From: Sporomusa sp. KB1
GTDB taxonomy: Bacteria > Bacillota > Negativicutes > Sporomusales > Sporomusaceae
Length of the DNA: 64,000 bases
Assembly (NCBI RefSeq): GCF_007830295.1
Contig: NZ_VLKC01000002.1
Span: 716,940 to 780,939 of the forward strand
Reading direction: 5' to 3'
Part shown: positions 1 through 64,000 of the stretch, one piece after another
Numbering within the stretch: position 1 is the stretch's first letter
How the letters are laid out: every line of letters begins with the position of its first letter
Position numbers and translations under genes: made by a program
The notes under the pieces: model-generated
What the model was told of the DNA's origin: nothing
Databases searched by the model: none
The model's input: the letters and a program-made list of their open reading frames with translations, nothing else

Positions 1-207
1 ATACGGACGGTCCAGGCCCAGCTCATGGCGTTTGGCAGCGATTTCCTGCGCGCCGGGAGTGGAAATGCCGTCCATACTGAGCAGCAGGACGGCAGGATCG
101 CTGGGTGAAATAACCCCCAGCAGAAATGCCGCCGCCGATATACCCAGCCAGACCGGAAGCACCAGGGCCAGCTTCTTCACAATATAAAACCAAACGCTAT
201 TCCTCAT
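1..207 (-). CDS. ABC transporter permease, DppB/NikB type (partial, C-terminus outside window)
   Basis: Only the first 69 codons are in the window. The peptide starts MRNSVWFYIVKK, then a first membrane segment (about residues 9-32), then a stretch ending in ELGLDRPY. That layout is typical of the first inner-membrane permease of dipeptide/nickel ABC importers (BPD_transp_1 family). Its ATG overlaps the TGA of the upstream binding-protein gene (ATGA), so the two are translationally coupled. The partner permease and ATPases should lie beyond position 1. Substrate is inferred only from the neighbours (nickel, cobalt or a metallophore; a peptide cannot be excluded). Confidence 0.8.
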   Translation of the reverse strand, partial: MRNSVWFYIVKKLALVLPVWLGISAAAFLLGVISPSDPAVLLLSMDGISTPGAQEIAAKRHELGLDRPY

Positions 208-1793
208 TGTTTCCACCCTACTTTATCCAGAGTTACGCCATATAGGAGTGGCTGATAGTTTTCCAGCTTCTTATTGTATACGGCCAGATTGATATCATCA
301 AACAGCGGAATGCAGGGCGGATCTTGTCTGGCTATAGCCTGCAAACGATCATAAATTTTTTCCCGCTCCTCCGCTCCGGTTGCCAGGTCCAGTTCAGCGA
401 GCAGCCGGTCTGCCTCCTCGTTTTTATACCCCAGCCTGTATTGAACATTCGCGCTGCCTGTGCTGTTCATATAATTTTGAAACAGACTGGCGGGTTCAAG
501 GTTAGGCAGTCCCTGCGTGCCAAGAATAAGATCAAACCGGCCGGCTGCCCTGGCATCCTGGATTGTCGCCCAATCCATAACGACGATGCGGGCATTCAGC
601 CCAAGTTCTTTCAGTTCGGCCTGGATGAATTCGGCGATTTCTTTGTAGGGATAACGGTCGATTCCATACTGTGGCACCAAGAAGAGGAGTTCGGCGGTTT
701 TATCCTGCAAAACTGCCTTGGCCGCTTCTTTCGCCCTGGTCGCATTTCGTTCCGGTATTTCCGCACGGCTGAACGGCGAAGCTCCATTCAGAAAATTACT
801 AGTGGGTATGGCGTAACCGTGGAAGAAATTTTTAACCAATACTTCCCGGTTCACCATCAGACTGATCGCCTGCCGTAAACGCGGATCATTCAAGGGCGCT
901 TTTTCACCGTTGCAGAACAAATAATGTGTAATGGAGGATCGTTTCGTCGCCACGGCAAATTGCTGATCTTTCAGCAGTTCGCTGGTCAACGCCGGCGTCA
1001 GTGATCCGATATCCAGGACCCCCATAATTTCTCCTGCCTTTAAGGCCGAATAGCGGGTTTCAGCAACCGGTATATTCCGGACCCGAATTGTTTTTGCTTT
1101 GGCTTTGCTGCCGTAGTACGTCTCATTGCGCTCCAGCAGGGTATATTGTTTGGTGACATGACCGATCATTTTAAATGGACCTGTACCGGCTACCGTAGTA
1201 ATGAAGTCGCCGGTACGAGCGTCGAAACAGGGCGGACTGAACATGGCACTGCCAAAATTCGTCATACTGTATAATAAGGTCGGAAACGGACGGTCAAAGG
1301 TCAGTTGGACGGTATATTCGTCCGTCGCTTCCACCCGCCGTAAATGAGGATAAATTTTGTGGATATCAAACAAGTAGAAACTGGACGTCCGGGGTGATAT
1401 CACGCGGTAGCGTTCGAAATTTTGTACTACGGCCGCCGCGTTAAACAGTGTGCCGTCATGAAACGTTGCGCCTTCCGTCAGTTTAAAAGTCCACTCTGTA
1501 TAATCTGCGGAATGCTCCCACCCCTTAGCCAGCTTAGGCGCGGGCCGACCGTCTTCGCCAACCCCCACCAACGGTTCCCATACCTCCAGGATAAGGCTGG
1601 TATAATAAGGATCTTTACTGCCCGGTGTCAGATCCCTCGCCGCGGCCAGCACAATTTCCCGGTCAAGGCTGAAAGATTGCGTCGGCTGGCGGGAACAACC
1701 GGGGAAAAAAAACAGCCCGAATAGTGCCAGAAGACAGGCCCCCTTTACCAAAAGACGGCCTCTTTCCCTATAGCTTTCCCTGCTTCTTGCCAC
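204..1793 (-). CDS. Extracellular solute-binding lipoprotein, family 5 (NikA/DppA-like)
   Basis: Binding component of a peptide/nickel-type ABC importer (SBP_bac_5), about 529 residues, normal for the family. The preferred start is a GTG (VARSRESYRERG) with a G-rich ribosome binding site just after the TonB gene stop; an upstream in-frame start would overlap that gene. The N-terminus has a basic region, a hydrophobic stretch and a lipobox ending FFPGC, so it should be lipid-anchored on the periplasmic side of the inner membrane. The segments VWEPLV, LAKGWEHSAD, WTFKLTEGATFHDG and GTGPFKM follow the NikA pattern. It sits 10 bp after a TonB receptor under a B12 riboswitch, which suggests cobalt, nickel or a metal chelate as cargo. 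Confidence 0.85.
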   Translation of the reverse strand: MARSRESYRERGRLLVKGACLLALFGLFFFPGCSRQPTQSFSLDREIVLAAARDLTPGSKDPYYTSLILEVWEPLVGVGEDGRPAPKLAKGWEHSADYTEWTFKLTEGATFHDGTLFNAAAVVQNFERYRVISPRTSSFYLFDIHKIYPHLRRVEATDEYTVQLTFDRPFPTLLYSMTNFGSAMFSPPCFDARTGDFITTVAGTGPFKMIGHVTKQYTLLERNETYYGSKAKAKTIRVRNIPVAETRYSALKAGEIMGVLDIGSLTPALTSELLKDQQFAVATKRSSITHYLFCNGEKAPLNDPRLRQAISLMVNREVLVKNFFHGYAIPTSNFLNGASPFSRAEIPERNATRAKEAAKAVLQDKTAELLFLVPQYGIDRYPYKEIAEFIQAELKELGLNARIVVMDWATIQDARAAGRFDLILGTQGLPNLEPASLFQNYMNSTGSANVQYRLGYKNEEADRLLAELDLATGAEEREKIYDRLQAIARQDPPCIPLFDDINLAVYNKKLENYQPLLYGVTLDKVGWKQ

Positions 1794-1803
1794 TGGCCCC
1801 CCC

Positions 1804-4023
1804 TTACAGGTCGACCTGCGCCGACAAAACAACCGTGCGGGGCGTGGATACGTACAACTGGTCGCCGCGGGCTACCTGCCAATAATCCTTGTCCGTCAGA
1901 TTGTAGCACATCAGGCTGAATACGGCAGGTACGCTGTCAATTTTTGTTTTGTATTTCAGACCAAGGTCAAAGGTCGTGTAGCCGGGAACCGCAAGTTTTT
2001 GATAATTAATCGTCGATTCGCCGGTATACCGAACCCGTCCGACCATACTAAATCGACTGTCAGCCTGATATTCCACAGCGGCGACAGCGTTCCATTTGGC
2101 CCGTCCGCTGACGTCATAACCGTCATACTGGCCGCCTTTTGTTTTTTCCTGGGTGGCAATCAGCCGTGTGATACCTCCCATTAGCGTCCATTTGTCGCCC
2201 AGGCTGCCGCTGGCCGCCAACTCCACGCCTTTATGCCGTTCCCGGCCGTCCTGGATCAAATAGTATTTAGAACTACTTGTATCAGCAACTTCAATATTAT
2301 TTGCCTGTTCAATATCAAAGAGACTGAGTGTCGTAAGAACACCGGCATGTTCATATTTAATCCCAATTTCATCTTGCTTGGCCTTGGCGGGCGCTAAAAT
2401 ATCACCGGCATTTACATAGCTGCTGCCTACGACAGTACCTTTGTTAAAGTTTTCTGAGTGGCTGGCATATAAGGAAATATTAGTTGCCGGTTTATATACA
2501 ATGCCATAGGTCGGACAAAAAGCATTACTGTCAACACTGGCAGTTTTGGTTCCGGTTTTCGCCGTATAAGAATCCACAGTGGCAAAATGCTTGTGTGCCC
2601 CCAGCAGGACCTCCCATTTCTGATATTCGATATTGTCGGCCAGCGACCAACCCCAGAAACGCTGTTTTTCCGTCAGTCCGGTCGAGTAATCGGTGTTCGG
2701 CAGAAGCGTTTGAGTTATGCCGCTATAAAGATTGCCTGTACCGATGAGGTCATTTACCGTAACTTTGGCGGATTCACGGTTGCGCCAGGATTTGTCGACA
2801 GCCAGCGTCACATTGTGTGTGACCGCGCCACCGGCGATTTTCCCCTGAGTCCCCAGTTGGGCATAATAGGTATTCATCGGCGTGCCGCCGTTGGTAACGT
2901 ACAGGTCATAATCGCCTGCGTTGTTCTTAACCGTAAAAGCGCTGTTGGTGGCACTCACATTTTTCGTCAGGGTATTGCGGTTGAGACCGCCGTTAAAGAA
3001 CACTTTCCAGTCTTTACTGACCTTCTGCTCGTGGTTCAGCGCGAAGATCCAGCCGCGGGACGCTTTGACCATGCCGTCGAAGCCGTAATCGTCGCTGGCA
3101 TCAGGCGTGCTCGGCAGACTGGTGACGGAACTGCCGAATTTGAACCAGCGCTGGCCGCCTTGAATCTCAAGCTCCCGGTAGCCGGTTAATATATTGGTCG
3201 TACTGTTCTCATCCCGGTGGTCAATATTGGCGAAAATTCCCCGCGCCTTTATATTTTCACCGTGAATCGAGGTTTCGCCGTTTACCATTTCAGTGTTGAT
3301 ACGTACGCCCCAGGCGTTGTTCCGGCCAAACCGACGGGCGATGTCCATATATTCGCCGAATGAGCCATAACCGGAAAAAGTCTGCGTATAGCGCGTCAGC
3401 GGCTGTTCCGGCGCTTTTTTAGATACAAAATTGACCAGACCGCCGGCGGTATCGGATTCATATTGTGCCCCCGTGCCGCTTATTCCGCTGTTCGGTCCGG
3501 AGATTAAATCAATATGGTCGATCATAAAGGTAGGCGCATTGAATTGCGTAAACATACCCGGTATGCCGTTCACATAGGAACTCGTTCCGTTGGCACGAAA
3601 TCCCCGGAAAGTAAAATCATTGTGCAGCGCACTGCCTGACGCCTGAATCGAGGGACTGTTGGACAGGATGCTGTCAAGCGGCTGGCTGGCCGCGCCGAAG
3701 GTTTCGATGGTTTTACTGGTCAGCGTAGTTTGCGTAAACGGCGTATCCATAACATTTTTCTCACCTAAAAAACCCACGCTGCCATTTTGGCCGACAAAGC
3801 CGGTATCGGAATCCTCTTTCTTATCTTTCTTGCCTTCAACGACAACTTTCTCCAGTTTGTATGCAGGAGAATCTGATTTTGCCGCCGGTTCTGAAGTTTC
3901 CGCCGCATCCGCCGCCGCTTCTTCCGCATATGCGTAGGTGGAATTAAAGCCCAAAGCGACCGCACAGGCGATTGCCGCTGCCAGCAAATTTCTTTTGTTT
4001 TTTCTAGTAAATTTTCTCTCCAT
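1804..4023 (-). CDS. TonB-dependent outer-membrane receptor
   Basis: 739-residue outer-membrane receptor, usual length for siderophore/cobalamin receptors. A signal peptide (about residues 1-33, ending TYAYA) is followed by a low-complexity Ala/Glu/Lys linker with a possible TonB-box zone, a plug domain (about 90-210, with SIQASG, FRGFRANG and the DLISGPNSGISG element) and a 22-strand-type barrel. The last strand ends SAQVDL rather than in the usual aromatic residue. ATG follows a GAGGTGG site. The plug resembles the siderophore-receptor (FhuA-like) class, but the gene is behind a cobalamin riboswitch and ahead of a NikA-like importer. A corrinoid or cobalt/nickel chelate is therefore more likely than iron. 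The protein also shows that the cell has an outer membrane. Confidence 0.9.
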   Translation of the reverse strand: MERKFTRKNKRNLLAAAIACAVALGFNSTYAYAEEAAADAAETSEPAAKSDSPAYKLEKVVVEGKKDKKEDSDTGFVGQNGSVGFLGEKNVMDTPFTQTTLTSKTIETFGAASQPLDSILSNSPSIQASGSALHNDFTFRGFRANGTSSYVNGIPGMFTQFNAPTFMIDHIDLISGPNSGISGTGAQYESDTAGGLVNFVSKKAPEQPLTRYTQTFSGYGSFGEYMDIARRFGRNNAWGVRINTEMVNGETSIHGENIKARGIFANIDHRDENSTTNILTGYRELEIQGGQRWFKFGSSVTSLPSTPDASDDYGFDGMVKASRGWIFALNHEQKVSKDWKVFFNGGLNRNTLTKNVSATNSAFTVKNNAGDYDLYVTNGGTPMNTYYAQLGTQGKIAGGAVTHNVTLAVDKSWRNRESAKVTVNDLIGTGNLYSGITQTLLPNTDYSTGLTEKQRFWGWSLADNIEYQKWEVLLGAHKHFATVDSYTAKTGTKTASVDSNAFCPTYGIVYKPATNISLYASHSENFNKGTVVGSSYVNAGDILAPAKAKQDEIGIKYEHAGVLTTLSLFDIEQANNIEVADTSSSKYYLIQDGRERHKGVELAASGSLGDKWTLMGGITRLIATQEKTKGGQYDGYDVSGRAKWNAVAAVEYQADSRFSMVGRVRYTGESTINYQKLAVPGYTTFDLGLKYKTKIDSVPAVFSLMCYNLTDKDYWQVARGDQLYVSTPRTVVLSAQVDL

Positions 4024-4068
4024 AGCGCCACCTCAAAATAGTAATAAATTTATCATTGCTCATGGCCA

Positions 4069-4168
4069 GTGAACTCGTTTCAGCATAGCTGAAACATTGG
4101 GGATTCAGGTGGAGAGTCTACTCCACCTGAATTAACGCCGCCTGTAGAGGCGGGAGCCTTGACTCGCG
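4069..4168 (+). repeat. Three-hairpin dispersed repeat, copy 1
   Basis: About 100 bp with three internal inverted repeats: GTTTCAGC/GCTGAAAC with a 3-nt loop, a 12-bp stem ATTCAGGTGGAG/CTCCACCTGAAT with a 6-nt loop, and CCGCC/GGCGG with a 6-nt loop. A near-identical copy lies in the opposite orientation at 21250-21348. It sits in the leader between the riboswitch terminator and the TonB gene. No coding potential seen. Confidence 0.8.
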
Positions 4169-4254
4169 TACTAAGATAAAAATCTCTGGAAAGCTATTCA
4201 TACTTTCCAGTCAGCACTGCCATCCCTCCCTGTTAATTTGGTGAATAGCAAAAC

Positions 4255-4285
4255 AAAATCTCCTGTCCGGAGGACAGGAGATTTT
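4255..4285 (-). terminator. Intrinsic terminator of the cobalamin riboswitch
   Basis: Perfect 14-bp stem (4255-4268 with 4272-4285) and a 3-nt loop, followed on the minus strand by TTTTGTTTTG. It lies between the B12 aptamer and the TonB gene, as expected for the off-state of the switch. Confidence 0.8.
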
Positions 4286-4399
4286 GAAAGCGGTAAAGTT
4301 ATTCTTATCAAAAATCCCGGCACTATCTACGCCGGGAAAAATAAGGCACAACTCAGGTGCGCAAATCCCCTCCCCATCGCTCGTGGGTAAAAACGGTGA

Positions 4400-4575
4400 T
4401 TGACAGACAGGCAGTTCTCCTGGCTCTAGTTCATTGCTTATCCAAGCCTTCCCAAGAATACATATCTCAGTGGCATACCTCGGATTCGCTCCCTATTACA
4501 GTGGCGGGACCGCGCCGGCATCACACCGGTCTTCCCTATTAAGCCCTTGCGGGCACCTATCTCAACACGATTCAA
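4400..4575 (-). promoter_or_regulatory. Cobalamin riboswitch upstream of the TonB receptor
   Basis: Read on the minus strand it has the conserved elements in order: GGTGCC...AATAGGGAA, the GCGGTCCCGCCACTGTAA core, TATGCCACTG, GGGAAGGC and the closing GAGCCAGGAGAACTGCC (B12-box side). A terminator follows at 4255-4285. It should switch off the TonB receptor and the downstream importer when adenosylcobalamin is plentiful. Confidence 0.93.
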
Positions 4576-4700
4576 TTGTTTTCAGTTGTTTTATTAATAA
4601 TATCATTTTTTGCCATAGCATGTCAATTTTTGCCGGGACGCTATTGCTACGTATTTATAATTTTTTACGTAATTTTTTACATATAAATTAAAATAAAATA

Positions 4701-4730
4701 TTGCATATGCAATCAATAAACGGGTATAAT
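4701..4730 (+). promoter_or_regulatory. Sigma-A promoter of a small antisense RNA
   Basis: TTGCAT (4701-4706), 18-bp spacer, TATAAT (4725-4730). There is no plus-strand gene downstream, only a short transcript ending at a strong terminator. Confidence 0.65.
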
Positions 4731-4735
4731 AAAGG

Positions 4736-4848
4736 CAAAGGTTAGTTAGCTCCTAACCTTTGCTGCGGAGAAAATACGCCGTAGGTAAAAATGAATTAGT
4801 TTAGATCGATTAGATAATCCGTTGCACCGGGTTATCTATTTTTCTTTT
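4736..4848 (+). ncRNA. Candidate antitoxin RNA (antisense to the 3' end of a small ORF transcript)
   Basis: Predicted transcript of about 113 nt. It begins with an 11-bp hairpin (4735-4745/4753-4763) and ends with an intrinsic terminator (GATAATCC/GGGTTATC at 4813-4836, then TATTTTTCTTTTC). It is fully antisense to the 3' part of the minus-strand transcript carrying the 32-codon ORF at 4836-4934. The same first hairpin, read on the minus strand, is followed by CTTTATTAT and can terminate that mRNA. Convergent 3' overlap is the layout of type I toxin-antitoxin pairs such as txpA/RatA. The assignment is by architecture only. Confidence 0.5.
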
Positions 4849-4934
4849 CTATTCCAAATTGCGTTAATCAGTATTTCTAAAAGCCAAGGAAGTTTGAACG
4901 AAAACTTTACTTGAATGCTTTTTAGATTCATCAT
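4836..4934 (-). CDS. Small hydrophobic peptide, candidate type I toxin (32 aa)
   Basis: ORF encoding MMNLKSIQVKFSF, then KLPWLLEILINAIW, then a basic tail NRKEK. A GGGGGG ribosome binding site lies 4 nt before the first ATG and 7 nt before the second (the second is probably used). The leader on the minus strand has an extended -10 promoter at 5072-5080 and folds into a long stem, CTTCTGTGA with TCACAGAAG, abutting the ribosome binding site; inside it is a GGTATC/GATACC hairpin. A short amphipathic/hydrophobic segment plus charged end, a structured leader and a convergent antisense RNA fit a type I toxin. I recognise no family, and a non-toxic leader peptide remains possible. Confidence 0.45.
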   Translation of the reverse strand: MMNLKSIQVKFSFKLPWLLEILINAIWNRKEK

Positions 4935-5071
4935 AACGCCCCCCTTCTGTGACGGTATCTTAAAGATACCTACGGCACAATTCTCCACGCCTTCACAGAA
5001 GTAGGCAAGTAATTTACCCTAGCGGCAGGCTATAGTCAATATGCTAACCCTATAACCTGTCCGCAATTAAT

Positions 5072-5080
5072 ATTATACCA
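5072..5080 (-). promoter_or_regulatory. Extended -10 promoter (TGGTATAAT) for the small ORF
   Basis: Minus-strand TGGTATAAT just downstream of an orphan gene fragment and about 140 bp upstream of the 32-codon ORF. No good -35 is visible, which is usual for extended -10 promoters. Confidence 0.5.
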
Positions 5081-5088
5081 TATTTTGG

Positions 5089-5232
5089 TTAATTAAGTTT
5101 AAATTTTTGTCCGGTGATAACATTTACCACCGTTTCACCAGCACCAAATACTAACCGCATTTCGGTAAGCTCTTCGTCTGAGAATCTATCCTGAAAACTT
5201 TTGAGGCTCCCCTTGGTATGGCTGTTTATGAT
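5089..5232 (-). pseudogene. Orphan C-terminal gene fragment
   Basis: An open frame of about 46 codons with no usable start. It reads GSLKSFQDRFSDEELTEM, then RLVFGAGETVVNVITGQ, then KFKLN and a stop. The composition looks coding, but there is no ribosome binding site, and an in-frame stop lies just upstream, 4 nt from the end of the FMN protein gene. Probably the remnant of a deleted gene; family not recognised. Confidence 0.3.
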
Positions 5233-5235
5233 TAA

Positions 5236-6873
5236 TTATGAATTAAGAATGCTATAGGCATTTTCGTTCTGGATATCGGTGATAAACGGAATTTTAGTTT
5301 CTCTTTCGGTTTCCCGGTTGCCAGAGTAGATGTCTGTCCTGGCGATCTCAGGCATGGAGAATTTACGGGCGCCGGCCATCAATTGCTGCAGTCCGGCGTT
5401 AAGTTTATCAGCACAAGTCCACATAGCAATTGCGCCATAAGGAATGTTCTTCATTTCGTCTTTGCCAACTTTTTTCTGTACGTCATGATAACCTGCAAAG
5501 ATTTCTTGCGGTGACGATCCATATTCTTTGAAGCTGGCCGGCAAGGAATCCCAGTTGCCGTTAACAGCGACTTTTCTTTCAGGGTGTAAAACTCCTTCAA
5601 TATTGGAGCCTAAGAAACCGGGTATCATAATAGCTCTACCCATACAGATTAACTTGACGAAAGGAGCACCAAGCGCAAGTGCTTTAAACATATGGTCCTC
5701 TCTGGCAAGTCCGCCGCCAAAAGCAAGGTCAACCACCTTGTTTCCCTTGTTGGCAAGTACCGTAGCATATTCGTAAGCTTTACTATGTAACAATACGGAA
5801 GGCACACCCCATGCTTCCATCATGTTCCAGGGGCTCATGCCTGTGCCACCACCAGAACCGTCAACTGTCAGCAAATCCAATTTGGCATCTGTCGCAAACT
5901 TAATCGCCATCGCCAATGCTTCCATACCATAGGAACCTGTTTTTAACGAAATTCTCTTATAGCCGAGGCTTCTCAAATATTGAACATTGCTCAAGAAATC
6001 TTCTCTAACTTGGTCGGCTGAAGACAGGGTAGTGTAGCCAAGTCTGCTATGGCGGGCAAATGACTTGATAGCGCCATGTTTATAAGCTTCTTGAACCTCA
6101 GGTACGGTCGGGTCAGGATCGACAATATAGCCTCTATTCTTCAAGAAGATAGCATAGTCAAGGTCTATAACCTGAATCTCCCCACCGATATCTTTGGCGC
6201 CTTGGCCCCATTTGAGTTCAATTACAACTTTATCACCATATTTATTGATGATATATTCAGCAACACCATTTCTAGTATCTTCAACATTCATTTGCACAAT
6301 GATGGCTCCATAGCCGTCATAGTAGTTTAAGTAGCAGGCAATCCGCCGGTCAAGCTCAGGCGCTTCGGTTATTTTGCCATTGTCAATGACCGAAGCCTTA
6401 TCAACACCAACTACATTCTCACCAACAACAATAGGAATCCCTACAAGTGCAGCGCCGATAGCAAATGATTCCCAATACTTTGCGGCGATAAACGTTGAAC
6501 CAAGAGCACCTGTCATCAGAGGCATTCTGGACTTAGTTTTTATTTCATTGCCAAATTCGCACTCGGTACTGACATTCGGAAATATACAATCGTCTTGTGA
6601 GTTTGATAGGCCATTTGGCAAACCTTGAGCACCATAGTTATACCCTTGAACACGTAAAGAGTTGTAAGACACGCCTATATGAGTGGTATTGCCGCTCCCT
6701 GCAGTTATAGTGCCGAAGTCACGAGGATATAGCAACTTCCTGCCCCTAATACTTGACAGCCAAGTTTCACATTTGCCGTGACAATCTGCCCTGCATAATG
6801 TGCACAAGCCTGATTCAGCAGGATTACCCCGATTTATCGTTCCTAATACATCGTTATCTTTTCTCACTTCCAT
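5236..6873 (-). CDS. FMN-binding glutamate synthase family protein
   Basis: About 545 residues, homologous to the FMN/synthase domain of glutamate synthase (Glu_synthase, TIM barrel). A Cys cluster CTLCRADCHGKC sits near residue 25. The barrel carries VIELKWGQGAKDIGGE, LLTVDGSGGGTGMSPW, and LAFGGGLAREDHMFKALALGA with the phosphate-binding glycines of FMN. These proteins lack the amidotransferase domain of GltB, and their substrate is uncertain. The chosen ATG (MEVRKDND) has AAGGAGAGG immediately upstream; a TTG five codons earlier has none. Monocistronic, followed by an orphan fragment. A second, more distant member of this family is at 27789-29186. Confidence 0.85.
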   Translation of the reverse strand: MEVRKDNDVLGTINRGNPAESGLCTLCRADCHGKCETWLSSIRGRKLLYPRDFGTITAGSGNTTHIGVSYNSLRVQGYNYGAQGLPNGLSNSQDDCIFPNVSTECEFGNEIKTKSRMPLMTGALGSTFIAAKYWESFAIGAALVGIPIVVGENVVGVDKASVIDNGKITEAPELDRRIACYLNYYDGYGAIIVQMNVEDTRNGVAEYIINKYGDKVVIELKWGQGAKDIGGEIQVIDLDYAIFLKNRGYIVDPDPTVPEVQEAYKHGAIKSFARHSRLGYTTLSSADQVREDFLSNVQYLRSLGYKRISLKTGSYGMEALAMAIKFATDAKLDLLTVDGSGGGTGMSPWNMMEAWGVPSVLLHSKAYEYATVLANKGNKVVDLAFGGGLAREDHMFKALALGAPFVKLICMGRAIMIPGFLGSNIEGVLHPERKVAVNGNWDSLPASFKEYGSSPQEIFAGYHDVQKKVGKDEMKNIPYGAIAMWTCADKLNAGLQQLMAGARKFSMPEIARTDIYSGNRETERETKIPFITDIQNENAYSILNS

Positions 6874-7043
6874 CCTCTCCTTAAGCAAATTTTGTAACTA
6901 TTGTATAATATACACATACTTTTAATCTCTGTCTAGTACACTTTTGCGATGTATTTTGTATACTTTTCCATAAACAGGATCTATTGGGAAATTTAAAAGA
7001 CGACATATAATGCCGCCTAACCTCAGCAACAACAAGTAAACAA

Positions 7044-7074
7044 GCGGCTGCTCACCTACCTGATGAACAGCCGC
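7044..7074 (-). terminator. Hairpin terminator overlapping the end of the remnant ORF
   Basis: GCGGCTG/CAGCCGC stem (7044-7050 with 7068-7074), followed on the minus strand by TTGTTTACTTG. It would end the riboswitch-controlled cobT pair transcript. Confidence 0.55.
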
Positions 7075-7307
7075 CGAAAATTATGTCTTTGGTTCCTCTG
7101 TCAATGGCATCCCACAGGCCATATAAATAGACTGCACCCAGTGCCCGGTCATAAAGACCATAGCCTGGCATACCTGCTTCATCCCCAATCATCCTGCCGC
7201 GATCACGCACGGGGCCGGTAAAGCCCGCTTCATAGAAAGCCTGGCGGCATACATAGCAAGCGATGAATCATCGGCCTTGTGGGCGGGAATTCATATGCTT
7301 TAGTCAT
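7052..7307 (-). pseudogene. Frameshifted remnant gene downstream of the cobT pair
   Basis: An ATG 5 nt after the cobT stop opens MTKAYEFP. Coding-like sequence then continues in a second frame ([15 protein letters not shown]) and then a third ([55 protein letters not shown]) up to a TGA inside the terminator hairpin. The two frame changes leave no intact ORF, so it appears to be a decayed gene of about 85 codons, perhaps once part of the cobamide operon. I do not recognise the family. Confidence 0.45.
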
Positions 7308-7313
7308 AGCTTG

Positions 7314-8366
7314 CTAATCTTTTACATCCTTGCTTTGCCGCAAAGCACCTGGTCCGTCCTGCGCCACAGCGACTTCGGCCTCACCAAAGGTTTTCATGTC
7401 ATTTAGCATATGAAGCGTTGCGTTAATTATTGACATCCCGAGTGCTGCACCTGTCCCCTCTCCCAGATTCATTTTAAGTTGGAGATAGGCCGGTACACCA
7501 AGCAATGCCAAGGCTGTCTCATGGGCTGGCTCGGCAGCAACGTGCGAGCCTATCAAATAGGGCTTAACGTCTGGAACCAGGTTTATAGCAATCAAGGCGG
7601 CAGCACTTGTGGCTAAACCATCTAACACCACGGCCGCCCGCCCGGCCGCAGCCCCCAGAATAACGCCTACTAACCCGGCGATAGCTAAACCACCTACCTT
7701 AGTCAGAATATCCAATGGATCAGTCGCATTCGGGCGGTTGACAGCGATAGCTGTATTGACAAGTTCTTCCTCCCGTCCGGCTAAGCCGGGTAGTGGCCGA
7801 TCATGGTAGCAGGCGACAATCGCCATACCGGCAGCCAGACCGCCCAGCCCCATTTCACCCAATCCGATCACCTGGCAGCCGCGCGCAATCTCTGCTTGTG
7901 CTATTCTTATTCCCACTTCTATGGCTTGTATCGCTTGTTCGCGGATCATAGCCGGACCTTCGGCACTATTGCGGCTGCCATAAGCCAGCTTTTTCTGGCA
8001 TACTGCCGGAGATTGCGGCAGGTCGGCAGCAACACCAATATCCACCATAATTAGCTTGGCCTGAACATGGGCGGCAAACACCTGAATCGGCGCCTGCCCC
8101 TGGCAGAAGCCGGCCAGTCGAGCTGCTGTTGTCAGCTGCTGTTGGCCGGCTGCGACTGCTACGCCATTATCAGCGGCCATGATAATGATGCTTTTTTCCA
8201 ACGACCGTGGCCGGGGATTCCCGCTAATTCCTGCCAGCTTACAGGCAATGTGTTCAAATGAATACAGACTGTTTAACGGCTTGGTCAGATTATCGACTCG
8301 CCGCTGACACCGTTCCATCGCTATAGTATCCAGTGGTTTTATGGCTGCAATTAGTTCTTCAAGCAT
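7314..8366 (-). CDS. cobT: CobT-family phosphoribosyltransferase, second of a tandem pair (ArsAB-type)
   Basis: 350-residue nicotinate-nucleotide:lower-ligand phosphoribosyltransferase family member (DBI_PRT). CobT moves phosphoribose from nicotinate mononucleotide to the lower-ligand base for cobamide synthesis. The C-terminal LGEGTGAALG motif, with the presumed catalytic Glu at about 303, is intact. The second signature is changed: GLGEMGLGGLAAG (about 168-180) in place of GEMGIGNTT. It overlaps the preceding paralogue by 8 bp. In Sporomusa ovata, two tandem CobT homologues (ArsA and ArsB) act as a heterodimer on phenol and p-cresol. The pairing here, with one divergent partner, suggests the same role. 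Which gene corresponds to ArsA or ArsB I cannot decide from the sequence alone. Confidence 0.88.
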   Translation of the reverse strand: MLEELIAAIKPLDTIAMERCQRRVDNLTKPLNSLYSFEHIACKLAGISGNPRPRSLEKSIIIMAADNGVAVAAGQQQLTTAARLAGFCQGQAPIQVFAAHVQAKLIMVDIGVAADLPQSPAVCQKKLAYGSRNSAEGPAMIREQAIQAIEVGIRIAQAEIARGCQVIGLGEMGLGGLAAGMAIVACYHDRPLPGLAGREEELVNTAIAVNRPNATDPLDILTKVGGLAIAGLVGVILGAAAGRAAVVLDGLATSAAALIAINLVPDVKPYLIGSHVAAEPAHETALALLGVPAYLQLKMNLGEGTGAALGMSIINATLHMLNDMKTFGEAEVAVAQDGPGALRQSKDVKD

Positions 8367-9399
8367 TGGCTTTGCCTCCCCTGTTATTTAGCAGCTCAAT
8401 GGCTACATAGAGCATATCGACAACCATAGAAGCCCCGATACCCTCCCCCAGTCTGACTCCCAGCTCCAGGCAAGCTTCTAACTGAAGCTGACGCAACGCA
8501 ATAATGTGAGCTGGTTCACCGGACAGGTGCGACGCAAACATATACTCTTTGCTCAGGGGATGAATGGCATTAGCGATTAAAGCCGCCGCTGTCGTGTTAA
8601 GCCCATCAATGACGACAGCACAGCGGTTGGCGGCTGAACCAAGGATTACGCCTGCTAACGCACCTAGTTCAAATCCACCCACTTTGGCTAGAACATCTAA
8701 TCCATCTTGAGGATTCGGTTTATTCACCGCCAAGGCCCGACCGACAATGTCCATCTTGGTTTTAAGCCGGCTGTCTGATATCCCCGTGCCCCGCCCGGTA
8801 ACTTTCTCCGGAGCGAGACCAGTGAATGCCCCAACAATGGTTGCGCTGGACGTTGTATTTCCAATGCCCATTTCCCCCAGACAAAAGCAGCGATTGCCAT
8901 GCTTCACCCGGTCATTAACAATATCAATGCCTGTTTCCACCGCTTGAATGGCCTGCTCACGCGTCATTGCCGGGCCTTCGGTAAAATCCTGTGTGCCATA
9001 GGCAATCTTGCGATGCCACAGTCCCGGAACATAAGACAGATCACCAGCCACGCCCATATCAACCACAACCATATCAGCCCCGCAGAAATTGGCAAAGGCA
9101 TTGGCACTCGCACCTTGGGAGATAAGATAATTGGCTGTCATATGAATGGTTGTTTCTACCGGATAGGCACTCACCACTCGTCTGGCCACGCCATGGTCAG
9201 CTGAAGCCACCACCATACAAGGCTTAGGCAGCGCCGGATTCAGCTCGCCTGTTATCCCTGCATACTGCTCAACCATATCTTCCAATCGTCCCAGACTGCC
9301 TGCTGACTGTAACACACCTGCCAGTCTAGCCTTTACCTGATCTCTAACTACTGTATCCGGCATCATAATTTTCGCTACTGTTGCTTGCAGTAAACTCAT
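8359..9399 (-). CDS. cobT: CobT-family phosphoribosyltransferase, first of a tandem pair (ArsAB-type)
   Basis: 346 residues from the ATG (MSLLQATVAK) that follows GGAGGTT; an in-frame start four codons earlier lacks a site. It has the canonical SLGRLE substrate loop near 35-40, GEMGIGNTTSS (about 175-185) and LGEGIGASM with the catalytic Glu near 319; the usual GEGTGA has become GEGIGA. First gene after a cobalamin riboswitch with terminator at 9434-9465, so the pair should be made when cobamide is scarce. Together with the overlapping downstream paralogue it probably forms the ArsAB-type enzyme that attaches phenolic lower ligands. A benzimidazole-specific CobT is the alternative. Confidence 0.9.
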   Translation of the reverse strand: MSLLQATVAKIMMPDTVVRDQVKARLAGVLQSAGSLGRLEDMVEQYAGITGELNPALPKPCMVVASADHGVARRVVSAYPVETTIHMTANYLISQGASANAFANFCGADMVVVDMGVAGDLSYVPGLWHRKIAYGTQDFTEGPAMTREQAIQAVETGIDIVNDRVKHGNRCFCLGEMGIGNTTSSATIVGAFTGLAPEKVTGRGTGISDSRLKTKMDIVGRALAVNKPNPQDGLDVLAKVGGFELGALAGVILGSAANRCAVVIDGLNTTAAALIANAIHPLSKEYMFASHLSGEPAHIIALRQLQLEACLELGVRLGEGIGASMVVDMLYVAIELLNNRGGKANA

Positions 9400-9433
9400 A
9401 ATAACCTCCATTATTTCTCTGATTCAAAAACAA

Positions 9434-9465
9434 AAGGCTTTTTTGGTTAAGCCCAAAAAAGCCTT
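9434..9465 (-). terminator. Terminator of the cobT-pair riboswitch
   Basis: 13-bp stem (9434-9446 with 9453-9465), loop of 6, then TTTTGTTTTTG on the minus strand. It lies between the aptamer and the first cobT. Confidence 0.8.
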
Positions 9466-9483
9466 CTTGTCCATGAAGGATGG

Positions 9484-9655
9484 TTTGCGGTATAAGGCAG
9501 GTCTCCTGGCTCCCAGTTCATTAACTCTTACGCCTTCCCCTTGACGAGTGGCCGTGTAAGATCTCCCTGGTACAGTGGTGGGCCCGCGCCTATGTATAGT
9601 CTCCCCATACTCAGACTTCCCTATTCTCCCCCTAGGGGGCACCTTATCCGTAAAA
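9484..9655 (-). promoter_or_regulatory. Cobalamin riboswitch upstream of the cobT pair
   Basis: Minus strand carries GGTGCCCCC...AATAGGGAAG, GCGGGCCCACCACTGTACC, GGGGAAGGCG and GAGCCAGGAGACCTGCC in order, the standard B12 aptamer. Terminator at 9434-9465 forms the expression platform. Confidence 0.93.
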
Positions 9656-9718
9656 TATGTGTAATTTTATGGTCATTATAACAGACGGCCTTGCTACCGT
9701 CAATGGTGAAATCCAGTT

Positions 9719-11092
9719 TTACTGCAGGGGTTCCGGAAGTTCAATTGTCCACAGGTACTGATATCTCTCAACCTGGCTATTGGAGACAATAGTAACTTTG
9801 GGTGCTGCCGGTACGCCCTTGTGGGTAAATGTTTTATCAGCATTTAGCGTATAATCGCCAATTCCAGCTTCAGGATTGGCACTGTCGTCAACCTCAATGG
9901 CCATGCCAAAATCGTTATCATTTGTCACCACAATAGTTTTCCTGTCAGGCAACAGCGTTATTCCCTCAGCCTTTTCCGTTTCCCAGCCTAACGCCCGCAA
10001 ATCAACAAGCAACCTTTTAGTGGCAAATGTAATGCCTGCAAGACCGGCCTGATCGGAAATGAATTCAGGCTCAACACCATTAACTGTTACGCCGGAAAGG
10101 TCGGTAGCAGCCTGAGTATCCACAAGGTAGACCAGATTGCGCATCTTCTTGTCTTTTCCCATAGCTTGTTCGATCAGCAGCAGCTTATTATTAGAAACAG
10201 CAAAAATGTCGCCAATTTTGGCATCCTTGGGTGATTTGTAGCTGCCAACATCAATCGGATAGGCATACATCCTGGTCTTGCCTGACACAGGGTCAAGCTC
10301 GACAAGGCGGGTAAACTGCGCTTTTTTTGCTGTCTTGCCGTCAATATCCAGCGTACTCTGGACGGCGGCAAATACATGCCCATTAGGAGCTATTGCTATA
10401 CCTTCAAAGCCCCGGTTAGGTATTCTATACTTCAATACTTCCGGCAAACCCGCACCTGGCGCATATTTGCGGAGCAATTTTCCCTCACGGTTAAACTGAG
10501 CAATAAAGGGTCCATACTCATCACAAACCCAAAAATTCCCCTTGGCATCAACCGCTATCCCTTCGGTGTCAAGACCATTGCTGTCATAGCCCAGATTAGT
10601 TAACTTCTCATCAAGGGCAATTTCGTTCGTTGAACCTATACTGCCTGGTTTAATGGGCAATCCGGTTATGGGTTTGCCTGTTTCATCTTTCAGGCCAATT
10701 GTTTTGATTATTTCCACCTTGCCTGCCTTTAACCGAGCCAAAGCTATCTGCGGCTGAAAAGACGGCGATGGAAAAAATTTGCTTGTTGTCACCTTATTGC
10801 CTGCCTGATATTCAGGACCATCGCCATTAGGTCCCCGGTCAGTTATCATATAAAACTCAATAGAGCCGTCTTTGTTAACAGACTTGACGGCAATTCCTGA
10901 ACCAAACCCGGTTCTAAAGCCCTTGGGAAACTCCTGTTTGCTGCTTCCCTGATAATTAACGTAAAACTTTTCCGGTACAGCAACCGTATACCGGTTTACC
11001 TTCATAGCTTCTTCAGCCCAGGCATTGCCAGCTGAAAGAGCAGATAAACCTACACTTGCAGCAATAGCGACGGCGATTAATTGACGTTTCAT
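9719..11092 (-). CDS. Secreted esterase-like activity of phytase family protein
   Basis: About 457 residues. Signal peptide MKRQLIAVAIAASVGLSALS..NAWA precedes a beta-propeller-like domain of the Phytase-like family (PF13449). Visible motifs are FYMITDRGPNGDGPEY, STNEIALDEKL, DTEGIAVDAKGNFWVCDEYGP, NRGFEGIAIAP and EGITLLPDRKTIVVTNDNDFGM, the last typical of the calcium-binding propeller. Predicted periplasmic or exported phosphoesterase; the real substrate is unknown. The ATG after GAGGGGGATTC is preferred, since the upstream extension has no signal-peptide character. Appears monocistronic, preceded by a long structured region at 11205-11365. Confidence 0.85.
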   Translation of the reverse strand: MKRQLIAVAIAASVGLSALSAGNAWAEEAMKVNRYTVAVPEKFYVNYQGSSKQEFPKGFRTGFGSGIAVKSVNKDGSIEFYMITDRGPNGDGPEYQAGNKVTTSKFFPSPSFQPQIALARLKAGKVEIIKTIGLKDETGKPITGLPIKPGSIGSTNEIALDEKLTNLGYDSNGLDTEGIAVDAKGNFWVCDEYGPFIAQFNREGKLLRKYAPGAGLPEVLKYRIPNRGFEGIAIAPNGHVFAAVQSTLDIDGKTAKKAQFTRLVELDPVSGKTRMYAYPIDVGSYKSPKDAKIGDIFAVSNNKLLLIEQAMGKDKKMRNLVYLVDTQAATDLSGVTVNGVEPEFISDQAGLAGITFATKRLLVDLRALGWETEKAEGITLLPDRKTIVVTNDNDFGMAIEVDDSANPEAGIGDYTLNADKTFTHKGVPAAPKVTIVSNSQVERYQYLWTIELPEPLQ

Positions 11093-11204
11093 GAATCCCC
11101 CTCCACATTTCAATTGTATTTCTATATTATGGCAATTTTTCCTGCTGGATGTGTTAACATTCTGTAAACAAATCATTAATTTTGTCCTTAGGATAAAAAA
11201 AAAC

Positions 11205-11365
11205 CGCTAACGTGGTCCGTCTCCGGGCGTAAACAGTACGGAGGCACAGGCGGCGTTATGCATAAGCGGAGGTTATGCGCCAGCGGCGAAGCGTTGTATG
11301 ACGACCGCCTGTGCCGGGTTTTCTACTTGACGCCCCTTGTTTTATAAGGTCCGCGATTCCCAAAA
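11205..11365. other. Highly structured intergenic element, possible ncRNA or leader
   Basis: Nested inverted repeats: an 11-bp stem GGCACAGGCGG (11243-11253) with CCGCCTGTGCC (11305-11315) enclosing GCATAA/TTATGC, and CTCCG/CGGAG beside it. GC content is far above the flanks. On the minus strand it ends AGCGG followed by nine T, as a terminator would, so it may be a minus-strand small RNA or the leader of the phytase-like gene. No match to an RNA family I know. Confidence 0.45.
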
Positions 11366-11387
11366 CTTATACTTTCTTATTCAAAAA

Positions 11388-11422
11388 AATAAGCAGCCAC
11401 TCTAACTAAGTGACTGCTTATT
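11388..11422 (-). terminator. Terminator after the LivK-like gene
   Basis: Stem AATAAGCAG..CAC/GTG..CTGCTTATT followed by TTTTTTTG on the minus strand, 15 bp after the stop of the binding-protein gene. Confidence 0.8.
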
Positions 11423-11436
11423 ATGTGATTAACCGT

Positions 11437-12606
11437 TTACGGTTTTACAGTAGCTTTAAACATTTGCTTGCCATCTTTCATCTCAATGATGACGGCATTT
11501 TTTACAGCATCATGGGTGGCATTTAAGGTGGTCGAGCCAGTTACGGTCATAAAATCCTTAGTTGCAGCTAATGCTTCGCGAATTTTAGCCGGCTCAGTGC
11601 TATTGGCACGTTTAATGGCATCAATTAACACATTAGCGGCATCATAACCAAGTACTGCCAAGGCGTCAGGTGCTTGGCCATACTCTTTTTTGTAAGCCTC
11701 AACAAAGGCTTTTGATTCAGCGCTGGTATCATCCACAGAGTAATGATTCGTAAAATAGGTATTATCTAATGCTGCCGGAGTACCGATTTCTACTAATTTC
11801 GGTGAATCCCAGCCGTCGCCGCCAACCAGGGGAACAGTAATTCCCATTTCGCGAGCTTGTTTAACAATTTTACCTACTTCTTCATAGTATCCCGGTACAT
11901 ACAGAATGTCAGCATTGAGTGCTTTGACCTTGGTCAAAATGGTTTTGAAGTCCTGATCTTTTTGCAGATAGGCTTCTTCGGCAAGTATTGTACCGCCGCC
12001 TTTTGTAAAGGCATCCTTGAAGAAGGCAGCTAAACCTTTGCTATAATCACTGCTGTTATCAACTAAGATTACAGCCTTTTTGAGTTGTAAGGTATTAAGT
12101 ACAAAGTTAGCACCAACAGTGCCCTGGAAGGGATCAATGAAACATACACGGAAGGTATAGTCTTTTACTTTATTGGTTTTTTCATCAACAGTTACCTTGG
12201 GGTTGGTGGCACCTACTGCCAGAAAAGGAATTTTGCTTGCTTCAGCTACACTGGAAGCAGCAATGGCATTTGAACTGGCAAACATACCGGTAATAGCGAC
12301 AACTTTATCTTGGGTTGCGAGTTTGGTCATCGCATTGGCAGCTTCTGATGGCTCACTTTTGTTATCAGCAACAATCGCTTTAATCTGTTTGCCAAGTACA
12401 CCGCCTTTGGCATTGGCTTCTTTAATCGCCATCTTGGCGCCATTAGCTGACGAAGTGCCCATGGTGGCATTACCACCAGTCATTTCATTTAAAACACCGA
12501 TTTTGATTTCATTAGATGATGACATACCGCCACAGCCAGCCAAAACACCGGTAATTAGCAGTATTGCTGTTAGCACAGCTACCATTTTTACACTTGACCT
12601 ACTCAT
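11437..12606 (-). CDS. Branched-chain amino-acid type ABC substrate-binding lipoprotein (LivK-like)
   Basis: 389 residues from MSRSSVKMVAVL. Lipoprotein signal with lipobox VLAGC, then the two-lobed Peripla_BP_6 fold: IKIGVLNEMTGGNA, GKQIKAIVADNKSEP, VAITGMFASSNA, DILYVPGYYEEVGKIVKQAREMG and LAVLGYDAANVLIDAIKRA. Captures Leu/Ile/Val or related ligands (amides, aromatic acids) in the periplasm. No permease or ATPase genes are adjacent, so it is an orphan receptor serving a Liv transporter encoded elsewhere. The ribosome binding site GAGGGGAG lies somewhat far (11 nt) from this ATG, but upstream starts would disrupt the signal peptide. Confidence 0.88.
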   Translation of the reverse strand: MSRSSVKMVAVLTAILLITGVLAGCGGMSSSNEIKIGVLNEMTGGNATMGTSSANGAKMAIKEANAKGGVLGKQIKAIVADNKSEPSEAANAMTKLATQDKVVAITGMFASSNAIAASSVAEASKIPFLAVGATNPKVTVDEKTNKVKDYTFRVCFIDPFQGTVGANFVLNTLQLKKAVILVDNSSDYSKGLAAFFKDAFTKGGGTILAEEAYLQKDQDFKTILTKVKALNADILYVPGYYEEVGKIVKQAREMGITVPLVGGDGWDSPKLVEIGTPAALDNTYFTNHYSVDDTSAESKAFVEAYKKEYGQAPDALAVLGYDAANVLIDAIKRANSTEPAKIREALAATKDFMTVTGSTTLNATHDAVKNAVIIEMKDGKQMFKATVKP

Positions 12607-12987
12607 TTTGTAAATTTCTCCCCTCTTTTTTTGGCCACAATACCCTGGCATCTACAATCCCTCGCATAAAGTGAGCCTGATAACGGCACTCTCCAACGAA
12701 TGGTTTCAGGCTTAAGAAAAGTTGGCCTTCCAAATACCATATAAAGTATCCTGTCTGAATACTTTTATAGTATTTTTTTAATCTTGTTTACTATAGTTCT
12801 ACATTATATTACATCCACCAAGCTTTTTCAAGATAATTAGTGATAGCTATCACTAATTATCTTGATTATTTTCACCGTTTGTCCATTCCGTAAATACGTC
12901 AGCATCATTTGTCTTCTCTACGTGTTATCTGCTGATATTCTGTCCCATTGCAACTCTAGCATTTTCCATCTGGACAAAAAAATAACT
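12607..12987. other. Leader/intergenic region of the LivK-like gene
   Basis: No ORF supported. On the minus strand an AGCCTGA/TCAGGCT stem lies just upstream of the LivK start region; its loop contains GGAGAG. I could not match it to a riboswitch. The remaining notable structure is the 36-bp palindrome listed separately. Confidence 0.4.
12829..12864. repeat. Perfect 36-bp palindrome
   Basis: Each 18-nt arm is CAAGATAATTAGTGATAG and its exact complement, with no loop. No U-tract on either side, so it is more likely a protein-binding site than a terminator. The core TGATAGCTATCA resembles metalloregulator boxes only loosely. Confidence 0.75.
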
Positions 12988-13017
12988 GTGCCCACCCTTT
13001 CGTCTTTGGGATGGGCA
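12988..13017 (-). terminator. Terminator of the tct operon
   Basis: GTGCCCATCCC/GGGTGGGCAC stem followed by AGTTATTTTTTT on the minus strand, just past the last tctC copy. Its outer arm (GGGATGGGCAC) is repeated in the spacers between tctC copies. Confidence 0.8.
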
Positions 13018-13039
13018 CCTACTGAATAAGTAAGCGATA

Positions 13040-14062
13040 TTAATTTTTCTGAGACGCAATAAGTTCTGCAATTCCAGTCTCTTTTACTATTTTCGTTAAT
13101 TTTGCATTATCAGCTATCCATCTTTCACTAAATTCCTCAGGCCCCAGATACTGGACTGACATTCCCAGTTCCTCCATACTCTTTTTGAAGTCAGGATCAT
13201 TGATCATTTTCCCTAACCCTGCTGTCAGCCTGGCCTTTTCCGCTTCCGGTATACCTTTGGGAGCGGCGATTCCATTCCAAAAACTGAAAGCGACATTGAT
13301 TCCCTGTTCTTTAAAGGTTGGAACATTCTCAAAGCCTGGGAGTGTCAATCTATTTTCCTCTGCAAGCCCCAGTATTTTGATCGTCCCACTTTTTACGTGT
13401 TCTTTTAAAGACACTGGATTAGATACACTAATAAGCTGCACATGTCCACCTAAGAGAGCTGCAAGAACTTCCGAATCGCCTCGGAAAGGCACTTGTTTGA
13501 TAATAATACCAGCTTCTTTAGCAAACATTTCCCCCGTAATATGTACTGCGGTACCTAACCCAGAATGACCAAACTTGATTTCACCGGGATGTTGCTTAGC
13601 ATAACTTACTAATTCACTCAGATTTTTCCATGGTTTGTCAGTAAGAGAGGCCACTAGTACTGGTGAAGATACAATTTTAACCAAGGGTTCCAATGCAGTG
13701 GGATAATGATATCTTGTCTGCCCATAAATTGGTTGCAATATCACGCTTACCCCAATAACACCAATTGTATAGCCATCGGGGTTTGCACTGGCAAGTTCAT
13801 TCATGGCGATGGTGGTTGCACCACCAGGCATATTGACTACCACCAGCGGCTGCCCCAAATGCTTCTGGGCTGACTTTTCCAGCGCCCTTGCTATAATGTC
13901 TGAGCTTCCACCGGCAGCAAACGGCACAATCACCGTAATGGGTTTTACCGGATATTTTTCAGAAACCGTACTCTCTTTTGCTCCCATATTACAGCCCCCC
14001 ATAATAATTGCCATACTTAAGAAGATCGCCAACAGGGCAAAGAACCTCTTGTTTCTTATCAC
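13040..14062 (-). CDS. tctC: Tripartite tricarboxylate transporter binding lipoprotein, copy 3 of 3 in transcription order
   Basis: 340 residues, Bug/TctC family. It binds a carboxylate in the periplasm and delivers it to TctAB. GTG start (VIRNKRFF) behind GGGGGG; lipobox MGGC near residue 24. Family signatures: YPVKPITVIVPFAAGGSSD (residues about 37-55), NMPGGATTIAMNELA, GHSGLGTAVHITGEMF and VPTFKEQGINVAFSFWNGIAAPKGIP. About 85-90 percent identical to the next two copies by eye, with identical length. It is the most divergent of the three in the ligand-facing loop (SNPVSLKEH against YNVAPLKEH and YNPAVIKEH), so ligand preference may differ. Confidence 0.92.
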   Translation of the reverse strand: MIRNKRFFALLAIFLSMAIIMGGCNMGAKESTVSEKYPVKPITVIVPFAAGGSSDIIARALEKSAQKHLGQPLVVVNMPGGATTIAMNELASANPDGYTIGVIGVSVILQPIYGQTRYHYPTALEPLVKIVSSPVLVASLTDKPWKNLSELVSYAKQHPGEIKFGHSGLGTAVHITGEMFAKEAGIIIKQVPFRGDSEVLAALLGGHVQLISVSNPVSLKEHVKSGTIKILGLAEENRLTLPGFENVPTFKEQGINVAFSFWNGIAAPKGIPEAEKARLTAGLGKMINDPDFKKSMEELGMSVQYLGPEEFSERWIADNAKLTKIVKETGIAELIASQKN

Positions 14063-14171
14063 TATATCCCCCCATTCTACATTTATATTATGTTGCTCTG
14101 CCTTCTTTCAGTAAACCAGATACCAATGTTAAAAAAGAAGGGATGGGCACCTACTGAATAAGTAAGCGATA

Positions 14172-15194
14172 TTAGTTTTTCTGAGACGCAATAAGTTCTG
14201 CAATTCCGGTCTCTTTTACTATTTTCGTTAGTTTTATATTATCGGCTATCCATCTTTCACTAAATTCCTCAGGCCCCAGATACTGGACTGACATTCCCAG
14301 TTCCTCCATATTTTTCTTGAATTCAGGATCATTGATCATTTCCCTTAGCCCGGCTGTAAGCCTGGCCTTTTCCGCTGCCGGCATGCCTTTGGGGGCTGCA
14401 ATTCCGTTCCAAAAGTTAAAAGCAACATTGATTCCCTGTTCCTTGAAGGTTGGCACATTCTCAAAGCCTGGGAGGGTTAATCTGTTCTCCTCTGCAACCC
14501 CCAGTATTCTAATAGTACCGCTTTTTACGTGTTCTTTTAAGGGCGCAACATTATACGCTCCCATAAGCTGCACATGCCCGCCCAAGAGAGCCGCAAGAAC
14601 TTCCGATTCGCCCCGGAAAGGCACTTGTTTGATAGTAATACCAGCTTCTTTGGCAAACATTTCTTCCGTTATATGTACTGACGTACCCAGCCCTGAATGT
14701 CCAATCTTGATTTCACCAGGATGCTGTTTGGCATAGCTAACTAATTCACTCAAATTTTTCCATGGTTTTTCGGCAAGAGTGACCACTACCGCGGGTGAAG
14801 ATACAACATTAACTAACGGTTCCAAGGCAGTAGGATAATGGTATCTTGTCTGCCCATAAAGTGGTTGCAATATTACGCTCGTAGCAACAACTCCAATTGT
14901 ATAGCCATCAGGTTTGGCGGCAGCAAGTTCATTCATGCCGATGGTGGCTCCGCCACCAGGCATATTGACTACTACCAGCGGCTGACCCAGATGCTTCTGG
15001 GCTGACTTTTCCAGTATCCGGGCTATCATGTCGGAACCTCCACCGGCGACATACGGCACAATTACCGTAATGGGTTTTTCCGGATATTTCTCAGAAACCA
15101 TACTCTCTTTTGCTCCCATATTACATCCCCCCATAATAATCGTCATACTTACGAAGATCGCCAACAGGACAAAGAACCTCTTGTTTCTTATCAC
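14172..15194 (-). CDS. tctC: Tripartite tricarboxylate transporter binding lipoprotein, middle copy
   Basis: 340 residues, same domain plan as its neighbours: GTG start, lipobox MGGC, ITVIVPYVAGGGSDMIARI, NMPGGGATIGMNELA, GHSGLGTSVHITEEMF, FWNGIAAPKGMP. Located between two paralogues in the tct operon; its ligand-loop segment reads MGAYNVAPLKEH. It should load the shared TctAB channel. Intact, with no frameshift, so it is kept by selection or is recent. Confidence 0.92.
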   Translation of the reverse strand: MIRNKRFFVLLAIFVSMTIIMGGCNMGAKESMVSEKYPEKPITVIVPYVAGGGSDMIARILEKSAQKHLGQPLVVVNMPGGGATIGMNELAAAKPDGYTIGVVATSVILQPLYGQTRYHYPTALEPLVNVVSSPAVVVTLAEKPWKNLSELVSYAKQHPGEIKIGHSGLGTSVHITEEMFAKEAGITIKQVPFRGESEVLAALLGGHVQLMGAYNVAPLKEHVKSGTIRILGVAEENRLTLPGFENVPTFKEQGINVAFNFWNGIAAPKGMPAAEKARLTAGLREMINDPEFKKNMEELGMSVQYLGPEEFSERWIADNIKLTKIVKETGIAELIASQKN

Positions 15195-15303
15195 TATACC
15201 CCCCCATTCTACATTTTTATTTTTTTGCTCTGCCTTCTTTCGGTAAACCAGATACCGATGTAAAAAAAGAAGGGATGGGCACTACTGAATAAGTCAAGCG
15301 ATA

Positions 15304-16326
15304 TTAGTTTTTCTGAGACGCAATAAGTTCTGCAATTCCGGTCTCTTTTACTATTTTCGTTAGTTTTATATTATCGGCTATCCATCTGTCACCAAAATCC
15401 TCAGGGCCCAGATAATAGACTGACATTCCCATTTTTTCCATATTCTCTTTGAAGTCAGGGTCATTGATCATTTCCCTTAGCCCTGATATCAATCTGGCCT
15501 TTTCGGCTAGCGGCATACCTTTTGGAGCAGCGATTCCCGTCCAAAAGTTAAAAGCTACATCTATTCCCTGTTCCTTGAAGGTTGGCACATCCTCAAAGCC
15601 AGGAATGGTTATTCTATTTTCCTCTGCAACCCCCAGTATTCTGATAGTACCGCTTTTTACATGTTCTTTTATGACTGCTGGATTATATACTCCAATAAGC
15701 TGCACATGCCCGCCCAAGAGAGCCGCCAAAGATTCTGATTCACCACCCCGGAAAGGAACTTGTTTGATCGTAATACCGGCTTCTCTGGCAAACGTTTCTC
15801 CCGTAACATGTGTTGACGTACCCAACCCTCCATGTCCAAACTTGATTTCACCAGGATGCTGTTTGGCATAGCTAACTAATTCACTCAAGTTTTTCCATGG
15901 TTTTTCGGCAAGCGTGGCCACTACCACGGGTGAAGATACAACATTAACTAACGGTTCCAAAGCAGTAGGATAATGGTATCTTGTCTGCCCAATAAGTGGT
16001 TGCAATATTGCGCTTGTGGCAACAACTCCAATTGTATAGCCATCAGGTTTGGCACCGGCAAGTTCATTCATGCCGATGGTGGCTCCGCCACCAGGCATAT
16101 TGACTACTACCAGCGGCTGCCCCAGCTGCTTCTGGGCTGACTTTTCCAGTGTCCTTGCCAGCATGTCTAAGCTTGAACCGGCGGCAAACGGCACAATTAT
16201 TGTAATTGGTTTACTAGGATATGTCTCAGAAACCATACTCTCTTTTGCTCCCATATTACATCCCCCCATCATAATTGCCATACTTAAAAGGATTACCAGA
16301 CTAAGAAAACCCTTGTTATTATTCAC
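15304..16326 (-). CDS. tctC: Tripartite tricarboxylate transporter binding lipoprotein, tctA-proximal copy
   Basis: 340 residues from GTG (VNNNKGFLSL), which follows a G-rich site and gives the same length as the two paralogues; the longer open frame upstream is tctA sequence in another frame. Lipobox MMGGC. Motifs: ITIIVPFAAGSSLDMLART, NMPGGGATIGMNELAGA, GHGGLGTSTHVTGETF, FWTGIAAPKGMP. Begins 13 bp after tctA. Probably the ancestral copy, because it directly abuts an intact tctA end. Confidence 0.92.
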   Translation of the reverse strand: MNNNKGFLSLVILLSMAIMMGGCNMGAKESMVSETYPSKPITIIVPFAAGSSLDMLARTLEKSAQKQLGQPLVVVNMPGGGATIGMNELAGAKPDGYTIGVVATSAILQPLIGQTRYHYPTALEPLVNVVSSPVVVATLAEKPWKNLSELVSYAKQHPGEIKFGHGGLGTSTHVTGETFAREAGITIKQVPFRGGESESLAALLGGHVQLIGVYNPAVIKEHVKSGTIRILGVAEENRITIPGFEDVPTFKEQGIDVAFNFWTGIAAPKGMPLAEKARLISGLREMINDPDFKENMEKMGMSVYYLGPEDFGDRWIADNIKLTKIVKETGIAELIASQKN

Positions 16327-16339
16327 TATACCCCCCCAT

Positions 16340-17845
16340 TCAACATTTATATTTTTTGCTCTGCTTTCTTTCGATAAACCAGATACCGATGTTAAAAAGC
16401 AGCAAAGCAATACCGAGCCAAAGAATGGTACCTGAAATTGGGCGTACAAGGAAAAACCAGATATCACCATCACCAATAATCAGGCTCTGGGCTAACCCGT
16501 TTTCCAGGATAGGTCCCAACATGAGTCCAAGAGCCAGCGGCGCCGGTTCGTAGCCTGTTTGTTTCATAAAAAAACCAAGGATACCAAAGGCAGTTAGTAG
16601 TCCGAGGTCGAAAAGACTATTATTAATGGAATAAGCACCTGTCAGCGTAATGATCAAAACAATCGGCATAAGAATTCTTGTCGGGGTTTTTAGAAGATAG
16701 GCAAACAGCCCCACCAGCGGCAAATTCACGATCAACAATATCACATTGCCAATATACATGCTGGCAATAAGTCCCCAAAACAAATCCGGATTTTGCGTCA
16801 TTAAGGTCGGGCCTGGCATAATCCCATGAATCATAAAACCACTCAGCAAAATGGCGGCAGAGGGAGAAAACGGCAAGCCCAAGGATAATAACGGAATCAT
16901 GGTTGCCGAAGCTGCTGCGTTATTAGCCGATTCCGGTCCGGCAACCCCTTCAATGGCCCCCTGGCCGAATTCTTCCGGTCGATTACTTTGTTTCTTTTCT
17001 ACCGCATAGGAGGCAAAGGTTGAGATAGTGGCTGCCGGCCCGGGAATTAAGCCCACTAAAAAGCCAATCACCCCGCCGCGAAAAATGGGTCCCAGCGAAC
17101 GCCGCCATTCTTCCTTGCTGGGATACAACTCACGAAACCGCACAGATTGTATCTTACTGTTAGCCTCAGACTGAACCAAAGTATGCAGTATCTCAGCAAC
17201 CCCGAATAATCCCATCACCACAATGGAAAATTCCATGCCGCGCTGTAATTCATCAATGCCAAAGGTAAACCGGTTAATACCGGTCAAGCTGTCTAAGCCT
17301 ACTGTCCCCAGCATAACCCCTATTGTCACCATCAAGCCTGATTTGAGCATCGAAGTACCTGTTAATCTCATAAGAATTAACAACCCGAACACGGCAATCG
17401 CAAAATACTCCGGCGGTCCAAAGGTTACGGCAAACCTGGACAAAATCGGTGCAAAGAAAGTTAATCCAACAAGACCCATTGTGCCAGCAATCAAAGAACC
17501 AATGGCCGCAATCGCCAGTGCCGCTCCGGCCCGTCCTTTTTTAGCCATAGCATAGCCGTCAATACACGTGACTACGGAAGAGGCTTCACCGGGAACATTT
17601 AACAGAATCGACGTCGTAGAACAACCATACATGGAGCCATAGTAAATCCCCGCAAACATAATAAGTGCAGTGGTGACATCCATTGTAAAGCTAAAAGGGA
17701 GCAATAAGGCCATTGTCCCTACCGGCCCGATGCCGGGCAAGACCCCCACCAGTGTTCCGATAAGCACACCGATTGTACAAGCCAGCAGGTTTGCCGCTGA
17801 CATACTCACATAAAAACCATTTACAAGCATAGCTAAAATTTCCAT
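16340..17845 (-). CDS. tctA: Tripartite tricarboxylate transporter, large membrane subunit
   Basis: 501 residues, about 10-12 membrane segments, the usual TctA size. Hallmarks: GVLPGIGPVGTMALLLPFSF near the N-terminus, GSMYGCSTTSILLNVPGEASSV, and the second inverted half with FLVGLIPGPAATISTFASYAVEKK and GVAGPESANNAAASATMIPLLSLGLPFSP. Cation-coupled carboxylate permease of the inner membrane. The ATG used is 8 nt after GGAG; a GTG three codons earlier is too close to the site. TctB ends 15 bp upstream. Confidence 0.93.
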   Translation of the reverse strand: MEILAMLVNGFYVSMSAANLLACTIGVLIGTLVGVLPGIGPVGTMALLLPFSFTMDVTTALIMFAGIYYGSMYGCSTTSILLNVPGEASSVVTCIDGYAMAKKGRAGAALAIAAIGSLIAGTMGLVGLTFFAPILSRFAVTFGPPEYFAIAVFGLLILMRLTGTSMLKSGLMVTIGVMLGTVGLDSLTGINRFTFGIDELQRGMEFSIVVMGLFGVAEILHTLVQSEANSKIQSVRFRELYPSKEEWRRSLGPIFRGGVIGFLVGLIPGPAATISTFASYAVEKKQSNRPEEFGQGAIEGVAGPESANNAAASATMIPLLSLGLPFSPSAAILLSGFMIHGIMPGPTLMTQNPDLFWGLIASMYIGNVILLIVNLPLVGLFAYLLKTPTRILMPIVLIITLTGAYSINNSLFDLGLLTAFGILGFFMKQTGYEPAPLALGLMLGPILENGLAQSLIIGDGDIWFFLVRPISGTILWLGIALLLFNIGIWFIERKQSKKYKC

Positions 17846-17860
17846 AGTATCCACTCCAGC

Positions 17861-18292
17861 CTACGGCAAATTAGATCCTAACAACTCTGAAAAAATAAAA
17901 TAAAAGCTTACAGCAATTCCTGCCGAAAAGAAACACGGATAAACCCAGCCTGCCGTTTCGGTCACCTTTAGCAAATAGAACAGACTAATAAAGGTAGCTG
18001 CCCTATAACCAAGAAAATGGAAAAGAATTAGATAAACAAGTATGCCGATAATTAGAAAAATCAGCTTTCTCCCACTGCGGTCAGCGTTGGCATTTCCTGT
18101 TTCCTTACACCCCTTCTGAAACAATGCGCTTATTGTGAGAACAAGCGCTAACAGGATGGCAATACTGCCTGCTATTACCGGCATAAAGCCAGCTTTCGGC
18201 GCCATAAAACTACCGAAAGACAAAGAAAAGGCATCATAGGTATAGGTAACACTCAGAACTAAAAAGAAAATAGCGATTAGCTTTTCTGTCAT
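17861..18292 (-). CDS. tctB: Tripartite tricarboxylate transporter, small membrane subunit
   Basis: 143 residues with four predicted membrane helices, as usual for TctB (DUF1468). Starts MTEKLIAIFFLVLSVTYTYDAFS behind GGAGGTGAG; a short polar loop near residue 70 separates the two helical pairs. Forms the membrane complex with TctA. Lies 15 bp after a histidine-kinase gene, in one presumptive operon kinase-tctB-tctA-tctC-tctC-tctC. Confidence 0.9.
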   Translation of the reverse strand: MTEKLIAIFFLVLSVTYTYDAFSLSFGSFMAPKAGFMPVIAGSIAILLALVLTISALFQKGCKETGNANADRSGRKLIFLIIGILVYLILFHFLGYRAATFISLFYLLKVTETAGWVYPCFFSAGIAVSFYFIFSELLGSNLP

Positions 18293-18307
18293 TTTCTCAC
18301 CTCCATC

Positions 18308-19738
18308 CTAGCTTACTCTCCGTTTAAAAGTGATAGTAAACTTGGCTCCCCCTTCGGGCAGGTTTTCTATAGTCATAGTGGCGTTATGCCGCTCGACAAT
18401 CCGGTAACATACAGCCAGACCAAGACCTACACCATTATCTTTGGTAGTGAAGAACGGCGTTCCCAGTTTGTCAAGAACTTCAGTTGAAATACCGCTTCCT
18501 TCATCGCAAAAGGTCAGGAGCACCGTAGAAGCAAAGCTATAGGTGCTGATCTTTAGCTTCCCCCCCTGCGGCATAGCTTCTATCCCATTGCGGACAATGT
18601 TTAAAATAAGCTGGCGCAGGCTGTTTTCATCAAGACGAAGGAGCGGAATATCCTGCAAATCCAGTTCTAATTGGCAATTATAACGTAATGCATCTGCTTC
18701 CAGCAGGGGCGTCACTTCCTGGATAATTGTATTTAACTGACTCTCCTTAAAATTCATGGCCTTATTTTTAGCCAATGATAAAAAATCGCTAATGATAGCG
18801 TTAGCACGGTCAAGCTCTTCAATCATTAGCAGAAAATGAGACTTATAACTTTCGAAGTTTGGCTTATTGCCTATGTATTGCAGAAAACCTCTTACTGTCG
18901 TCAGGGGATTGCGCACCTCATGGCCAATACTAGCTGCCATCTCACCAATTATATTTAACCTGTCAAGGCGGGCCATTCGGTCAGTTTGCTCGCTGATATA
19001 CTGCAAAAGGGGATTCAATTCAGCTATATCACTTTGAAACTCTTTCCCGCGCCCTTCTACGATGGCATCGGCAAATAATGCAAGCTCCTTCTTTAAGCGA
19101 ATAAATGTTTCCTGAAACAGCATAATGACCACAACTAACGCCACACTGCCGCCCAAGAGTGACTTTTTATATGTACTTAACATATCGGCTTTTACCTTGT
19201 CCATATTGTTGCAGATAAAAATGTAACCAATAATTTCATCCCGATAGTGAATTGGTCTAACAAAATAATATATCTGTGCACCATACCATAATACCGAGTT
19301 GTCCTGCTTGCCAAGTGTTGCTGTATCTTTGTGAAACAAATCGCCAAACACCTGGGGATCATCAATTGCTAACAAGGATTTGTCAGGTTTTGGACCAATA
19401 GCGACAATTCGCTGCAACCGCGTGGAATATATACCAAATTTTGCAGCCGAGGTAGGAATGTAGACACTATTCATTGCCGGTTGCAGCTTACTATTAAGCA
19501 GCAATACCTGTTCTTCCGTTGATTGCTCCGCAATGCCCTGATATTCAACCTCATTCAAGAACTGAATAGGCAGTGTTCTTGCAAGATAGGCGGTATAATT
19601 TCCCATAAATTGCTCAGAGTTTTCCATCCGCTCTTCATAAGCTGCCCATTGATGATATATAGAAAAAAATAGCATAAATACGAACACAATGCCGACAGCC
19701 TTAATGTTTAGTCTGGTAGTCAGATTAGATATTTTCAT
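18308..19738 (-). CDS. Membrane histidine kinase heading the tct operon
   Basis: About 476 residues: TM1 (~12-30), extracytoplasmic sensor (~31-195), TM2 (~197-215), dimerisation domain with IGHEVRNPLTTVRGFLQYI (phospho-His), then ATPase boxes NIVRNGIEAMPQGG (N), DEGSGIS (G1) and FFTTKDNGVGLGLAV (F/G2). The ATG (MKISNLTTRL) follows GGGGAT; a TTG seven codons upstream has no site. The His-box wording is typical of the kinases feeding Spo0A phosphorelays, and no response regulator is adjacent. It could either sense the carboxylate carried by the Tct system or be a sporulation-type kinase. Extracytoplasmic sensing of the transporter ligand is an inference. Confidence 0.87.
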   Translation of the reverse strand: MKISNLTTRLNIKAVGIVFVFMLFFSIYHQWAAYEERMENSEQFMGNYTAYLARTLPIQFLNEVEYQGIAEQSTEEQVLLLNSKLQPAMNSVYIPTSAAKFGIYSTRLQRIVAIGPKPDKSLLAIDDPQVFGDLFHKDTATLGKQDNSVLWYGAQIYYFVRPIHYRDEIIGYIFICNNMDKVKADMLSTYKKSLLGGSVALVVVIMLFQETFIRLKKELALFADAIVEGRGKEFQSDIAELNPLLQYISEQTDRMARLDRLNIIGEMAASIGHEVRNPLTTVRGFLQYIGNKPNFESYKSHFLLMIEELDRANAIISDFLSLAKNKAMNFKESQLNTIIQEVTPLLEADALRYNCQLELDLQDIPLLRLDENSLRQLILNIVRNGIEAMPQGGKLKISTYSFASTVLLTFCDEGSGISTEVLDKLGTPFFTTKDNGVGLGLAVCYRIVERHNATMTIENLPEGGAKFTITFKRRVS

Positions 19739-19905
19739 TATATCCCCAAGCTTTCGCAATTCTAGTAATTATTGTGATACATTATTTTGCATTTTTTGAT
19801 ATTTTTGAGAATTATGTTTTTTACTGTATTCTACATTTTCCAATAAACTCCTTTATTTTTTTATGTATAAATATGTATAAAATTGAAAAGGTTAGTCCAT
19901 AAAAT

Positions 19906-20325
19906 TTATGAACCAACCTCTTTTTTTAAGGAAAGTATGTTTCTTCCGTCCAGCCGCTGATATTCCATGCAATCCATGTTCTGCCGCACAAAATGGATAC
20001 CAAGTCCGCCAAGTTCCCGGTTCTCAGCAGATTGGTTAAGGTCAGGCTCGGGAATAGTCGTCGGGTCGAAGGCCACTCCATCGTCAGAAACTGTCAAATT
20101 AATTGTGCTATCCGCAAAACTAATCTCAATGAGCACTTCGTGGACTAAACCGTCAGAGTATCCATAGGAAATAATATTGGTGACAAGCTCATCCAGCACC
20201 AAGTTTACTTGAAACAATATCTTGGGGGCGATATCATTTTCTGCAAAAAACTCTTCAAGATTCGTGCTGAGTTTTTCCAGTTCGTCAAGGTTGTTTTGCA
20301 AGATCATTGTCTGCTTCTTTGCCAT
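19906..20325 (-). CDS. RsbW/SpoIIAB-like anti-sigma ATPase
   Basis: 139-residue stand-alone GHKL ATPase (HATPase_c_2): VNLVLDELVTNIISYGY (N box), VSDDGVAFDPTTI (G1) and ELGGLGIHFVRQNMD (G2). Such proteins phosphorylate STAS antagonists and hold sigma factors. The ATG directly follows the TGA of the upstream phosphopantetheinyl transferase. No sigma factor or STAS gene touches it; a STAS protein is encoded 4 kb away at 24465-24791. Terminator-like hairpin overlaps its 3' end (19888-19925). Confidence 0.85.
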   Translation of the reverse strand: MAKKQTMILQNNLDELEKLSTNLEEFFAENDIAPKILFQVNLVLDELVTNIISYGYSDGLVHEVLIEISFADSTINLTVSDDGVAFDPTTIPEPDLNQSAENRELGGLGIHFVRQNMDCMEYQRLDGRNILSLKKEVGS

Positions 20326-21024
20326 TCACACCACCAGCCTTTTATCAGATTCAAGCACATCCTGAATAGTTATCATCGATGGAAAGTGGTTATGGGTGGC
20401 ACACACAGTCAGCGCATAATCCCTATCCACCTCATACTCTTTAAAAAACCAAAGTTGTTTACCCTCATCTGCCAGCATCGTCTGACTATCGTCTGAAATG
20501 CCGATACTAAACGAATTTAACGGCATATACAGCCCTGCCCCCACTGCCTTCACATAGCTTTCTTTATGAGTCCAAATCCGGTAAAACCGGGCAGCCTGTT
20601 CAAACGCATTTACTGAGCAAATATCCGCAAACTCCTGCCGGGAAAAAAACATGTTTGCCAAATTCATGTCCACATCTGCTTCTATTTTTTCAATATCAAT
20701 GCCTACCGGTTGCTTATCAACGGCACAAACCACCCAATCGCCAGAGTGAGACAGATTGAAGTTTACACTTGTCCAACCAATCAGGTAAGGTTTGCCGTAA
20801 TCTGTAATCAATAGGTTAGTATCGCCGACAGCAACACCGCAGCATTCTTTTAGCGTTTGCCTGAGCAGCAAGCCAGCAGTCAATGAGCGCAATTTGTCAC
20901 TTAGCTGTCTGTAACTTGCTATTTTTTTTTGCCGTTCCGCTGGTAGAGTTGCAGTATACCGAAAAATTTGCTGCTCACTCAACTTGGGTGTACGGGCAGC
21001 ATATAGAGCTAATCCTGTTATCAT
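20326..21024 (-). CDS. 4'-phosphopantetheinyl transferase, Sfp type
   Basis: 232 residues, two-lobed Sfp-type enzyme that moves 4'-phosphopantetheine from CoA to carrier proteins. Mg-binding/catalytic motifs PVGIDIEKI (near 110) and FYRIWTHKESYVKAVGAGL (near 150-170) are intact, as is the upstream NFNLSHSGDWV. Its ATG overlaps the TGA of a 40-codon ORF (ATGA), and its own stop abuts the RsbW-like gene. No NRPS/PKS gene is in the window, so its carrier-protein target lies elsewhere. Confidence 0.9.
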   Translation of the reverse strand: MITGLALYAARTPKLSEQQIFRYTATLPAERQKKIASYRQLSDKLRSLTAGLLLRQTLKECCGVAVGDTNLLITDYGKPYLIGWTSVNFNLSHSGDWVVCAVDKQPVGIDIEKIEADVDMNLANMFFSRQEFADICSVNAFEQAARFYRIWTHKESYVKAVGAGLYMPLNSFSIGISDDSQTMLADEGKQLWFFKEYEVDRDYALTVCATHNHFPSMITIQDVLESDKRLVV

Positions 21025-21143
21025 GCCACGGTCTCTTTCGCCTCCGAATCCCCACAGTATGTCAAGGCGGATTTTGGCTGGAGGTTACGGTATTGAATAG
21101 CAACGTTGTTGCTCAGCCCAACCAGCAAACCAATTTTTTTCAT
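21021..21143 (-). CDS. Small hypothetical protein (40 aa), coupled to the Sfp-type gene
   Basis: MKKIGLLVGLSNNVAIQYRN followed by LQPKSALTYCGDSEAKETVA, with GGAAGGAAAG 7 nt before the ATG. The stop overlaps the next ATG (ATGA). Coupling and a good ribosome binding site support translation; the sequence resembles no family I know and could be the truncated 5' end of a lost gene kept for coupling. Confidence 0.4.
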   Translation of the reverse strand: MKKIGLLVGLSNNVAIQYRNLQPKSALTYCGDSEAKETVA

Positions 21144-21249
21144 CGAATATCTTTCCTTCCGTACATTTTTATATTATTGGTAATATTTTTCTTCGACAAT
21201 TTTTACAGAAAGTCCTACATACTTTTTACTACTTTATTTTATCTTTGGA

Positions 21250-21348
21250 TACGAGTCAAGACTCCCGCCTCTATCGGCGGCGTTCATTCAGGTGGAGTAG
21301 ACTCTCCACCTGAATCCCGATGTTTCAGCTATGCTGAAACGAGTTCAC
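21250..21348 (-). repeat. Three-hairpin dispersed repeat, copy 2 (inverted relative to copy 1)
   Basis: Reverse complement of 4069-4168 with few changes. The three stems are preserved and most differences fall in loops or linkers. It lies in the divergent intergenic region between the Sfp operon and the response-regulator operon. Confidence 0.8.
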
Positions 21349-21461
21349 CAAAACCTTAAGATTTCTTAAAAATTTACTCCAAATCGCTCATCTTATGTAA
21401 TAATTTGGGAGGATTATTCTGCCTCACGCAGAAATCACTACTAAGCAAGGAGGTGTGAGGC

Positions 21462-22178
21462 TTGACCTTAGCCAACATTCTAGTCGTAGATGATGAAACA
21501 GAAATCATTGATATTATTGAACTATACCTAAATAAAGCAGGCTATCAGGTTTTCCGGGCAACCACTGGTGAGATGGCCGTTAATTTAGCTGTCGACAAAC
21601 AACCAGACCTGATCGTCCTTGATATCGTTCTACCAGATATAAGCGGGTTCCAGGTCACTGCCAAACTTGCCGACCTTGGCTTGAATGATATCCCGGTGAT
21701 ATTTCTTAGCTGCCGGAACGAAGAGGAAACCATTGTACAAGGCTTACATCTTGGTGATGATTATGTGACCAAACCTTTCAGTCCGAGTGAACTTACAGCG
21801 CGGGTAGAAGCTCGCTTACGCCGTAAACAAGCAACCGCCAGCTCTTCTGCTGCGGGAAATCAGCAGCAACTGTGTTTTGCCGATCTAGTAATTGACCTGC
21901 CAGCTCATAGCGTCCGGATTCGAAATACAGAAGTACCCCTTTCCACTACCGAGTTTAAGCTATTGTGCCTGCTTGTGCAAAACCGACACCGGGTTTTCAG
22001 CTCTGAGCAGCTTTATGAGCTGGTCTGGCACACACAAGGGTTAGATGATGTCCGAACAGTAATGGTACATATCAGCAACCTGCGCAGAAAATTAGAGATA
22101 TTTCCTGATAGCAAAGAGTATATTCTTACCGTACGCGGTGCCGGATACCGCTTTAACCATGCTTTATCCGGAAGCTAA
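21462..22178 (+). CDS. OmpR/PhoB-family response regulator
   Basis: 238 residues. Receiver domain 1-120 with acidic DDE (about 8-10), phospho-Asp in LIVLDIVLPDISGF, and the conserved switch Ser/Lys (FLSC, VTKPFSPSEL). Winged-helix DNA-binding domain 140-235 (LSTTEFKLLCLLVQNRHRVFS, VMVHISNLRRKLE, TVRGAGYRF). TTG start, 8 nt after AAGGAGGTG. The site is inside an inverted repeat (GCCTCAC..GTGAGGC, 21421-21460) that could mask it. First gene of an operon with a patatin and a histidine kinase. Confidence 0.93.
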   Translation: MTLANILVVDDETEIIDIIELYLNKAGYQVFRATTGEMAVNLAVDKQPDLIVLDIVLPDISGFQVTAKLADLGLNDIPVIFLSCRNEEETIVQGLHLGDDYVTKPFSPSELTARVEARLRRKQATASSSAAGNQQQLCFADLVIDLPAHSVRIRNTEVPLSTTEFKLLCLLVQNRHRVFSSEQLYELVWHTQGLDDVRTVMVHISNLRRKLEIFPDSKEYILTVRGAGYRFNHALSGS

Positions 22179-22290
22179 TTCTTTCTTTATAAAACCTTTA
22201 ACCAGCCAGACAACAATAAAAGCTTATAATTAAGTATATAACAAATAATAGCACTGGTAATCACTAAAATTGCAGGTGGTGGTATTGACT

Positions 22291-23175
22291 ATGACAGATC
22301 CAAACCAACATTCAGCTGACCGAAGCCCCAAAATTGGCGTTGTTTTAGGGGGCGGCGGCTGGCGTGCATTGGCCGCAATAGGTTTATTTGAATTCTTGGA
22401 CGAAGCCAACCTGCCCATTGATTTATTAGTCGGGTGTAGTGGCGGCGGAATTATGGCGGCACTACGTGGTGCCGGTTTCACACCAGATGAGATGAAATCC
22501 TGTGGACGGGAGTTTTGGAACCCCAAGCTATTCTCCCGCCTGGACTATCGTACAATCTTAGATATTCTCGGGTTGCCTTTTGGCCAATTTAGTCCTACAG
22601 CCGCCATTTTACGGCCTCACAGATTGTTATCGGTTTGTCAGAAAATCTTTAAAGAACGGCGCCTGGAAGAGTTTCACCCGCGTACAATATTACAAACAAC
22701 AGATATTCGTTCAGGACTGGGAATAGCACTAAATCAGGGACAGGCAGCCAATGCTGTGTATGCTACAACAGCTCAATTTCCTTTCTTACCACCCCTTGCA
22801 GTCGATAACCAGTTGCTTGTGGACGGTTCCTATATTTCTTCGCTTCCAGTTATGGAAGCAGTACGACAAAATATGGATATTATCATTGCTATGTCCTATG
22901 ACAACCATCCAAAACAAGAGCCAACTCACTTTTTTGATCACTATTGGCAATTTATTAACAAAATTCTGACCACTGGTGAACGAAATCAAACAGCTCTCGC
23001 AATTTCTCTGCATCACCATGAAATGATTTTAATTAATGTTCATTTTGGCTGCACTGCAGAGTTCTTTTCCGATGAAGGACTAGCGGACATCATTGCGACC
23101 GGCCGGGAAGCCGTTCGTTCCCATAAAAACGAAATTTTGGGTGCCCTCGAAAGTTTTACTGTCTCTGTTGATTAA
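22291..23175 (+). CDS. Patatin-like phospholipase
   Basis: About 294 residues of the RssA/patatin group. Oxyanion loop VVLGGGGWRALAAIG, nucleophile elbow GCSGGGIMAAL (Ser dyad residue), and LLVDGSYISSLPV with the catalytic Asp (DGS rather than the usual DGG/DGA). The ATG used is 8 nt after GGTGG; in-frame TTG starts upstream are possible. Predicted cytoplasmic or membrane-surface acyl hydrolase. It is placed between a response regulator and its kinase, so it may be regulated with, or modulate, that signalling pathway. Confidence 0.88.
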   Translation: MTDPNQHSADRSPKIGVVLGGGGWRALAAIGLFEFLDEANLPIDLLVGCSGGGIMAALRGAGFTPDEMKSCGREFWNPKLFSRLDYRTILDILGLPFGQFSPTAAILRPHRLLSVCQKIFKERRLEEFHPRTILQTTDIRSGLGIALNQGQAANAVYATTAQFPFLPPLAVDNQLLVDGSYISSLPVMEAVRQNMDIIIAMSYDNHPKQEPTHFFDHYWQFINKILTTGERNQTALAISLHHHEMILINVHFGCTAEFFSDEGLADIIATGREAVRSHKNEILGALESFTVSVD

Positions 23176-23231
23176 CCAACAACCTCTCGTTCCATCCCTG
23201 CAGGTAAATTCGCGTGTGGTGGTGATTACTC

Positions 23232-24407
23232 ATGAACGAAACAATCACATCTTCACAATTTGTGTTTGTTACTATTGCTGTTACTGCGCTGGTGGTACTA
23301 GGCATTTGGAGCATGTGGACAGGCTATTATTGGCTTACAGCCTTTATGGCCGGCATACTTGTCACCGGACTATTCTTTACCCGGATACTGTACAATCTGG
23401 CCAGACACCTGTATACCGGAGTCATAGAATCCAGCAAAGGCACGCTTGAGTTTTCCTTTCCCTATAAATCACATGCTCAGCAAGAATCTGCCAGGCTTCG
23501 TCAGGTAACAGCTGCTCACAACTCCTCCTCATCCCAGCAGGCTGCTAAAAAAATCCAGGAGTTAGAAATCATGCTCAAGGAACATGATCTACTAAACGAG
23601 CATCTGCAGGATATAAATTCGCAATTAGAAATGGTAGTCACTGAACGCACAGCAGCCCTGGAACGGAGTCATGCCGCCCGACGCAACTTGATTGCCAATA
23701 TATCCCATGATTTACGGACTCCTATTACACTCATTCAGGGTTATACGGAAACACTGCTTGATGGGATAGCTTCTACGCCCGAAGATCAGCTAAAATACCT
23801 AAATCTGATCCATGCCCGCGTGCTCAGACTTAACCGGTTAATACAAGAACTTTTTGACCTCAACCAGCTTGAGTCTGGTCAACTTTCACTTCGGATTCAG
23901 CCGGTTTCGGCAACCAATCTTGCCAGGAGTATCTATGAAAAATATGAGACAGATACCCAAAATGCCAATCTGTCAGTCAAATTTATTTCACCCGACTCAG
24001 AACCTCAGTTATACCCTAAAGACGATACCATTTATGCTGATCCTGACCGGATTGAACGGGTATTTTCAAATTTGCTGACCAATTCTATCCGTCACACCAT
24101 GCCTGGTGGAACAATTTATATTGGAGTTCGCTTTCGACGCTTACCAAGCGCCCCCGAAAAAATTGCTGCTTTGTTTTTTGTACAGGATACCGGCGACGGC
24201 ATTGCCGAAGAAGATCTGCCGTTTGTTTTTAACCGTTATTACCAAAGTCCTCACCGCGATGGCTGCAAACACAGTGGCTCAGGATTAGGACTGGCCATAG
24301 CTAAAGAGATTGTAACTGCTCACAATGGCCAAATCTGGGTTGAAAGTCAGCTTCATGAAGGAACTACCTTCACATTTTCTCTCCCGCTTGCGGCTCCATC
24401 TTTTTAA
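23232..24407 (+). CDS. Sensor histidine kinase
   Basis: 391 residues. Two closely spaced N-terminal membrane helices (about 10-28 and 32-55) with almost no external loop, a coiled-coil linker (about 95-140), HisKA with IANISHDLRTPITLIQGY, and ATPase boxes SNLLTNSIRHTMPGG, QDTGDGIAEEDL, FNRYY and GSGLGLAIAKEIV. Lack of a periplasmic domain suggests intramembrane or cytoplasmic sensing. ATG after GGTGGTGATT. Likely partner of the regulator at 21462. A terminator follows 4 bp after the stop. Confidence 0.93.
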   Translation: MNETITSSQFVFVTIAVTALVVLGIWSMWTGYYWLTAFMAGILVTGLFFTRILYNLARHLYTGVIESSKGTLEFSFPYKSHAQQESARLRQVTAAHNSSSSQQAAKKIQELEIMLKEHDLLNEHLQDINSQLEMVVTERTAALERSHAARRNLIANISHDLRTPITLIQGYTETLLDGIASTPEDQLKYLNLIHARVLRLNRLIQELFDLNQLESGQLSLRIQPVSATNLARSIYEKYETDTQNANLSVKFISPDSEPQLYPKDDTIYADPDRIERVFSNLLTNSIRHTMPGGTIYIGVRFRRLPSAPEKIAALFFVQDTGDGIAEEDLPFVFNRYYQSPHRDGCKHSGSGLGLAIAKEIVTAHNGQIWVESQLHEGTTFTFSLPLAAPSF

Positions 24408-24410
24408 ATA

Positions 24411-24460
24411 AAAATAAAACCTGCTACACCTTGGGTTGAAGGCTTAGCAGGTTTTATTTT
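24411..24460. terminator. Bidirectional terminator
   Basis: 16-bp stem AAAATAAAACCTGCTA/TAGCAGGTTTTATTTT between convergent genes (kinase on plus, STAS on minus). Confidence 0.85.
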
Positions 24461-24464
24461 TGTC

Positions 24465-24791
24465 CTACAATTCTTTTACCGCGTCTTCCTCCGTATCAAA
24501 AATACGGAACAACTGGCTGAACCCAGCCATATCAAAAACCTCTTTAACCTGTGGTTTTAAAGAACATAGAACGATTTTACCGCCCGACTTTTGCATAATC
24601 TTCAGCATCTGCAAAAATACCCGGAGACCGGCGCTGGAAATATAATCATTTTGCGAGAAATCGCATACAATTCTTTTACTTCCCCCATTCACTAAATCGT
24701 TTAATTTGGCCTCCACTTCCTTTGCAGTATGTGCATCCACACGGGGTATAATTACCGGTATTTTAACATCGCCTGCTGACCTAATGTCCAT
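24465..24791 (-). CDS. STAS-domain anti-anti-sigma factor (SpoIIAA/RsbV-like)
   Basis: 108 residues, a single STAS domain. The phosphorylatable Ser is in NDYISSAGLRVFLQML. The fold signatures VDAHTAKEVEAKLNDLV and GGKIVLCSLKPQVKEVFDMAGF are present. Acts by binding an RsbW/SpoIIAB-type kinase when unphosphorylated. The only such kinase in the window is at 19906-20325, so the two may be partners although unlinked. Monocistronic. Confidence 0.88.
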   Translation of the reverse strand: MDIRSAGDVKIPVIIPRVDAHTAKEVEAKLNDLVNGGSKRIVCDFSQNDYISSAGLRVFLQMLKIMQKSGGKIVLCSLKPQVKEVFDMAGFSQLFRIFDTEEDAVKEL

Positions 24792-24952
24792 TTATATCCC
24801 CTCTTCGTATGTAAAATAAGCAAAATTGCGCTTTAGCACTCACTATGCCTCTACAGAAGGCTTCGACTATTTTCAGAAAATCCCTGCACTAAGAAGCATA
24901 AACTTTCAATATATATATAACTTGGTACAATCTTGCAGGCGGAATATATAAA

Positions 24953-24978
24953 ACTCCACCCTAGCCATCAGGTGGAGT
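24953..24978 (-). terminator. Terminator of the 3D-domain gene
   Basis: ACTCCACC/GGTGGAGT stem followed by TTTATATATT on the minus strand, 24 bp after the stop. Confidence 0.75.
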
Positions 24979-25001
24979 CTTGTAAAACCTATGCTTAGAC
25001 C

Positions 25002-25700
25002 CTATAACATATATATTTTTGCATTTTTGATGCCAAAGTCATAGGCTTCATCTACCGAGTCCAAAGCCACATCAATACGGTTGCCCTTGATGGCTCCACC
25101 AGTATCTTCTGCTACTGCATAGTGGCCGGTTCCATCAGGATATTTGATATATACCCGCGAACCGAGCGGAATAACATCCGGATCTACGGCAACAATACCT
25201 GGACGAACCGTTGTCCCAAGAAATGTTTTGTCTCCCCATTGATCATTATCATGAGCGCCAGGAGCATACGCAGTAGCCTTAACATCTATGACCTTCTGGA
25301 AATCTTCAGGCGCGCCGGCTGATGTTTTTTCTGCTGTCGGCACTGCCTGAACCTTTTTGGCTTGCACTACCTGCTTAGATGAATTATCCATCATCTTGGC
25401 TTCTACTGGACTCTTTGCCATTCGGCTGCGCTCTGCAGCTGCCTTAGCTTGCATTCTCGCCTGCTTCTTCAGCGGAATTTTGCTGTCTGACTGCATATGC
25501 GGCGTTTTCACCATATGTTGCACAGCAGCATCAGGAAGGGCAGTAACATCTGGCATAGCGGATGCATGGGCGGTAGCTGGCAATCCTGGCATAAAGGCAG
25601 ACGATATAAACGCAGCACCAGCAACAGCAGCTGCTGCCGCCATGCGTTTAAGTCTGCGTTTGAGGGACTTACTGTGTTTACGATGCAATTTATGCATCAT
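25002..25700 (-). CDS. Secreted 3D-domain protein (cell-wall lytic type)
   Basis: 232 residues. Very basic N-terminus (HRKHSKSLKRRLKRM), a hydrophobic signal segment ending ATAHAS, a Lys/Ala-rich linker, and a C-terminal 3D domain (about 135-232) named for three aspartates: KATAYAPGAHDNDQWGD, GTTVRPGIVAVDPDVIPLGS, VAEDTGGAIKGNRIDVAL. The fold is a double-psi beta barrel as in MltA and YabE/YocH, i.e. muralytic enzymes acting on peptidoglycan. ATG behind AGGAGGCG. Exact bond specificity cannot be read from the sequence. Confidence 0.87.
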   Translation of the reverse strand: MMHKLHRKHSKSLKRRLKRMAAAAAVAGAAFISSAFMPGLPATAHASAMPDVTALPDAAVQHMVKTPHMQSDSKIPLKKQARMQAKAAAERSRMAKSPVEAKMMDNSSKQVVQAKKVQAVPTAEKTSAGAPEDFQKVIDVKATAYAPGAHDNDQWGDKTFLGTTVRPGIVAVDPDVIPLGSRVYIKYPDGTGHYAVAEDTGGAIKGNRIDVALDSVDEAYDFGIKNAKIYML

Positions 25701-25796
25701 TTACATTCGCCTCCTTCCCAAACTATTATTATAGTTTCTGCTAAATAAATGTTTCAATGTAATGCAGTTTTTGACAGGAAGCGGTGTGAATTTGCA

Positions 25797-26447
25797 TTAC
25801 GCCTGCAAAATCTCTGCAAGCTCATTAACAGTGGATACAGTATAAGCAGGCTTGGCTGCTTGCAGCTCTGCCGCCGTTCCATAGCCGTACGTAACAGCAA
25901 TAGCAGCAACATCATTTTTCTGCGCACCAATAATATCATGCTTTCTGTCCCCAACCATAACAACATTCTTCCGGTCAATACCAGCAAGCCCGGATAAGAT
26001 ATAGTCAATAATCTCGGCTTTATCAATACGTGATCCGTCCAGATTGCTGCCAACAATTGACCGGAAAAACTGTGTCAGACCAAAGTATTCAACAATCTGT
26101 TCAGAATACAGTGTGGGCTTGGAGGTAGCAATAATTAATTGCTTGCCTGCCGCTGCTAACAGTGCCAGCATCTCCTTAATTCCAGGATATACTGCATTTT
26201 CAAAGATTCCGGCCTTAGTAAAATATTCCCGGTAATACCCAACCCCTGCAGCAGCCTGCTCCTTGCTTAATGAATAGAATTCTTGAAAAGACTCTACCAG
26301 TGGCGGCCCAATAAACGGCACCAGCTTGTCTAATTCAGACTCATAAATATTAAATTTCGCAAGTGCATACTGCACCGACTTGGTAATTCCGACCTTAGGA
26401 TCTGTCAGTGTTCCATCCAAGTCAAATAAAATCACTTCATAACTCAT
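25797..26447 (-). CDS. HAD-superfamily phosphatase, phosphoglycolate-phosphatase-like
   Basis: 216 residues, HAD subfamily IA: ILFDLDGTLTDPKVG (nucleophile Asp and acid Asp), IIATSKPTLYSEQ (motif II region), and NVVMVGDRKHDIIGA (Mg-binding). Cap domain near residues 18-85. ATG after AGAGGAG; an upstream in-frame start has no site. Likely removes phosphate from small sugar phosphates or nucleotides. A second HAD of the same kind is at 33022-33705. Confidence 0.88.
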   Translation of the reverse strand: MSYEVILFDLDGTLTDPKVGITKSVQYALAKFNIYESELDKLVPFIGPPLVESFQEFYSLSKEQAAAGVGYYREYFTKAGIFENAVYPGIKEMLALLAAAGKQLIIATSKPTLYSEQIVEYFGLTQFFRSIVGSNLDGSRIDKAEIIDYILSGLAGIDRKNVVMVGDRKHDIIGAQKNDVAAIAVTYGYGTAAELQAAKPAYTVSTVNELAEILQA

Positions 26448-26528
26448 CGCAGTGCTCCTCTTACCAATTATAATCATCGCCCTTCTGACGTAAAAAGCAT
26501 CTCTCTGTCGAATTTTGTTTCACATTTG

Positions 26529-26558
26529 TTGACAGCCCCGCAAAACAGCTGTTACAAT
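26529..26558 (+). promoter_or_regulatory. Sigma-A promoter of xpt
   Basis: TTGACA (26529-26534), 18-bp spacer, TACAAT (26553-26558). The leader of about 60 nt has no purine aptamer signature. Confidence 0.7.
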
Positions 26559-26624
26559 AAGGCTTAAACAACTTAGGAACCATATAATTTTCGATTATAG
26601 CCCACATAACATAGGGAGGCTGTT

Positions 26625-27194
26625 ATGGATTTATTAAAACAACGAATTCAGACAGATGGTCTGATTTTGAATAACTCTTTACTCAAAGTTGACTCATTTT
26701 TGAACCAGCAGATTGATCCTGAACTTATGATGAAGATTGGCGAAGAATTTGTCCGCCGGTTTAAGGATGAAAAAATCACTAAAATTTTGACAATTGAATC
26801 TTCAGGCATTGCCGTTTCCGTTATGACCGGACTAATTCTTAAGGTACCGGTCATTTTCGCCCGTAAACGCAAGCCCAAGGTTACCGGAGATGATGTATAT
26901 ACGGCTAAAGTATATTCCTATACCAAGGGTGAGAGCAATACTATTATGATCTCCAAGCAATTTTTGCAGCCTGAAGACAGTGTGCTCATTATTGATGATT
27001 TTTTGGCAAATGGCGAAGCAGCGGCCGGTCTGGCCAATATTGTCGAGCAAGCTAACGCTAAGCTAGTCGGCATCGGCATTGTCATTGAAAAATCCTTCCA
27101 GCCGGGCGCGCAGAAACTAACAGCGGCTGGGTATCGTGTAGAATCACTTGCCCGAATAAAAGCGTTTACCAATGGACAGGTGGAGTTTATGTAG
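26625..27194 (+). CDS. xpt: Xanthine phosphoribosyltransferase
   Basis: 189 residues, usual Xpt length. Converts xanthine and PRPP to XMP in purine salvage. Motifs: the N-terminal [21 protein letters not shown], the ESSGIAVS loop, FARKRKPKV hood segment, and the PRPP-binding [21 protein letters not shown] follows GGGAGG. Convergent with, and overlapping by 8 bp, the acetyltransferase gene. Confidence 0.95.
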
Positions 27195-27669
27195 CCGGAC
27201 CGAATTGAGCTAGTAGCAGACATTTGCCTTTTTTATCTAGAGATCTTCGCCCTTGCGGCTCCATGGGTACAAAGCCATTTTGAGTATACATGGGATTATC
27301 CCAAGTGCACACCAACACACTAAATGCCGCTGAACCATTGTGAGCCCGTATCTGGCGTAACCGCTCAGTAAGCATTAATGAATTGATACCACGGTGTCTC
27401 CATTCGGGCAGCACGGTGGCCCAGGACAATTCATAAAGCCAAAAGGAGCACATGGACGGCGCCCAGGCGGCTACTCCAATTATCCGATTATCAACAATGG
27501 CCACAATAAAATGGGCACGAATGTAACCATTGATATCGCCTTTTAAAAAGGCCTGCATTTCCGCTTTTACATAAAACAAACTATCTTCATCCCAATCACT
27601 AACTTTGAAGACAGTCAAAGCTTCTTCTAATCTATCTGGGGTTAAATTTACTATTTCAATCGGTTCCAT
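27187..27669 (-). CDS. GNAT-family N-acetyltransferase
   Basis: 160 residues with one GNAT fold: [20 protein letters not shown] (beta strands 2-4) and the acetyl-CoA loop region [21 protein letters not shown], with C-terminal [18 protein letters not shown]. Substrate unknown. Downstream of, and not coupled to, the FMN protein gene; its 3' end overlaps xpt. Confidence 0.8.
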
Positions 27670-27704
27670 TGGCTACCCTTCCCTTCCTACAACCTTCAAT
27701 AAAT

Positions 27705-27752
27705 AAAGAGTCATAATCTCCAAGGAGCGCCTTGAAGAATTATGGCTCTTTT
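27705..27752 (-). terminator. Terminator after the second FMN protein gene
   Basis: AAAGAGTCATAAT/ATTATGGCTCTT hairpin with flanking A and T runs, between 27789 and the acetyltransferase start. Confidence 0.7.
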
Positions 27753-27788
27753 CGCTATGCTGCACTGCTTTTCCTGCTTATACTGCAA

Positions 27789-29186
27789 TTAATGCATTTG
27801 AAGTTCCCGCTGCTGACACTGTACTTTCTGAGCACCTGACTGCACCTGATGCGATGACCTGTGACTAGCCGCATAACGAAGCCCGGCAAATTCCGCCAAA
27901 TCCCTTTCCACTGAGACAAGATCGCTGCGATCTAATTCCCGTAATGCTTGTCTGCCGACCGCTTGCGCAGCAAGCTGCATTTCGGCCCGGCAGGAGGTTA
28001 AAAAGTTAGCCAAATGTTGTGCTGCGTTGTCAACATCCAGTTTGTCATTCATTTTCCCTGAATACATCGCCATTTGGGTAGGCGGTGCCTGGGGCAGCGT
28101 TTTTGCAACTTGAGCCTGCATGGCTGCCATCAGTGCAATACTGCCGATATAGACAGCGTCAGCCCCCAGCGCCATGGCCTTAAGAAAATGTCCCGGCGTT
28201 GTCAGCCCACCTGCGGCAATTACGCTAAAACGATTGCGCAGATTATTTTCCGCTAACCAGTCTATCGTTCGCACAAGAGTATGGAAGGTAGGCAAACCAA
28301 CATCATCTTGCAATGTAGGATTGGACGCAGCCGTCCCGCCTTCTGAACCGTCGACAACAATATAGTCGGCCTGAGTTTGAGCAATTACGGCCAGTTCATA
28401 TTCAATGTAATCCGTGCCGGCGATTTTTACGCCTACTGGTACATCATACTGGGCTTTCATATTGTTAACCATCGTAATGTAATCCCGGGATGTTTGTTTT
28501 CCTGGCATTCTCGCAAAGACTGTATTACCCTGCCCTTCTTCCAAATGCCAGGCTTGTCGCAAATGTCGCCCGATTTTGTCAGCAGGCATGGGCTCGTCGA
28601 CGGCCCCACCCCAGGCTCCCTGACCTAACTGAATCTCAATAGCATCCAACCGGCTCAATTGTTCTTTACCGCTTAGCTGCCCGCCCCGGTGATACTGTCC
28701 TATCAGAAATTTGGCGGCATCACGTTCCTCATTGGTAACAGCCGATTCACCCGTATTGGTTGAGGTGCCAGCTAGCGCCGCCCCTTTGGCTAACGCCATC
28801 TTCATGAGCAAACTCAAGGAGCCGCCATAGGACATGCCGGTAATCATGATCGGTATAGCTAATTGCAGGGGCCGTTTGGCCATCGGACCAATCACAGTTG
28901 TTGTATCGACCTGCGTATAATCAGGGTACGGCAATTGAAATAGCTGCTTGGGGTTAAGTAATAGCTGATCCCAGGGTGACAAAACAACCGGGCTGCCTAA
29001 TGGCCGGGTCAATTCTGTGCCTAGTTCAGCCCGCATAGCCGCTTCCATAATGGCGCGGGGCGATAATTTCTCGGCCACAGGTACCATGAGAAACGGGTTA
29101 TCCGGATAATCTTCTGTTAGCATTTTAGCCATAGCTTCATCAGCCATCGGGTCCATCAGTTTCATCATCAGCCAGCTTAATAACAT
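27789..29186 (-). CDS. FMN-binding glutamate synthase family protein (second type)
   Basis: About 465 residues from MLLSWLMMKLMDP, which has GGAGGTGA at ideal distance; the track extends upstream without a site. Glu_synthase TIM barrel: ITGMSYGGSLSL, TNTGESAVTNEERD, LGQGAWGG, YIVVDGSEGGTAASNP, and AGGLTTPGHFLKAMALGADAVYIGS for the FMN phosphate. No glutaminase domain and no clear cysteine cluster for Fe-S. It differs from the 5236 protein in lacking the N-terminal CTLC cluster. Function unknown; possibly an FMN oxidoreductase acting on a glutamate-like substrate. The long Gln-rich C-terminal tail looks disordered. Confidence 0.83.
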   Translation of the reverse strand: MLLSWLMMKLMDPMADEAMAKMLTEDYPDNPFLMVPVAEKLSPRAIMEAAMRAELGTELTRPLGSPVVLSPWDQLLLNPKQLFQLPYPDYTQVDTTTVIGPMAKRPLQLAIPIMITGMSYGGSLSLLMKMALAKGAALAGTSTNTGESAVTNEERDAAKFLIGQYHRGGQLSGKEQLSRLDAIEIQLGQGAWGGAVDEPMPADKIGRHLRQAWHLEEGQGNTVFARMPGKQTSRDYITMVNNMKAQYDVPVGVKIAGTDYIEYELAVIAQTQADYIVVDGSEGGTAASNPTLQDDVGLPTFHTLVRTIDWLAENNLRNRFSVIAAGGLTTPGHFLKAMALGADAVYIGSIALMAAMQAQVAKTLPQAPPTQMAMYSGKMNDKLDVDNAAQHLANFLTSCRAEMQLAAQAVGRQALRELDRSDLVSVERDLAEFAGLRYAASHRSSHQVQSGAQKVQCQQRELQMH

Positions 29187-29350
29187 GAAATCACCTCCGT
29201 ATTTTAGCTGATAGTCTGCCCGAATTTTAACATTTGTACACAACGAGCAGACGAAACAAAACAAACTTTCTGCAACTTGGTCATCATAATCATAATAACG
29301 AACAAATTCCTAATAATAACGATAATACTAATTCTAGGAGGTTTGCAAAA

Positions 29351-29800
29351 ATGATTTATCCTAAGATTGCACAGACAGTCACTTTATTACTCCTGGCAGC
29401 CAGCTTGCTAATTGGGGGCTGCACCACCGACATGACTCCTGTTGAACCGCAAAGCCCCACTGTGCCTCCTTCCCCACCTAAACAAACCACCGGCGTTCAG
29501 GAATACAAGGTCACGTATAATTATGGTGATACCGGCCCAGTACAGCTTTCAGCCAATAATCTGGTACTCAAGGTAGGTCAAAAGCTTATTCTGCAGCCAG
29601 CTGCCGGTCTGACCAAGAACACCCGTTTTACGTCAGGCAATGGCAATTTTTGGGGCGATGTGATGCAACAGGAAGGTGAGCAAAGCAGCACCGGTCAGCT
29701 AGTCTTTGTCGCTAAACAAGCCGGCAAAGGCAAGCTCCAAATTATTCCCAACAGTACGGAGACCGACAGGGCAACCGACCTGTGGGTTACCGTACAATAG
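29351..29800 (+). CDS. Small secreted lipoprotein
   Basis: 149 residues. Lipoprotein signal (TLLLLAASLLIGGC), Pro/Thr-rich linker, then about 100 residues of predicted beta sandwich (VQLSANNLVLKVGQKLILQP, NFWGDVMQQ, GKGKLQIIPN). The layout resembles chagasin- or BIG-like surface domains, but I cannot name the family. ATG follows TAGGAGG at 9 nt; the open frame extends upstream but without a site. Monocistronic with its own terminator. Confidence 0.75.
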   Translation: MIYPKIAQTVTLLLLAASLLIGGCTTDMTPVEPQSPTVPPSPPKQTTGVQEYKVTYNYGDTGPVQLSANNLVLKVGQKLILQPAAGLTKNTRFTSGNGNFWGDVMQQEGEQSSTGQLVFVAKQAGKGKLQIIPNSTETDRATDLWVTVQ

Positions 29801-29839
29801 CAGTAAAAAGCAGGACGCTCAGCGCCCTGCTTTTTACTG
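29801..29839. terminator. Bidirectional terminator
   Basis: CAGTAAAAAGCAGG..CCCTGCTTTTTACTG between convergent genes. Confidence 0.85.
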
Positions 29840-29842
29840 CTT

Positions 29843-30421
29843 CTATATAGGCTGTGTTAACAGCTTGCCAAGTTCAAACGCCTGTTCCAGGTCGGCTGGT
29901 CGCTCTGAGAGCGGCCTGGCATCTAGATCAGGCAGCGTGAGGCTGCCGATATTTTTTACCCCAATCATTTTAAAAAATAAACTTGCTACATGCTCTGAGC
30001 CGATAAACTGCCCCTCATATAATGGTTGGCCACCTGTTGCGATAAATAAGCCGGGACGTCTTTTTCCTGCAAATGCAGCCGATTTCATTATATATTTAGC
30101 AGCCCAAAATGGCTGGCAACGATCAATCATTATCTTCGCTTGGGCACTCATACCACTAAAATATATCGGAGCAGCTAAAATAACCGCGTCTGCCGCAACT
30201 ATTGACGTATAGATAGGCTCCATGTCATCTTGCAAGCGGCAGCGTCCGGTCTTAAAACAACTCTCACAAGCCTGACAAGGTGTAAGCTTACCGCGATTAA
30301 GCCAGACTTTTTCAACCTCAACTTCGCTGCCCGCAGCCGCTCCCCGCAGCACTTCCTCGACGACCAGACTATTTGTCCCATGAGCTCTGGGACTCCCCAG
30401 CAGTGCTAATACTTTTACCAT
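29843..30421 (-). CDS. Flavodoxin-fold NAD(P)H-dependent oxidoreductase
   Basis: 192 residues, iron-sulfur-flavoprotein/NADPH-dependent FMN reductase group. FMN-phosphate loop LLGSPRAHGTNSLV, a Cys pair-containing CQACESCFKTGRC (could bind a cluster or be redox-active), and APIYFSGMSAQAKIMIDR. Last gene of the operon with an NMT1-type ABC importer (30439-32894), 17 bp after the permease. It may reduce the imported compound or a flavin. ATG (MVKVLALLGS) preferred over an earlier one. Confidence 0.82.
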   Translation of the reverse strand: MVKVLALLGSPRAHGTNSLVVEEVLRGAAAGSEVEVEKVWLNRGKLTPCQACESCFKTGRCRLQDDMEPIYTSIVAADAVILAAPIYFSGMSAQAKIMIDRCQPFWAAKYIMKSAAFAGKRRPGLFIATGGQPLYEGQFIGSEHVASLFFKMIGVKNIGSLTLPDLDARPLSERPADLEQAFELGKLLTQPI

Positions 30422-30438
30422 CCCATTTCCCCCCACAG

Positions 30439-31194
30439 TTACTTATACTGCCAGCCACACAGTTTTCGTTCCAGGTAATCAATGGTTCCAAATAAAATCA
30501 AACCGATAGTGCTTAATACTACTATACCGGAATACATTTCCAAATAATTGACCCGTAGCCAGGCATCCATAATGAAATACCCCATCCCATACTGGGTTCC
30601 AAAGGTTTCGGTAAAAAAGAGTACCGATACAGCCGTAGCCATAGCCACCCGTAACGCTGTCAAAAATTTCGGCAGAGAAGCCGGAATGAGAATATCGCGA
30701 AAGATGTCACCGAACCCGGCCCCCAGCGAATATAGCGGGTAGTAGGTTTCTTTGGGAATTCCTTTAACGCCATCCCTTACAGCAACAATTACCTGAAAGA
30801 CAACGATTAAAAATATCATTAGAATCTTTGCTACCTCACCTAAGCCCAACAGTAACATTACGACAGGCAAAAGGGCAATTTTGGGTATAGGGTATGTTAA
30901 ATAAACGAGAGGCGATAACAGCCTGTCCCATTTGGAGAAATAGCCCATACAGAGCCCTAGCGGAATACCAACTATGACAGCAAGCAAAACTCCAGCAACA
31001 ATCCGCCACAAACTATAAAGCCCATGAACAGCAATTTGTGGCAAAAAAATATGAAGCAAATTAACAAGTACAATCCCCGGAGATGGAATAATGGGCAACT
31101 GCAACCAACTAGCAACTGCCTGCCATAGAATTAGGAAGATTAGCATACCATAGAGATACCAAACCCCTGCTCCTTTTTCTTTCATTTTGACCAA
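30439..31194 (-). CDS. ABC transporter permease (SsuC/TauC/ThiX family)
   Basis: 251 residues with six predicted membrane helices; BPD_transp_1 EAA loop around GAGFGDIFRDILIPASLPKFLTALR. Overlaps the ATPase gene by 13 bp, so it is translationally coupled. Forms the inner-membrane channel with 31182 and the binding protein 31938. Substrate class (sulfonate, nitrate, thiamin pyrimidine, riboflavin) cannot be decided. Confidence 0.88.
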   Translation of the reverse strand: MVKMKEKGAGVWYLYGMLIFLILWQAVASWLQLPIIPSPGIVLVNLLHIFLPQIAVHGLYSLWRIVAGVLLAVIVGIPLGLCMGYFSKWDRLLSPLVYLTYPIPKIALLPVVMLLLGLGEVAKILMIFLIVVFQVIVAVRDGVKGIPKETYYPLYSLGAGFGDIFRDILIPASLPKFLTALRVAMATAVSVLFFTETFGTQYGMGYFIMDAWLRVNYLEMYSGIVVLSTIGLILFGTIDYLERKLCGWQYK

Positions 31195-31934
31195 TCCTCT
31201 TTTATTGTCTGTCGTAACTCAAGACAGAGTTGAAAAAAATCTTGGCGGTTACGAATATCTTCTACCCCAAAAAGTGGATTATCGAATACTTTACTGACTG
31301 TCCCCGGAGCAGCCGATAAAATCACGATTTTCCGTCCCAAATACACAGCTTCTTCCACATGATGGGTAACCAGGATGGTGGAAACAGAATATTTTCTCCA
31401 AACAGCTAAAAACACATTCTGTATTTCTTCCCGCGTCATGGCATCCAGGGCAGAAAATGGTTCATCCATCAGTAACAAATCAGGCTGCAGCAAAAAAGCA
31501 CGAGCTAACGCAACCCGCTGCTGCTGACCGCCGCTAAGTTCGCCGGGATAACGGGTTTCCAAGCCGCCCAGCCCCAGCAGTTGCACCATCTCTGCAAGAT
31601 TCTTGCCACTGTCACTGGTATTTTTGTTCTTAATTTTGACACCAAGCCGAATGTTATCTGTTATGTTTTTCCAGGGCAATAATCCATAGTTCTGCGGAAT
31701 AAACCCGATAGTCTGCTGCTCAGGCATAACCGGTTGTCCATTAATTAGGACAGTACCATCAAAGTCGGTAATAATTCCGGCCAGAATTTTTAGCATTGTT
31801 GATTTTCCACAACCTGAAGGACCAATGATGGCACAAGTCTCCCCGGCGGCCAGCTCCAGATTAATATCTGTAAGCACCTCGGTGCGGACGCCGCTAGATT
31901 CATAAGCACTATGCAAAGCTTTAATCTGGATCAT
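31182..31934 (-). CDS. ABC transporter ATPase (SsuB/TauB family)
   Basis: 250 residues. Walker A GPSGCGKST, Q-loop FIPQNYGLLPW, signature LSGGQQQRVALARAF, Walker B LLLMDEPFSALD, switch His in LVTHHVEEA. Usual TauB length. Stop overlaps the permease start; 3 bp after the binding-protein gene. Confidence 0.92.
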   Translation of the reverse strand: MIQIKALHSAYESSGVRTEVLTDINLELAAGETCAIIGPSGCGKSTMLKILAGIITDFDGTVLINGQPVMPEQQTIGFIPQNYGLLPWKNITDNIRLGVKIKNKNTSDSGKNLAEMVQLLGLGGLETRYPGELSGGQQQRVALARAFLLQPDLLLMDEPFSALDAMTREEIQNVFLAVWRKYSVSTILVTHHVEEAVYLGRKIVILSAAPGTVSKVFDNPLFGVEDIRNRQDFFQLCLELRQTIKEDWSK

Positions 31935-31937
31935 AGC

Positions 31938-32894
31938 TTACTGCCTGACAAACCGGGTATCAACCAACTCGGTATATTGATATTTCTGCTGAATAAGCTG
32001 CCTTGCTTGCATCCAGGCAATCACATCATCAATATCCTTTTGCTGTGGTGCGGTCGCTTTTTTGTATTTAGGCAGAATAAGTGCTCCTTTAACGTCTTGC
32101 GGAAAACCGGCTTTTTCGATGACCATATCAATGTAGCTGTCTATGGGTTCGTTCGCCAAATAATCTACAGCCTTGTTATATGCCCGATACATAGCCTGAA
32201 TTTCTTTCTCTTTTTCATTGATAGCCTTGGTAGTAAATAGCATAACTCCTGGATTAATGCCCAGTTGTTCTGACGTATTTATTACCCTGCCGCCATTTTT
32301 TACAGCTACTGTTGCCAGCGGGTCAGGCAAGGTGGCAGCACTAATCTTATTATTTTGCAGCATTTCTAAGCGTGCCGGAATCTGCGGAATGACGGTTTTG
32401 TTCATATCGGTTGTGGCTAATCCGCCCTCTGTTGCTATCCTGTCAGTGACATATTCAATAATGGTATTTTTAGAAATAGCCACATTTTTGCCCTTGAGAT
32501 CTTGAACAGCTGCGGCTGTCTCACTTTTATTCACAATTAATTTATAACTGCCGTTTGTTAAGGCAGTAATCACAGTATCAAAGCCACCCGCCTTAGCAAA
32601 AGCCTCGGCTAACACATCCGAGATGGCACCGTCCAGGTTACCGCTTTGCAGGGCACTATCCCGTTCCATGGCACTTTTAAACGGTTTTAGCGTAACCGTT
32701 ACCCCTTCTTCTTTAAAATAACCCTTTTCCTGAGCAATAATAAAAGGAATGGAATCTACGTCAGGCATAAGACCAATGGTAATATTCTGCAGCTGACCTT
32801 GCTTTTGCGCCGTATTTTCTTTTTTTTCACTAGCGCATCCTGCCAAGACCAGCAGCAGCAGCGCAATTGTAATTAAAACAACGTTTTTCTTCAT
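31938..32894 (-). CDS. NMT1/THI5-like ABC substrate-binding lipoprotein
   Basis: 318 residues. Lipobox VLAGC at about residue 19-20; NMT1 fold: ITIGLMPDVDSIPFIIAQEKGYF, DGAISDVLAEAF, DLKGKNVAISKNTIIEYVTD and PDPLATVAVKNGG. Delivers an unidentified small molecule to the adjacent ABC importer. Unlike the two importers at 38-46 kb, this operon has no conserved terminator leader. Confidence 0.88.
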   Translation of the reverse strand: MKKNVVLITIALLLLVLAGCASEKKENTAQKQGQLQNITIGLMPDVDSIPFIIAQEKGYFKEEGVTVTLKPFKSAMERDSALQSGNLDGAISDVLAEAFAKAGGFDTVITALTNGSYKLIVNKSETAAAVQDLKGKNVAISKNTIIEYVTDRIATEGGLATTDMNKTVIPQIPARLEMLQNNKISAATLPDPLATVAVKNGGRVINTSEQLGINPGVMLFTTKAINEKEKEIQAMYRAYNKAVDYLANEPIDSYIDMVIEKAGFPQDVKGALILPKYKKATAPQQKDIDDVIAWMQARQLIQQKYQYTELVDTRFVRQ

Positions 32895-33021
32895 TGTACA
32901 ACCTCATTTCCTTTGACTAGTATGCCGGGCTCACTATATTCTGTTCGACAATCGCTTCCTTCTTACCTTTACCGCAATACAAAATATATGTAGAAGCTCA
33001 GCATACTCACTATAGCTGGCA

Positions 33022-33705
33022 TTACACACTTGTGGCTATCTTAGTTGCAAAAATCTCCGCTTCCGGCAAAAATTCCATACTCCACCAGGGGCACAAGCTT
33101 TGTAATTCTGCTAGAGAATACCTGCCTGTAGCAACGCCGATTGTGTGCGCTCCAATGCCTTTACCACACTCAATATCATGAGGAGTATCACCAATTACAT
33201 AAATTTTATGCTGGTCACCCCAGTTTGCATGCACTATTTCCAGCGCGCTATTGGCTATATCACTCCTCCGCTCAAACTGCTCCGCAAATGCACTGCTGGC
33301 AAAATCAAAATACCGATCTAGTGCAAAATACTTTAGCTTTATTTGTGCACCTATTTTACTATTGCCTGTTAACAACAGCAGCTTGTAGTCGTCACGCTCA
33401 TGCAGGCAAGCCAATATATTGGCTGCCTCAGGCAAAACCAATCCTTTTCTGGCAGCCAGCTCCCGGGGAAGAAGCTCTTCATAACGACGGCATAAACGGT
33501 CTATCTCGCTCCGGCTTGCCTCACGACCGGAAGATACCTCAATAATCTGTCTTGCTATATAATTGTCTGTCATCCCGGCAGTGGTAAGGGTGTCAAAGTC
33601 CACTGCGCTGCCCCAGAGTTCTGTTGTTGCCTGCGCAAAAGCATATAAGCCGGCTTTTGCTGTTCTGATTAGTGTTCCATCAATATCCCAAAAAAGTATT
33701 TTCAA
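33022..33705 (-). CDS. HAD-superfamily phosphatase
   Basis: 227 residues from a TTG (LKILFWDIDGTL) behind GGGGGG; the longer open frame upstream has no ribosome binding site and covers a terminator region. Motif I FWDIDGTLIRTAKAG, motif II LLLTGNSK, motif IV YVIGDTPHDIECGKGIGAHTIG. Cap region around 20-90. Small-molecule phosphatase of unknown substrate. Confidence 0.85.
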   Translation of the reverse strand: MKILFWDIDGTLIRTAKAGLYAFAQATTELWGSAVDFDTLTTAGMTDNYIARQIIEVSSGREASRSEIDRLCRRYEELLPRELAARKGLVLPEAANILACLHERDDYKLLLLTGNSKIGAQIKLKYFALDRYFDFASSAFAEQFERRSDIANSALEIVHANWGDQHKIYVIGDTPHDIECGKGIGAHTIGVATGRYSLAELQSLCPWWSMEFLPEAEIFATKIATSV

Positions 33706-33802
33706 AAAATGCCCCCCTAACGTATTTATTCTGATTTTTAGCTGGTACTGATGAAAATTATAATGACAAATCCTGTGATATACAAGCATTGATATAAAAT
33801 AA

Positions 33803-33833
33803 ATAGACCGGAGGCATTCTTTCTCCGGTCTAT
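33803..33833 (-). terminator. Terminator of the importer/ligase/Kor operon
   Basis: ATAGACCGGAG/CTCCGGTCTAT stem then TTATTTTAT on the minus strand, 25 bp after korC. A 22-bp perfect AT palindrome (33834-33855) lies between. Confidence 0.82.
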
Positions 33834-33857
33834 CAATATATATGCATATATATTGAT

Positions 33858-34394
33858 TCAAATAGTGGTATGACTTAATGTATAACCAAGCTCGAACGCC
33901 CTTATATTCTCCTCAACAAACTTCGGTACCCGTTCTTCTAATGCTTTCAACAAGCTTTCTTTACTGATTGCCACCTGTAAGTACTGGCCCAGCATTCCCA
34001 AAAAAATAATATTGGCGAAAATATCCCGTCCCAATTCCTTTACAGCAATATCCCTCGCCGGCAGAGGCATATGTTGAACAGCTAACCCCGGATCGGGTTC
34101 AATGTATCCTGGATCAAAAATAATTATACCCTGCTTTACTAAACTGGCAAACTTGGTATATGCCGATTTTGACATTGCACAAAAGTAATCAGGTGTTTCT
34201 ACCACCGGACTGTCAATCGGTGAACCGGACAGTACAATTTGGCTGCGGACATAGCCACCCCGGGTTTCAGTCCCATGGCTTACTAGCATGGTGGTAAACA
34301 ATCCTTCATAGACCGCGGCCGTGCTAAAAATTTGCCCCAGACGAACAACACCCTGACCGCCAAAACCACTAACCAATATTTCCGTTCGTTTCAT
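33858..34394 (-). CDS. korC: 2-oxoacid:ferredoxin oxidoreductase, gamma subunit
   Basis: 178 residues, POR gamma family: ILVSGFGGQGVVRLGQIF at the N-terminus, VSHGTETRGGYVRSQIVLS, and FANIIFLGMLGQYL. With alpha, beta and a ferredoxin subunit it oxidises a 2-oxoacid to acyl-CoA and CO2, reducing ferredoxin. Last gene of an operon starting with a sulfonate-type importer and containing an acyl-CoA ligase. The 2-oxoacid is not identifiable from sequence. Confidence 0.9.
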   Translation of the reverse strand: MKRTEILVSGFGGQGVVRLGQIFSTAAVYEGLFTTMLVSHGTETRGGYVRSQIVLSGSPIDSPVVETPDYFCAMSKSAYTKFASLVKQGIIIFDPGYIEPDPGLAVQHMPLPARDIAVKELGRDIFANIIFLGMLGQYLQVAISKESLLKALEERVPKFVEENIRAFELGYTLSHTTI

Positions 34395-34395
34395 G

Positions 34396-35229
34396 TTAAA
34401 CCTCCCCGCGCACGGCCTCTGTAAATTTTCTCATTTGCTCAGAAAACTCTGGCCGAGGCTCTGAAGCCTGATGATAAATACCTGTCTTAAAAGTAATTCC
34501 TTCGATATTTTTAGCCGGATCAGGATTGGTTCGCTCTGTAAGCCAGCGGTACGCCACTACCGGCTTTCGTGACCCCAGAGCCTTGCCAGCAAAGTTAGTT
34601 ATGCACGGATAGGCTATATGCACCAAAGAAAATCCCTTAAACTGAATGGCTTTTTTAATGCTCTCTACTGCATTTTGGCCTTCTATACTTGTGTGTCTGG
34701 CTAAAAAACCCGCACCGGCCGCTCTCAAAATATCCAGAATATCCCGTCCATCCTGCACCCAGTTAGGGTCCTGCATACCATAGGGACTGCTGTCTGTCAC
34801 CGAACCGTTGGGGGTAGTATAGCCATATTGGCCGCCGGTAGACTGATAGCCAAAGTTATCGGCCACGATTACGGTCATATCCACATTTCTGCGCACACAA
34901 TGCAGCAGGTGTAACAACCCAATGCCGAAAGCATCGCCATCGCCCACTGTAAGTACTATTTTTTGTTCTGGCGGGAGCGCTAAGCGCAGACCAGTGGCAA
35001 TGGCATATACACGTCCATGAGTACCAGCAAAGTTATCTCCTTTCCAGGTGTTAAAGGTCTGCCGTCCGGCACAGCCGATGCCTGTTCCCCATACAATATC
35101 ACTGGTAGTGAGTGCCAGCTCATCAATGGCCAGCAAAACCTTTTTGTGAACTTGTCCCAGACCACAACCACTGCAGGCGGTACTGGGTATTTTTTTTGAC
35201 TTTAAGTATTTTGTTGCTAAATAGTCCAT
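34396..35229 (-). CDS. korB: 2-oxoacid:ferredoxin oxidoreductase, beta (TPP-binding) subunit
   Basis: 277 residues. N-terminal Cys motif TACSGCGLGQVHK (cluster ligand region), IGCAGRQTFNTW, and the TPP/Mg motif VGDGDAFGIGLLHLLHC..VADNFGYQSTGGQYG. Stop and start of alpha and gamma genes are one base apart on each side, indicating coupling. Similar to KorB/VorB rather than to the longer pyruvate enzyme. Confidence 0.92.
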   Translation of the reverse strand: MDYLATKYLKSKKIPSTACSGCGLGQVHKKVLLAIDELALTTSDIVWGTGIGCAGRQTFNTWKGDNFAGTHGRVYAIATGLRLALPPEQKIVLTVGDGDAFGIGLLHLLHCVRRNVDMTVIVADNFGYQSTGGQYGYTTPNGSVTDSSPYGMQDPNWVQDGRDILDILRAAGAGFLARHTSIEGQNAVESIKKAIQFKGFSLVHIAYPCITNFAGKALGSRKPVVAYRWLTERTNPDPAKNIEGITFKTGIYHQASEPRPEFSEQMRKFTEAVRGEV

Positions 35230-35230
35230 G

Positions 35231-36403
35231 CTACCAGGCCTCCCGCTGCCACTTTATGCTTTCCAGTGGCTGATTATTAATTAAAGTGCGTGCTGCATCT
35301 ACCAATTCTGCCACCTTGGGCAATTCCCCACATCTTCCTAAAAAATGCACTTCACTGCCTTTCTGGACTGATCGCTGAACTTCCCGCACCAACTGGCCGT
35401 CATAATTAAGTTCCACAGATAAATATTTGGCACTCCGACTAAATGCTTCATCCGGAAAGGGCCATATTGAAACCAAACGAATGCCGCCGACCTTTAACCC
35501 CTGTTCTCTGGCCGCTTTAACCGCACTTTTTAATACACGCGACGGACTGCCGTAAGCCACAAGAATTACGTCCGGATTATCATCGGTGTCAATCTCTTCA
35601 TAACGAGTGATTAGATCTTTATGATTCCTTACTTTGTAGATTAAGCGATACGCGTGCTTATGCTGCCATTCCACTTCTTCGGTATCAAAGCCTTCGGCCG
35701 TAGGCGTCCAGTCTGAGCAAGCCGCCCCCGTGTTATGCCCTAATACTACAGGTGGAACATCTATTTCATCGGTTGCCGGATAAAACTCAGGTCCATAATT
35801 AATCTTTCTTGGCGCAACCCTAAGTCCCATTTCCCTGGCTTCCGCTTCTGTCTCTGGTATCAAGAGCGTTTCCCAACCATCGGTAACAATTTGATCAGCC
35901 AAAACAGTGACAGGCATCCGAAACCGTTCCGCAAGATAAAAAGCCTCGACGGTCAATGAAAACGCCTCCTGTACACTGTTTGGCGTCAACACAATACTCT
36001 CAAAATTGCCCCCGTGGGTCGGATAACGACTGAGATAAAATTCACCCTGACCAGGCGCTCCTGTAATCCCGCTTACAGGACCGACACGTTGGGCATTTAC
36101 TATGACAACAGGAATTTCACTGCCCAAAGCCCAGCCATATGGGTCAGCGTACAGAACGTAACCGGGGCCTGATGTGGAAGTCATGGCTTTGAGCCCTCCC
36201 AGCGAAGCGCCAATACACATATGCAAGGCTGATAACTCATCCTCAGCCTGAATATAATAGCCACCTATCTGGGGCAGGCGGCGGGACATATTCTCGGCAA
36301 TCTCGGTTGCCGGCGTAATCGGATACCCTGCAAATACCTTGCAACCGGCAAAAATAGCGGCTTCAGTAATAGCTGCATTGCCTGTATCAAATATTCTTTT
36401 CAC
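35231..36403 (-). CDS. korA: 2-oxoacid:ferredoxin oxidoreductase, alpha subunit
   Basis: About 390 residues, GTG start (VKRIFDTGNAA) 6 nt after AAGGAGG and inside the ferredoxin gene 3' end (17-bp overlap). Pyrimidine-domain motif GYPITPATEIAE, YIQAEDELSALHMCIGASLGG, TSTSGPGYVL and the C-terminal VEVSVELNYDGQ-like stretch (YLSVELNYDGQLVREVQR). Pairs with korB for 2-oxoacid binding and decarboxylation. Confidence 0.92.
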   Translation of the reverse strand: MKRIFDTGNAAITEAAIFAGCKVFAGYPITPATEIAENMSRRLPQIGGYYIQAEDELSALHMCIGASLGGLKAMTSTSGPGYVLYADPYGWALGSEIPVVIVNAQRVGPVSGITGAPGQGEFYLSRYPTHGGNFESIVLTPNSVQEAFSLTVEAFYLAERFRMPVTVLADQIVTDGWETLLIPETEAEAREMGLRVAPRKINYGPEFYPATDEIDVPPVVLGHNTGAACSDWTPTAEGFDTEEVEWQHKHAYRLIYKVRNHKDLITRYEEIDTDDNPDVILVAYGSPSRVLKSAVKAAREQGLKVGGIRLVSIWPFPDEAFSRSAKYLSVELNYDGQLVREVQRSVQKGSEVHFLGRCGELPKVAELVDAARTLINNQPLESIKWQREAW

Positions 36404-36653
36404 GACAATCCTCCTTCGCCGGTTTTTCATTTATAGTAATGGCAAAATCCGGACACGCAAAATAGCAGCGCCGGCAGCCGATGCATGCTTCTGAAGACTT
36501 AACTTGTACCGGCCTATATCCCTTATCATTAAAATAGTCAGCCTGAGTAAACACTCCTTGGGGGCAAACTTCTATACAATAGCCGCAATCCTTGCAACCT
36601 TGCCCATCGACCTCTACATTATATTTTTTGTTCTTTTGTTGCTTGCAAGCCAT
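36387..36653 (-). CDS. korD: 4Fe-4S ferredoxin subunit of the 2-oxoacid oxidoreductase
   Basis: 88 residues with two [4Fe-4S] motifs: CKDCGYCIEVCP and CIGCRRCYFACP. Delta-type subunit carrying electrons out of KorABC. First of the four kor genes, 36 bp after the acyl-CoA ligase. Confidence 0.92.
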   Translation of the reverse strand: MACKQQKNKKYNVEVDGQGCKDCGYCIEVCPQGVFTQADYFNDKGYRPVQVKSSEACIGCRRCYFACPDFAITINEKPAKEDCREKNI

Positions 36654-36689
36654 AATAGCCGCTAGCTCCTTTCTACGATAATTTCTGGT

Positions 36690-38264
36690 TCACTGAGATG
36701 CTACGACGCTCTCGCTCCCCGCTGCGGCAGGAGAAGCCGCAGTGAGTCTGCTATAAAGTTCGATTAGTTTACGCCGCTGAATTTTTCCATTAGGTCCTTT
36801 AGGAAAATCGTCTAGATATAGAATGTTTTTGGGGATTTTGAAATCGGACAGACATGTTTTGCAATGATCCAGTATTTTTTCTGTACTCAATTGCGCTCCT
36901 GGCCTTAATTGTACAAAAGCTACGATTTCCTCACCAAATAAGTTATCAGGCACACCTACCGCTGCAGCCACTTCAATCTCTGTCAATTGATACAAAACCT
37001 CATCCACTTCCCGTGGCGAAATCTTTTCCCCGGCCCGGTTGATCAATTCTTTTCTTCTGCCAGTCAGAAAGAGATATCCGTCTTCATCAAAATAGCCCAA
37101 ATCACCCGTATAGAACCAGCCGTTCTTAAAGCTTTCCTTATTAGCTTCAAGGTTGTTGAGATATCCCGGGGTAACATTAGCCCCCTGGAGAATAACCTCT
37201 CCTACTGCCCCGGTAGAGACTAGGTTGCTCTGCTCATCAACAACTCGAATTTCGTTACCCACAGGCAATCCGACTGAACCGGCTTTTCTAGCTCCAGGTG
37301 GCAACAGGTTGGTTGCGACCTGACTTCCCGCTTCAGACAACCCGTAGGCTTCAATCACCGGCACGCCAAACCGCCTTTCAAATTCTTGCAGAATAGCTAC
37401 CGGCAATGACGATGATGCCGAACGGGCAAACCGCAGACTAGCTGACCGAACAGACTCATCGACTTCTTTTGAAAGCAAAATCGACAAAATGGTTGGAACA
37501 GCACTAAACCAGGTTACCTGATATTGATTGACCCAACCCCAAAATCTACTGGCACTAAATTTTCGTGGTACGATAGCCTGCCCCCCAGTAAACATAGGGG
37601 TAATTAGCGTAATTACCAGTCCATTGATATGAAAAAAGGGCAGTATACATAGAACAATATCCGTTGCTGTTAGTTGGTGTCCCTGGCTGATGAAGCCAGC
37701 TTCAGCCAACAGGTTGCCATGGGTCAGCACAACGCCTTTGGGAACTCCTGTTGATCCGGATGTAAAAAGCAAGAGAGCCTCATCAGCAACGTTTGGCTCA
37801 GACGCCTGCAATACGTTCTTTATACATTTTTCAAAAATAGTAATAATACAGAGTTCTTCTTTTCCTTCATTATTTATTTGATATCGTCTGATGTTTTCAT
37901 TAAATTGGGGGGGCAATGCCTTGGCCCCCTCGCGGTCTGCAATAATCAATTGAACCCCGGCCTGTTCCAGTAAACCCGAGATTTCCGAGGGTTTGAACCG
38001 GGGATTCAGCGGAACAACAACCCCGCCTGCCAAAAGAATACTCCAAAAAGCGACCACCCAGTTTACTCCATTATCCAATATCAGTGCTATCCGTGAACCT
38101 TTTTGCAAACCTAGCTGCCCTAACTGTTGCGCAAATTCTTGCGCTACCCGGTAGAACGCACCATAAGTTAAGTCAGTCCCTTGTTCCGGCGCTGATATAA
38201 AGATACGTTCACCGTCATTCAAAACACGATATTTAATCAACTGAGCCAAGGATTCAAAACTCAT
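36690..38264 (-). CDS. AMP-forming acyl-CoA ligase
   Basis: 524 residues, ANL superfamily. ATP loop LLFTSGSTGVPKGV (near 170), A5 motif EAYGLSEAGSQ, A7/A8 FYTGDLGYFDEDGYLFLTGR and RKELINRAGEKISP, catalytic Lys in GPNGKIQRRKL. Activates a carboxylate to its CoA thioester. Placed between a sulfonate-type importer and a 2-oxoacid oxidoreductase, so the acid may be the imported compound or its breakdown product. ATG after AAGGGGAG. The C-terminus has an Ala/Ser-rich tail. Confidence 0.9.
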   Translation of the reverse strand: MSFESLAQLIKYRVLNDGERIFISAPEQGTDLTYGAFYRVAQEFAQQLGQLGLQKGSRIALILDNGVNWVVAFWSILLAGGVVVPLNPRFKPSEISGLLEQAGVQLIIADREGAKALPPQFNENIRRYQINNEGKEELCIITIFEKCIKNVLQASEPNVADEALLLFTSGSTGVPKGVVLTHGNLLAEAGFISQGHQLTATDIVLCILPFFHINGLVITLITPMFTGGQAIVPRKFSASRFWGWVNQYQVTWFSAVPTILSILLSKEVDESVRSASLRFARSASSSLPVAILQEFERRFGVPVIEAYGLSEAGSQVATNLLPPGARKAGSVGLPVGNEIRVVDEQSNLVSTGAVGEVILQGANVTPGYLNNLEANKESFKNGWFYTGDLGYFDEDGYLFLTGRRKELINRAGEKISPREVDEVLYQLTEIEVAAAVGVPDNLFGEEIVAFVQLRPGAQLSTEKILDHCKTCLSDFKIPKNILYLDDFPKGPNGKIQRRKLIELYSRLTAASPAAAGSESVVASQ

Positions 38265-38372
38265 ACTCTCTCCCCTTATACGGTATACTGTGCAAAAGTT
38301 TGCTTGCAGGGATTACCCTAGGCATAATGCATTGTCCGCTTATCAATATCATAAATGGCGGTAGATACACTC

Positions 38373-39374
38373 TTATTGTTTACTCTTTTTATAATAACGG
38401 TCGTCAAATAACTCGTTAATATCATAGTCTTTCTTGAGGACTTTGGTTTCTTTGAGGAAGTCCTTTACCTGCTGGAGAGCAGCGATATCTTCCGGAACTA
38501 TTTTAGAATCCCAATCAGAGCTTTTTACAATTCTTGAAATAGCAGATACAGGAAGTTTACTTTCTTTCGCAATTAACTCCAATGCTTCATCTGGATTACT
38601 TTTGATGAATGCAGCAGCTTTCTCGTTCACTTTAAGGATGCGTTCTGCGTAATCCGGGTATTTTTGCGCAAACTCATTTCGAGCCAGGAATACGCCAATA
38701 TAGCGTTTAACTCCACTCGAAGAATCTTCCAGAATTTTGCCAGCCTTAGCATTCTCTAAAACAGAATTCCACGGTTCCCAGGTTACCACTGCATCCACAT
38801 TGTTAGTTTCCAATGCTGCCTGATGATCACTTGCCGGCAGATTAACAATATTAACATCATTGGTATTTAAGCCATTTTTCTTCAGCAGAAGAATTAAGAA
38901 ATGATGGGCGCTCGAACCAACCTGCACAGCTATCTTTTTTCCTTTCAAATCGTTAACAGATTTAAACGGTGAATCGGGCCGAATCAACAGCGCATTACCC
39001 CCAGGAGTATAGCCGGCACGGCTAATTACCTTGATATCTATACCAGCTGACCGAGCCGATACAGGCGGCATATCACCAGTGTGTGCAAAATCGGCACGCC
39101 CGCCGGCAAAGGCTTCAATCATGGGTGGCCCTGACAGATAGAGATCATATTTTACAGCTACTCCATCTTTGGCGAATTCTTCTTCATACATTCCTTTGGC
39201 CTTTGCCAATAGAATGATTATGCTTGAGTTTTGATAAGCAACGTGAATTTCCTGCGGTTTCTCCGCCTTTTTTTCTACTTCTGCTGTTTTAGTGTCTTTA
39301 CCAGCACACCCTGCAGTCAAAATGCCAATCACAAATAATGCCAAAAGAAATACCACCAGCTGTTTCTTTTTCAT
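38373..39374 (-). CDS. Sulfonate-type ABC substrate-binding lipoprotein (SsuA-like)
   Basis: 333 residues; lipobox LTAGC near residue 23. SsuA/NMT1 fold: IHVAYQNSSIIILLAKAKGMYEE, GRADFAHTGDMPPVSARSAG, IAVQVGSSAHHFLILLLKKNG, AVVTWEPWNSVLENA. The last two are typical of alkanesulfonate-binding proteins (SSAH and TWEP motifs). Third gene of the operon with permease 40278 and ATPase 39472, upstream of the acyl-CoA ligase. Cargo is inferred to be an organosulfonate. Confidence 0.87.
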   Translation of the reverse strand: MKKKQLVVFLLALFVIGILTAGCAGKDTKTAEVEKKAEKPQEIHVAYQNSSIIILLAKAKGMYEEEFAKDGVAVKYDLYLSGPPMIEAFAGGRADFAHTGDMPPVSARSAGIDIKVISRAGYTPGGNALLIRPDSPFKSVNDLKGKKIAVQVGSSAHHFLILLLKKNGLNTNDVNIVNLPASDHQAALETNNVDAVVTWEPWNSVLENAKAGKILEDSSSGVKRYIGVFLARNEFAQKYPDYAERILKVNEKAAAFIKSNPDEALELIAKESKLPVSAISRIVKSSDWDSKIVPEDIAALQQVKDFLKETKVLKKDYDINELFDDRYYKKSKQ

Positions 39375-39471
39375 ACTCTCAACCCCTTATTGCTTTAAAA
39401 TTTTAATAAGTTCCATTTGAAGCCCGATTACCAGTACCGCTTCCCCTTCGTCGACTAAGTTAAGCATTGCT

Positions 39472-40263
39472 TTAGATACTATAAGCAAACGGCACTTCAA
39501 CGTCTGAGAAAAATTCAGTGTAAATTTTCTTACGGATTTTTACAAATTCAAAACTGTTCCGGTCACGCGGACGGGGCAAATCAACAGGAATAATAGATTT
39601 CGTCGTAGCAGGCAGCTTAGACATCACTACAACCCGGTCTCCCAAAAAGATGGCTTCGTCGATATCATGGGTAACCAACAAAATTGTAGTCTTTTCTGCT
39701 CCCCATATACGGATAATCTCCTGTTGCATCGTAATACGCGTCATAGCATCCAGGGCACCAAACGGTTCATCAAGCAATAAAACCTGTGGACGGTTTACTA
39801 ATGCCCTTGCTATACTAACCCGCTGTTGCATACCGCCAGATAATTGATACGGATAGGCCTTTGCAAACCCGGCTAAGCCCACCAGTTCCAGGTGTTCCTG
39901 AACAATACGCTGCTTTTCCTCATTGCTACGCCCGTTGCCCAACCCAAAAAGCACATTCTCTTCGATCGTTAACCAAGGATATAGCCGTGCCTCCTGGAAA
40001 ACCATCCCTCTGTTTACTCCTGGTCCCTCAATCAAATCCTCACCAAGACGTATCTCTCCAGAGAAACCTCGTTCCAGACCGACAACAAGCCTGAGAAGTG
40101 TACTTTTACCGCAGCCGCTGGGACCTATGATGCTGATAAACTCCCCCGGCGCTACCGTTAAATTAATATCTTTCAAAACATCCACCGATTTACCCGCGAT
40201 TTGGAATGTTTTATTCAAATTATCAATCGTAAGCGTTTGTGGTATTACCGACGCTAGGCTCAT
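39472..40263 (-). CDS. Sulfonate-type ABC transporter ATPase (SsuB-like)
   Basis: 263 residues from MSLASVIPQ, which follows AGGGAG and lies after the permease stop; an upstream start would overlap the permease. Walker A GPSGCGKST, signature LSGGMQQRVSIARAL, Walker B VLLLDEPFGALD, His switch LVTHDIDEAIFLGD. Energises import with the adjacent permease and binding protein. Confidence 0.9.
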   Translation of the reverse strand: MSLASVIPQTLTIDNLNKTFQIAGKSVDVLKDINLTVAPGEFISIIGPSGCGKSTLLRLVVGLERGFSGEIRLGEDLIEGPGVNRGMVFQEARLYPWLTIEENVLFGLGNGRSNEEKQRIVQEHLELVGLAGFAKAYPYQLSGGMQQRVSIARALVNRPQVLLLDEPFGALDAMTRITMQQEIIRIWGAEKTTILLVTHDIDEAIFLGDRVVVMSKLPATTKSIIPVDLPRPRDRNSFEFVKIRKKIYTEFFSDVEVPFAYSI

Positions 40264-40277
40264 CTCTCTCACTCCCT

Positions 40278-41051
40278 TTAGTGAATGTTTACATTCCATC
40301 TTAGCAAACGCTTTTCGAGCAATTGTAACAGTTGTTCAATAATGATTCCGGTAAATCCAATGGAAAGTACGCCAACCAATACAACATCAATTTGTGATAA
40401 TTCCCTGGCATACATAATCATATAACCAATACCCGAGGCTGCTGCAATCAGCTCAGCTGCCACTACGCTGCGCCACGCCACGTCAATGCCGACTCGAACA
40501 CCAGTAAAGATTGCTGGCAAGGCTGCAGGCAAAATCACCTTGGTTAACAGTGTCATATGATCCTTTTCCAAGATAGTAGCTACTTCCAGGTATTTTTTAT
40601 CGACATTTCTAATTCCCTCTACTACACTGACCAATACCGTCCAGAAACTCCCAATAGCGATAACGGTAATCTTTGAGCCTTCATCAATTCCCATCCATAA
40701 AATAAGAACCGGAATCCAGGCAATGACCGGAATAGGTCTAAGCACCCCAAAAATCAGGCTAACTGCTATCCGCATTTTCTTTGATAACGCTACCTGAACA
40801 CCCACTAGAACGCCAAGCCCTGCCCCAATAATAAATCCTTCAGCAACCCGCAGAATACTAACGCCTAAATTAGCAAGCAATTCTCCGGAAGCCAGTAGTT
40901 CAACCAACATAACGGCAATGACGGAAGGCCTTGGCAAAAGGTTGGCCCGAATTAAACCAAGCTGACTGGCCGCCTCCCATACAGCCAGGAGTAAGACAGG
41001 TGCCACTAATGCAAGATAATTTTCTTTCAACCATAAAGCAATTTTTTCCAT
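40278..41051 (-). CDS. Sulfonate-type ABC transporter permease (SsuC-like)
   Basis: 257 residues, six predicted membrane helices, EAA loop near LTKVILPAALPAIFTGVRVG. First gene after the terminator leader at 41095-41162 and its promoter. ATG behind GGGGAGGAG. Confidence 0.9.
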   Translation of the reverse strand: MEKIALWLKENYLALVAPVLLLAVWEAASQLGLIRANLLPRPSVIAVMLVELLASGELLANLGVSILRVAEGFIIGAGLGVLVGVQVALSKKMRIAVSLIFGVLRPIPVIAWIPVLILWMGIDEGSKITVIAIGSFWTVLVSVVEGIRNVDKKYLEVATILEKDHMTLLTKVILPAALPAIFTGVRVGIDVAWRSVVAAELIAAASGIGYMIMYARELSQIDVVLVGVLSIGFTGIIIEQLLQLLEKRLLRWNVNIH

Positions 41052-41094
41052 TGACTCTCCTCCCCGCTTTTCTCAATAAGCTTTATTTTTTAAA

Positions 41095-41162
41095 TAAAAA
41101 AAATAAAGGCCAAGAATTCCAAAGAATTCTTAGCCTTCAGTTCTCTGATCAGCCAATATATT
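41095..41162 (-). promoter_or_regulatory. Conserved attenuator leader B (importer/ligase/Kor operon)
   Basis: Starts right after a promoter (TTGACA 41192-41197, 17 bp, TATACT 41169-41174). Motif at 41133-41154 reads GGCUGAUCAG, AGAA, CUGAAGGC in the RNA; its last bases form the 5' arm of a strong terminator (41105-41137, AAGGC..GAAUUC / GAAUUC..GCCUU, then a T-rich run). Near-identical motifs precede the other two operons of the island (46635-46657, 50207-50228). Confidence 0.7.
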
Positions 41163-41168
41163 AGGTTT

Positions 41169-41197
41169 AGTATATAGTACCTTTAAATTGCTGTCAA
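41169..41197 (-). promoter_or_regulatory. Sigma-A promoter of the importer/ligase/Kor operon
   Basis: TTGACA, 17-bp spacer, TATACT, followed about 7 bp later by the conserved leader. Confidence 0.75.
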
Positions 41198-41210
41198 CAT
41201 AAATTAATTA

Positions 41211-41438
41211 TTATTTGATAAGATAAGGGACCTCTTTCAATGTAATTGCTTTATTCGGACACACGAATGAGCAAATATCACAATACCAGCAGTCATCACG
41301 GTATTTCATAAATGGTACATCATCGTCTCCTTTTCTCAAAACATCACGCGGACAGTAGTCAATGCACAAACCGCAGGAACTACACTTCTCACCATTAAAA
41401 TCTAGCCATTGATACTGTTTGCTTTCTTTGCAGCTCAT
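41211..41438 (-). CDS. 4Fe-4S ferredoxin partner of the AprA-like flavoprotein
   Basis: 75 residues with two cluster motifs, CSSCGLCIDYCP and CWYCDICSFVCP. Its ATG shares one base with the stop of the flavoprotein gene (TAATG). It resembles the ferredoxin half of APS reductase beta (AprB) without the C-terminal tail that wraps AprA. Presumably carries electrons to or from the flavoprotein. Confidence 0.88.
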   Translation of the reverse strand: MSCKESKQYQWLDFNGEKCSSCGLCIDYCPRDVLRKGDDDVPFMKYRDDCWYCDICSFVCPNKAITLKEVPYLIK

Positions 41439-43288
41439 TACTTTACGCCCCCTTTTCCTGGAACAAACCGGGCCGGAATTTCAAAGCCCTCTCTTTGAAC
41501 CTTTTCTTCAATCCAGGGATCTCTTACCTTATTAGGCGGGTGTTTATAGCCAGTACCAATGCTAAGATTTAAAGCTGGATATTCATAATCAAGTCTGGCC
41601 GGGAATGTCCATTGAGGGGCAGGCACTTCTTGTTGAGAGGCAATCATGCTTCCGGACGCTCTATCCTTATGTAACACTACCCATTTGTTGTCCCAGTCCG
41701 GATCACGCTGAGGATATGCTAAACGGTAATGACCTAGTCCCCATCTGCTTTCTGTCCGGTACAATGATGCTCTGGCCGCCATTTCCGCACAATCGATAAT
41801 GCTTTGTATCTCGGTTACTTTGATTAAATCATGATAATCATTAACCTTTATGCGCGGCAAATCCTCTTTGCGAATTCTTTCCGTCCACCATAGCAGCTTA
41901 TTCATCAGTGGATCACTCTTCGGGGGCGTTAGATATTGACTTATCTTGGAACGAATCTTATATTCAACTTGTTCTACCGGTATACCCTCTGCCAGCTCTA
42001 AAGGCCGTACAACTTCTTTGATAAGTTGATTTATGTCGACGTCGAGCTGCGGCGCCTTATGCGTTTTCGCAAACTCTGCCGCACGCTCTCCGGCAATACT
42101 ACCAAACACAAACGCCCCTGTAAGGTACTGATGAGGAACTGCCGCGCAATCGCCAGCAGCATACAAGCCAGGCACGTTGGTTTCTGTATGCTTATTTATT
42201 TGTATTCCAGACATACTGTGCCCGCTGCATAGCGTTATTTCCTCCATACCCTGCTCAACTGAATCCCATCGTCTATAGTTTTCATCCCGTTGAATATGAA
42301 AAAGTCCCCGCGATGTACGCTCGGTTCCCCATAGGATTTTTTCCAGACCTTGAATAGTCTCTTCAGGAAGATGGTCCATTTTAAGATACACAGGTCCTCT
42401 TCCCTCCTGGAATTCCCGCCAAACAGCCAAGAACATATCTCCTGACCAGTAACCATGAGTCCAGTACTTCTCACCCAGTGCGTTTACACCATAACCGCCT
42501 CTTGGTATAACCACATAGCCGCAAGCAGGCCCATTGTAGTCTTTCATCAATAGGTTAGTCTGGAAACATTCCAGATTTATTAAGTTAGCGCCTGCATGGT
42601 ACGCCATGGCAAATCCCTCTCCGGTATTACCCGGGAACTCGTATAACCCACTGAGATAACCATCTCTTGGCAGACCAAACTTACCAACAGCACCTGCCGT
42701 CAAGATAACGGTAGGTGTATTTATTACATAAAAATCACCTGTGCGGATATTAAAAGCAAGCAGCGCCGACACCCGGCCATCGGTAGTTAAGAAACGTACG
42801 GCAGGCGTAAAGTCAAGTACCTGCACCCCTAGATCCCGTACCCTTTTAGCCAAAGCCCGTTTAATGTCTTCTCCATCCATAGCAAGATATAACGGATGTT
42901 CGGTCGGATGGAGAAAGCTAGCTTTATAATTGCCATTCTCATCAATCGGAAACAAATCACCAGGCTCGCGGTTAGTATATTCTTCAAGATCCTTAATCAC
43001 CTGAAGGCTTTTTTCGCCAAGTACATAGGCGCATTCTTGATCTAATATCCCTTCGGTTACCTTGGTAAGTGCTTCCACTACATTTTCGGGTGTGCCATAT
43101 CCGGGAACGGCCACAATATTTAGAGCGTCCATTCCTCTACCAATGGCACCTGAAGTTTCTATGGGCCCCTTATCTAAGATAATGACTTTGGCGTCAGGAT
43201 TTTTGCTTTTAGCTTTTATCGCCGCTATTGTACCTGCACTGCCACCTCCAATAATGCTTACGTCAGCTGAAATATAATGTACTGCCAT
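41438..43288 (-). CDS. AprA-like FAD-dependent oxidoreductase (fumarate reductase/APS reductase alpha family)
   Basis: 616 residues, length close to AprA. FAD dinucleotide motif SIIGGGSAGTIAA (about 11-23), LDKGPIETSGAIGRGMDALN, GTERTSRGLFHIQRDE, GLYAAGDCAAVPHQYLTGAFVFGSIAGERAA, and the C-terminal helical domain AARASLYRTESRWGLGHYR seen in AprA. Coupled to a small two-cluster ferredoxin. Similar pairs occur beside sulfonate importers in other bacteria, but I know of no proven reaction. I infer an electron-transfer step in sulfonate or sulfite handling rather than dissimilatory APS reduction, as no sat or dsr genes are present. Confidence 0.85.
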   Translation of the reverse strand: MAVHYISADVSIIGGGSAGTIAAIKAKSKNPDAKVIILDKGPIETSGAIGRGMDALNIVAVPGYGTPENVVEALTKVTEGILDQECAYVLGEKSLQVIKDLEEYTNREPGDLFPIDENGNYKASFLHPTEHPLYLAMDGEDIKRALAKRVRDLGVQVLDFTPAVRFLTTDGRVSALLAFNIRTGDFYVINTPTVILTAGAVGKFGLPRDGYLSGLYEFPGNTGEGFAMAYHAGANLINLECFQTNLLMKDYNGPACGYVVIPRGGYGVNALGEKYWTHGYWSGDMFLAVWREFQEGRGPVYLKMDHLPEETIQGLEKILWGTERTSRGLFHIQRDENYRRWDSVEQGMEEITLCSGHSMSGIQINKHTETNVPGLYAAGDCAAVPHQYLTGAFVFGSIAGERAAEFAKTHKAPQLDVDINQLIKEVVRPLELAEGIPVEQVEYKIRSKISQYLTPPKSDPLMNKLLWWTERIRKEDLPRIKVNDYHDLIKVTEIQSIIDCAEMAARASLYRTESRWGLGHYRLAYPQRDPDWDNKWVVLHKDRASGSMIASQQEVPAPQWTFPARLDYEYPALNLSIGTGYKHPPNKVRDPWIEEKVQREGFEIPARFVPGKGGVK

Positions 43289-43310
43289 TCCTTATTCCTC
43301 CTCATGTTCC

Positions 43311-44084
43311 CTATATGACATACTCTAGAGAAGTCTCAGTGACTAGTGAAAACTCCCTAAAAACACGATCACGAATTTTGTTAAAATCATAGTCTGTCCT
43401 ATTGCGGGGTTTAGGTAACTGGACGTTAACAATAGCATTCACTTTACCTGGATTTGGCGTCATGATTACCACCCTATCACCAAGGTAAATGGCCTCGTCA
43501 ATATCATGAGTTACAAAAATCACCGTCGGACTATTCTTCTTGCAGATGCTGGTAAGTTCGAGCTGGAGCTGCATCCTGGTAAAGGCATCCAGCGCTCCGA
43601 AGGGTTCATCCAGTAACAGAATCTTAGGCTCCAGTACAAGGGCGCGGGCTATTGCCACCCTTTGTTTCATTCCTCCGGATAACTGATGCGGATATACGTT
43701 GGCAAAGTTGCAAAGATTTACTAAGTTTAAATACTCAAGTGCCTTCTCACGGGCCGCTTTAGCCGGTACCTTTCTTAAATCCAAGCCAAACTGAACATTC
43801 TCAACAACTGTTCGCCAGGGAAATAACGCATAATCTTGAAAAACAATAGCGCGATCACTACCGGGCGCGGTTATCCTCTGACCATCAATCTCCACCCAGC
43901 CGGAGCTTGCCTGTTCGAGACCGGCAATAATCTTCAGCAATGTGCTTTTGCCACAACCAGATGGCCCCAGCAAACACACAAATTCCTGATCATTTACGCT
44001 GAGACTTACGTCATTCAGGGCAATAATCTCTCTGTCTTTTTTAAGATGAAATGATTTTCGAACATCGTGCACCTGGATTGCCAT
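43311..44084 (-). CDS. Sulfonate-type ABC transporter ATPase
   Basis: 257 residues. Walker A GPSGCGKST, signature LSGGMKQRVAIARAL, Walker B ILLLDEPFGALD, FVTHDIDEAIYLGD. Usual SsuB/TauB architecture. Lies 3 bp after the permease gene and 22 bp before the AprA-like gene. Confidence 0.9.
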   Translation of the reverse strand: MAIQVHDVRKSFHLKKDREIIALNDVSLSVNDQEFVCLLGPSGCGKSTLLKIIAGLEQASSGWVEIDGQRITAPGSDRAIVFQDYALFPWRTVVENVQFGLDLRKVPAKAAREKALEYLNLVNLCNFANVYPHQLSGGMKQRVAIARALVLEPKILLLDEPFGALDAFTRMQLQLELTSICKKNSPTVIFVTHDIDEAIYLGDRVVIMTPNPGKVNAIVNVQLPKPRNRTDYDFNKIRDRVFREFSLVTETSLEYVI

Positions 44085-44087
44085 GGT

Positions 44088-44882
44088 CTAGCCCCCAATT
44101 TCTTCACGCCATTTTAACAAGCTTTTCTCAATTATTTTGATTAGTTCAAAACATACTGTACCCATTGCGCCGATGGTAATCATCCCGATAATGGTCTCCG
44201 AATATGCCATTAACGTGTAGGAAGTCCAGGTATAATAACCAATTCCGTATTTCCCGGAAATCATTTCAGCGGCAATTACACTCATCCATGATACTCCGAT
44301 TCCAATAGTAAAGCCTGTAAATATATTCGGGATAATTCCCGGCAAGTAAACATACTGTAAAAGCTGTAACTTAGTAGCATTCATGCTCTTGGCCGCGATA
44401 ATTAGTGATGGATTGACATTAGCTACTCCAGCAATTGTATTAACAAGAATGGGAAAAAAGGCTCCCAGGAAAGTGATAAAGATGATACTCCCTTCCACTG
44501 AAGGGAAGATTAATATCGCTACCGGTATCCAGGAAATCTGGGGAATGGGGCGCAGCATATCAAAGATAGACAACAGCAAATCTTCGGTAACCCTTGATAG
44601 TCCAATAATTAGCCCCAAGACTACTGCAAGTGGCAGAGCTGCTAAACTACCAGCAAGAATTCTCCCGAAACTCACCAGTATGTGGTAGTAATATACCTGC
44701 TTTTGCAAAACAGCAATGAAGGTTTCCCCAACCTCTACCGGGGAGGGTAGATTGCCAAACATAAGCGGCGACATGACATTATTACCAACTAAAACCTGCC
44801 ATGTGCCAACAAAAACAATTATAGCTATTATCTTTCGGATTACCCTGGTAATTCTATATCGAAAAGAAGATAAATCCGACAT
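44088..44882 (-). CDS. Sulfonate-type ABC transporter permease
   Basis: 264 residues, six predicted membrane helices with EAA loop near LQLLQYVYLPGIIPNIFTGFTIG. ATG behind GAGGTGGCGG, 10 bp after the binding-protein gene. Confidence 0.9.
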   Translation of the reverse strand: MSDLSSFRYRITRVIRKIIAIIVFVGTWQVLVGNNVMSPLMFGNLPSPVEVGETFIAVLQKQVYYYHILVSFGRILAGSLAALPLAVVLGLIIGLSRVTEDLLLSIFDMLRPIPQISWIPVAILIFPSVEGSIIFITFLGAFFPILVNTIAGVANVNPSLIIAAKSMNATKLQLLQYVYLPGIIPNIFTGFTIGIGVSWMSVIAAEMISGKYGIGYYTWTSYTLMAYSETIIGMITIGAMGTVCFELIKIIEKSLLKWREEIGG

Positions 44883-44892
44883 ACCGCCACCT

Positions 44893-46008
44893 CTATTTCA
44901 ACGGAATCCAATCACCTTTCAGCTCAGTTTCAGTAGGATATTTGTAGCCTAACTCCTTAAATGCAGCCTTTAAATACTGATCGTCAACAAACTTGTTCAA
45001 ATCAATACTCTTGAGTTTTTCAAGCTTTTGCAGAAAATCCCGGCTACCCTCTAATGTCGTTATGTCTTTCGAATAGATTGCCGCATCAAATCTGACATTC
45101 TGAACAATCTTTTTGGTTACATCAAGCGGATATTGGGATTCCTCCTGGAAGATCCTCGCCGCTTCCTCAGGGTTTTCTCTAATAAACTTATGCGACTCAA
45201 TCAACGCCTTTAAAAAGGCAACAGCATATTCCCGATTGTTTTCCACCCAGGTGCGATCAGCCACAACACCATCTAAATAATCCACATTAGTCTCACTGCC
45301 ATCAAGCAAAACATCACCAATATCTTTTGTTTGAATTAGGCTGGGATAGGGCTCCCAGGTAGCATGGGCAATAATTTTGTTTTGTTCAATATTACTCATG
45401 CCCACAGTAACGTCCTGGTTAACAATTGTCACATCATTCGTTAAGCCATATTTATCCAGGGCCACTAGCAGCATCCTGTGAGCGCTAGATCCAAGAATTG
45501 TCGAAATCGTTTTCCCTTTCAAATCTTCCATCTTTATGTTGCTGCCTTTGGGAGTTAATATGGCCTGATTCTTCCCTCCAGCACCTTTTCCGTCGAAAGC
45601 AAGAAATACGGATTTGTAATTGCGGGATGTCTGTCCTTGCTCGCCGTTAATTAGTATGGGCATGTCCCCCATGAGTGCTAGTTGCAGCTTCCCCGCAATC
45701 ATATTATTTGTTAGCGGGGGACCGGAAGGTGAATTAAACCATTCAATCTCAAAAACCTTATCCGGATACTTTTCCTGCAAGTACTTTTCGTAGAGTTTTT
45801 TGTTTTTGATAATTAGCGCACCCCAGGTTTGAGCTGTTGGTGCTTGATAGCCGATTCCTATTTTCACAACTTCCTTTTGGGATTTCGGCGTCTCTGCCGC
45901 ACTTCCGGATGTACTGCTCTGGTTCTTCCCCGAGCACCCTGCGATTACCAAGCTGGCTGTAAGCAGTACAGCAACCAAGTAGCCAACAAACGTTTTTTTC
46001 CCTAACAC
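44893..46008 (-). CDS. Sulfonate-type ABC substrate-binding lipoprotein
   Basis: 371 residues, GTG start (VLGKKTFVGY) behind AAGGAGG. Lipobox VIAGC near residue 24. SsuA/TauA-type fold: NNMIAGKLQLALMGDMPILIN, ISTILGSSAHRMLLVALDKYG, HATWEPYPSLIQTKD. The SSAH and TWEP motifs are shared with the protein at 38373, so the two importers probably take related compounds. The insertion GAGGKNQAILTPKG suggests a different ligand pocket. Confidence 0.87.
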   Translation of the reverse strand: MLGKKTFVGYLVAVLLTASLVIAGCSGKNQSSTSGSAAETPKSQKEVVKIGIGYQAPTAQTWGALIIKNKKLYEKYLQEKYPDKVFEIEWFNSPSGPPLTNNMIAGKLQLALMGDMPILINGEQGQTSRNYKSVFLAFDGKGAGGKNQAILTPKGSNIKMEDLKGKTISTILGSSAHRMLLVALDKYGLTNDVTIVNQDVTVGMSNIEQNKIIAHATWEPYPSLIQTKDIGDVLLDGSETNVDYLDGVVADRTWVENNREYAVAFLKALIESHKFIRENPEEAARIFQEESQYPLDVTKKIVQNVRFDAAIYSKDITTLEGSRDFLQKLEKLKSIDLNKFVDDQYLKAAFKELGYKYPTETELKGDWIPLK

Positions 46009-46082
46009 TAAAATTCCTCCTTACATTCTTAGCATTACACCGTCTCTACGACTCTCTTCACCCCCTTTAGCGCAATATAAAA

Positions 46083-46120
46083 AAGAACAGACCGCTACCA
46101 AACGGTAGTTATCTGTTCTT
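46083..46120 (-). terminator. Terminator between the MpsC-like gene and the importer
   Basis: AAGAACAG..ACTACC/GGTAG..CTGTTCTT hairpin then TTTTTTATAT on the minus strand. It could reduce rather than abolish read-through into the binding-protein gene. Confidence 0.7.
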
Positions 46121-46171
46121 TGTTAAGAAGAATAACTATTTCATTAAAGGATTTTTGCCTTTATCAGGCTT

Positions 46172-46528
46172 TTAATCCAGATAAATTGTCCAACATGATA
46201 AATTTTGTTCAAGTATCCAACTGGGAAAAAAATACTTAATCTTTCGGTCAATAACCTGATAAATTATCTTCTCAATATCATTAACACATTGCATGATATA
46301 CACTCTACGATAATCAATAACTTTATCCAAATGGCCTGACTCAATGATTAACTCTTCGGCTTTGGTTAAAAAACCATGCTGCACACAAATAAGTATATTA
46401 TCAGCAATACGTACCTCAGTTTTACTTGGTCCTTTCCCAATTCTCTCCTTGGCAAACTTGGCTATTTCTCTTTCCAGTAGTTGCTCTTGCTGATTAATTG
46501 TCAGGCCAAGCTGTTTTACGGTATTCAA
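46172..46528 (-). CDS. MpsC/DUF2294-like small protein
   Basis: 118 residues from a TTG (LNTVKQLG) 6 nt after AGAGGTG; a GTG three codons upstream lies inside that site. Resembles the DUF2294/MpsC family (LEREIAKFAKERIGKGPSKTEVRIADNILI is typical, with VQHGFLTKAEELI). Function of the family is not settled; some members are linked to sodium/membrane-potential systems and sporulation. First gene after leader C, so expressed with the sulfonate importer and AprA-like pair. Confidence 0.7.
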   Translation of the reverse strand: MNTVKQLGLTINQQEQLLEREIAKFAKERIGKGPSKTEVRIADNILICVQHGFLTKAEELIIESGHLDKVIDYRRVYIMQCVNDIEKIIYQVIDRKIKYFFPSWILEQNLSCWTIYLD

Positions 46529-46579
46529 TATGTACACCTCTCAATTCCCTAAGCCTTGTCGATAGAGTAGAATGGTATA

Positions 46580-46670
46580 CCTGACAAAAAATAAAAGGCC
46601 GGAAGAGTCGGTAAAATATCTACCAACTGCTTCGGCCTTCAGTTTTTCTAATCAGCCTAGCTAAAATATT
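46580..46670 (-). promoter_or_regulatory. Conserved attenuator leader C (importer/AprA-like operon)
   Basis: Promoter TTGACG (46700-46705), 17 bp, TACTAT (46677-46682); the -35 overlaps the stop codon of the upstream activase gene. Motif at 46635-46657: GGCUGAUUAG, AAAAA, CUGAAGGC. Terminator 46595-46639 (AAGGCCG..AAG / CUUCGGCCUU) then TTATTTTTT. Confidence 0.7.
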
Positions 46671-46701
46671 GTATTAATAGTATCATACTCTATCGATGGC
46701 G

Positions 46702-47640
46702 TCAATAGGTAACTTTGGATAAGCAGGGATTATCAAGAGCACTTTTTACAGTGTTCAACCGCTCAAATTGTTCTTCACGCAAGGTTAAATTACCCAGAGG
46801 ATATTCTTTTCCCAAATACTCGTATTTTTGCTGCCCTAAACGGTGATAGGGCAACAATTCATAACCAACATTGGGCCTTCCCTTAATAAAGTTAATTATG
46901 GCTGTAATATCTTCCTCTGAATCATTAAATCCAGGAATTACAGGTGTTCTGACCAATATGGGCAGGTTAGGAAAAGCCGCTGTCAGTCTGACAAAATTTT
47001 CAAGGATGATATCGTTAGCTAGCCGGGTTTGCTCACAGTGTCTACCTGAATCCAGGCACTTTATATCATAAATAAGCGTATTTAAATAGTGGCACGCCTT
47101 CTCCAGCGTCTGCCAGTCAGCATAACCGCTAGTTTCCATTGTGGTATTTATCCGCCTGCGTTTGGCCGCCTGTAAAAGTTCAACCGCAAAATCAGGCTGC
47201 ATTAGTGGTTCCCCGCCACTGAGAGTCAGGCCCCCGCCTGACCGGGAGAAAAAAACGTTATCTTGTTCTACCACCTCTAAAATATCGTCAATACTCATCA
47301 ATTGGCCGAAAGTATGTAAGGCCGTTGTAGGACACGCCCCTGCGCAAGAAAAGCACTGTTTGCAAACATCCCGGAGAACTACTGGCTTATCAGCTTCTCC
47401 CTGCCGTAATGCGTTATGGGGGCAGGCGTTGAGACATCTGCCACAGGCAGCGATCCCAATACACTTGTTTTGGTTGTAAGCCAGCTCCGGCTTGCTCGCC
47501 TGGGATTCCGGATTACTGCACCAGCGGCACCGCAGCGGACAACCTTTTAAAAATACAATGGTTCTTATTCCCGGGCCATCATGCACCGAAAATTGCTGGA
47601 TATTAAAGACATACCCTGACCGTTTGTGATTGGGTTCCAT
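46702..47640 (-). CDS. Glycyl-radical enzyme activase (radical SAM)
   Basis: 312 residues. Radical-SAM cluster motif CPLRCRWC (Cys 34, 38, 41), two ferredoxin-type clusters (CIGIAACGRCLNACP and CKQCFSCAGACP) inserted at about 60-110, GGGLTLSGGEPLMQP, and TTMETSGYADW. The extra clusters are usual for activases of non-PFL glycyl radical enzymes. Generates the glycyl radical on the enzyme encoded 12 bp upstream. Confidence 0.94.
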   Translation of the reverse strand: MEPNHKRSGYVFNIQQFSVHDGPGIRTIVFLKGCPLRCRWCSNPESQASKPELAYNQNKCIGIAACGRCLNACPHNALRQGEADKPVVLRDVCKQCFSCAGACPTTALHTFGQLMSIDDILEVVEQDNVFFSRSGGGLTLSGGEPLMQPDFAVELLQAAKRRRINTTMETSGYADWQTLEKACHYLNTLIYDIKCLDSGRHCEQTRLANDIILENFVRLTAAFPNLPILVRTPVIPGFNDSEEDITAIINFIKGRPNVGYELLPYHRLGQQKYEYLGKEYPLGNLTLREEQFERLNTVKSALDNPCLSKVTY

Positions 47641-47652
47641 GGTAGTAGCCTC

Positions 47653-50133
47653 CTACAAACTATGCTCGGTTCTGGCAATGACATCGTTCTGCAAATCAGG
47701 CGAAAGATCTATGAAATACGCACTATATCCGGCCACCCGGACAAGCAAATTCCGGTATTTATCAGGCTCCTTTTGGGCTGCCAGCAAGGTCTCTTTGTTG
47801 ATAATATTAAACTGCAAATGCCAGAGCTTTAAATCACACCAGCTGCGGATGAGGGAAGTGATTTTTCTTGTTCCTGCTTCACCTTGCACACATGAAGGGC
47901 TTAACTTTATGTTTAATAGTCTTGATGCCCGTTCCTGAAAACCCAAATTTTTTGAATTAGCATTTGACATGAGCACGGCAGTCGGCCCTTTCACGTCTGC
48001 GCCATGCGAAGCAGAAGATCCGTCAGAAAGAGCCGCACCTGCTTTTCTACCATTGGCGGTAGCACCAACAACCTTACCGAAGGGAACGTGAGAAGTTACC
48101 GGTACATACCTTACATCAAGGCTCACACCTATTGTCTTGGAGTATTTGTGCGTAAATTGAAGGGCCGCTAAATCTATATTTTTTGCTATAGAATCGGCAT
48201 AAGGATCATTGTTCCCATACCGGGGAGCATTTAACAGCAATTGTCTTACAGCTTCCTGCCCCTGAAAATCATTAGCTAGTACAACTATCAACTCATCAAT
48301 AGTTATCTGCTTCTCTTCATATACGAACTTTTTAATGGCAGCCAATGAATCGACTACCGTAGCATAGCCGATAATGTCAAAATAACCCAAGTCGATTCCG
48401 CCAGCAATACTTGCTGAATGAAGATCTTTATAATCCTTTAGGCATTGTTCATGCAACACAGATCCCAGCGGAGCAGCAAAGTGCTTTTCCCGTAAATTAT
48501 TCGCGATATACTGTTGCTTGAAAGCTTGCTTAAGCAAATAGGTTTGCTGTCCAATATAGGCCTGCCAAAATTCTTCCCAGGTTGCAAAACTTCTTGGATT
48601 CCCTGTTTCAATAGTTAATAGTTCATCATGGTAGATTTTCATTCTTCCATTGTACAAAACCATTTCTAAGGCAGCGGCTATATTAACATACGCGCAGGGA
48701 CTGGTATATGTATCCCGGTTGGGCATTCTGACCTCGGTGCAGCCTGAGACAGCATAGGTATTTGCCTCTTTAAAACTAGCGCCTTTAGCAACCAGTAAGG
48801 GAATAACCTCTTCATCATTGATCAGTTTAGGAAAGCCTGAGCCCTCCTTTATCGTCTCAGCTATCTCATATAGATATCGTTCCGGTGAACGTGCATGAAC
48901 CCTGGCGGCTAAATCAGGATAGTTGATAGGAAATTCCCGTTTCGATTCTAAAAATAAATACGTTAATTCATTGGTAGCATCCTCACCATTCTCATCCTGC
49001 CCACCAATGGTAACAGCTTCCCAATGCGCATAGGCTTCATTAAAGCAGGCACCAGCCGGGCTAACATATAAATCAATATACTGAGCCATTCCTACCCACA
49101 TACATTCTAAAAGCTCTTTGGCCTTTTCCTGATCGACTCGCCCCGCTTGTAAATCAGCTTTGTAAAACGGATATAAGTACTGATCCATTCTTCCATTAGA
49201 GATAGTAGCACCGGTCTTTTGCTCCAGTCGGGAAAACATTTGCGTAAACCATTGTGCCTGAGCAGCTTCATAAAAAGTACGGGCAGGATTTTCTGGCACC
49301 CAATCACATATTCTGGCAATCTCCTCTAACTCGCGCTTTCTGTTTACATCAATTTCATTTGCAGCAAGTTCGGCGGCCAGTCTTGCGTGCCGCTTGGCCC
49401 ATACAACAATAGCCTCTGATACAAGGATGACAGCCGCAAGGAAAGGAGCCTTCTCAAGCGCGTCCTTGGGATCAAACAGGTCAAGAGCCTCTAGTTGGCT
49501 TTGGGCCTCCTGTTTTATGGCCTTAAAGCCCTTTTTCAATACTTTCTCAAAATCATGAACCCATTGTAGTGCTGAGCGCATAGTGGCCGTTTCATTAACA
49601 ATAAATCTTGATTTCGACACATTTACCGGATCGTAAGTTACCCTTAAAACATCTTCAGGCAGTGATGTGGCAAGGTCTTCATAAAACGTTTTCCCTTTCC
49701 AATAGGGTGCAATCTCCTGTTTGATATAGGCCATATCTTCATCGGCAATATAGAAAGGAGACTCTATCCGGTTAGGCAATTCGTCTGCCATTTGTTCCAG
49801 AAAGCAGCCATCCAGTTCTGGATAAATGACTCCATATCTACCCTGGCAACCTGCCCGGCCTGCCAAAAGCTGTTGATCGTCGATATATACCGTAATGTTT
49901 TCAGCAATGTGCTGAAGAGCCTTAGCCCACCGCAAGATTAACGGTTGCCCCTCAGTTGTCTTAAAAGATTCGGTAAAATACTTTGCTCTTTCGATATCGA
50001 TTTGGGGGCGTTCTCCTTTAAATGAATTAAAAATGTTATATGGTCTTGGTCTTTCACAAGCTTTGTATTTACCTGTTAATTCTTCAGTTACTCGCTGCTC
50101 CTGCGGTGATAAAACAACGGCAGACAAACCCAT
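47653..50133 (-). CDS. Glycyl radical enzyme, probable sulfonate C-S lyase
   Basis: 826 residues, PFL-like family. Thiyl radical loop [14 protein letters not shown] (Cys465, Glu467) and glycyl loop [10 protein letters not shown] (Gly802). From memory, isethionate sulfite-lyase uses Arg189/Gln193, Trp374, Cys468/Glu470, Arg678 and Gly805. Here Arg186/Gln190 (RSALQ), Trp371, Cys465/Glu467, Arg675 and Gly802 occupy the same places with a constant shift of three. The two phenylalanines I recall in that pocket (677, 682) correspond to Val674 and Val679. I infer a sulfonate lyase releasing sulfite, with a substrate other than or larger than isethionate (dihydroxypropanesulfonate is one option). No acetaldehyde-handling gene is adjacent. 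Activase gene follows; leader A precedes. Confidence 0.85.
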
Positions 50134-50160
50134 AATTAACCCTCCCTATTTTACGCGTAC

Positions 50161-50277
50161 TGAAAAATAAAAAAGGCTAAGTGATGGTTTCTGTTACCAA
50201 CACTTAGCCTTCAGATTTCTGATCAGCCGTTTACTGTATATTTACGTGTAGCCTCTGGATTTCCAGTTAGCTTTATT
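50161..50277 (-). promoter_or_regulatory. Conserved attenuator leader A (glycyl radical enzyme operon)
   Basis: Promoter TTGACG (50307-50312), 17 bp, TAAAAT (50284-50289). Motif at 50207-50228: GGCUGAUCAG, AAAU, CUGAAGGC. Terminator 50173-50211 (AAGGCUAAGUG / CACUUAGCCUU) followed by TTTTTTATTTTT. The 5' portion, absent in leaders B and C, has a CUGGAAAUCCAG hairpin. Confidence 0.7.
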
Positions 50278-50384
50278 TTGCTTATTTTATCATTGACAAT
50301 TCTATTCGTCAATACCTAATTCAGGACATACACAGATCAAACTACATCTTTTGCATAGTATGAGATTAGCTAGCCGGCAAAATT

Positions 50385-50660
50385 AATAGAGGGAAGGTTT
50401 AATCCTTCCCTCTTGCCTAAAGCGCCCATCCCTATAGCAGTCACTGTACTTGATACCCACTAACCATATACAACTTAGCTTGCGAACGGGAACAACCTAA
50501 TTCTTACACCCAATGGAAAGCTGTGATTCAATTAACCTTTTTGAGGAAACAAAAAACACTACCCTGCCAGATTAATAACCTACTTTGCAACAAACGGAAA
50601 ACGGAACGTTTCCTACCTACTGCAGCTTGGGTTTGAATCTACACTATAAGGATGGTGCTT
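50385..50660 (-). ncRNA. Candidate ~275-nt non-coding RNA with long closing stem (6S-like layout)
   Basis: A minus-strand promoter (TTGCAA 50690-50695, 17 bp, TATTAT 50667-50672) starts a transcript with no ORF. Its 5' end (AAGCACCAUCCUUAUAG) pairs almost perfectly with a segment about 205 nt downstream (CUAUAGGGAUGGGCGCUU), and a GAGGGAAGG/CCTTCCCTC terminator (50389-50412) follows. The interior has UUUUUG/CAAAAA and GGAAAC/GUUUUCC hairpins. Paired ends with an irregular interior are the plan of 6S RNA, but I do not recognise the sequence, so this stays a candidate. Confidence 0.5.
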
Positions 50661-50758
50661 ACTTAAATAATATCATAGACGAACCACATTTGCAAGTAGT
50701 ATTATTCTGAAATTTTCGATTGTTGCAACCATTGTTTCATTCTGTCTTAGTAGTAACG

Positions 50759-50992
50759 CTAGCCTCTAATAATTGATTTTATTTCATCCTTAGTTGGAAC
50801 TTTCCCTTTCACCTTAACGACACCATCCACGACAAGTGCTGGTGTCGTCATAACTCCGTAGGCCATGATATCTTTCATATTTTCAACTTTTACAATCTCG
50901 GCGGTAATTCCTAGCTCAGCAACTGCTTCCATTACCCGTTCGGTTAGGGTATGGCACTTTGCACACCCCATTCCCAATACTTCAATCTTCAT
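50759..50992 (-). CDS. Thioredoxin-like small redox protein
   Basis: 77 residues, thioredoxin fold of the redox-active disulfide protein 2 type: MKIEVLGMGCAKCHTL with CAKC active site, and cis-Pro region TTPALVVDGVVKVKG. ATG 8 nt after AAGGGGG. Last gene of an operon with a DUF318 permease, the common pairing for this family; it probably reduces or passes a thiol-bound metal(loid) to that permease. Confidence 0.88.
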   Translation of the reverse strand: MKIEVLGMGCAKCHTLTERVMEAVAELGITAEIVKVENMKDIMAYGVMTTPALVVDGVVKVKGKVPTKDEIKSIIRG

Positions 50993-51138
50993 TTGTAATT
51001 CCCCCTTGTAATATCTTACTCCCTTGTACAACTACCTTTTTTGCACACCCCACAGGGCAACCATCAATTACAACTACTTGATTGGCTTTTTTTTGCTGCA
51101 TCAATAAACGGCTGCATGTGTGCTGCAAAATTTGTATC

Positions 51139-52143
51139 CTACATCAAAAGATAACTAAAGGCATTAAATGCGTAACCACATATAATAATGCCAATGGTAA
51201 CAATACCCACAAATATAGCTAACAGCTTTGTCTTAACAACTTTCTTTAACAGAATCATAGACGGGAGCGAAAGTGCCGTTACACCCATCATAAAGGATAA
51301 AGCAGTACCAAGTCCTGCTCCCTTCAAAACTAACGCCTCCGCAATTGGTAATGTTCCGAAAATATCAGCATACATTGGAATTCCTACCAAAGTTGCCACC
51401 AAAACAGAATACCATTTGTCTTGACCTAATACAGCACTTATCACTGCCTCTGGAATAAAATTATGAATAGCAGCACCGATTCCCACACCGATCAAAATAT
51501 ATAGCCATACCTTTTTTACTATTTCCATCACTTGATATTTTGCAAACTCTATTCTGTCACTCGTTGTTAATTCTTCTTGTTCCATTTCCAGCATCTTGTT
51601 GCTGTGAACAAAGGGCTCAACATACTCTTCCAGGTTTAATTTGCTAATGATAGTTCCACCAACAACCGCAAGTACAAGGCCCATAATCACATAAGCTATT
51701 GCGATCTTCCAGTTAAATATACTTGCAAGCAGAATTATAGATGCTAAATCTACAAGTGGTGAAGATATCAAAAACGAAAATGTAACACCAATTGGTAGTC
51801 CTGCATTTGTAAAGCCAATAAATAAAGGAATTGATGAGCAAGAGCAAAAAGGCGTAACCGTTCCCAGTAACGCAGCCAATATATTTGCTGAAATTCCTTT
51901 AAATCGCTCTAATATCTTTTTCGTTCTCTCAGGCGGGAAGAAGCTTTGGATATAGGAAATCATAAATATTAAAACAGTAAGTAAGATGAATATCTTTATA
52001 ACATCATAGATAAAGAAGTGAATACTTCCACCCACTTGACTACGTATATCTAACCCAAATACATTTTGTACAAGTAAAGTAACTAAATTATAAAGCCATT
52101 CCATTTTGAGTAATTGGTTATTTAACCATTCAAAGATAATCAA
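51139..52143 (-). CDS. DUF318/ArsP-YraQ-type permease
   Basis: 334 residues, eight to ten predicted membrane helices. Signature GTVTPFCSCSSIPLFIGFTNAGLPIGVTFSFLISSPLVD, and in the second half GIPMYADIFGTLPIAEALVLKGAGLGTALSFMMGVTALSLPS, both typical of the YraQ/ArsP family (some members export organoarsenicals). A cytoplasmic loop of about 60 charged residues near 165-205. Flanked by a His-rich small membrane protein and a thioredoxin-like protein, which suggests metal or metalloid efflux. Confidence 0.87.
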   Translation of the reverse strand: MIIFEWLNNQLLKMEWLYNLVTLLVQNVFGLDIRSQVGGSIHFFIYDVIKIFILLTVLIFMISYIQSFFPPERTKKILERFKGISANILAALLGTVTPFCSCSSIPLFIGFTNAGLPIGVTFSFLISSPLVDLASIILLASIFNWKIAIAYVIMGLVLAVVGGTIISKLNLEEYVEPFVHSNKMLEMEQEELTTSDRIEFAKYQVMEIVKKVWLYILIGVGIGAAIHNFIPEAVISAVLGQDKWYSVLVATLVGIPMYADIFGTLPIAEALVLKGAGLGTALSFMMGVTALSLPSMILLKKVVKTKLLAIFVGIVTIGIIICGYAFNAFSYLLM

Positions 52144-52193
52144 AAAAAATCATCTCCCTAATAATTTTTATGTGCTTGCACCGGTTTACTATA

Positions 52194-52322
52194 CTACCGT
52201 AAAGATGCAACTCCCACCGCGGCAATCATGATGCCAAAGGTAATGAGGATTACAATTGTTAGACTTTGATTATTACCCTCGCACCATATGCCATTATTAT
52301 GAGCGTGATCATGATTAAACAT
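52194..52322 (-). CDS. Small His-rich membrane protein (42 aa)
   Basis: MFNHDHAHNNGIWCEGNNQS then one membrane helix (LTIVILITFGIMIAAVGVAS) and LR. GGGAGG lies 6 nt before the ATG. Located 50 bp upstream of the DUF318 permease, probably its operon leader gene. The N-terminal HDHAH and a Cys could bind a metal. Family not recognised. Confidence 0.65.
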   Translation of the reverse strand: MFNHDHAHNNGIWCEGNNQSLTIVILITFGIMIAAVGVASLR

Positions 52323-52412
52323 AAAAAACCTCCCTTTTTACTATCCCTTCGTTTTATTTATATTATAAATTTATCATATTATAATATAAATAATTGATAA
52401 GCACAAGATATA

Positions 52413-52446
52413 AAAAAATGCTAGGATTATTTTCCTAGCATTTTTT
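52413..52446. terminator. Bidirectional terminator
   Basis: AAAAAATGCTAGGA/TCCTAGCATTTTTT, 14-bp stem, between the permease operon and the crcB remnant. Confidence 0.85.
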
Positions 52447-52608
52447 GAAAATTTGCCATTTAAGTTTGATACTAATATGTATTGGATTGGATTGGATTTT
52501 TGAGTCATTATTAACGTCTTAAGGTTACAATTAGTCGTTTCGGATTTAGGAGCAATTTAATAGCATCTTCAGGATTTTTAACGATGATCGTTGCCGCTGC
52601 CATTACTG

Positions 52609-52916
52609 TTAGAACAATTTGACGACACCAATTCCCAGCCAGGTAGCAAAAAAACCGACCAGGATATTAAGCCCGACATTATAAAAAGCCTGCATGACAT
52701 TCACTTCCTCCAAGAGATGCAGCGTTTCATAACTAAACGACGAAAAGGTAGTCACGGCCATAAACAATCCAATAATAAAACACCCCACGACATTAACCAG
52801 CAACGTCCCCATCGGAAACTCTGTACCAAACCGCACTGCCGCCCAGTTAGACGTCAGATACCGGGTAGTCGCGCCAATCCCCCACCACCTACCGCCACTA
52901 AAATGATTTCTAGCAT
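52609..52916 (-). pseudogene. crcB: Decayed crcB (Fluc fluoride channel)
   Basis: The normal start is ATG at 52916 (MLEIILVAVGGG, behind GAGGTG), but the frame shifts within a run of G near 52885. The rest (IGATTRYLTSN, FPMGTLLVNVVGCFIIGLF) continues in another frame. About 25-30 residues, including the usual GTGFCGG stretch of helix 3, are missing between MAV and TTFSSFSYETLHLLEE. Fluoride channels work as dual-topology dimers of full-length subunits, so this copy is unlikely to work unless the frameshift is a sequencing error. Last gene behind a fluoride riboswitch. Confidence 0.75.
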
Positions 52917-52957
52917 ATCGTTTCACCTCGCTTGCCCCGATTACCTATCCACTATTT

Positions 52958-53305
52958 TCAACACTTGAGTGGTTTATTGCCATATTTGATGACTTCAACA
53001 TCATCAATTGTCACAAGCCCCTTTTCCAGCATTTCATCTAAATAAGGCAACAATTTCGCTATATATTCCTCACTGTCAACAATCTCAACAAGTATGGGCA
53101 AATCACTTGATAAATCTACAATACTCGCTGTATGAATACGTTTATCGGCTCCATATCCCAACAGGCCTCGAAATACAGTCGCGCCTGCCAGATCCAGCTC
53201 TTTGGCCTTTTCTACGATAGCGCGATACAGCGACCGCCGTTTCCAATGGTCACTTTCCCCGATATAAATCCGTAATCGTTTGGCTTGACATGCAATTTTG
53301 GGCAC
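52958..53305 (-). CDS. DUF190 protein
   Basis: 115 residues, GTG start (VPKIACQAKRLRIYIGES) 7 nt after AAGGAGG. DUF190 hallmarks: RLRIYIGESDHWKRRSLYRAIVEKAKELDLAGATVFRGLLGYG and DLPILVEIVDSEEYIAKLLPYLDEML. PII-like fold, commonly encoded with crcB under fluoride riboswitches; exact role unknown. Confidence 0.9.
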   Translation of the reverse strand: MPKIACQAKRLRIYIGESDHWKRRSLYRAIVEKAKELDLAGATVFRGLLGYGADKRIHTASIVDLSSDLPILVEIVDSEEYIAKLLPYLDEMLEKGLVTIDDVEVIKYGNKPLKC

Positions 53306-53347
53306 AAAGATTCCTCCTTCAACTTTGATATTCAAATCTACCACTAT

Positions 53348-53434
53348 TTACGTTCTCGCTGCAAGACCAACAGGTTCTGGTATCTCGTCCCATGCAGTAA
53401 TATGCCAGGAACAGGCTTCAGTCAAAGACGGCAT
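53348..53434 (-). CDS. Possible small ORF (28 aa) between fluoride riboswitch and DUF190
   Basis: MPSLTEACSWHITAWDEIPE then PVGLAART. AGGAGGGGG precedes the ATG at 10 nt. It is the first start codon after the riboswitch terminator, so it would be translated when fluoride is present. May be real, a leader peptide, or a fragment. Confidence 0.35.
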   Translation of the reverse strand: MPSLTEACSWHITAWDEIPEPVGLAART

Positions 53435-53476
53435 ATGCGCGATTCCCCCTCCTGCATCGTTTTATAAAAAAGCAAA

Positions 53477-53546
53477 GACTCCTACCGTTAGTATGGTAGG
53501 AGTCATCACCTGGTTAACCAGGATTCGAGCGAACTCCATCGCTCAT
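53477..53546 (-). promoter_or_regulatory. Fluoride riboswitch (crcB motif)
   Basis: Minus strand: GAGCGATGGAGTTCGCTC (P1/P2 with the conserved GAUGG and UUCGC), AATCCTGG..CCAGG, then the conserved TGATGACTCCTAC. The last bases are shared with the terminator stem GACTCCTACC/GGTAGGAGTC (53477-53486 with 53495-53504) followed by TTTGCTTTTTT. Controls DUF190 and the crcB remnant. Confidence 0.92.
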
Positions 53547-53566
53547 TATAATTACTATAATTTTAC

Positions 53567-53599
53567 AAGCTGAACTCCTTCTCGTCAAGAGTCCAGCTT
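53567..53599 (-). terminator. Terminator of the small helical protein gene
   Basis: AAGCTG..ACTC/GAGT..CAGCTT stem; T-rich on both sides, between 53650 and the fluoride riboswitch. Confidence 0.65.
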
Positions 53600-53649
53600 A
53601 TAATTTTTCACTTATTACAATCATAACAAATGTTTCGATAATGTTTGAT

Positions 53650-53853
53650 TTAGGGTTTGACTTTAACTAGCGAGTCTTTGCCTCCCTGCTGCCTGAATAA
53701 CAAAAATTCTTCCATTACCTCCCCAAATCTCTGGATAGTGTCCGTTGTATCTTTTCCCTCTTTATCCAGCCGATCAAGTTCTTCAGATAGTTGCCAAATT
53801 TCATCATATAGCTCAGTCTCTTGTTTCTTACAATCCCGGTATCTGATATTCAT
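53650..53853 (-). CDS. Small helical hairpin protein, possibly Spo0E-like
   Basis: 67 residues, highly charged, predicted as two helices (CKKQETELYDEIWQLSEEL and TIQRFGEVMEEFLLFRQQG) joined by a short loop. Size and helical-hairpin layout fit Spo0E-type aspartyl-phosphate phosphatases, but the SQELD motif is not clear (LSEELD is in the first helix), so the assignment is weak. GGAGGGG lies rather far upstream of the ATG. Confidence 0.55.
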   Translation of the reverse strand: MNIRYRDCKKQETELYDEIWQLSEELDRLDKEGKDTTDTIQRFGEVMEEFLLFRQQGGKDSLVKVKP

Positions 53854-53901
53854 AAGTTAGTTAAACCCACCCCTCCTTATTTTATCTGGAGGCTTCTATG
53901 C

Positions 53902-53994
53902 CCTCCTGTAATCTCCCATGAATGGGAATTTTACAGGAGGAAATTAAAAAGGATCACATATGCAGGATTATTTCTACCCTACACATGCGATCCT
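53902..53994 (-). terminator. Two consecutive hairpins, probable terminators
   Basis: CCTCCTGTAA/TTACAGGAGG (about 53903-53940) and GGATC..CATGTG/CATATGTGATCC (53953-53994), the latter followed by TTTTTAATTT on the minus strand. Confidence 0.5.
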
Positions 53995-54159
53995 AATCGA
54001 TTATTGCAACAGTATCAAGATACAGAAAACAACCCAAATAACAGAACCCGTCAGCGTGTCCTGCTAAACCTGTATCAAGATATGATACCATCGAATATTG
54101 CATGCAGTCGCTCAGCCCCTGCCTTAACGCGCCAATCATTACACCCCAATTGTCAAAAC

Positions 54160-54188
54160 TTGTAATTCAGCTAACAACCGGGTATAAT
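54160..54188 (+). promoter_or_regulatory. Sigma-A promoter of the cloverleaf-like small RNA
   Basis: TTGTAA (54160-54165), 17-bp spacer, TATAAT (54183-54188). Confidence 0.7.
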
Positions 54189-54192
54189 AAGA

Positions 54193-54292
54193 TTGTCGTC
54201 GTGGACAGTTCGCTGTTACGTGTAGGTGCCCTTTCACCTGCTCGTGCCTATAGGTGTTCCACCACCTATGGGACACGGCGACTTAACTTTTT
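54193..54292 (+). ncRNA. Candidate ~100-nt structured small RNA (closing stem with three hairpins)
   Basis: Directly after a good promoter. Closing stem GUCGUCGUG (54195-54203) with CACGGCGAC (54274-54282) encloses three hairpins: GACAG-UUCG-CUGUU, AGGUG-CCCUUU-CACCU, and CCUAUAGGUG/CACCUAUGG. A U-rich tail (CUUAACUUUUU) follows, as in an intrinsic terminator. No gene lies downstream on this strand. It lacks the GGAAGG..AAGCAG element of SRP RNA, and no tRNA consensus boxes were found. Novel or unrecognised family. Confidence 0.65.
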
Positions 54293-54371
54293 AATTTCCA
54301 CCTATTACTAATATTAGTACTCTTTTACATGAATTGCAAGTACATGAAGATAAAAAGATTGATTTTCTATT

Positions 54372-54417
54372 AATAAGACCGTCCCAAAAGCTTAACAACT
54401 TTTAGGACGGTCTTATT
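54372..54417 (-). terminator. Terminator of the sigZ operon
   Basis: AATAAGACCGTCC/GGACGGTCTTATT, 13-bp stem, downstream of the DUF2703 gene. Confidence 0.8.
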
Positions 54418-54476
54418 CTTGGTTTAGTCTACTGTATTTTTTTAACCCAACCGAAGCAGTGATTTTTGCGGACAGT

Positions 54477-54995
54477 TCATCTTTTCACTTTTGCCGCAAA
54501 GAATTTTTTCAGATTATCAGGTACATCCTTGATTATATGTTGAGACGCTTGCTGCCCCCCGTATACATGTCTTAGTATTGCATCGACAATCATCGCCTTA
54601 GGCGGAGTGGTGTATTCTTGTCCCTGCCAGGTCCACACCCTGCAGTCAACATCTTCCCCGCAGACATCGCCGCAGGATTCACAAAGGCTTTCCTTGAAAT
54701 CTAGTTGAATATCCTGGCCATTGATACGGATGGTTGGCGAACTTACAAATCCTAGTTCTAATGCCTGTTGTTCGCTTTCAACCAGTATCTTTCGAACTTC
54801 GATTTCGTAACCTGTTGCCTTCAAAACGTTCGCCACCTCTATGATGGCATCCTCAAGACTCGCGTCAGTCCCCAGACACCGGTCACACACCTCCAGGTCG
54901 ATATACAGGAACTCGATAAGCAATCGCTTTTCCTGGCACTCCCCGGATGTACAACAATTCGTACCACACCCGCAGCCTTTTGTATTTTGTTTCAC
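54477..54995 (-). CDS. DUF2703 Cys-rich protein
   Basis: 172 residues, GTG start (VKQNTKGCGCGTNCC) 4 nt after GGGAGGAAA. N-terminal Cys-rich segment (CGCGTNCCTSGEC), then thioredoxin-like DUF2703: IEFLYIDLEVCDRCLGTD (CxxC), FVSSPTIRINGQD (cis-Pro), LCESCGDVCGEDVDCRVW. Probably a thiol or metal(loid)-handling protein. Encoded 78 bp after a SigZ-type sigma factor, which probably controls it. Confidence 0.83.
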   Translation of the reverse strand: MKQNTKGCGCGTNCCTSGECQEKRLLIEFLYIDLEVCDRCLGTDASLEDAIIEVANVLKATGYEIEVRKILVESEQQALELGFVSSPTIRINGQDIQLDFKESLCESCGDVCGEDVDCRVWTWQGQEYTTPPKAMIVDAILRHVYGGQQASQHIIKDVPDNLKKFFAAKVKR

Positions 54996-55073
54996 CGTCT
55001 TTCCTCCCGTCATTATATAAAATGGGTTCGCATTAACTAAGACGGAAACATCGTCAAAAGGACGCAACCTTTA

Positions 55074-55640
55074 TTATAAATCGCAAAATGGATTGGACTT
55101 CACTTTTACCTTATATTCGATGATGTTTCCACGGCGATCAAGTTCCAGGCTGCAACACTCACAGAGCATTTTTTTCAATCTTTTTTGCGCCCGCTGTACA
55201 CGCGATTTAGCACCCGAGTAAGATAAGCCCAGTAATTCAGCCAATTGCTTTTGTGTCAGACCCTTATACTCCGTAAGAACTATTGCCTCCCTATCTTTGT
55301 CAGGCAAGTGGTCAATCATGGCCCTTAGACAACTGGAGATTTCCTTGTTGCCGTTGCTGTCATCTCTAACCGCTTCCGGCTCCGGTGGTTGAGCAAAGGG
55401 TTCTTCCTGCCTGCGGGCGCGATAGTAGTCGTGGATCGCGTTGCGGGCGATTTGAAAAATCCAGGCATTCACCTTGCCGGCGTCGTTAAGCCTGTCAATA
55501 TTCCTGTATATCTTGTAGTAGACCTCCTGCAAAATGTCTTCGGCATCCTGAGGGCTAGGAACCCGTTTTGAAATAAATTTTTTCAAGTGACCCGCAAACT
55601 CCCCGGAAATGTAGTCCCCGTAACTATTCACATCTTTCAC
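55074..55640 (-). CDS. sigZ: ECF-type RNA polymerase sigma factor, SigZ-like
   Basis: 188 residues. Region 2 DAEDILQEVYYKIYRNIDRL..VNAWIFQIARNAIHDYYRARR, region 4 LPDKDREAIVLTEYKGLTQKQLAELLGLSYSGAKSRVQRAQKRLK. A C-terminal Cys-containing extension (CECCSLELDRRGNIIEY) is typical of SigZ. No classical anti-sigma gene adjacent; the Cys-rich tail and DUF2703 partner suggest redox or metal control. Confidence 0.88.
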   Translation of the reverse strand: MKDVNSYGDYISGEFAGHLKKFISKRVPSPQDAEDILQEVYYKIYRNIDRLNDAGKVNAWIFQIARNAIHDYYRARRQEEPFAQPPEPEAVRDDSNGNKEISSCLRAMIDHLPDKDREAIVLTEYKGLTQKQLAELLGLSYSGAKSRVQRAQKRLKKMLCECCSLELDRRGNIIEYKVKVKSNPFCDL

Positions 55641-55770
55641 CTGCCTAACTTTCTCGCGAGCTCATCCTATACCGAGGTATCTCGATCACTCAGATAAGAT
55701 TTGCTTGAAAGGTTTTAGCCTTTCCCCCTAACAACTTTCTTTTACTCTCCACTATGATAAGAACTGAAAA

Positions 55771-56079
55771 CTACATCTTATCACTTGCAACCAGCCGTTT
55801 GAAAAAAAAGATTTTTTCTATTTTTATCGTAAGCCTTTTAAATATTTCGGCTACAGTTGGATGATAGTATACTTCAATTCCATCAATATTAACTTGTTTG
55901 TAATGGACGGCCTTGTCAGTTTTGCCCAATCGCACGGATGGGATACGCGGTGTTTGCCCACCGCATTTGCCGCCACTTCAAACCCCGCCTGGCCGTTCCA
56001 CAACCCTAATACTAATCGCAAGCTCTGATGACTTACGCTGAATGTATTCTCTGGCCGATCCTTCAATTATTATTTCCAC
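55771..56079 (-). CDS. Predicted selenoprotein, CC/Se-motif family (UGA read as selenocysteine)
   Basis: 102 codons from GTG (VEIIIEGSAREYI), 8 nt after AAGGGG. One in-frame TGA, codon 34 (55978-55980), interrupts an otherwise continuous frame: RVVERPGGV-U-SGGKCGGQ, then PSVRLGKTDKAVHYKQ, NIDGIEVYYHPTVAEI, IEKIFFFKRL and TAG. The protein after the TGA has the conserved PSVRLGK and VDGI-type blocks of a small Clostridial family in which that position is Cys or Sec. A hairpin AUGCGGUG-GGCAAA-CACCGCGU (55945-55966) begins 12 nt after the UGA, with G residues at the start of its loop, as in bacterial SECIS elements. A nonsense pseudogene is the alternative. Confidence 0.7.
55945..55977 (-). promoter_or_regulatory. 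Putative bacterial SECIS element
   Basis: 8-bp stem with one G-U pair and a GGCAAA loop. The apical loop begins 20 nt after the UGA at 55978-55980, inside the window known for bacterial SECIS elements (about 16-37 nt). Confidence 0.6.
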
Positions 56080-56208
56080 CTTGATGTCCCCTTATCTTGG
56101 ACTTGACTCAGATTTAGCAATACCCGCATAATTACTGCAAAAAAAGCCACCAAATTTGCCCTTCATATCCTCAAAAAGTGTTGACTCACGGTCAACCTAT
56201 CACATTTG

Positions 56209-56970
56209 TCAGCCTTTACCTTCAACATCGCCAATTTGTATTGCGACTCCATCTTTGACAATGACAGGTACTTTATCAGAACCATATCGATCTTTACACA
56301 AATTCTTAGCCCAATCGTGCACACTTGTGTTGACTTCTTGAAATGCAATCCCTTTCTCCCGATAGTCTTGCAATACCTTAGCGCAGAACGGGCAACCTGT
56401 TTTCGTATAAATTACAATACCATCCCTGTTTGGTTCGCTAGTAATCGTTTGATCGCTGACAGGTGCATCCTTGCTACCACTCTCACACCCACAGCCGCAA
56501 CTGCTACCGCCGCAACCGCAATCACAGGTTCCCTCGTCACAATTGTTGTTCTGAGCAGCCTTGGCTTTTTCGTACATGGCAGCCACTGAGTCCAGCACAT
56601 GCGTAACAATACCTGAAACTTTATCAATTTCAGACATGTACCTATGAGCTCCATTAACACTGGCAAGAACTTCTTGCTCGCCAATAAGATCGCCTATATT
56701 TATCCCGACTATCGGTTTAAAGCAGTACTTTTCAACAGCCTTTCTGGCACAAGCTTTAGCACAGCCATCAAGAGTAATCGTAGGATGATTCATGGAAAAT
56801 CTCTTTTCATTGGCAGTACCGATAAGCAGACGTGGAAGACTGAGAGCAACTACCTTTGTTGCTCTCAATTCGTTCACGACTCTTGCAGCTACAGCCCGAG
56901 AGATATAACCACCTGTACATTCACTGCCACAGCAAGCAATAATGCCGATTGTTTTGGGGTGCACTATCAT
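56209..56970 (-). CDS. DGC-domain zinc-binding protein fused to glutaredoxin
   Basis: 253 residues in three parts: an N-terminal DGC domain (PF08859; IGIIACCGSECTGGYISRA, TLDGCAKACARKAVEKY) to about 135; a Cys/Gly linker (CDEGTCDCGCGGSSCGCGCESG) at about 143-167 that could bind a metal or metalloid; and a C-terminal glutaredoxin-like domain (IVIYTKTGCPFCAKVLQDY, KVPVIVKDGVAIQIGD) with CPFC active site. Overlaps the upstream DGC gene by 4 bp. Likely a thiol-dependent metal/selenium/arsenic carrier; exact cargo unknown. Confidence 0.85.
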   Translation of the reverse strand: MIVHPKTIGIIACCGSECTGGYISRAVAARVVNELRATKVVALSLPRLLIGTANEKRFSMNHPTITLDGCAKACARKAVEKYCFKPIVGINIGDLIGEQEVLASVNGAHRYMSEIDKVSGIVTHVLDSVAAMYEKAKAAQNNNCDEGTCDCGCGGSSCGCGCESGSKDAPVSDQTITSEPNRDGIVIYTKTGCPFCAKVLQDYREKGIAFQEVNTSVHDWAKNLCKDRYGSDKVPVIVKDGVAIQIGDVEGKG

Positions 56971-57374
56971 TTCTCTCCCCCCTTTTCGGCAAGTTTTAAA
57001 TCAGCTATTATTTTACTAGCTATTTCACAAACTTGCCTTTCTCCACTTTCGCTTAGTCTAACAATGGTGCCTAGACTTGCAGTATCAACTCCGGCCACTA
57101 GGCGATCAATAATATACTCAATATCAATATCGCCACCCATTATATCGACAATGTTGGTCGCACACTCTTTGCTACATCCATTGATGACAATGCACGGTGT
57201 ATTTGCTATTGTTTGTACCGTCTCTGTTTCTCCATTTACCAGACAGGCTAAGCCAAGCATTTTCGCCTGCTTATTCACCTCTTCTTTCACCTTTAACGCT
57301 ATTTCTTGAGTCATTAAGCCATAAACAGAATCAATGCCACAGCACGGAATAATAACTGGTATTTTTTTATCCAA
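56967..57374 (-). CDS. DGC-domain putative zinc-binding protein
   Basis: 135 residues, single DGC domain: VIIPCCGIDSVYGLMTQEIA at the N-terminus and IVINGCSKECATNIVDIMG (the DGC motif is NGC here). Paralogue of the N-terminal half of the next gene; the two are coupled by an overlapping stop/start and may form a heteromer. Confidence 0.85.
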   Translation of the reverse strand: MDKKIPVIIPCCGIDSVYGLMTQEIALKVKEEVNKQAKMLGLACLVNGETETVQTIANTPCIVINGCSKECATNIVDIMGGDIDIEYIIDRLVAGVDTASLGTIVRLSESGERQVCEIASKIIADLKLAEKGGEK

Positions 57375-57406
57375 ATTACACCCTCTCCTAACTTATTTAA
57401 TAGAAG

Positions 57407-57430
57407 AAAACCCGGCTTAACCGGGTAAAA
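57407..57430 (-). terminator. Terminator after the Cys-rich small protein
   Basis: ACCCGG/CCGGGT stem with TTTTCTTCT on the minus strand, 33 bp before the DGC gene; may attenuate rather than separate the transcription units. Confidence 0.65.
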
Positions 57431-57451
57431 ATGAGTAGCCTTTATATGATT

Positions 57452-57679
57452 CTATACCGGTCCGCGCATTCGCCGGGAAACCAGTTCGCATTCTTTAAGC
57501 ATTAACGTTTGAGCCGCTGTCAAAGGCTCTCCATCCTCAACCTGGGGCTCAATAAAATAATAGCAATTAGACTTTTCTTCGGCAATAACATCCGATATCT
57601 CGAACTTATATTTAAGACACCATAACTTTCCATCACCTAATCGATCAGAAATTCCACAGGAACAACATTTTGCTGACAT
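57452..57679 (-). CDS. Small Cys-rich protein
   Basis: 75 residues from MSAKCCSCGISDRLG, 8 nt after AAGGTGG. CCxC..C..C spacing (CCSC, WCLKYKF, SNCYYF) suggests a zinc or iron-sulfur site; C-terminal helix LMLKECELVSRRMRG. No family recognised. A degenerate copy of its C-terminal coding sequence lies at 58703-58813. Part of the thiol/metal gene cluster transcribed away from marR. Confidence 0.7.
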   Translation of the reverse strand: MSAKCCSCGISDRLGDGKLWCLKYKFEISDVIAEEKSNCYYFIEPQVEDGEPLTAAQTLMLKECELVSRRMRGPV

Positions 57680-57703
57680 ATCTAAGACCACCTTTCTCTT
57701 ATT

Positions 57704-57913
57704 CTAACCCTTCTGCCCTAATAGCGTGCCAGATAGACAGGAAAGTTCCTTCTTAACCTTAGGTAGAATGTGTTTTAGAACAAAATTAAGCGCTTCTTCT
57801 GGATCTTCATCATAATAAATGCTTTTTAGTATTAATTGCTCAGATTCATCGAAGGCAACAACCATATTAGGCTTTGGAAATGATGTTGCTGCATTATCAA
57901 GGTAGATAGACAT
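57704..57913 (-). pseudogene. Chimeric remnant with cysteine-desulfurase N-terminus
   Basis: 69 codons. MSIYLDNAATSFPKP is the classical N-terminus of class V aminotransferases (cysteine desulfurase/selenocysteine lyase). It runs directly into an unrelated acidic segment, NMVVAFDESEQLILKS, then a helical tail. The catalytic Lys and most of the fold (over 350 residues) are missing. An internal deletion joining the start of one gene to the end of another is the simplest reading. It stands first in the cluster, right after the divergent promoter. Confidence 0.6.
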
Positions 57914-58004
57914 CGGTCAACCACCTTCATATTATTTTTTATACAAATCTTTACTATTTTATATTTACACGATTGCCAAATATAAGTATAATCAGATTGT
58001 ATCA

Positions 58005-58024
58005 TTGACTGTTCATATAGTCAA
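58005..58024. promoter_or_regulatory. Putative MarR operator
   Basis: TTGACT-N8-AGTCAA inverted repeat in the 152-bp divergent region between the thiol/metal cluster and marR, 42 bp upstream of the marR start. Confidence 0.5.
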
Positions 58025-58065
58025 CAGTACACCTAAATAACCACTTTGAAATTACACAAAGAAAG

Positions 58066-58536
58066 ATGGTCGATAGAATGACAAAGGAACCCAAAAACAT
58101 TTCTACTATGAGAAATGCTATAAAAATTTTTATGAGAAGTTTGGGAGTCTTGGAAGGTAAAAAAGCTTTTTGCTATGATTGTACGTATGCTCAATGTCAT
58201 GTAATCTGGGAAACCGCACAAGAAAAAAAAATTTCTGTGAATGAACTTGCAACTCGGCTAAATATAACTAAAAGTGCAGTAAGTAGAACTGTAGATGACT
58301 TGGTAAACAAAGGCTACCTTGATCGTAACCCAAATCCAGATGACCGCCGCTACGTAGATATTGAACTCACCAAAAAAGGGCAAAAAGTTTTTCTGGAGAT
58401 AGAACTTAACTCGCGCCGCTATTTTGAAGCTGTTTTAGAAATTATCCCCGAAAACAAACGTGAAACAACATTGGAAGGAATCCAGATTTTCAGTTCTGCC
58501 CTGTATCAGGTTTTAAAAAAAGATACTTTAGAATAA
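58066..58536 (+). CDS. MarR-family transcriptional regulator
   Basis: 156 residues. Cys-bearing helix FCYDCTYAQCHVIWE (three Cys, possible redox or metal sensing), winged helix LATRLNITKSAVSRTVDDLVNKGYLDRNPNPDDRRYVDIELTKKG. Divergent from the Cys-rich/DGC/selenoprotein cluster with an inverted repeat between, so it probably represses both. Two ATG codons (58066 and 58078) are possible starts. Confidence 0.87.
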   Translation: MVDRMTKEPKNISTMRNAIKIFMRSLGVLEGKKAFCYDCTYAQCHVIWETAQEKKISVNELATRLNITKSAVSRTVDDLVNKGYLDRNPNPDDRRYVDIELTKKGQKVFLEIELNSRRYFEAVLEIIPENKRETTLEGIQIFSSALYQVLKKDTLE

Positions 58537-58655
58537 GTGTACCATCAAGGCTCCTTTTGTTTGCAGGATATTCTTTTGTTTTGGCAACTTCACCAGGATT
58601 ATCTAGCCAACAACTCCATAAGCCCGCTCTCGTCGTGTACACCCTTGCGTATAAG

Positions 58656-58695
58656 AGAAGGGATAGGCCCTCTAAATTGAGGAGCTATCCCTTCT
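58656..58695 (+). terminator. Terminator of marR
   Basis: AGAAGGGATAG/CTATCCCTTCT stem followed by TTCATTTTTA. Confidence 0.75.
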
Positions 58696-58702
58696 TTCAT
58701 TT

Positions 58703-58813
58703 TTATATATGTTCTTTCAATCGCCTGGAAACAAGTCGCATTCTTTGAGCATTAAATGTTATTACCCTATGTTTGGCTGCGCAGGCATCAGCAACTTCAT
58801 CACAAGTTGCGAA
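58703..58813 (-). pseudogene. Gene remnant resembling the end of the Cys-rich protein gene
   Basis: Open frame of 36 codons starting immediately after, and in frame with, the acr3 stop (ATCDEVADACAAKHRV, ITFNAQRMRLVSRRLK). About 40 bp at 58720-58765 match 57475-57512 at roughly 80 percent. No start codon or ribosome binding site. Confidence 0.4.
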
Positions 58814-59866
58814 TTATTGTTTATCTGGAACCACAAAATACTTCCGAAAACGCAACGCGACATTAACTAAGCCAATCATAACCGGCACCTCGATAAGCGG
58901 CCCAATAACAGCGGCAAAGGCCTGACCTGAATTTATACCAAAAATGGCTACAGCCACTGCAATCGCTAGTTCAAAATTATTACTGGCTGCCGTAAACGAT
59001 AATGTAGTTGTCTGCTCATAGTTAACTCCCACACGATGGCTTATGAAAAAAGATACTAAGAACATAATGCCGAAATAGATAATGAGTGGAATGGCAATAC
59101 GCACCACATCCATCGGTAGTTTAATAATATAGCTGCCTTTTAGGGAAAACATAATTACGATGGTAAAGAGTAACGCTATTAATGCCAGCGGACTAATCTT
59201 AGGTATAAAACTCTGTTCGTACCATTCACGACCCTTTGCCGGCAATAAGATACGTCTTGTCAAATATCCGGCCACAAAGGGAATACCCAGATATATTGCC
59301 ACACTCATCGCAACATCCTTCATGGACACCTGGATTTGCATACCTGTAAAGCCAATCCAGCCTGGCAGTACAGTGATGAAGAAATAGGCAAACACCGAAT
59401 ATAATACCAGTTGAAAAATTGAATTAAGTGCTACCAGTGCAGCCGCATATTCATTGTCGCCCTCTGCCAGTGAATTCCAGATAATTACCATGGCAATACA
59501 GCGAGCCAAACCAATAAGTATTAAGCCAACCATGTAGTCTGGTTTATCAGCTAAAAAGGTTATAGCCAGTACGAACATTAACACCGGGCCGATTATCCAG
59601 TTTTGCACCAGTGACAGCACTACAACCTTGCCGTTACTAAATACCTTGCCGATTTCTTCATATTTAACCTTTGCTAATGGCGGATACATCATTATAATTA
59701 AACCGACTGCAATCGGAATTGATGTTGTGCCAATTGACAAGGAATCCAGCCACGCAGCCATCCCCGGAAAGAGATAACCGCCGCCAACTCCAATAGCCAT
59801 CGCCAGAAAAATCCACAATGTCAAATACTGGTCTAGGAAAGATAATCGCTTTTGAGCCTGTGCCAT
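58814..59866 (-). CDS. acr3: Arsenite efflux permease, Acr3 family
   Basis: 350 residues, ten predicted membrane helices. [38 protein letters not shown] includes the conserved Cys of helix 4; [41 protein letters not shown] in helix 9 is diagnostic. Exports arsenite from the cytoplasm. 145 bp downstream of an arsR gene, probably one operon. Confidence 0.94.
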
Positions 59867-60011
59867 TTTACTACTCCCCCTTCACTTCTTTGTGATTCCT
59901 TAAAGTACCGAAAGTTCAAACAATCACCACTCTCCTCCCTTTGTTAATTTATTACGCAACCGAGCAACTATTTAGAATGCTAAAACGATTCGGCAGCGAG
60001 CAACACTTGTC

Positions 60012-60374
60012 TTAATCGTCAACAATTTTTACGGCTAGCTCACAGCAACCGCCTAGTTCCCGGTATTTTTTCAGTCTTGCCACGTCCTTTTGGCGTTGCG
60101 GATCGTTCTCCATTTCCTTGGACAGCAGTTCCTTCACAAAAGAGTACTGTTCAAGTATTTTTTCATTGACCCGATAGTATATCCACTGGGCCTGTTTTTC
60201 GCCGGTAATGAGCTTCACCTGTTTTAGCTTGGTCATATGGCGAGAGGCGTTGGACTGGCTAATTTTCAATATTTCTTCCAAATCACACACACACAAGGTT
60301 TCCATATACAGCAAGTTCAAAATTCTAATTCTTGTTTCATCAGCTAATGCCTTGAGTATTTCTACAATATCCAT
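60012..60374 (-). CDS. arsR: ArsR-family repressor, arsenite-responsive
   Basis: 120 residues from the ATG 5 nt after GAGGTGG. Winged helix DETRIRILNLLYMETLCVCDLEEILKISQSNASRHMTKLKQ; the CVCDL motif in the alpha-3 helix is the classical arsenite-binding site. C-terminal GGCCELAVKIVDD adds a Cys pair. Upstream inverted repeat at 60437-60460. Controls acr3. Confidence 0.93.
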   Translation of the reverse strand: MDIVEILKALADETRIRILNLLYMETLCVCDLEEILKISQSNASRHMTKLKQVKLITGEKQAQWIYYRVNEKILEQYSFVKELLSKEMENDPQRQKDVARLKKYRELGGCCELAVKIVDD

Positions 60375-60436
60375 TAGTTCCACCTCTTTACCTATTGGGT
60401 TTTGTCTTTTGAGTTATAAAAACACTTCTCTTGTAT

Positions 60437-60460
60437 ATGATTATATTCAATTTTAATCAT
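60437..60460. promoter_or_regulatory. Putative ArsR operator
   Basis: ATGATTA-N10-TAATCAT, 63 bp upstream of the arsR start. Confidence 0.5.
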
Positions 60461-60488
60461 GATCGTCAAGCATTTTTTAGGAAACATC

Positions 60489-60546
60489 CTACTCATAATA
60501 AAACAAACAGCACATAAAAGTGTGCTGTTTGTTTTATTATGAGTAG
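60489..60546. terminator. Long perfect hairpin, terminator of the second arsR
   Basis: 26-bp perfect stem with a 6-nt loop, A/T-rich at its base, between the two arsR genes. Confidence 0.75.
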
Positions 60547-60562
60547 TAAGAAGAAGCATAAA

Positions 60563-60886
60563 TTATTTTAAAAATTTCAATATACTCTGACTAGCACCAA
60601 TCTGTTCACTTAGTGTTTTTTCCGCTGCACTAACTATTTCAAGTACAGAGGGATAAACGATTCGATAAATTACCTTTTGACCATCTTTGCGAGAGTCGAT
60701 TATCCCTTGTTTCTTTAAGTTGCTCAAATGCTGTGACAAATTTGACTGTTCAATGTCCAGTTCTTCAATAATCTCGCACACACAGCGTTCACCCTGTTCC
60801 AGGGTCTGGAGAATTCTAAGTCGCACAGGATGGGCCAGTGTCTTAAAGAAATCAGCCGTCAACTTTACTACTATATCTTCTGCCAC
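60563..60886 (-). CDS. Second ArsR/SmtB-family regulator
   Basis: 107 residues from GTG (VAEDIVVKLTADF) 8 nt after AAGGAGG. Winged helix LAHPVRLRILQTLEQGERCVCEIIEELDIEQSNLSQHLSNLKKQG. It carries a CVCEI motif like the CVCDL arsenite site but with a different spacing of neighbours and no C-terminal Cys pair. No target gene immediately downstream on its strand; it may act on the ars operon or elsewhere. Confidence 0.87.
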   Translation of the reverse strand: MAEDIVVKLTADFFKTLAHPVRLRILQTLEQGERCVCEIIEELDIEQSNLSQHLSNLKKQGIIDSRKDGQKVIYRIVYPSVLEIVSAAEKTLSEQIGASQSILKFLK

Positions 60887-61034
60887 GCATATTCCCTCCT
60901 TAAAATATACCCAATCATATATATCAAAACTTCGCCTCAAAGGTTCCCTCGACTAGGCTATCCCAACTACAACCAAAATCAAATATTAGCCCTTTATCAT
61001 ATAATAAATCATTTCTTTTTAACATACAACCTTT

Positions 61035-61086
61035 ACAAAAGTAAAACCTCCTACAGCAGCTATTTCAGTGCCATAGGAGGCTTTCT
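61035..61086 (-). terminator. Hairpin terminator downstream of the aquaporin remnant
   Basis: GCCTCCTA..TAGGAGG stem with TTTTACTTTTG on the minus strand. Confidence 0.6.
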
Positions 61087-61119
61087 TCTCTTGAACCAGC
61101 TAATTTGAGGATATAACGA

Positions 61120-61266
61120 TTAGATCAAACCAATCGATTTGGCCAATGCAAAAGCTAGACCACAACCAATAAATGGTCCAACGACGGGAACCCAGGAATA
61201 GGTCCAGTCAGAAGAACCTTTACTATTCTTTCTATTCCCGCTTGTGCAGCTAATTAATAATTTCAC
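61120..61266 (-). pseudogene. glpF: 3' remnant of a glycerol facilitator/aquaporin gene
   Basis: 49 codons. SSDWTYSWVPVVGPFIGCG followed by LAFALAKSIGLI matches the last helix of MIP-family proteins (usual ..WVPVVGPIIGG..). The preceding five helices and both NPA motifs are absent. Only a GTG without a ribosome binding site precedes it. Confidence 0.65.
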
Positions 61267-61287
61267 GAATACAATACGCCTTGCTTA

Positions 61288-62322
61288 TTACATACCTGCC
61301 ACTTGCTGCGGTTCTGGTGTGCTTAACTCAAAATCAGAAAGTTTCGCCATATTATACATAGTATAGGTCATGGTTTTAAGCATGGCAACCATCAATATAG
61401 CTCCGGTTCCCTCGCCTAGTGCCATATTTGCCTTGATGGGTATATCATCAGCCAATATATTACCTAACAGCATCGCATAAGACATACCCGGTTCTTTGGA
61501 CATATGGGAAGGCAACCCGCAATGCTCTACCTCCCTGTTAATCCGTGCGGCACAGGCAAAAGCTACGGCGGTAATAAAACCATCAATGACAAAAGGAGTT
61601 TTGCGTTTTGCACACGCAATCATACCCGCACATATGGCGACAATATCAAAGCCCCCAACACAGCGCAAAATATCCTCAATGCGGCAAAAGCTCTCCCGAT
61701 GCCGCTCAACGCCTTTAGCCACTACAACACACTTTCTTCTGATAATCTCGTTAGTTGGCGTACTTGCTCCATACCCTACAACAAACTCAGGTAAAATTCC
61801 GGTCATGGCATGCAGCACGGCAGAAGAAGTAGTAGTATTACCAATTCCCATCTCACCAAAGGACACCAAATTAGCCCCTTGGGTATCTATGGCATAGTTA
61901 ACCATCTCTTCCCCTACATGCCAGGCCTGCTCAAATTCAGCCGGTGTCATGGCTTCCTCTTTCATAAAATTTTTGGTGCCCGAAGCAACTCTGCGGTTGA
62001 TGCCTACTGATTTTTTGTTATTGATTCCGATATCAATTACCGAATAAGGAACATTATTAGCCTGACAAAAACAACTAATCGTCGCTCGCCCGTCTACCAT
62101 GTTCTGTGCCTGGAGGTAGGTAATTTCCTCGGGAAAATTCACCACGCCTTCTTCAATAACGCCATTATCGGACGCAAATATTAAATGATAGGGTTTAATT
62201 TCCGGATGCATCGTGCCCCAGGCTAATAACATTTTTTTAAAAACCGTTTCTAATAATCCTAGGCTGTTTGCTGGTTTTGCTGCTCCATTAACTAAATCAT
62301 CTACTCTTGCCTGATAGTTCAT
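61288..62322 (-). CDS. cobT: Nicotinate-nucleotide:lower-ligand phosphoribosyltransferase (third CobT homologue)
   Basis: 344 residues with canonical SFGEMGIGNTTTSSAV and LGEGTGAILMVAML (catalytic Glu intact). The substrate-side N-terminal loop reads KPANSLGLLE instead of the usual KPPGSLGRLE. Single gene under its own cobalamin riboswitch, 53 kb from the tandem pair. It may serve benzimidazole or purine-type ligands while the tandem pair serves phenolics, or be the partner for an alternative ligand. The usual neighbours cobU/cobS are absent. Confidence 0.9.
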   Translation of the reverse strand: MNYQARVDDLVNGAAKPANSLGLLETVFKKMLLAWGTMHPEIKPYHLIFASDNGVIEEGVVNFPEEITYLQAQNMVDGRATISCFCQANNVPYSVIDIGINNKKSVGINRRVASGTKNFMKEEAMTPAEFEQAWHVGEEMVNYAIDTQGANLVSFGEMGIGNTTTSSAVLHAMTGILPEFVVGYGASTPTNEIIRRKCVVVAKGVERHRESFCRIEDILRCVGGFDIVAICAGMIACAKRKTPFVIDGFITAVAFACAARINREVEHCGLPSHMSKEPGMSYAMLLGNILADDIPIKANMALGEGTGAILMVAMLKTMTYTMYNMAKLSDFELSTPEPQQVAGM

Positions 62323-62370
62323 GCTTAATCCCCCTATTTCTTGTTTTGTACCAATACAATAAATAAAAGA

Positions 62371-62397
62371 AACCCTTAGCCCAAAAGAGCCAGGGTT
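62371..62397 (-). terminator. Terminator of the third B12 riboswitch
   Basis: AACCCT..GC/GC..AGGGTT hairpin followed by TCTTTTATTT on the minus strand, 49 bp before cobT. Confidence 0.75.
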
Positions 62398-62451
62398 ATA
62401 TTTTCATAAAATCCTGTCCTCCTGGTACTACCTCTGGCGCGGAGGTAAATA

Positions 62452-62645
62452 ACAGCCAAAACAGGCAGGTCTCCTGGCTTACGGATCCAAAGAACACCCC
62501 TGCCTTCCCGCTTGCTGGTGGCATAATAAAAGTATTCTTCCCCGCTTACAGTGGCGCGACCGCGTCGTTTAAGGATTTAGGCAATCCTTCCGAACTTCCC
62601 TATTCTCCTCTTAGCTTACTAAGAGGCACCTGTATGGTGGCAAAT
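62452..62645 (-). promoter_or_regulatory. Cobalamin riboswitch upstream of the third cobT
   Basis: Minus strand order: GGTGCCTC..GAATAGGGAAG, GACGCGGTCGCGCCACTGTAA, TATGCCACC, GGGAAGGC and AAGCCAGGAGACCTGCC. Complete class-I-type B12 aptamer. Confidence 0.93.
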
Positions 62646-62757
62646 TATTAAGTTTTGATTTCTGTTATACTCATTCTACAGTTATGACCATTCTCCTGTC
62701 AGCCTATGTAGGTTCGCAAGATGTTGAAACATTTAGTCAAAAACATAACTTCCCCGC

Positions 62758-62786
62758 TTGTCTATCCTGCCTTCAAAGAGTACAAT
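62758..62786 (+). promoter_or_regulatory. Sigma-A promoter of the coiled-coil gene
   Basis: TTGTCT (62758-62763), 17 bp, TACAAT (62781-62786). Confidence 0.6.
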
Positions 62787-62819
62787 ATGAATAGAAAGTT
62801 TTAAAGGCAGGTGACAGCA

Positions 62820-63404
62820 ATGGAGAATACGGAATTATTGCAAGCCATCCGCTCTATGATCCAGGAAGAAATACAGCCTATTAAAGAAGAAATAACTACC
62901 ATCAAATCCGATATCGGCACTCTCAAGTCAGATATGGACACTCTTAAGTCTGATATGGATACAATCAAATCTGATACTTCCGCCTTAAAGTCTGATATGG
63001 ATACCGTCAAATCCGATATTTCCGCCTTGAAGTCTGATATGGATACCGTCAAATCCGATATTTCCGCCTTGAAGTCTGATATGGATACCGTCAAATCCGA
63101 TACTTCCGCCTTGAAGTCTGATATGGATACCGTCAAATCCGATATTTCCGCCTTGAAGTCTGATATGGCTACCGCCAAATCCGATATTTCCACCATCCAA
63201 TCCACTATGGCTACCAAAGCTGATATTACCCGCTTAGAAAACAAGATTGAGCAATACGGCGAAGTCCAGCAAAAAGACATCTATCATTTGCTCCAGTTAA
63301 CCAGTAAAAAAGTTGATAACATCCACGAAGACTTAAAATCCCTGGCAGAAGTCACCGGCGAACATGAAATGAAAATTCGTTCTCTTGCCCGCCGCCCTGT
63401 TTGA
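62820..63404 (+). CDS. Heptad-repeat coiled-coil protein
   Basis: 194 residues. After MENTELLQAIRSMIQEE comes a run of about eight 14-residue repeats (LKSDMDTVKSDISA) at roughly 37-125. Each is two perfect heptads, so one uninterrupted coiled coil of about 15 nm is predicted. A charged C-terminal domain follows (ITRLENKIEQYGEVQQKD, LLQLTSKKVDNIHEDL). The N-terminus resembles small phage- and chromosome-encoded coiled-coil proteins annotated as t-SNARE-like or tropomyosin-like. No membrane segment. ATG after AGGTGA; a GTG three codons upstream overlaps that site. Confidence 0.8.
   Translation: MENTELLQAIRSMIQEEIQPIKEEITTIKSDIGTLKSDMDTLKSDMDTIKSDTSALKSDMDTVKSDISALKSDMDTVKSDISALKSDMDTVKSDTSALKSDMDTVKSDISALKSDMATAKSDISTIQSTMATKADITRLENKIEQYGEVQQKDIYHLLQLTSKKVDNIHEDLKSLAEVTGEHEMKIRSLARRPV
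62930..63180 (+). repeat. 42-bp tandem repeats within the coiled-coil gene
   Basis: At least five nearly identical 42-bp units (core AAGTCTGATATGGATACCGT then CAAATCCGATATTTCCGCC). Most differences are single-base, so copy number is prone to change by slippage or recombination in 14-residue steps that keep the frame. Confidence 0.9.
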
Positions 63405-63418
63405 AAGCGTACAAGTAA

Positions 63419-63448
63419 TTAACCCGGCTATGTGCCGGTTATTTTTTT
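63419..63448 (+). terminator. Terminator of the coiled-coil gene
   Basis: AACCCGGC-TATGT-GCCGGTT followed by ATTTTTTTG. It overlaps the end of the convergent DedA gene. Confidence 0.85.
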
Positions 63449-64000
63449 GCGCAACAAAGCAAATACCCGATTAGAATGGCGATAGCCAACACACCTGCTG
63501 CTGTCAAACCAATCGAATTACCTAAACCAGCTAACCGTTGCCAGTTATGCCCTAGCCCAGTCCCCAGATAGATAAGAGCACCACACCAAATAACTGAACT
63601 AATAAATATTCCGAAAATATAGGCCCTGCCATTCATCTGGACAAAGCCTGCCGGAATTGGAATAGCGCCGCGAATAACAGGTAGCAGCCTTCCAAAAACA
63701 ATGGTAAAAATGCCGTATTGAGTAAGCCATTTTTCAATAATCAGCAGTTTCGACTCAGTTGGTATGAGGAAGGAAAAATGTTGAGCTATAATTTTTGTTC
63801 TGCTAAACAAACCCAGTCCATAACTAATAACAGCCCCCAGTAAATCTCCCAATGCGGTGACCGCTATCGCAGGAAGCATTTCTAGTTGTCCGCTATATAC
63901 TAAATAACCGGTAACCCCCAGGGTTAATTCCCCTGGCAGGGGCAGGCCTGTACCAGTAAGCAGCATAGCTGTAAAAATAGCAAAGTAACCATAGGTGTCG
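63439..64000 (-). CDS. DedA-family membrane protein (partial, N-terminus outside window)
   Basis: 187 codons in the window, open to the edge. DedA/SNARE-associated domain: TGTGLPLPGELTLGVTGYLV, ALGDLLGAVISYGLG, KWLTQYGIFTIVFGRLLPVIRGAIPIPAGF (the FGRFxPxxR-type motif), and three further helices. Members act in undecaprenyl-phosphate or phospholipid flipping. At least the first 20-30 residues are missing. Confidence 0.88.
   Translation of the reverse strand, partial: DTYGYFAIFTAMLLTGTGLPLPGELTLGVTGYLVYSGQLEMLPAIAVTALGDLLGAVISYGLGLFSRTKIIAQHFSFLIPTESKLLIIEKWLTQYGIFTIVFGRLLPVIRGAIPIPAGFVQMNGRAYIFGIFISSVIWCGALIYLGTGLGHNWQRLAGLGNSIGLTAAGVLAIAILIGYLLCCAKK

Follow-up and report, generated by a model that had tools for sequence, protein, structure and literature searches.

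In BglG/LicT/SacY systems, the antiterminator protein stabilises a hairpin, the RAT, that shares bases with the terminator foot, and the operons are thereby switched on. S-box and T-box leaders place many sulfur or amino-acid operons under termination control, and ANTAR-target leaders contain two hairpins with hexanucleotide loops of a set pattern. The element analysed here resembles the RAT in that a protein-stabilised hairpin is proposed to lie over the terminator foot and turn operons on, but its sequence and size are different, the protein proposed is DUF2292, and the genes concern sulfur rather than sugars. With S-box and T-box leaders it shares termination control over many operons, although it is far smaller and has no Rfam match and no tRNA or SAM aptamer features; unlike the ANTAR targets, it has a single short hairpin whose loop differs in length between copies. 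In bacilli, an unnamed terminator-linked element precedes a sulfonate ABC operon and a gene of unknown function, and the accessible text describes it without a partner or mechanism (PMC2965389); this attenuator may have been a first glimpse of the same element. OscA/YezD (PF10055; NF033785) belong to the same small protein family as the DUF2292 proteins studied here and are tied to sulfur starvation, and the accessible parts of the published accounts assign them no RNA role, in contrast to the one proposed here (PMC2996968, PMC10433965). Many of our DUF2292 proteins also differ from OscA/YezD in having two modules and a G-D/E-G-I tail, and ten that were compared with the OscA equivalog NF033785 scored 24.3-53.7 bits, below its cut-off of 85. 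In the mostly open-access literature searched, DUF2292 is nowhere given an RNA role and the element is not described, except possibly in PMC2965389.

The pattern GGCTGATYAG-N{3,8}-CTGAAGGC matched three times in the window, i.e. the 64-kb stretch of Sporomusa sp. KB1 DNA that was analysed, always on the minus strand (50228-50207, 46657-46635 and 41154-41133), as against 0 of 100 shuffles. The motif that the sequence-only reading had seen in three leaders is therefore real, as is the layout that it described, i.e. a promoter-like site with a 17-nt spacer, the element, and a strong terminator whose 5' arm starts with the element's final bases. All features of the three leaders lie on the minus strand. 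The promoter-like sites are TTGACG-17-TAAAAT (50284..50312, 10/12 matches), TTGACG-17-TACTAT (46677..46705, 9/12) and TTGACA-17-TATACT (41169..41197, 11/12, the best in the window), and sigma-70-type matches are not enriched over the window as a whole (16 vs 21.1 in shuffles). Element 1, the antiterminator hairpin site plus terminator, spans 50168..50228 (55.4 bits with model R1, 58.1 with R2), element 2 spans 46590..46657 (51 and 49.4 bits) and element 3 spans 41101..41154 (55.5 and 55.2 bits). All three leaders have strong predicted folds (z -5.0 to -5.7). As had been stated, the window holds no fourth copy: R2 found the three and a 20.7-bit antisense echo of the first. The leaders also had no match when the window was compared with Rfam 15, which returned only cobalamin and fluoride riboswitches elsewhere; the ten own-genome copies with flanks gave two matches at E up to 5, both below gathering score, in agreement with the earlier view that the motif fits none of the TPP, SAM, cobalamin, fluoride, ANTAR-loop or T-box patterns.

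The genes behind the leaders are likewise on the minus strand. Element 1 precedes a glycyl radical enzyme of the (2S)-3-sulfopropanediol dehydratase type (47653..50133; NF048011, 1500 bits, cut-off 1000), followed by a radical SAM protein with Fe-S domains (46702..47640; Pfam), whose position suggests that it is the activating enzyme. The first gene behind element 2 encodes an MpsC/DUF2294 protein (46172..46537), the only PF10057 match in the genome. An ABC operon lies beyond, with an NMT1-type substrate-binding protein (44893..46008), a permease (44088..44882), and an ATPase (43311..44084). Next come a FAD flavoprotein of the fumarate reductase/AprA-like kind (41438..43288) and a ferredoxin-like 4Fe-4S protein (41211..41438). 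Element 3 precedes an ABC permease (40278..41051) and an ABC ATPase (39472..40299). The sequence-only reading had three operons, one per leader; since a terminator-like hairpin (46091..46106) follows the MpsC gene, the ABC operon behind the 46.6-kb leader need not share its transcript and may be on a separate one.

The element has the consensus N-GCUGA-[UYAG]-loop-[CURA]-AGGC and runs into the terminator; its hairpin is about 22 nt, with a loop that varies in length and sequence. The UYAG/CURA helix and the terminator each covary (96.6% of cells paired, 138 both-side changes vs 35.8 in shuffles), the terminator being 96.8% paired with 233 both-side changes vs 68.1. The competing fold is an antiterminator hairpin of seven pairs, with one G-A mismatch and one unpaired A, in which G2, C3 and U4 are paired to the GGC otherwise used for the terminator foot. 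This hairpin was 99.1% formed over 126 distinct rows (50 both-side changes vs 5.8 in shuffles) and 99.4% formed on alignment A7 (54 vs 14.7), where the number of pair types was not above shuffles (268/500). Model R1 had been built without the G2/C3/U4 pairs with GGC; among its 137 matches, base A2 was present in all six rows with U31, in three backgrounds, two further A2 rows retained the C opposite, U4 was replaced only by C, and C3 only by U. The sequence-only reading had suggested two exclusive folds, in one of which GGCU could pair with the terminator 3' arm. That pairing is rejected (82.1% paired vs 81.8% in shuffles, no covariation) and the partner of GCU is the GGC at the terminator foot, but the two exclusive folds themselves stand, as does the remark that the terminator arms differ in sequence and still pair. 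The element is solidly a shared terminator/antiterminator attenuator with two mutually exclusive folds, both covarying, as looked for in a protein-dependent attenuator. Computed energies were -2.7 to -5.4 kcal/mol for the hairpin and -22.4 to -26.7 kcal/mol for the terminator; the hairpin being so much the weaker, something must stabilise it, and the default state would be off. GCUGA and AAGGC are fixed, whereas loop and stem letters vary, which resembles a protein site. A few copies, among the loci listed L008, L226 and L203, lie near a start codon and lack a terminator.

The exact pattern occurs ten times in the Sporomusa genome, three times in the window and seven times at 2.887-2.968 Mb, and R2 gave 24 matches of at least 30 bits in eight stretches of the genome (182 kb of 6.06 Mb). 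The 2.887-2.968 Mb cluster encodes many nitrogenase-component-1-like proteins, those scanned scoring below NCBIfam cut-offs, and many others that look like NMT1-type transporters, methyltransferases and PLP enzymes. A pattern scan of public genomes returned at least 114 stretches, many of them the pattern inside genes without a terminator; among the matches listed, true copies with terminators occur in Sporomusa, Propionispora, Pelosinus, Heliobacterium, Pelotomaculum, Peribacillus, Oceanobacillus and deltaproteobacterial MAGs. After removal of seven loci and one match by eye, 83 copies were kept, our own cluster included, and 61 of these form alignment A2. Alignment A6 (137 rows) is uncleaned: some of its rows are duplicates, and at least two are antisense echoes (L149, 37.1 bits; L136, 33.3 bits). 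As the antisense echo of a true copy can score 37 bits, a weak match in a genome may be a bare terminator, and counts are therefore given at several cut-offs. R1, with 21 candidates scored per genome, matched 82 of 250 Negativicutes genomes at E <= 0.001 and 68 at 2e-7 (strong-element genomes), and R2 matched 143 of 299 Bacillales genomes at 0.001 and 80 at 1e-8. With the element before many operons of the genome and in other bacterial groups, the earlier idea that it coordinates the whole island is too narrow.

By profile, the first genes behind the element encode PAPS reductase, a Cys/Met PLP enzyme, a nitrite/sulfite reductase domain and PALP (cysteine synthase family), and also an SDF symporter, solute-binding proteins, an Rrf2 regulator and a CitMHS transporter. 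An FMN reductase (SsuE-like), a TauE exporter, a B12-binding protein and a NifH-like protein are further first-gene products, and in two of the single-match genomes (G002 and G033) the first gene reads as cysK. Others are not clearly linked to sulfur (GNAT, a pyridoxamine-oxidase-like protein, Fe-S proteins, a radical SAM protein and a chromate transporter). Sulfur genes are the majority of the identified targets, and we infer that the common denominator is sulfur or cysteine shortage. Homologues with covariation next to sulfur genes were found; the sequence-only reading had asked for covarying stems beside sulfonate genes.

We compared the distribution of the element with three protein profiles, PF10057, PF10055 and cysE. 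PF10055 (DUF2292), whose Pfam cut-off the proteins exceed, is present in 88 of the 250 Negativicutes genomes: in 67 of the 68 strong-element genomes vs 21 of 182 others, in counts that, like all co-occurrence counts and Fisher values here, ignore ancestry. The one exception, G143, is 58% complete. At E <= 0.001, DUF2292 was present in 69 of the 82 element genomes and absent from 13. R1 was built before DUF2292 was considered. cysE was above cut-off in 137 of the 250 genomes, hence in no fewer than 69 genomes outside the strong-element set, and so does not track the element. In mixed groups (48 loci), DUF2292 was present in 18/18 genomes with element and terminator, at least four of which, judged by their DUF2292 positions, seem to be the same as genomes of the 250 set, vs 4/29 chance-match controls. 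In one bacillus family it was present in all eight element genomes checked by eye (picked among 13 matched sequences listed, of 21 genomes matched), against a base rate of 39/147. In Bacillales (n=299, R2) the figures were 80/80 at 1e-8, 95/96 at 2e-7, 104/108 at 1e-6 and 119/143 at 1e-3, vs 55/219 without a 1e-8 match; this test is not fully independent, because some of the R2 training copies were chosen from next to DUF2292 genes, and at least four of the genomes (G251, G297, G311, G369) had been seen earlier. The Bacillales element genomes without DUF2292 number one at E <= 2e-7 (G575), four at 1e-6 and 24 at 1e-3, and we read most of the loose cut-off cases, these 24 and the 13 Negativicutes genomes, as bare terminators, G575 and the four excepted. 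Conversely, 16 of the 21 Negativicutes genomes with DUF2292 only were examined: six (G011, G062, G089, G117, G169, G241) carry a divergent element in which the pairs A2-U30, C7-G26 and A10-U23 are compensatory, the diverged-element scan giving five matches on 231 kb of control loci, and ten had no convincing element within the fetched DUF2292 stretch. Genome G122 has a 29.6-bit match (L206).

DUF2292 genes, first noticed beside cysK, are also linked to the element. Among the 84 Bacillales genomes with both positions listed, 54 have the element starting less than 200 nt past the DUF2292 gene and on its strand, and of the 19 bacillus-family loci 15 have the element behind the gene, 11 by scan and four by weak R1 matches (16.7-23 bits) read as the element. 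Half of the 30 Negativicutes DUF2292 loci (L200-L229) have an R1 match of at least 29 bits within the fetched stretch, and among the loci listed L218 and L227 have the order PLP enzyme, DUF2292, element, cysK. In Sporomusa sp. KB1 a tandem DUF2292 gene (C1:3037775-3038104) is followed by one gene, a 40.5-bit element and cysK, and a second tandem protein is encoded at L373:8183-8536. Most Negativicutes, and the deltaproteobacteria and Heliobacterium seen, have an A/B pair or tandem, and Bacillales a single-domain form. The structure models of DUF2292 are of low confidence (mean pLDDT 56 and 67); Foldseek searches with them gave no match at E <= 0.001, we found no solved relative, and an Sm-like fold is rejected, the LSm6 match (E 0.88) being at chance level. 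From the association in distribution and position, DUF2292 is probably the protein that works the switch.

Many DUF2292 proteins end in G-D/E-G-I, a tail present in 45 of 76 proteins, one in each of 45 of 60 loci (some genomes were fetched twice). The 15 tail-less loci are from bacilli, control genomes, Pelotomaculum and two genomes of one Negativicutes family, and none of 19 bacillus-family proteins has the tail. E. coli CysE ends in YGDGI, so that the tailed proteins carry the C-terminal Ile of a CysE-like peptide; among 16 Negativicutes CysE proteins, 12 of them encoded in strong-element genomes, none ends in G-x-G-I and two end in Ile. In the accessible text of PMC5562914, the CysE tail inserts in the CysK active site, with the Ile critical, and micromolar O-acetylserine dissociates the complex; CymR and CdiA are other CysK partners (PMC12895370). 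The likeness to CysE-CysK, CdiA-CT, EGL-9 and CymR would be the docking of a C-terminal Ile peptide in CysK (PMC5562914, PMC12895370), and the difference is that the tail here is on a putative RNA-binding protein. The CysK of Sporomusa sp. KB1 resembles solved cysteine synthases and retains TSGNTG. By analogy, we hypothesise that CysK senses O-acetylserine on behalf of tailed DUF2292.

The explanation that we consider probable overall is a protein-dependent antitermination site worked by DUF2292, with CysK proposed for the A/B type. In the nascent leader G2, C3 and U4, UYAG/CURA and AGGC would form the hairpin and occupy the terminator foot; unaided, the hairpin would be outcompeted by the terminator, leaving the operon off. 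DUF2292, as its association with the element suggests, would bind the fixed GCUGA/AAGGC hairpin and keep the terminator open, so that sulfur-acquisition operons are read, a direction of control that we infer. The few terminator-less copies may act on translation starts. When sulfide is plentiful, CysK may hold the B protein by its CysE-like tail; when it is short, O-acetylserine would accumulate and displace the B protein from CysK.

The sequence-only reading had left open a riboswitch or a protein-dependent antiterminator; association favours the latter, and the riboswitch is kept as a rival. A very small riboswitch, its hairpin binding a sulfur-starvation metabolite such as O-acetylserine and DUF2292 being merely a co-regulated sulfur gene, would suit the scattered distribution and portability of the element, its tandem copies in leaders L022, L111 and L128, and the copies without a linked DUF2292 gene. 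We think it unlikely, since about 22 nt with a variable loop is below the size of any riboswitch aptamer known to us, and since the element co-occurs almost completely with one protein family, unlike cysE. Equally unlikely, in our estimate, is another, unlinked protein as the binder, with DUF2292 in its regulon and in Bacillales merely the first gene before the attenuator. DUF2292 has no known RNA-binding fold and occurs without the element, and PF10057, PF10055 and cysE were the only profiles compared; yet a mere target should not outdo core sulfur genes in tracking the element across groups, and most copies have no DUF2292 gene directly upstream, which also means that DUF2292 is not in general a leader peptide.

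DUF2292 might instead bind the element and promote termination, as a repressor when sulfur is plentiful, given that the direction of control is a proposal and that the UYAG/CURA helix is immediately adjacent to the terminator stem, so that the two could stack. This we regard as improbable, because the covarying hairpin uses the terminator's own foot, so that stabilising it opposes termination, and because in P. corrugata, according to the accessible text, oscA inactivation gives chromate sensitivity, and chromate, a stress that starves cells of sulfur, raises oscA-sbp (PMC2996968). The MpsC/DUF2294 protein has almost no claim to be the regulator. Its gene, which follows element 2, is single-copy in the genome and directly behind an element, in G049 too it is found behind one, and 15/15 MpsC genomes fall within the strong-element set; but 53 of the 68 strong-element genomes lack it, among them the same-genus genomes G034, G083 and G139 with 18-21 element matches, for which reason it is rejected as a general regulator.

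We tentatively suggest, at somewhat less than even chance for the whole reading, a new gene-control class in which tailed DUF2292 antiterminators, with CysK sensing O-acetylserine, switch at least 20 operons through a 22-nt hairpin in Negativicutes, deltaproteobacteria and Heliobacterium, and in which Bacillales have a version lacking the tail. If true, the widespread uncharacterised family DUF2292/YezD/OscA would gain a molecular function, an RNA element present at least 24 times in a single genome would join those already described, and the induction of sulfonate, organosulfur and cysteine genes in many anaerobes and bacilli would be accounted for. Through the CysE-like tail, a metabolic enzyme would be tied to transcription antitermination in a concrete way that can be tested quickly.

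All 15 of the MpsC-bearing genomes in the set of 250 Negativicutes genomes fall among the strong-element genomes, i.e. those with a match to model R1 at E <= 2e-7. The element lies directly 5' of the MpsC/DUF2294 gene in two genera (window 46172-46537; genome G049, C1:304608-304922). Rfam matches in the window comprised three cobalamin riboswitches (4393-4575, 9479-9661 and 62447-62648 (-)) and one fluoride riboswitch (53490-53552, (-)).

Tandem pairs of elements were present within single leaders in several of the fetched stretches (L022, 3737/3877; L111, 1624/1754 and 5957/6087; L128, 7376/7508 and 11707/11838). Some copies had no terminator and lay near a ribosome-binding site or start codon (L128 11838, which is C1:2929838 of the Sporomusa sp. 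KB1 genome, and copies in L201, L203 and L226), and these may be a translational form of the element.

In one Bacillales genome an Rrf2 regulator gene (L337:1652-2122, + strand) is downstream of the element, hinting at a layered circuit, and in Oceanobacillus the DUF2292 gene (L095, 3848-4036) is flanked by elements both before (3659-3724) and after (4039-4093), suggesting autoregulation.

Elsewhere in the KB1 genome, many nitrogenase-component-1-like proteins are interspersed with transporters and element copies over ∼95 kb (C1:2880001-2975000, stretches L126-L130), a region that looks like an organosulfur-scavenging island.
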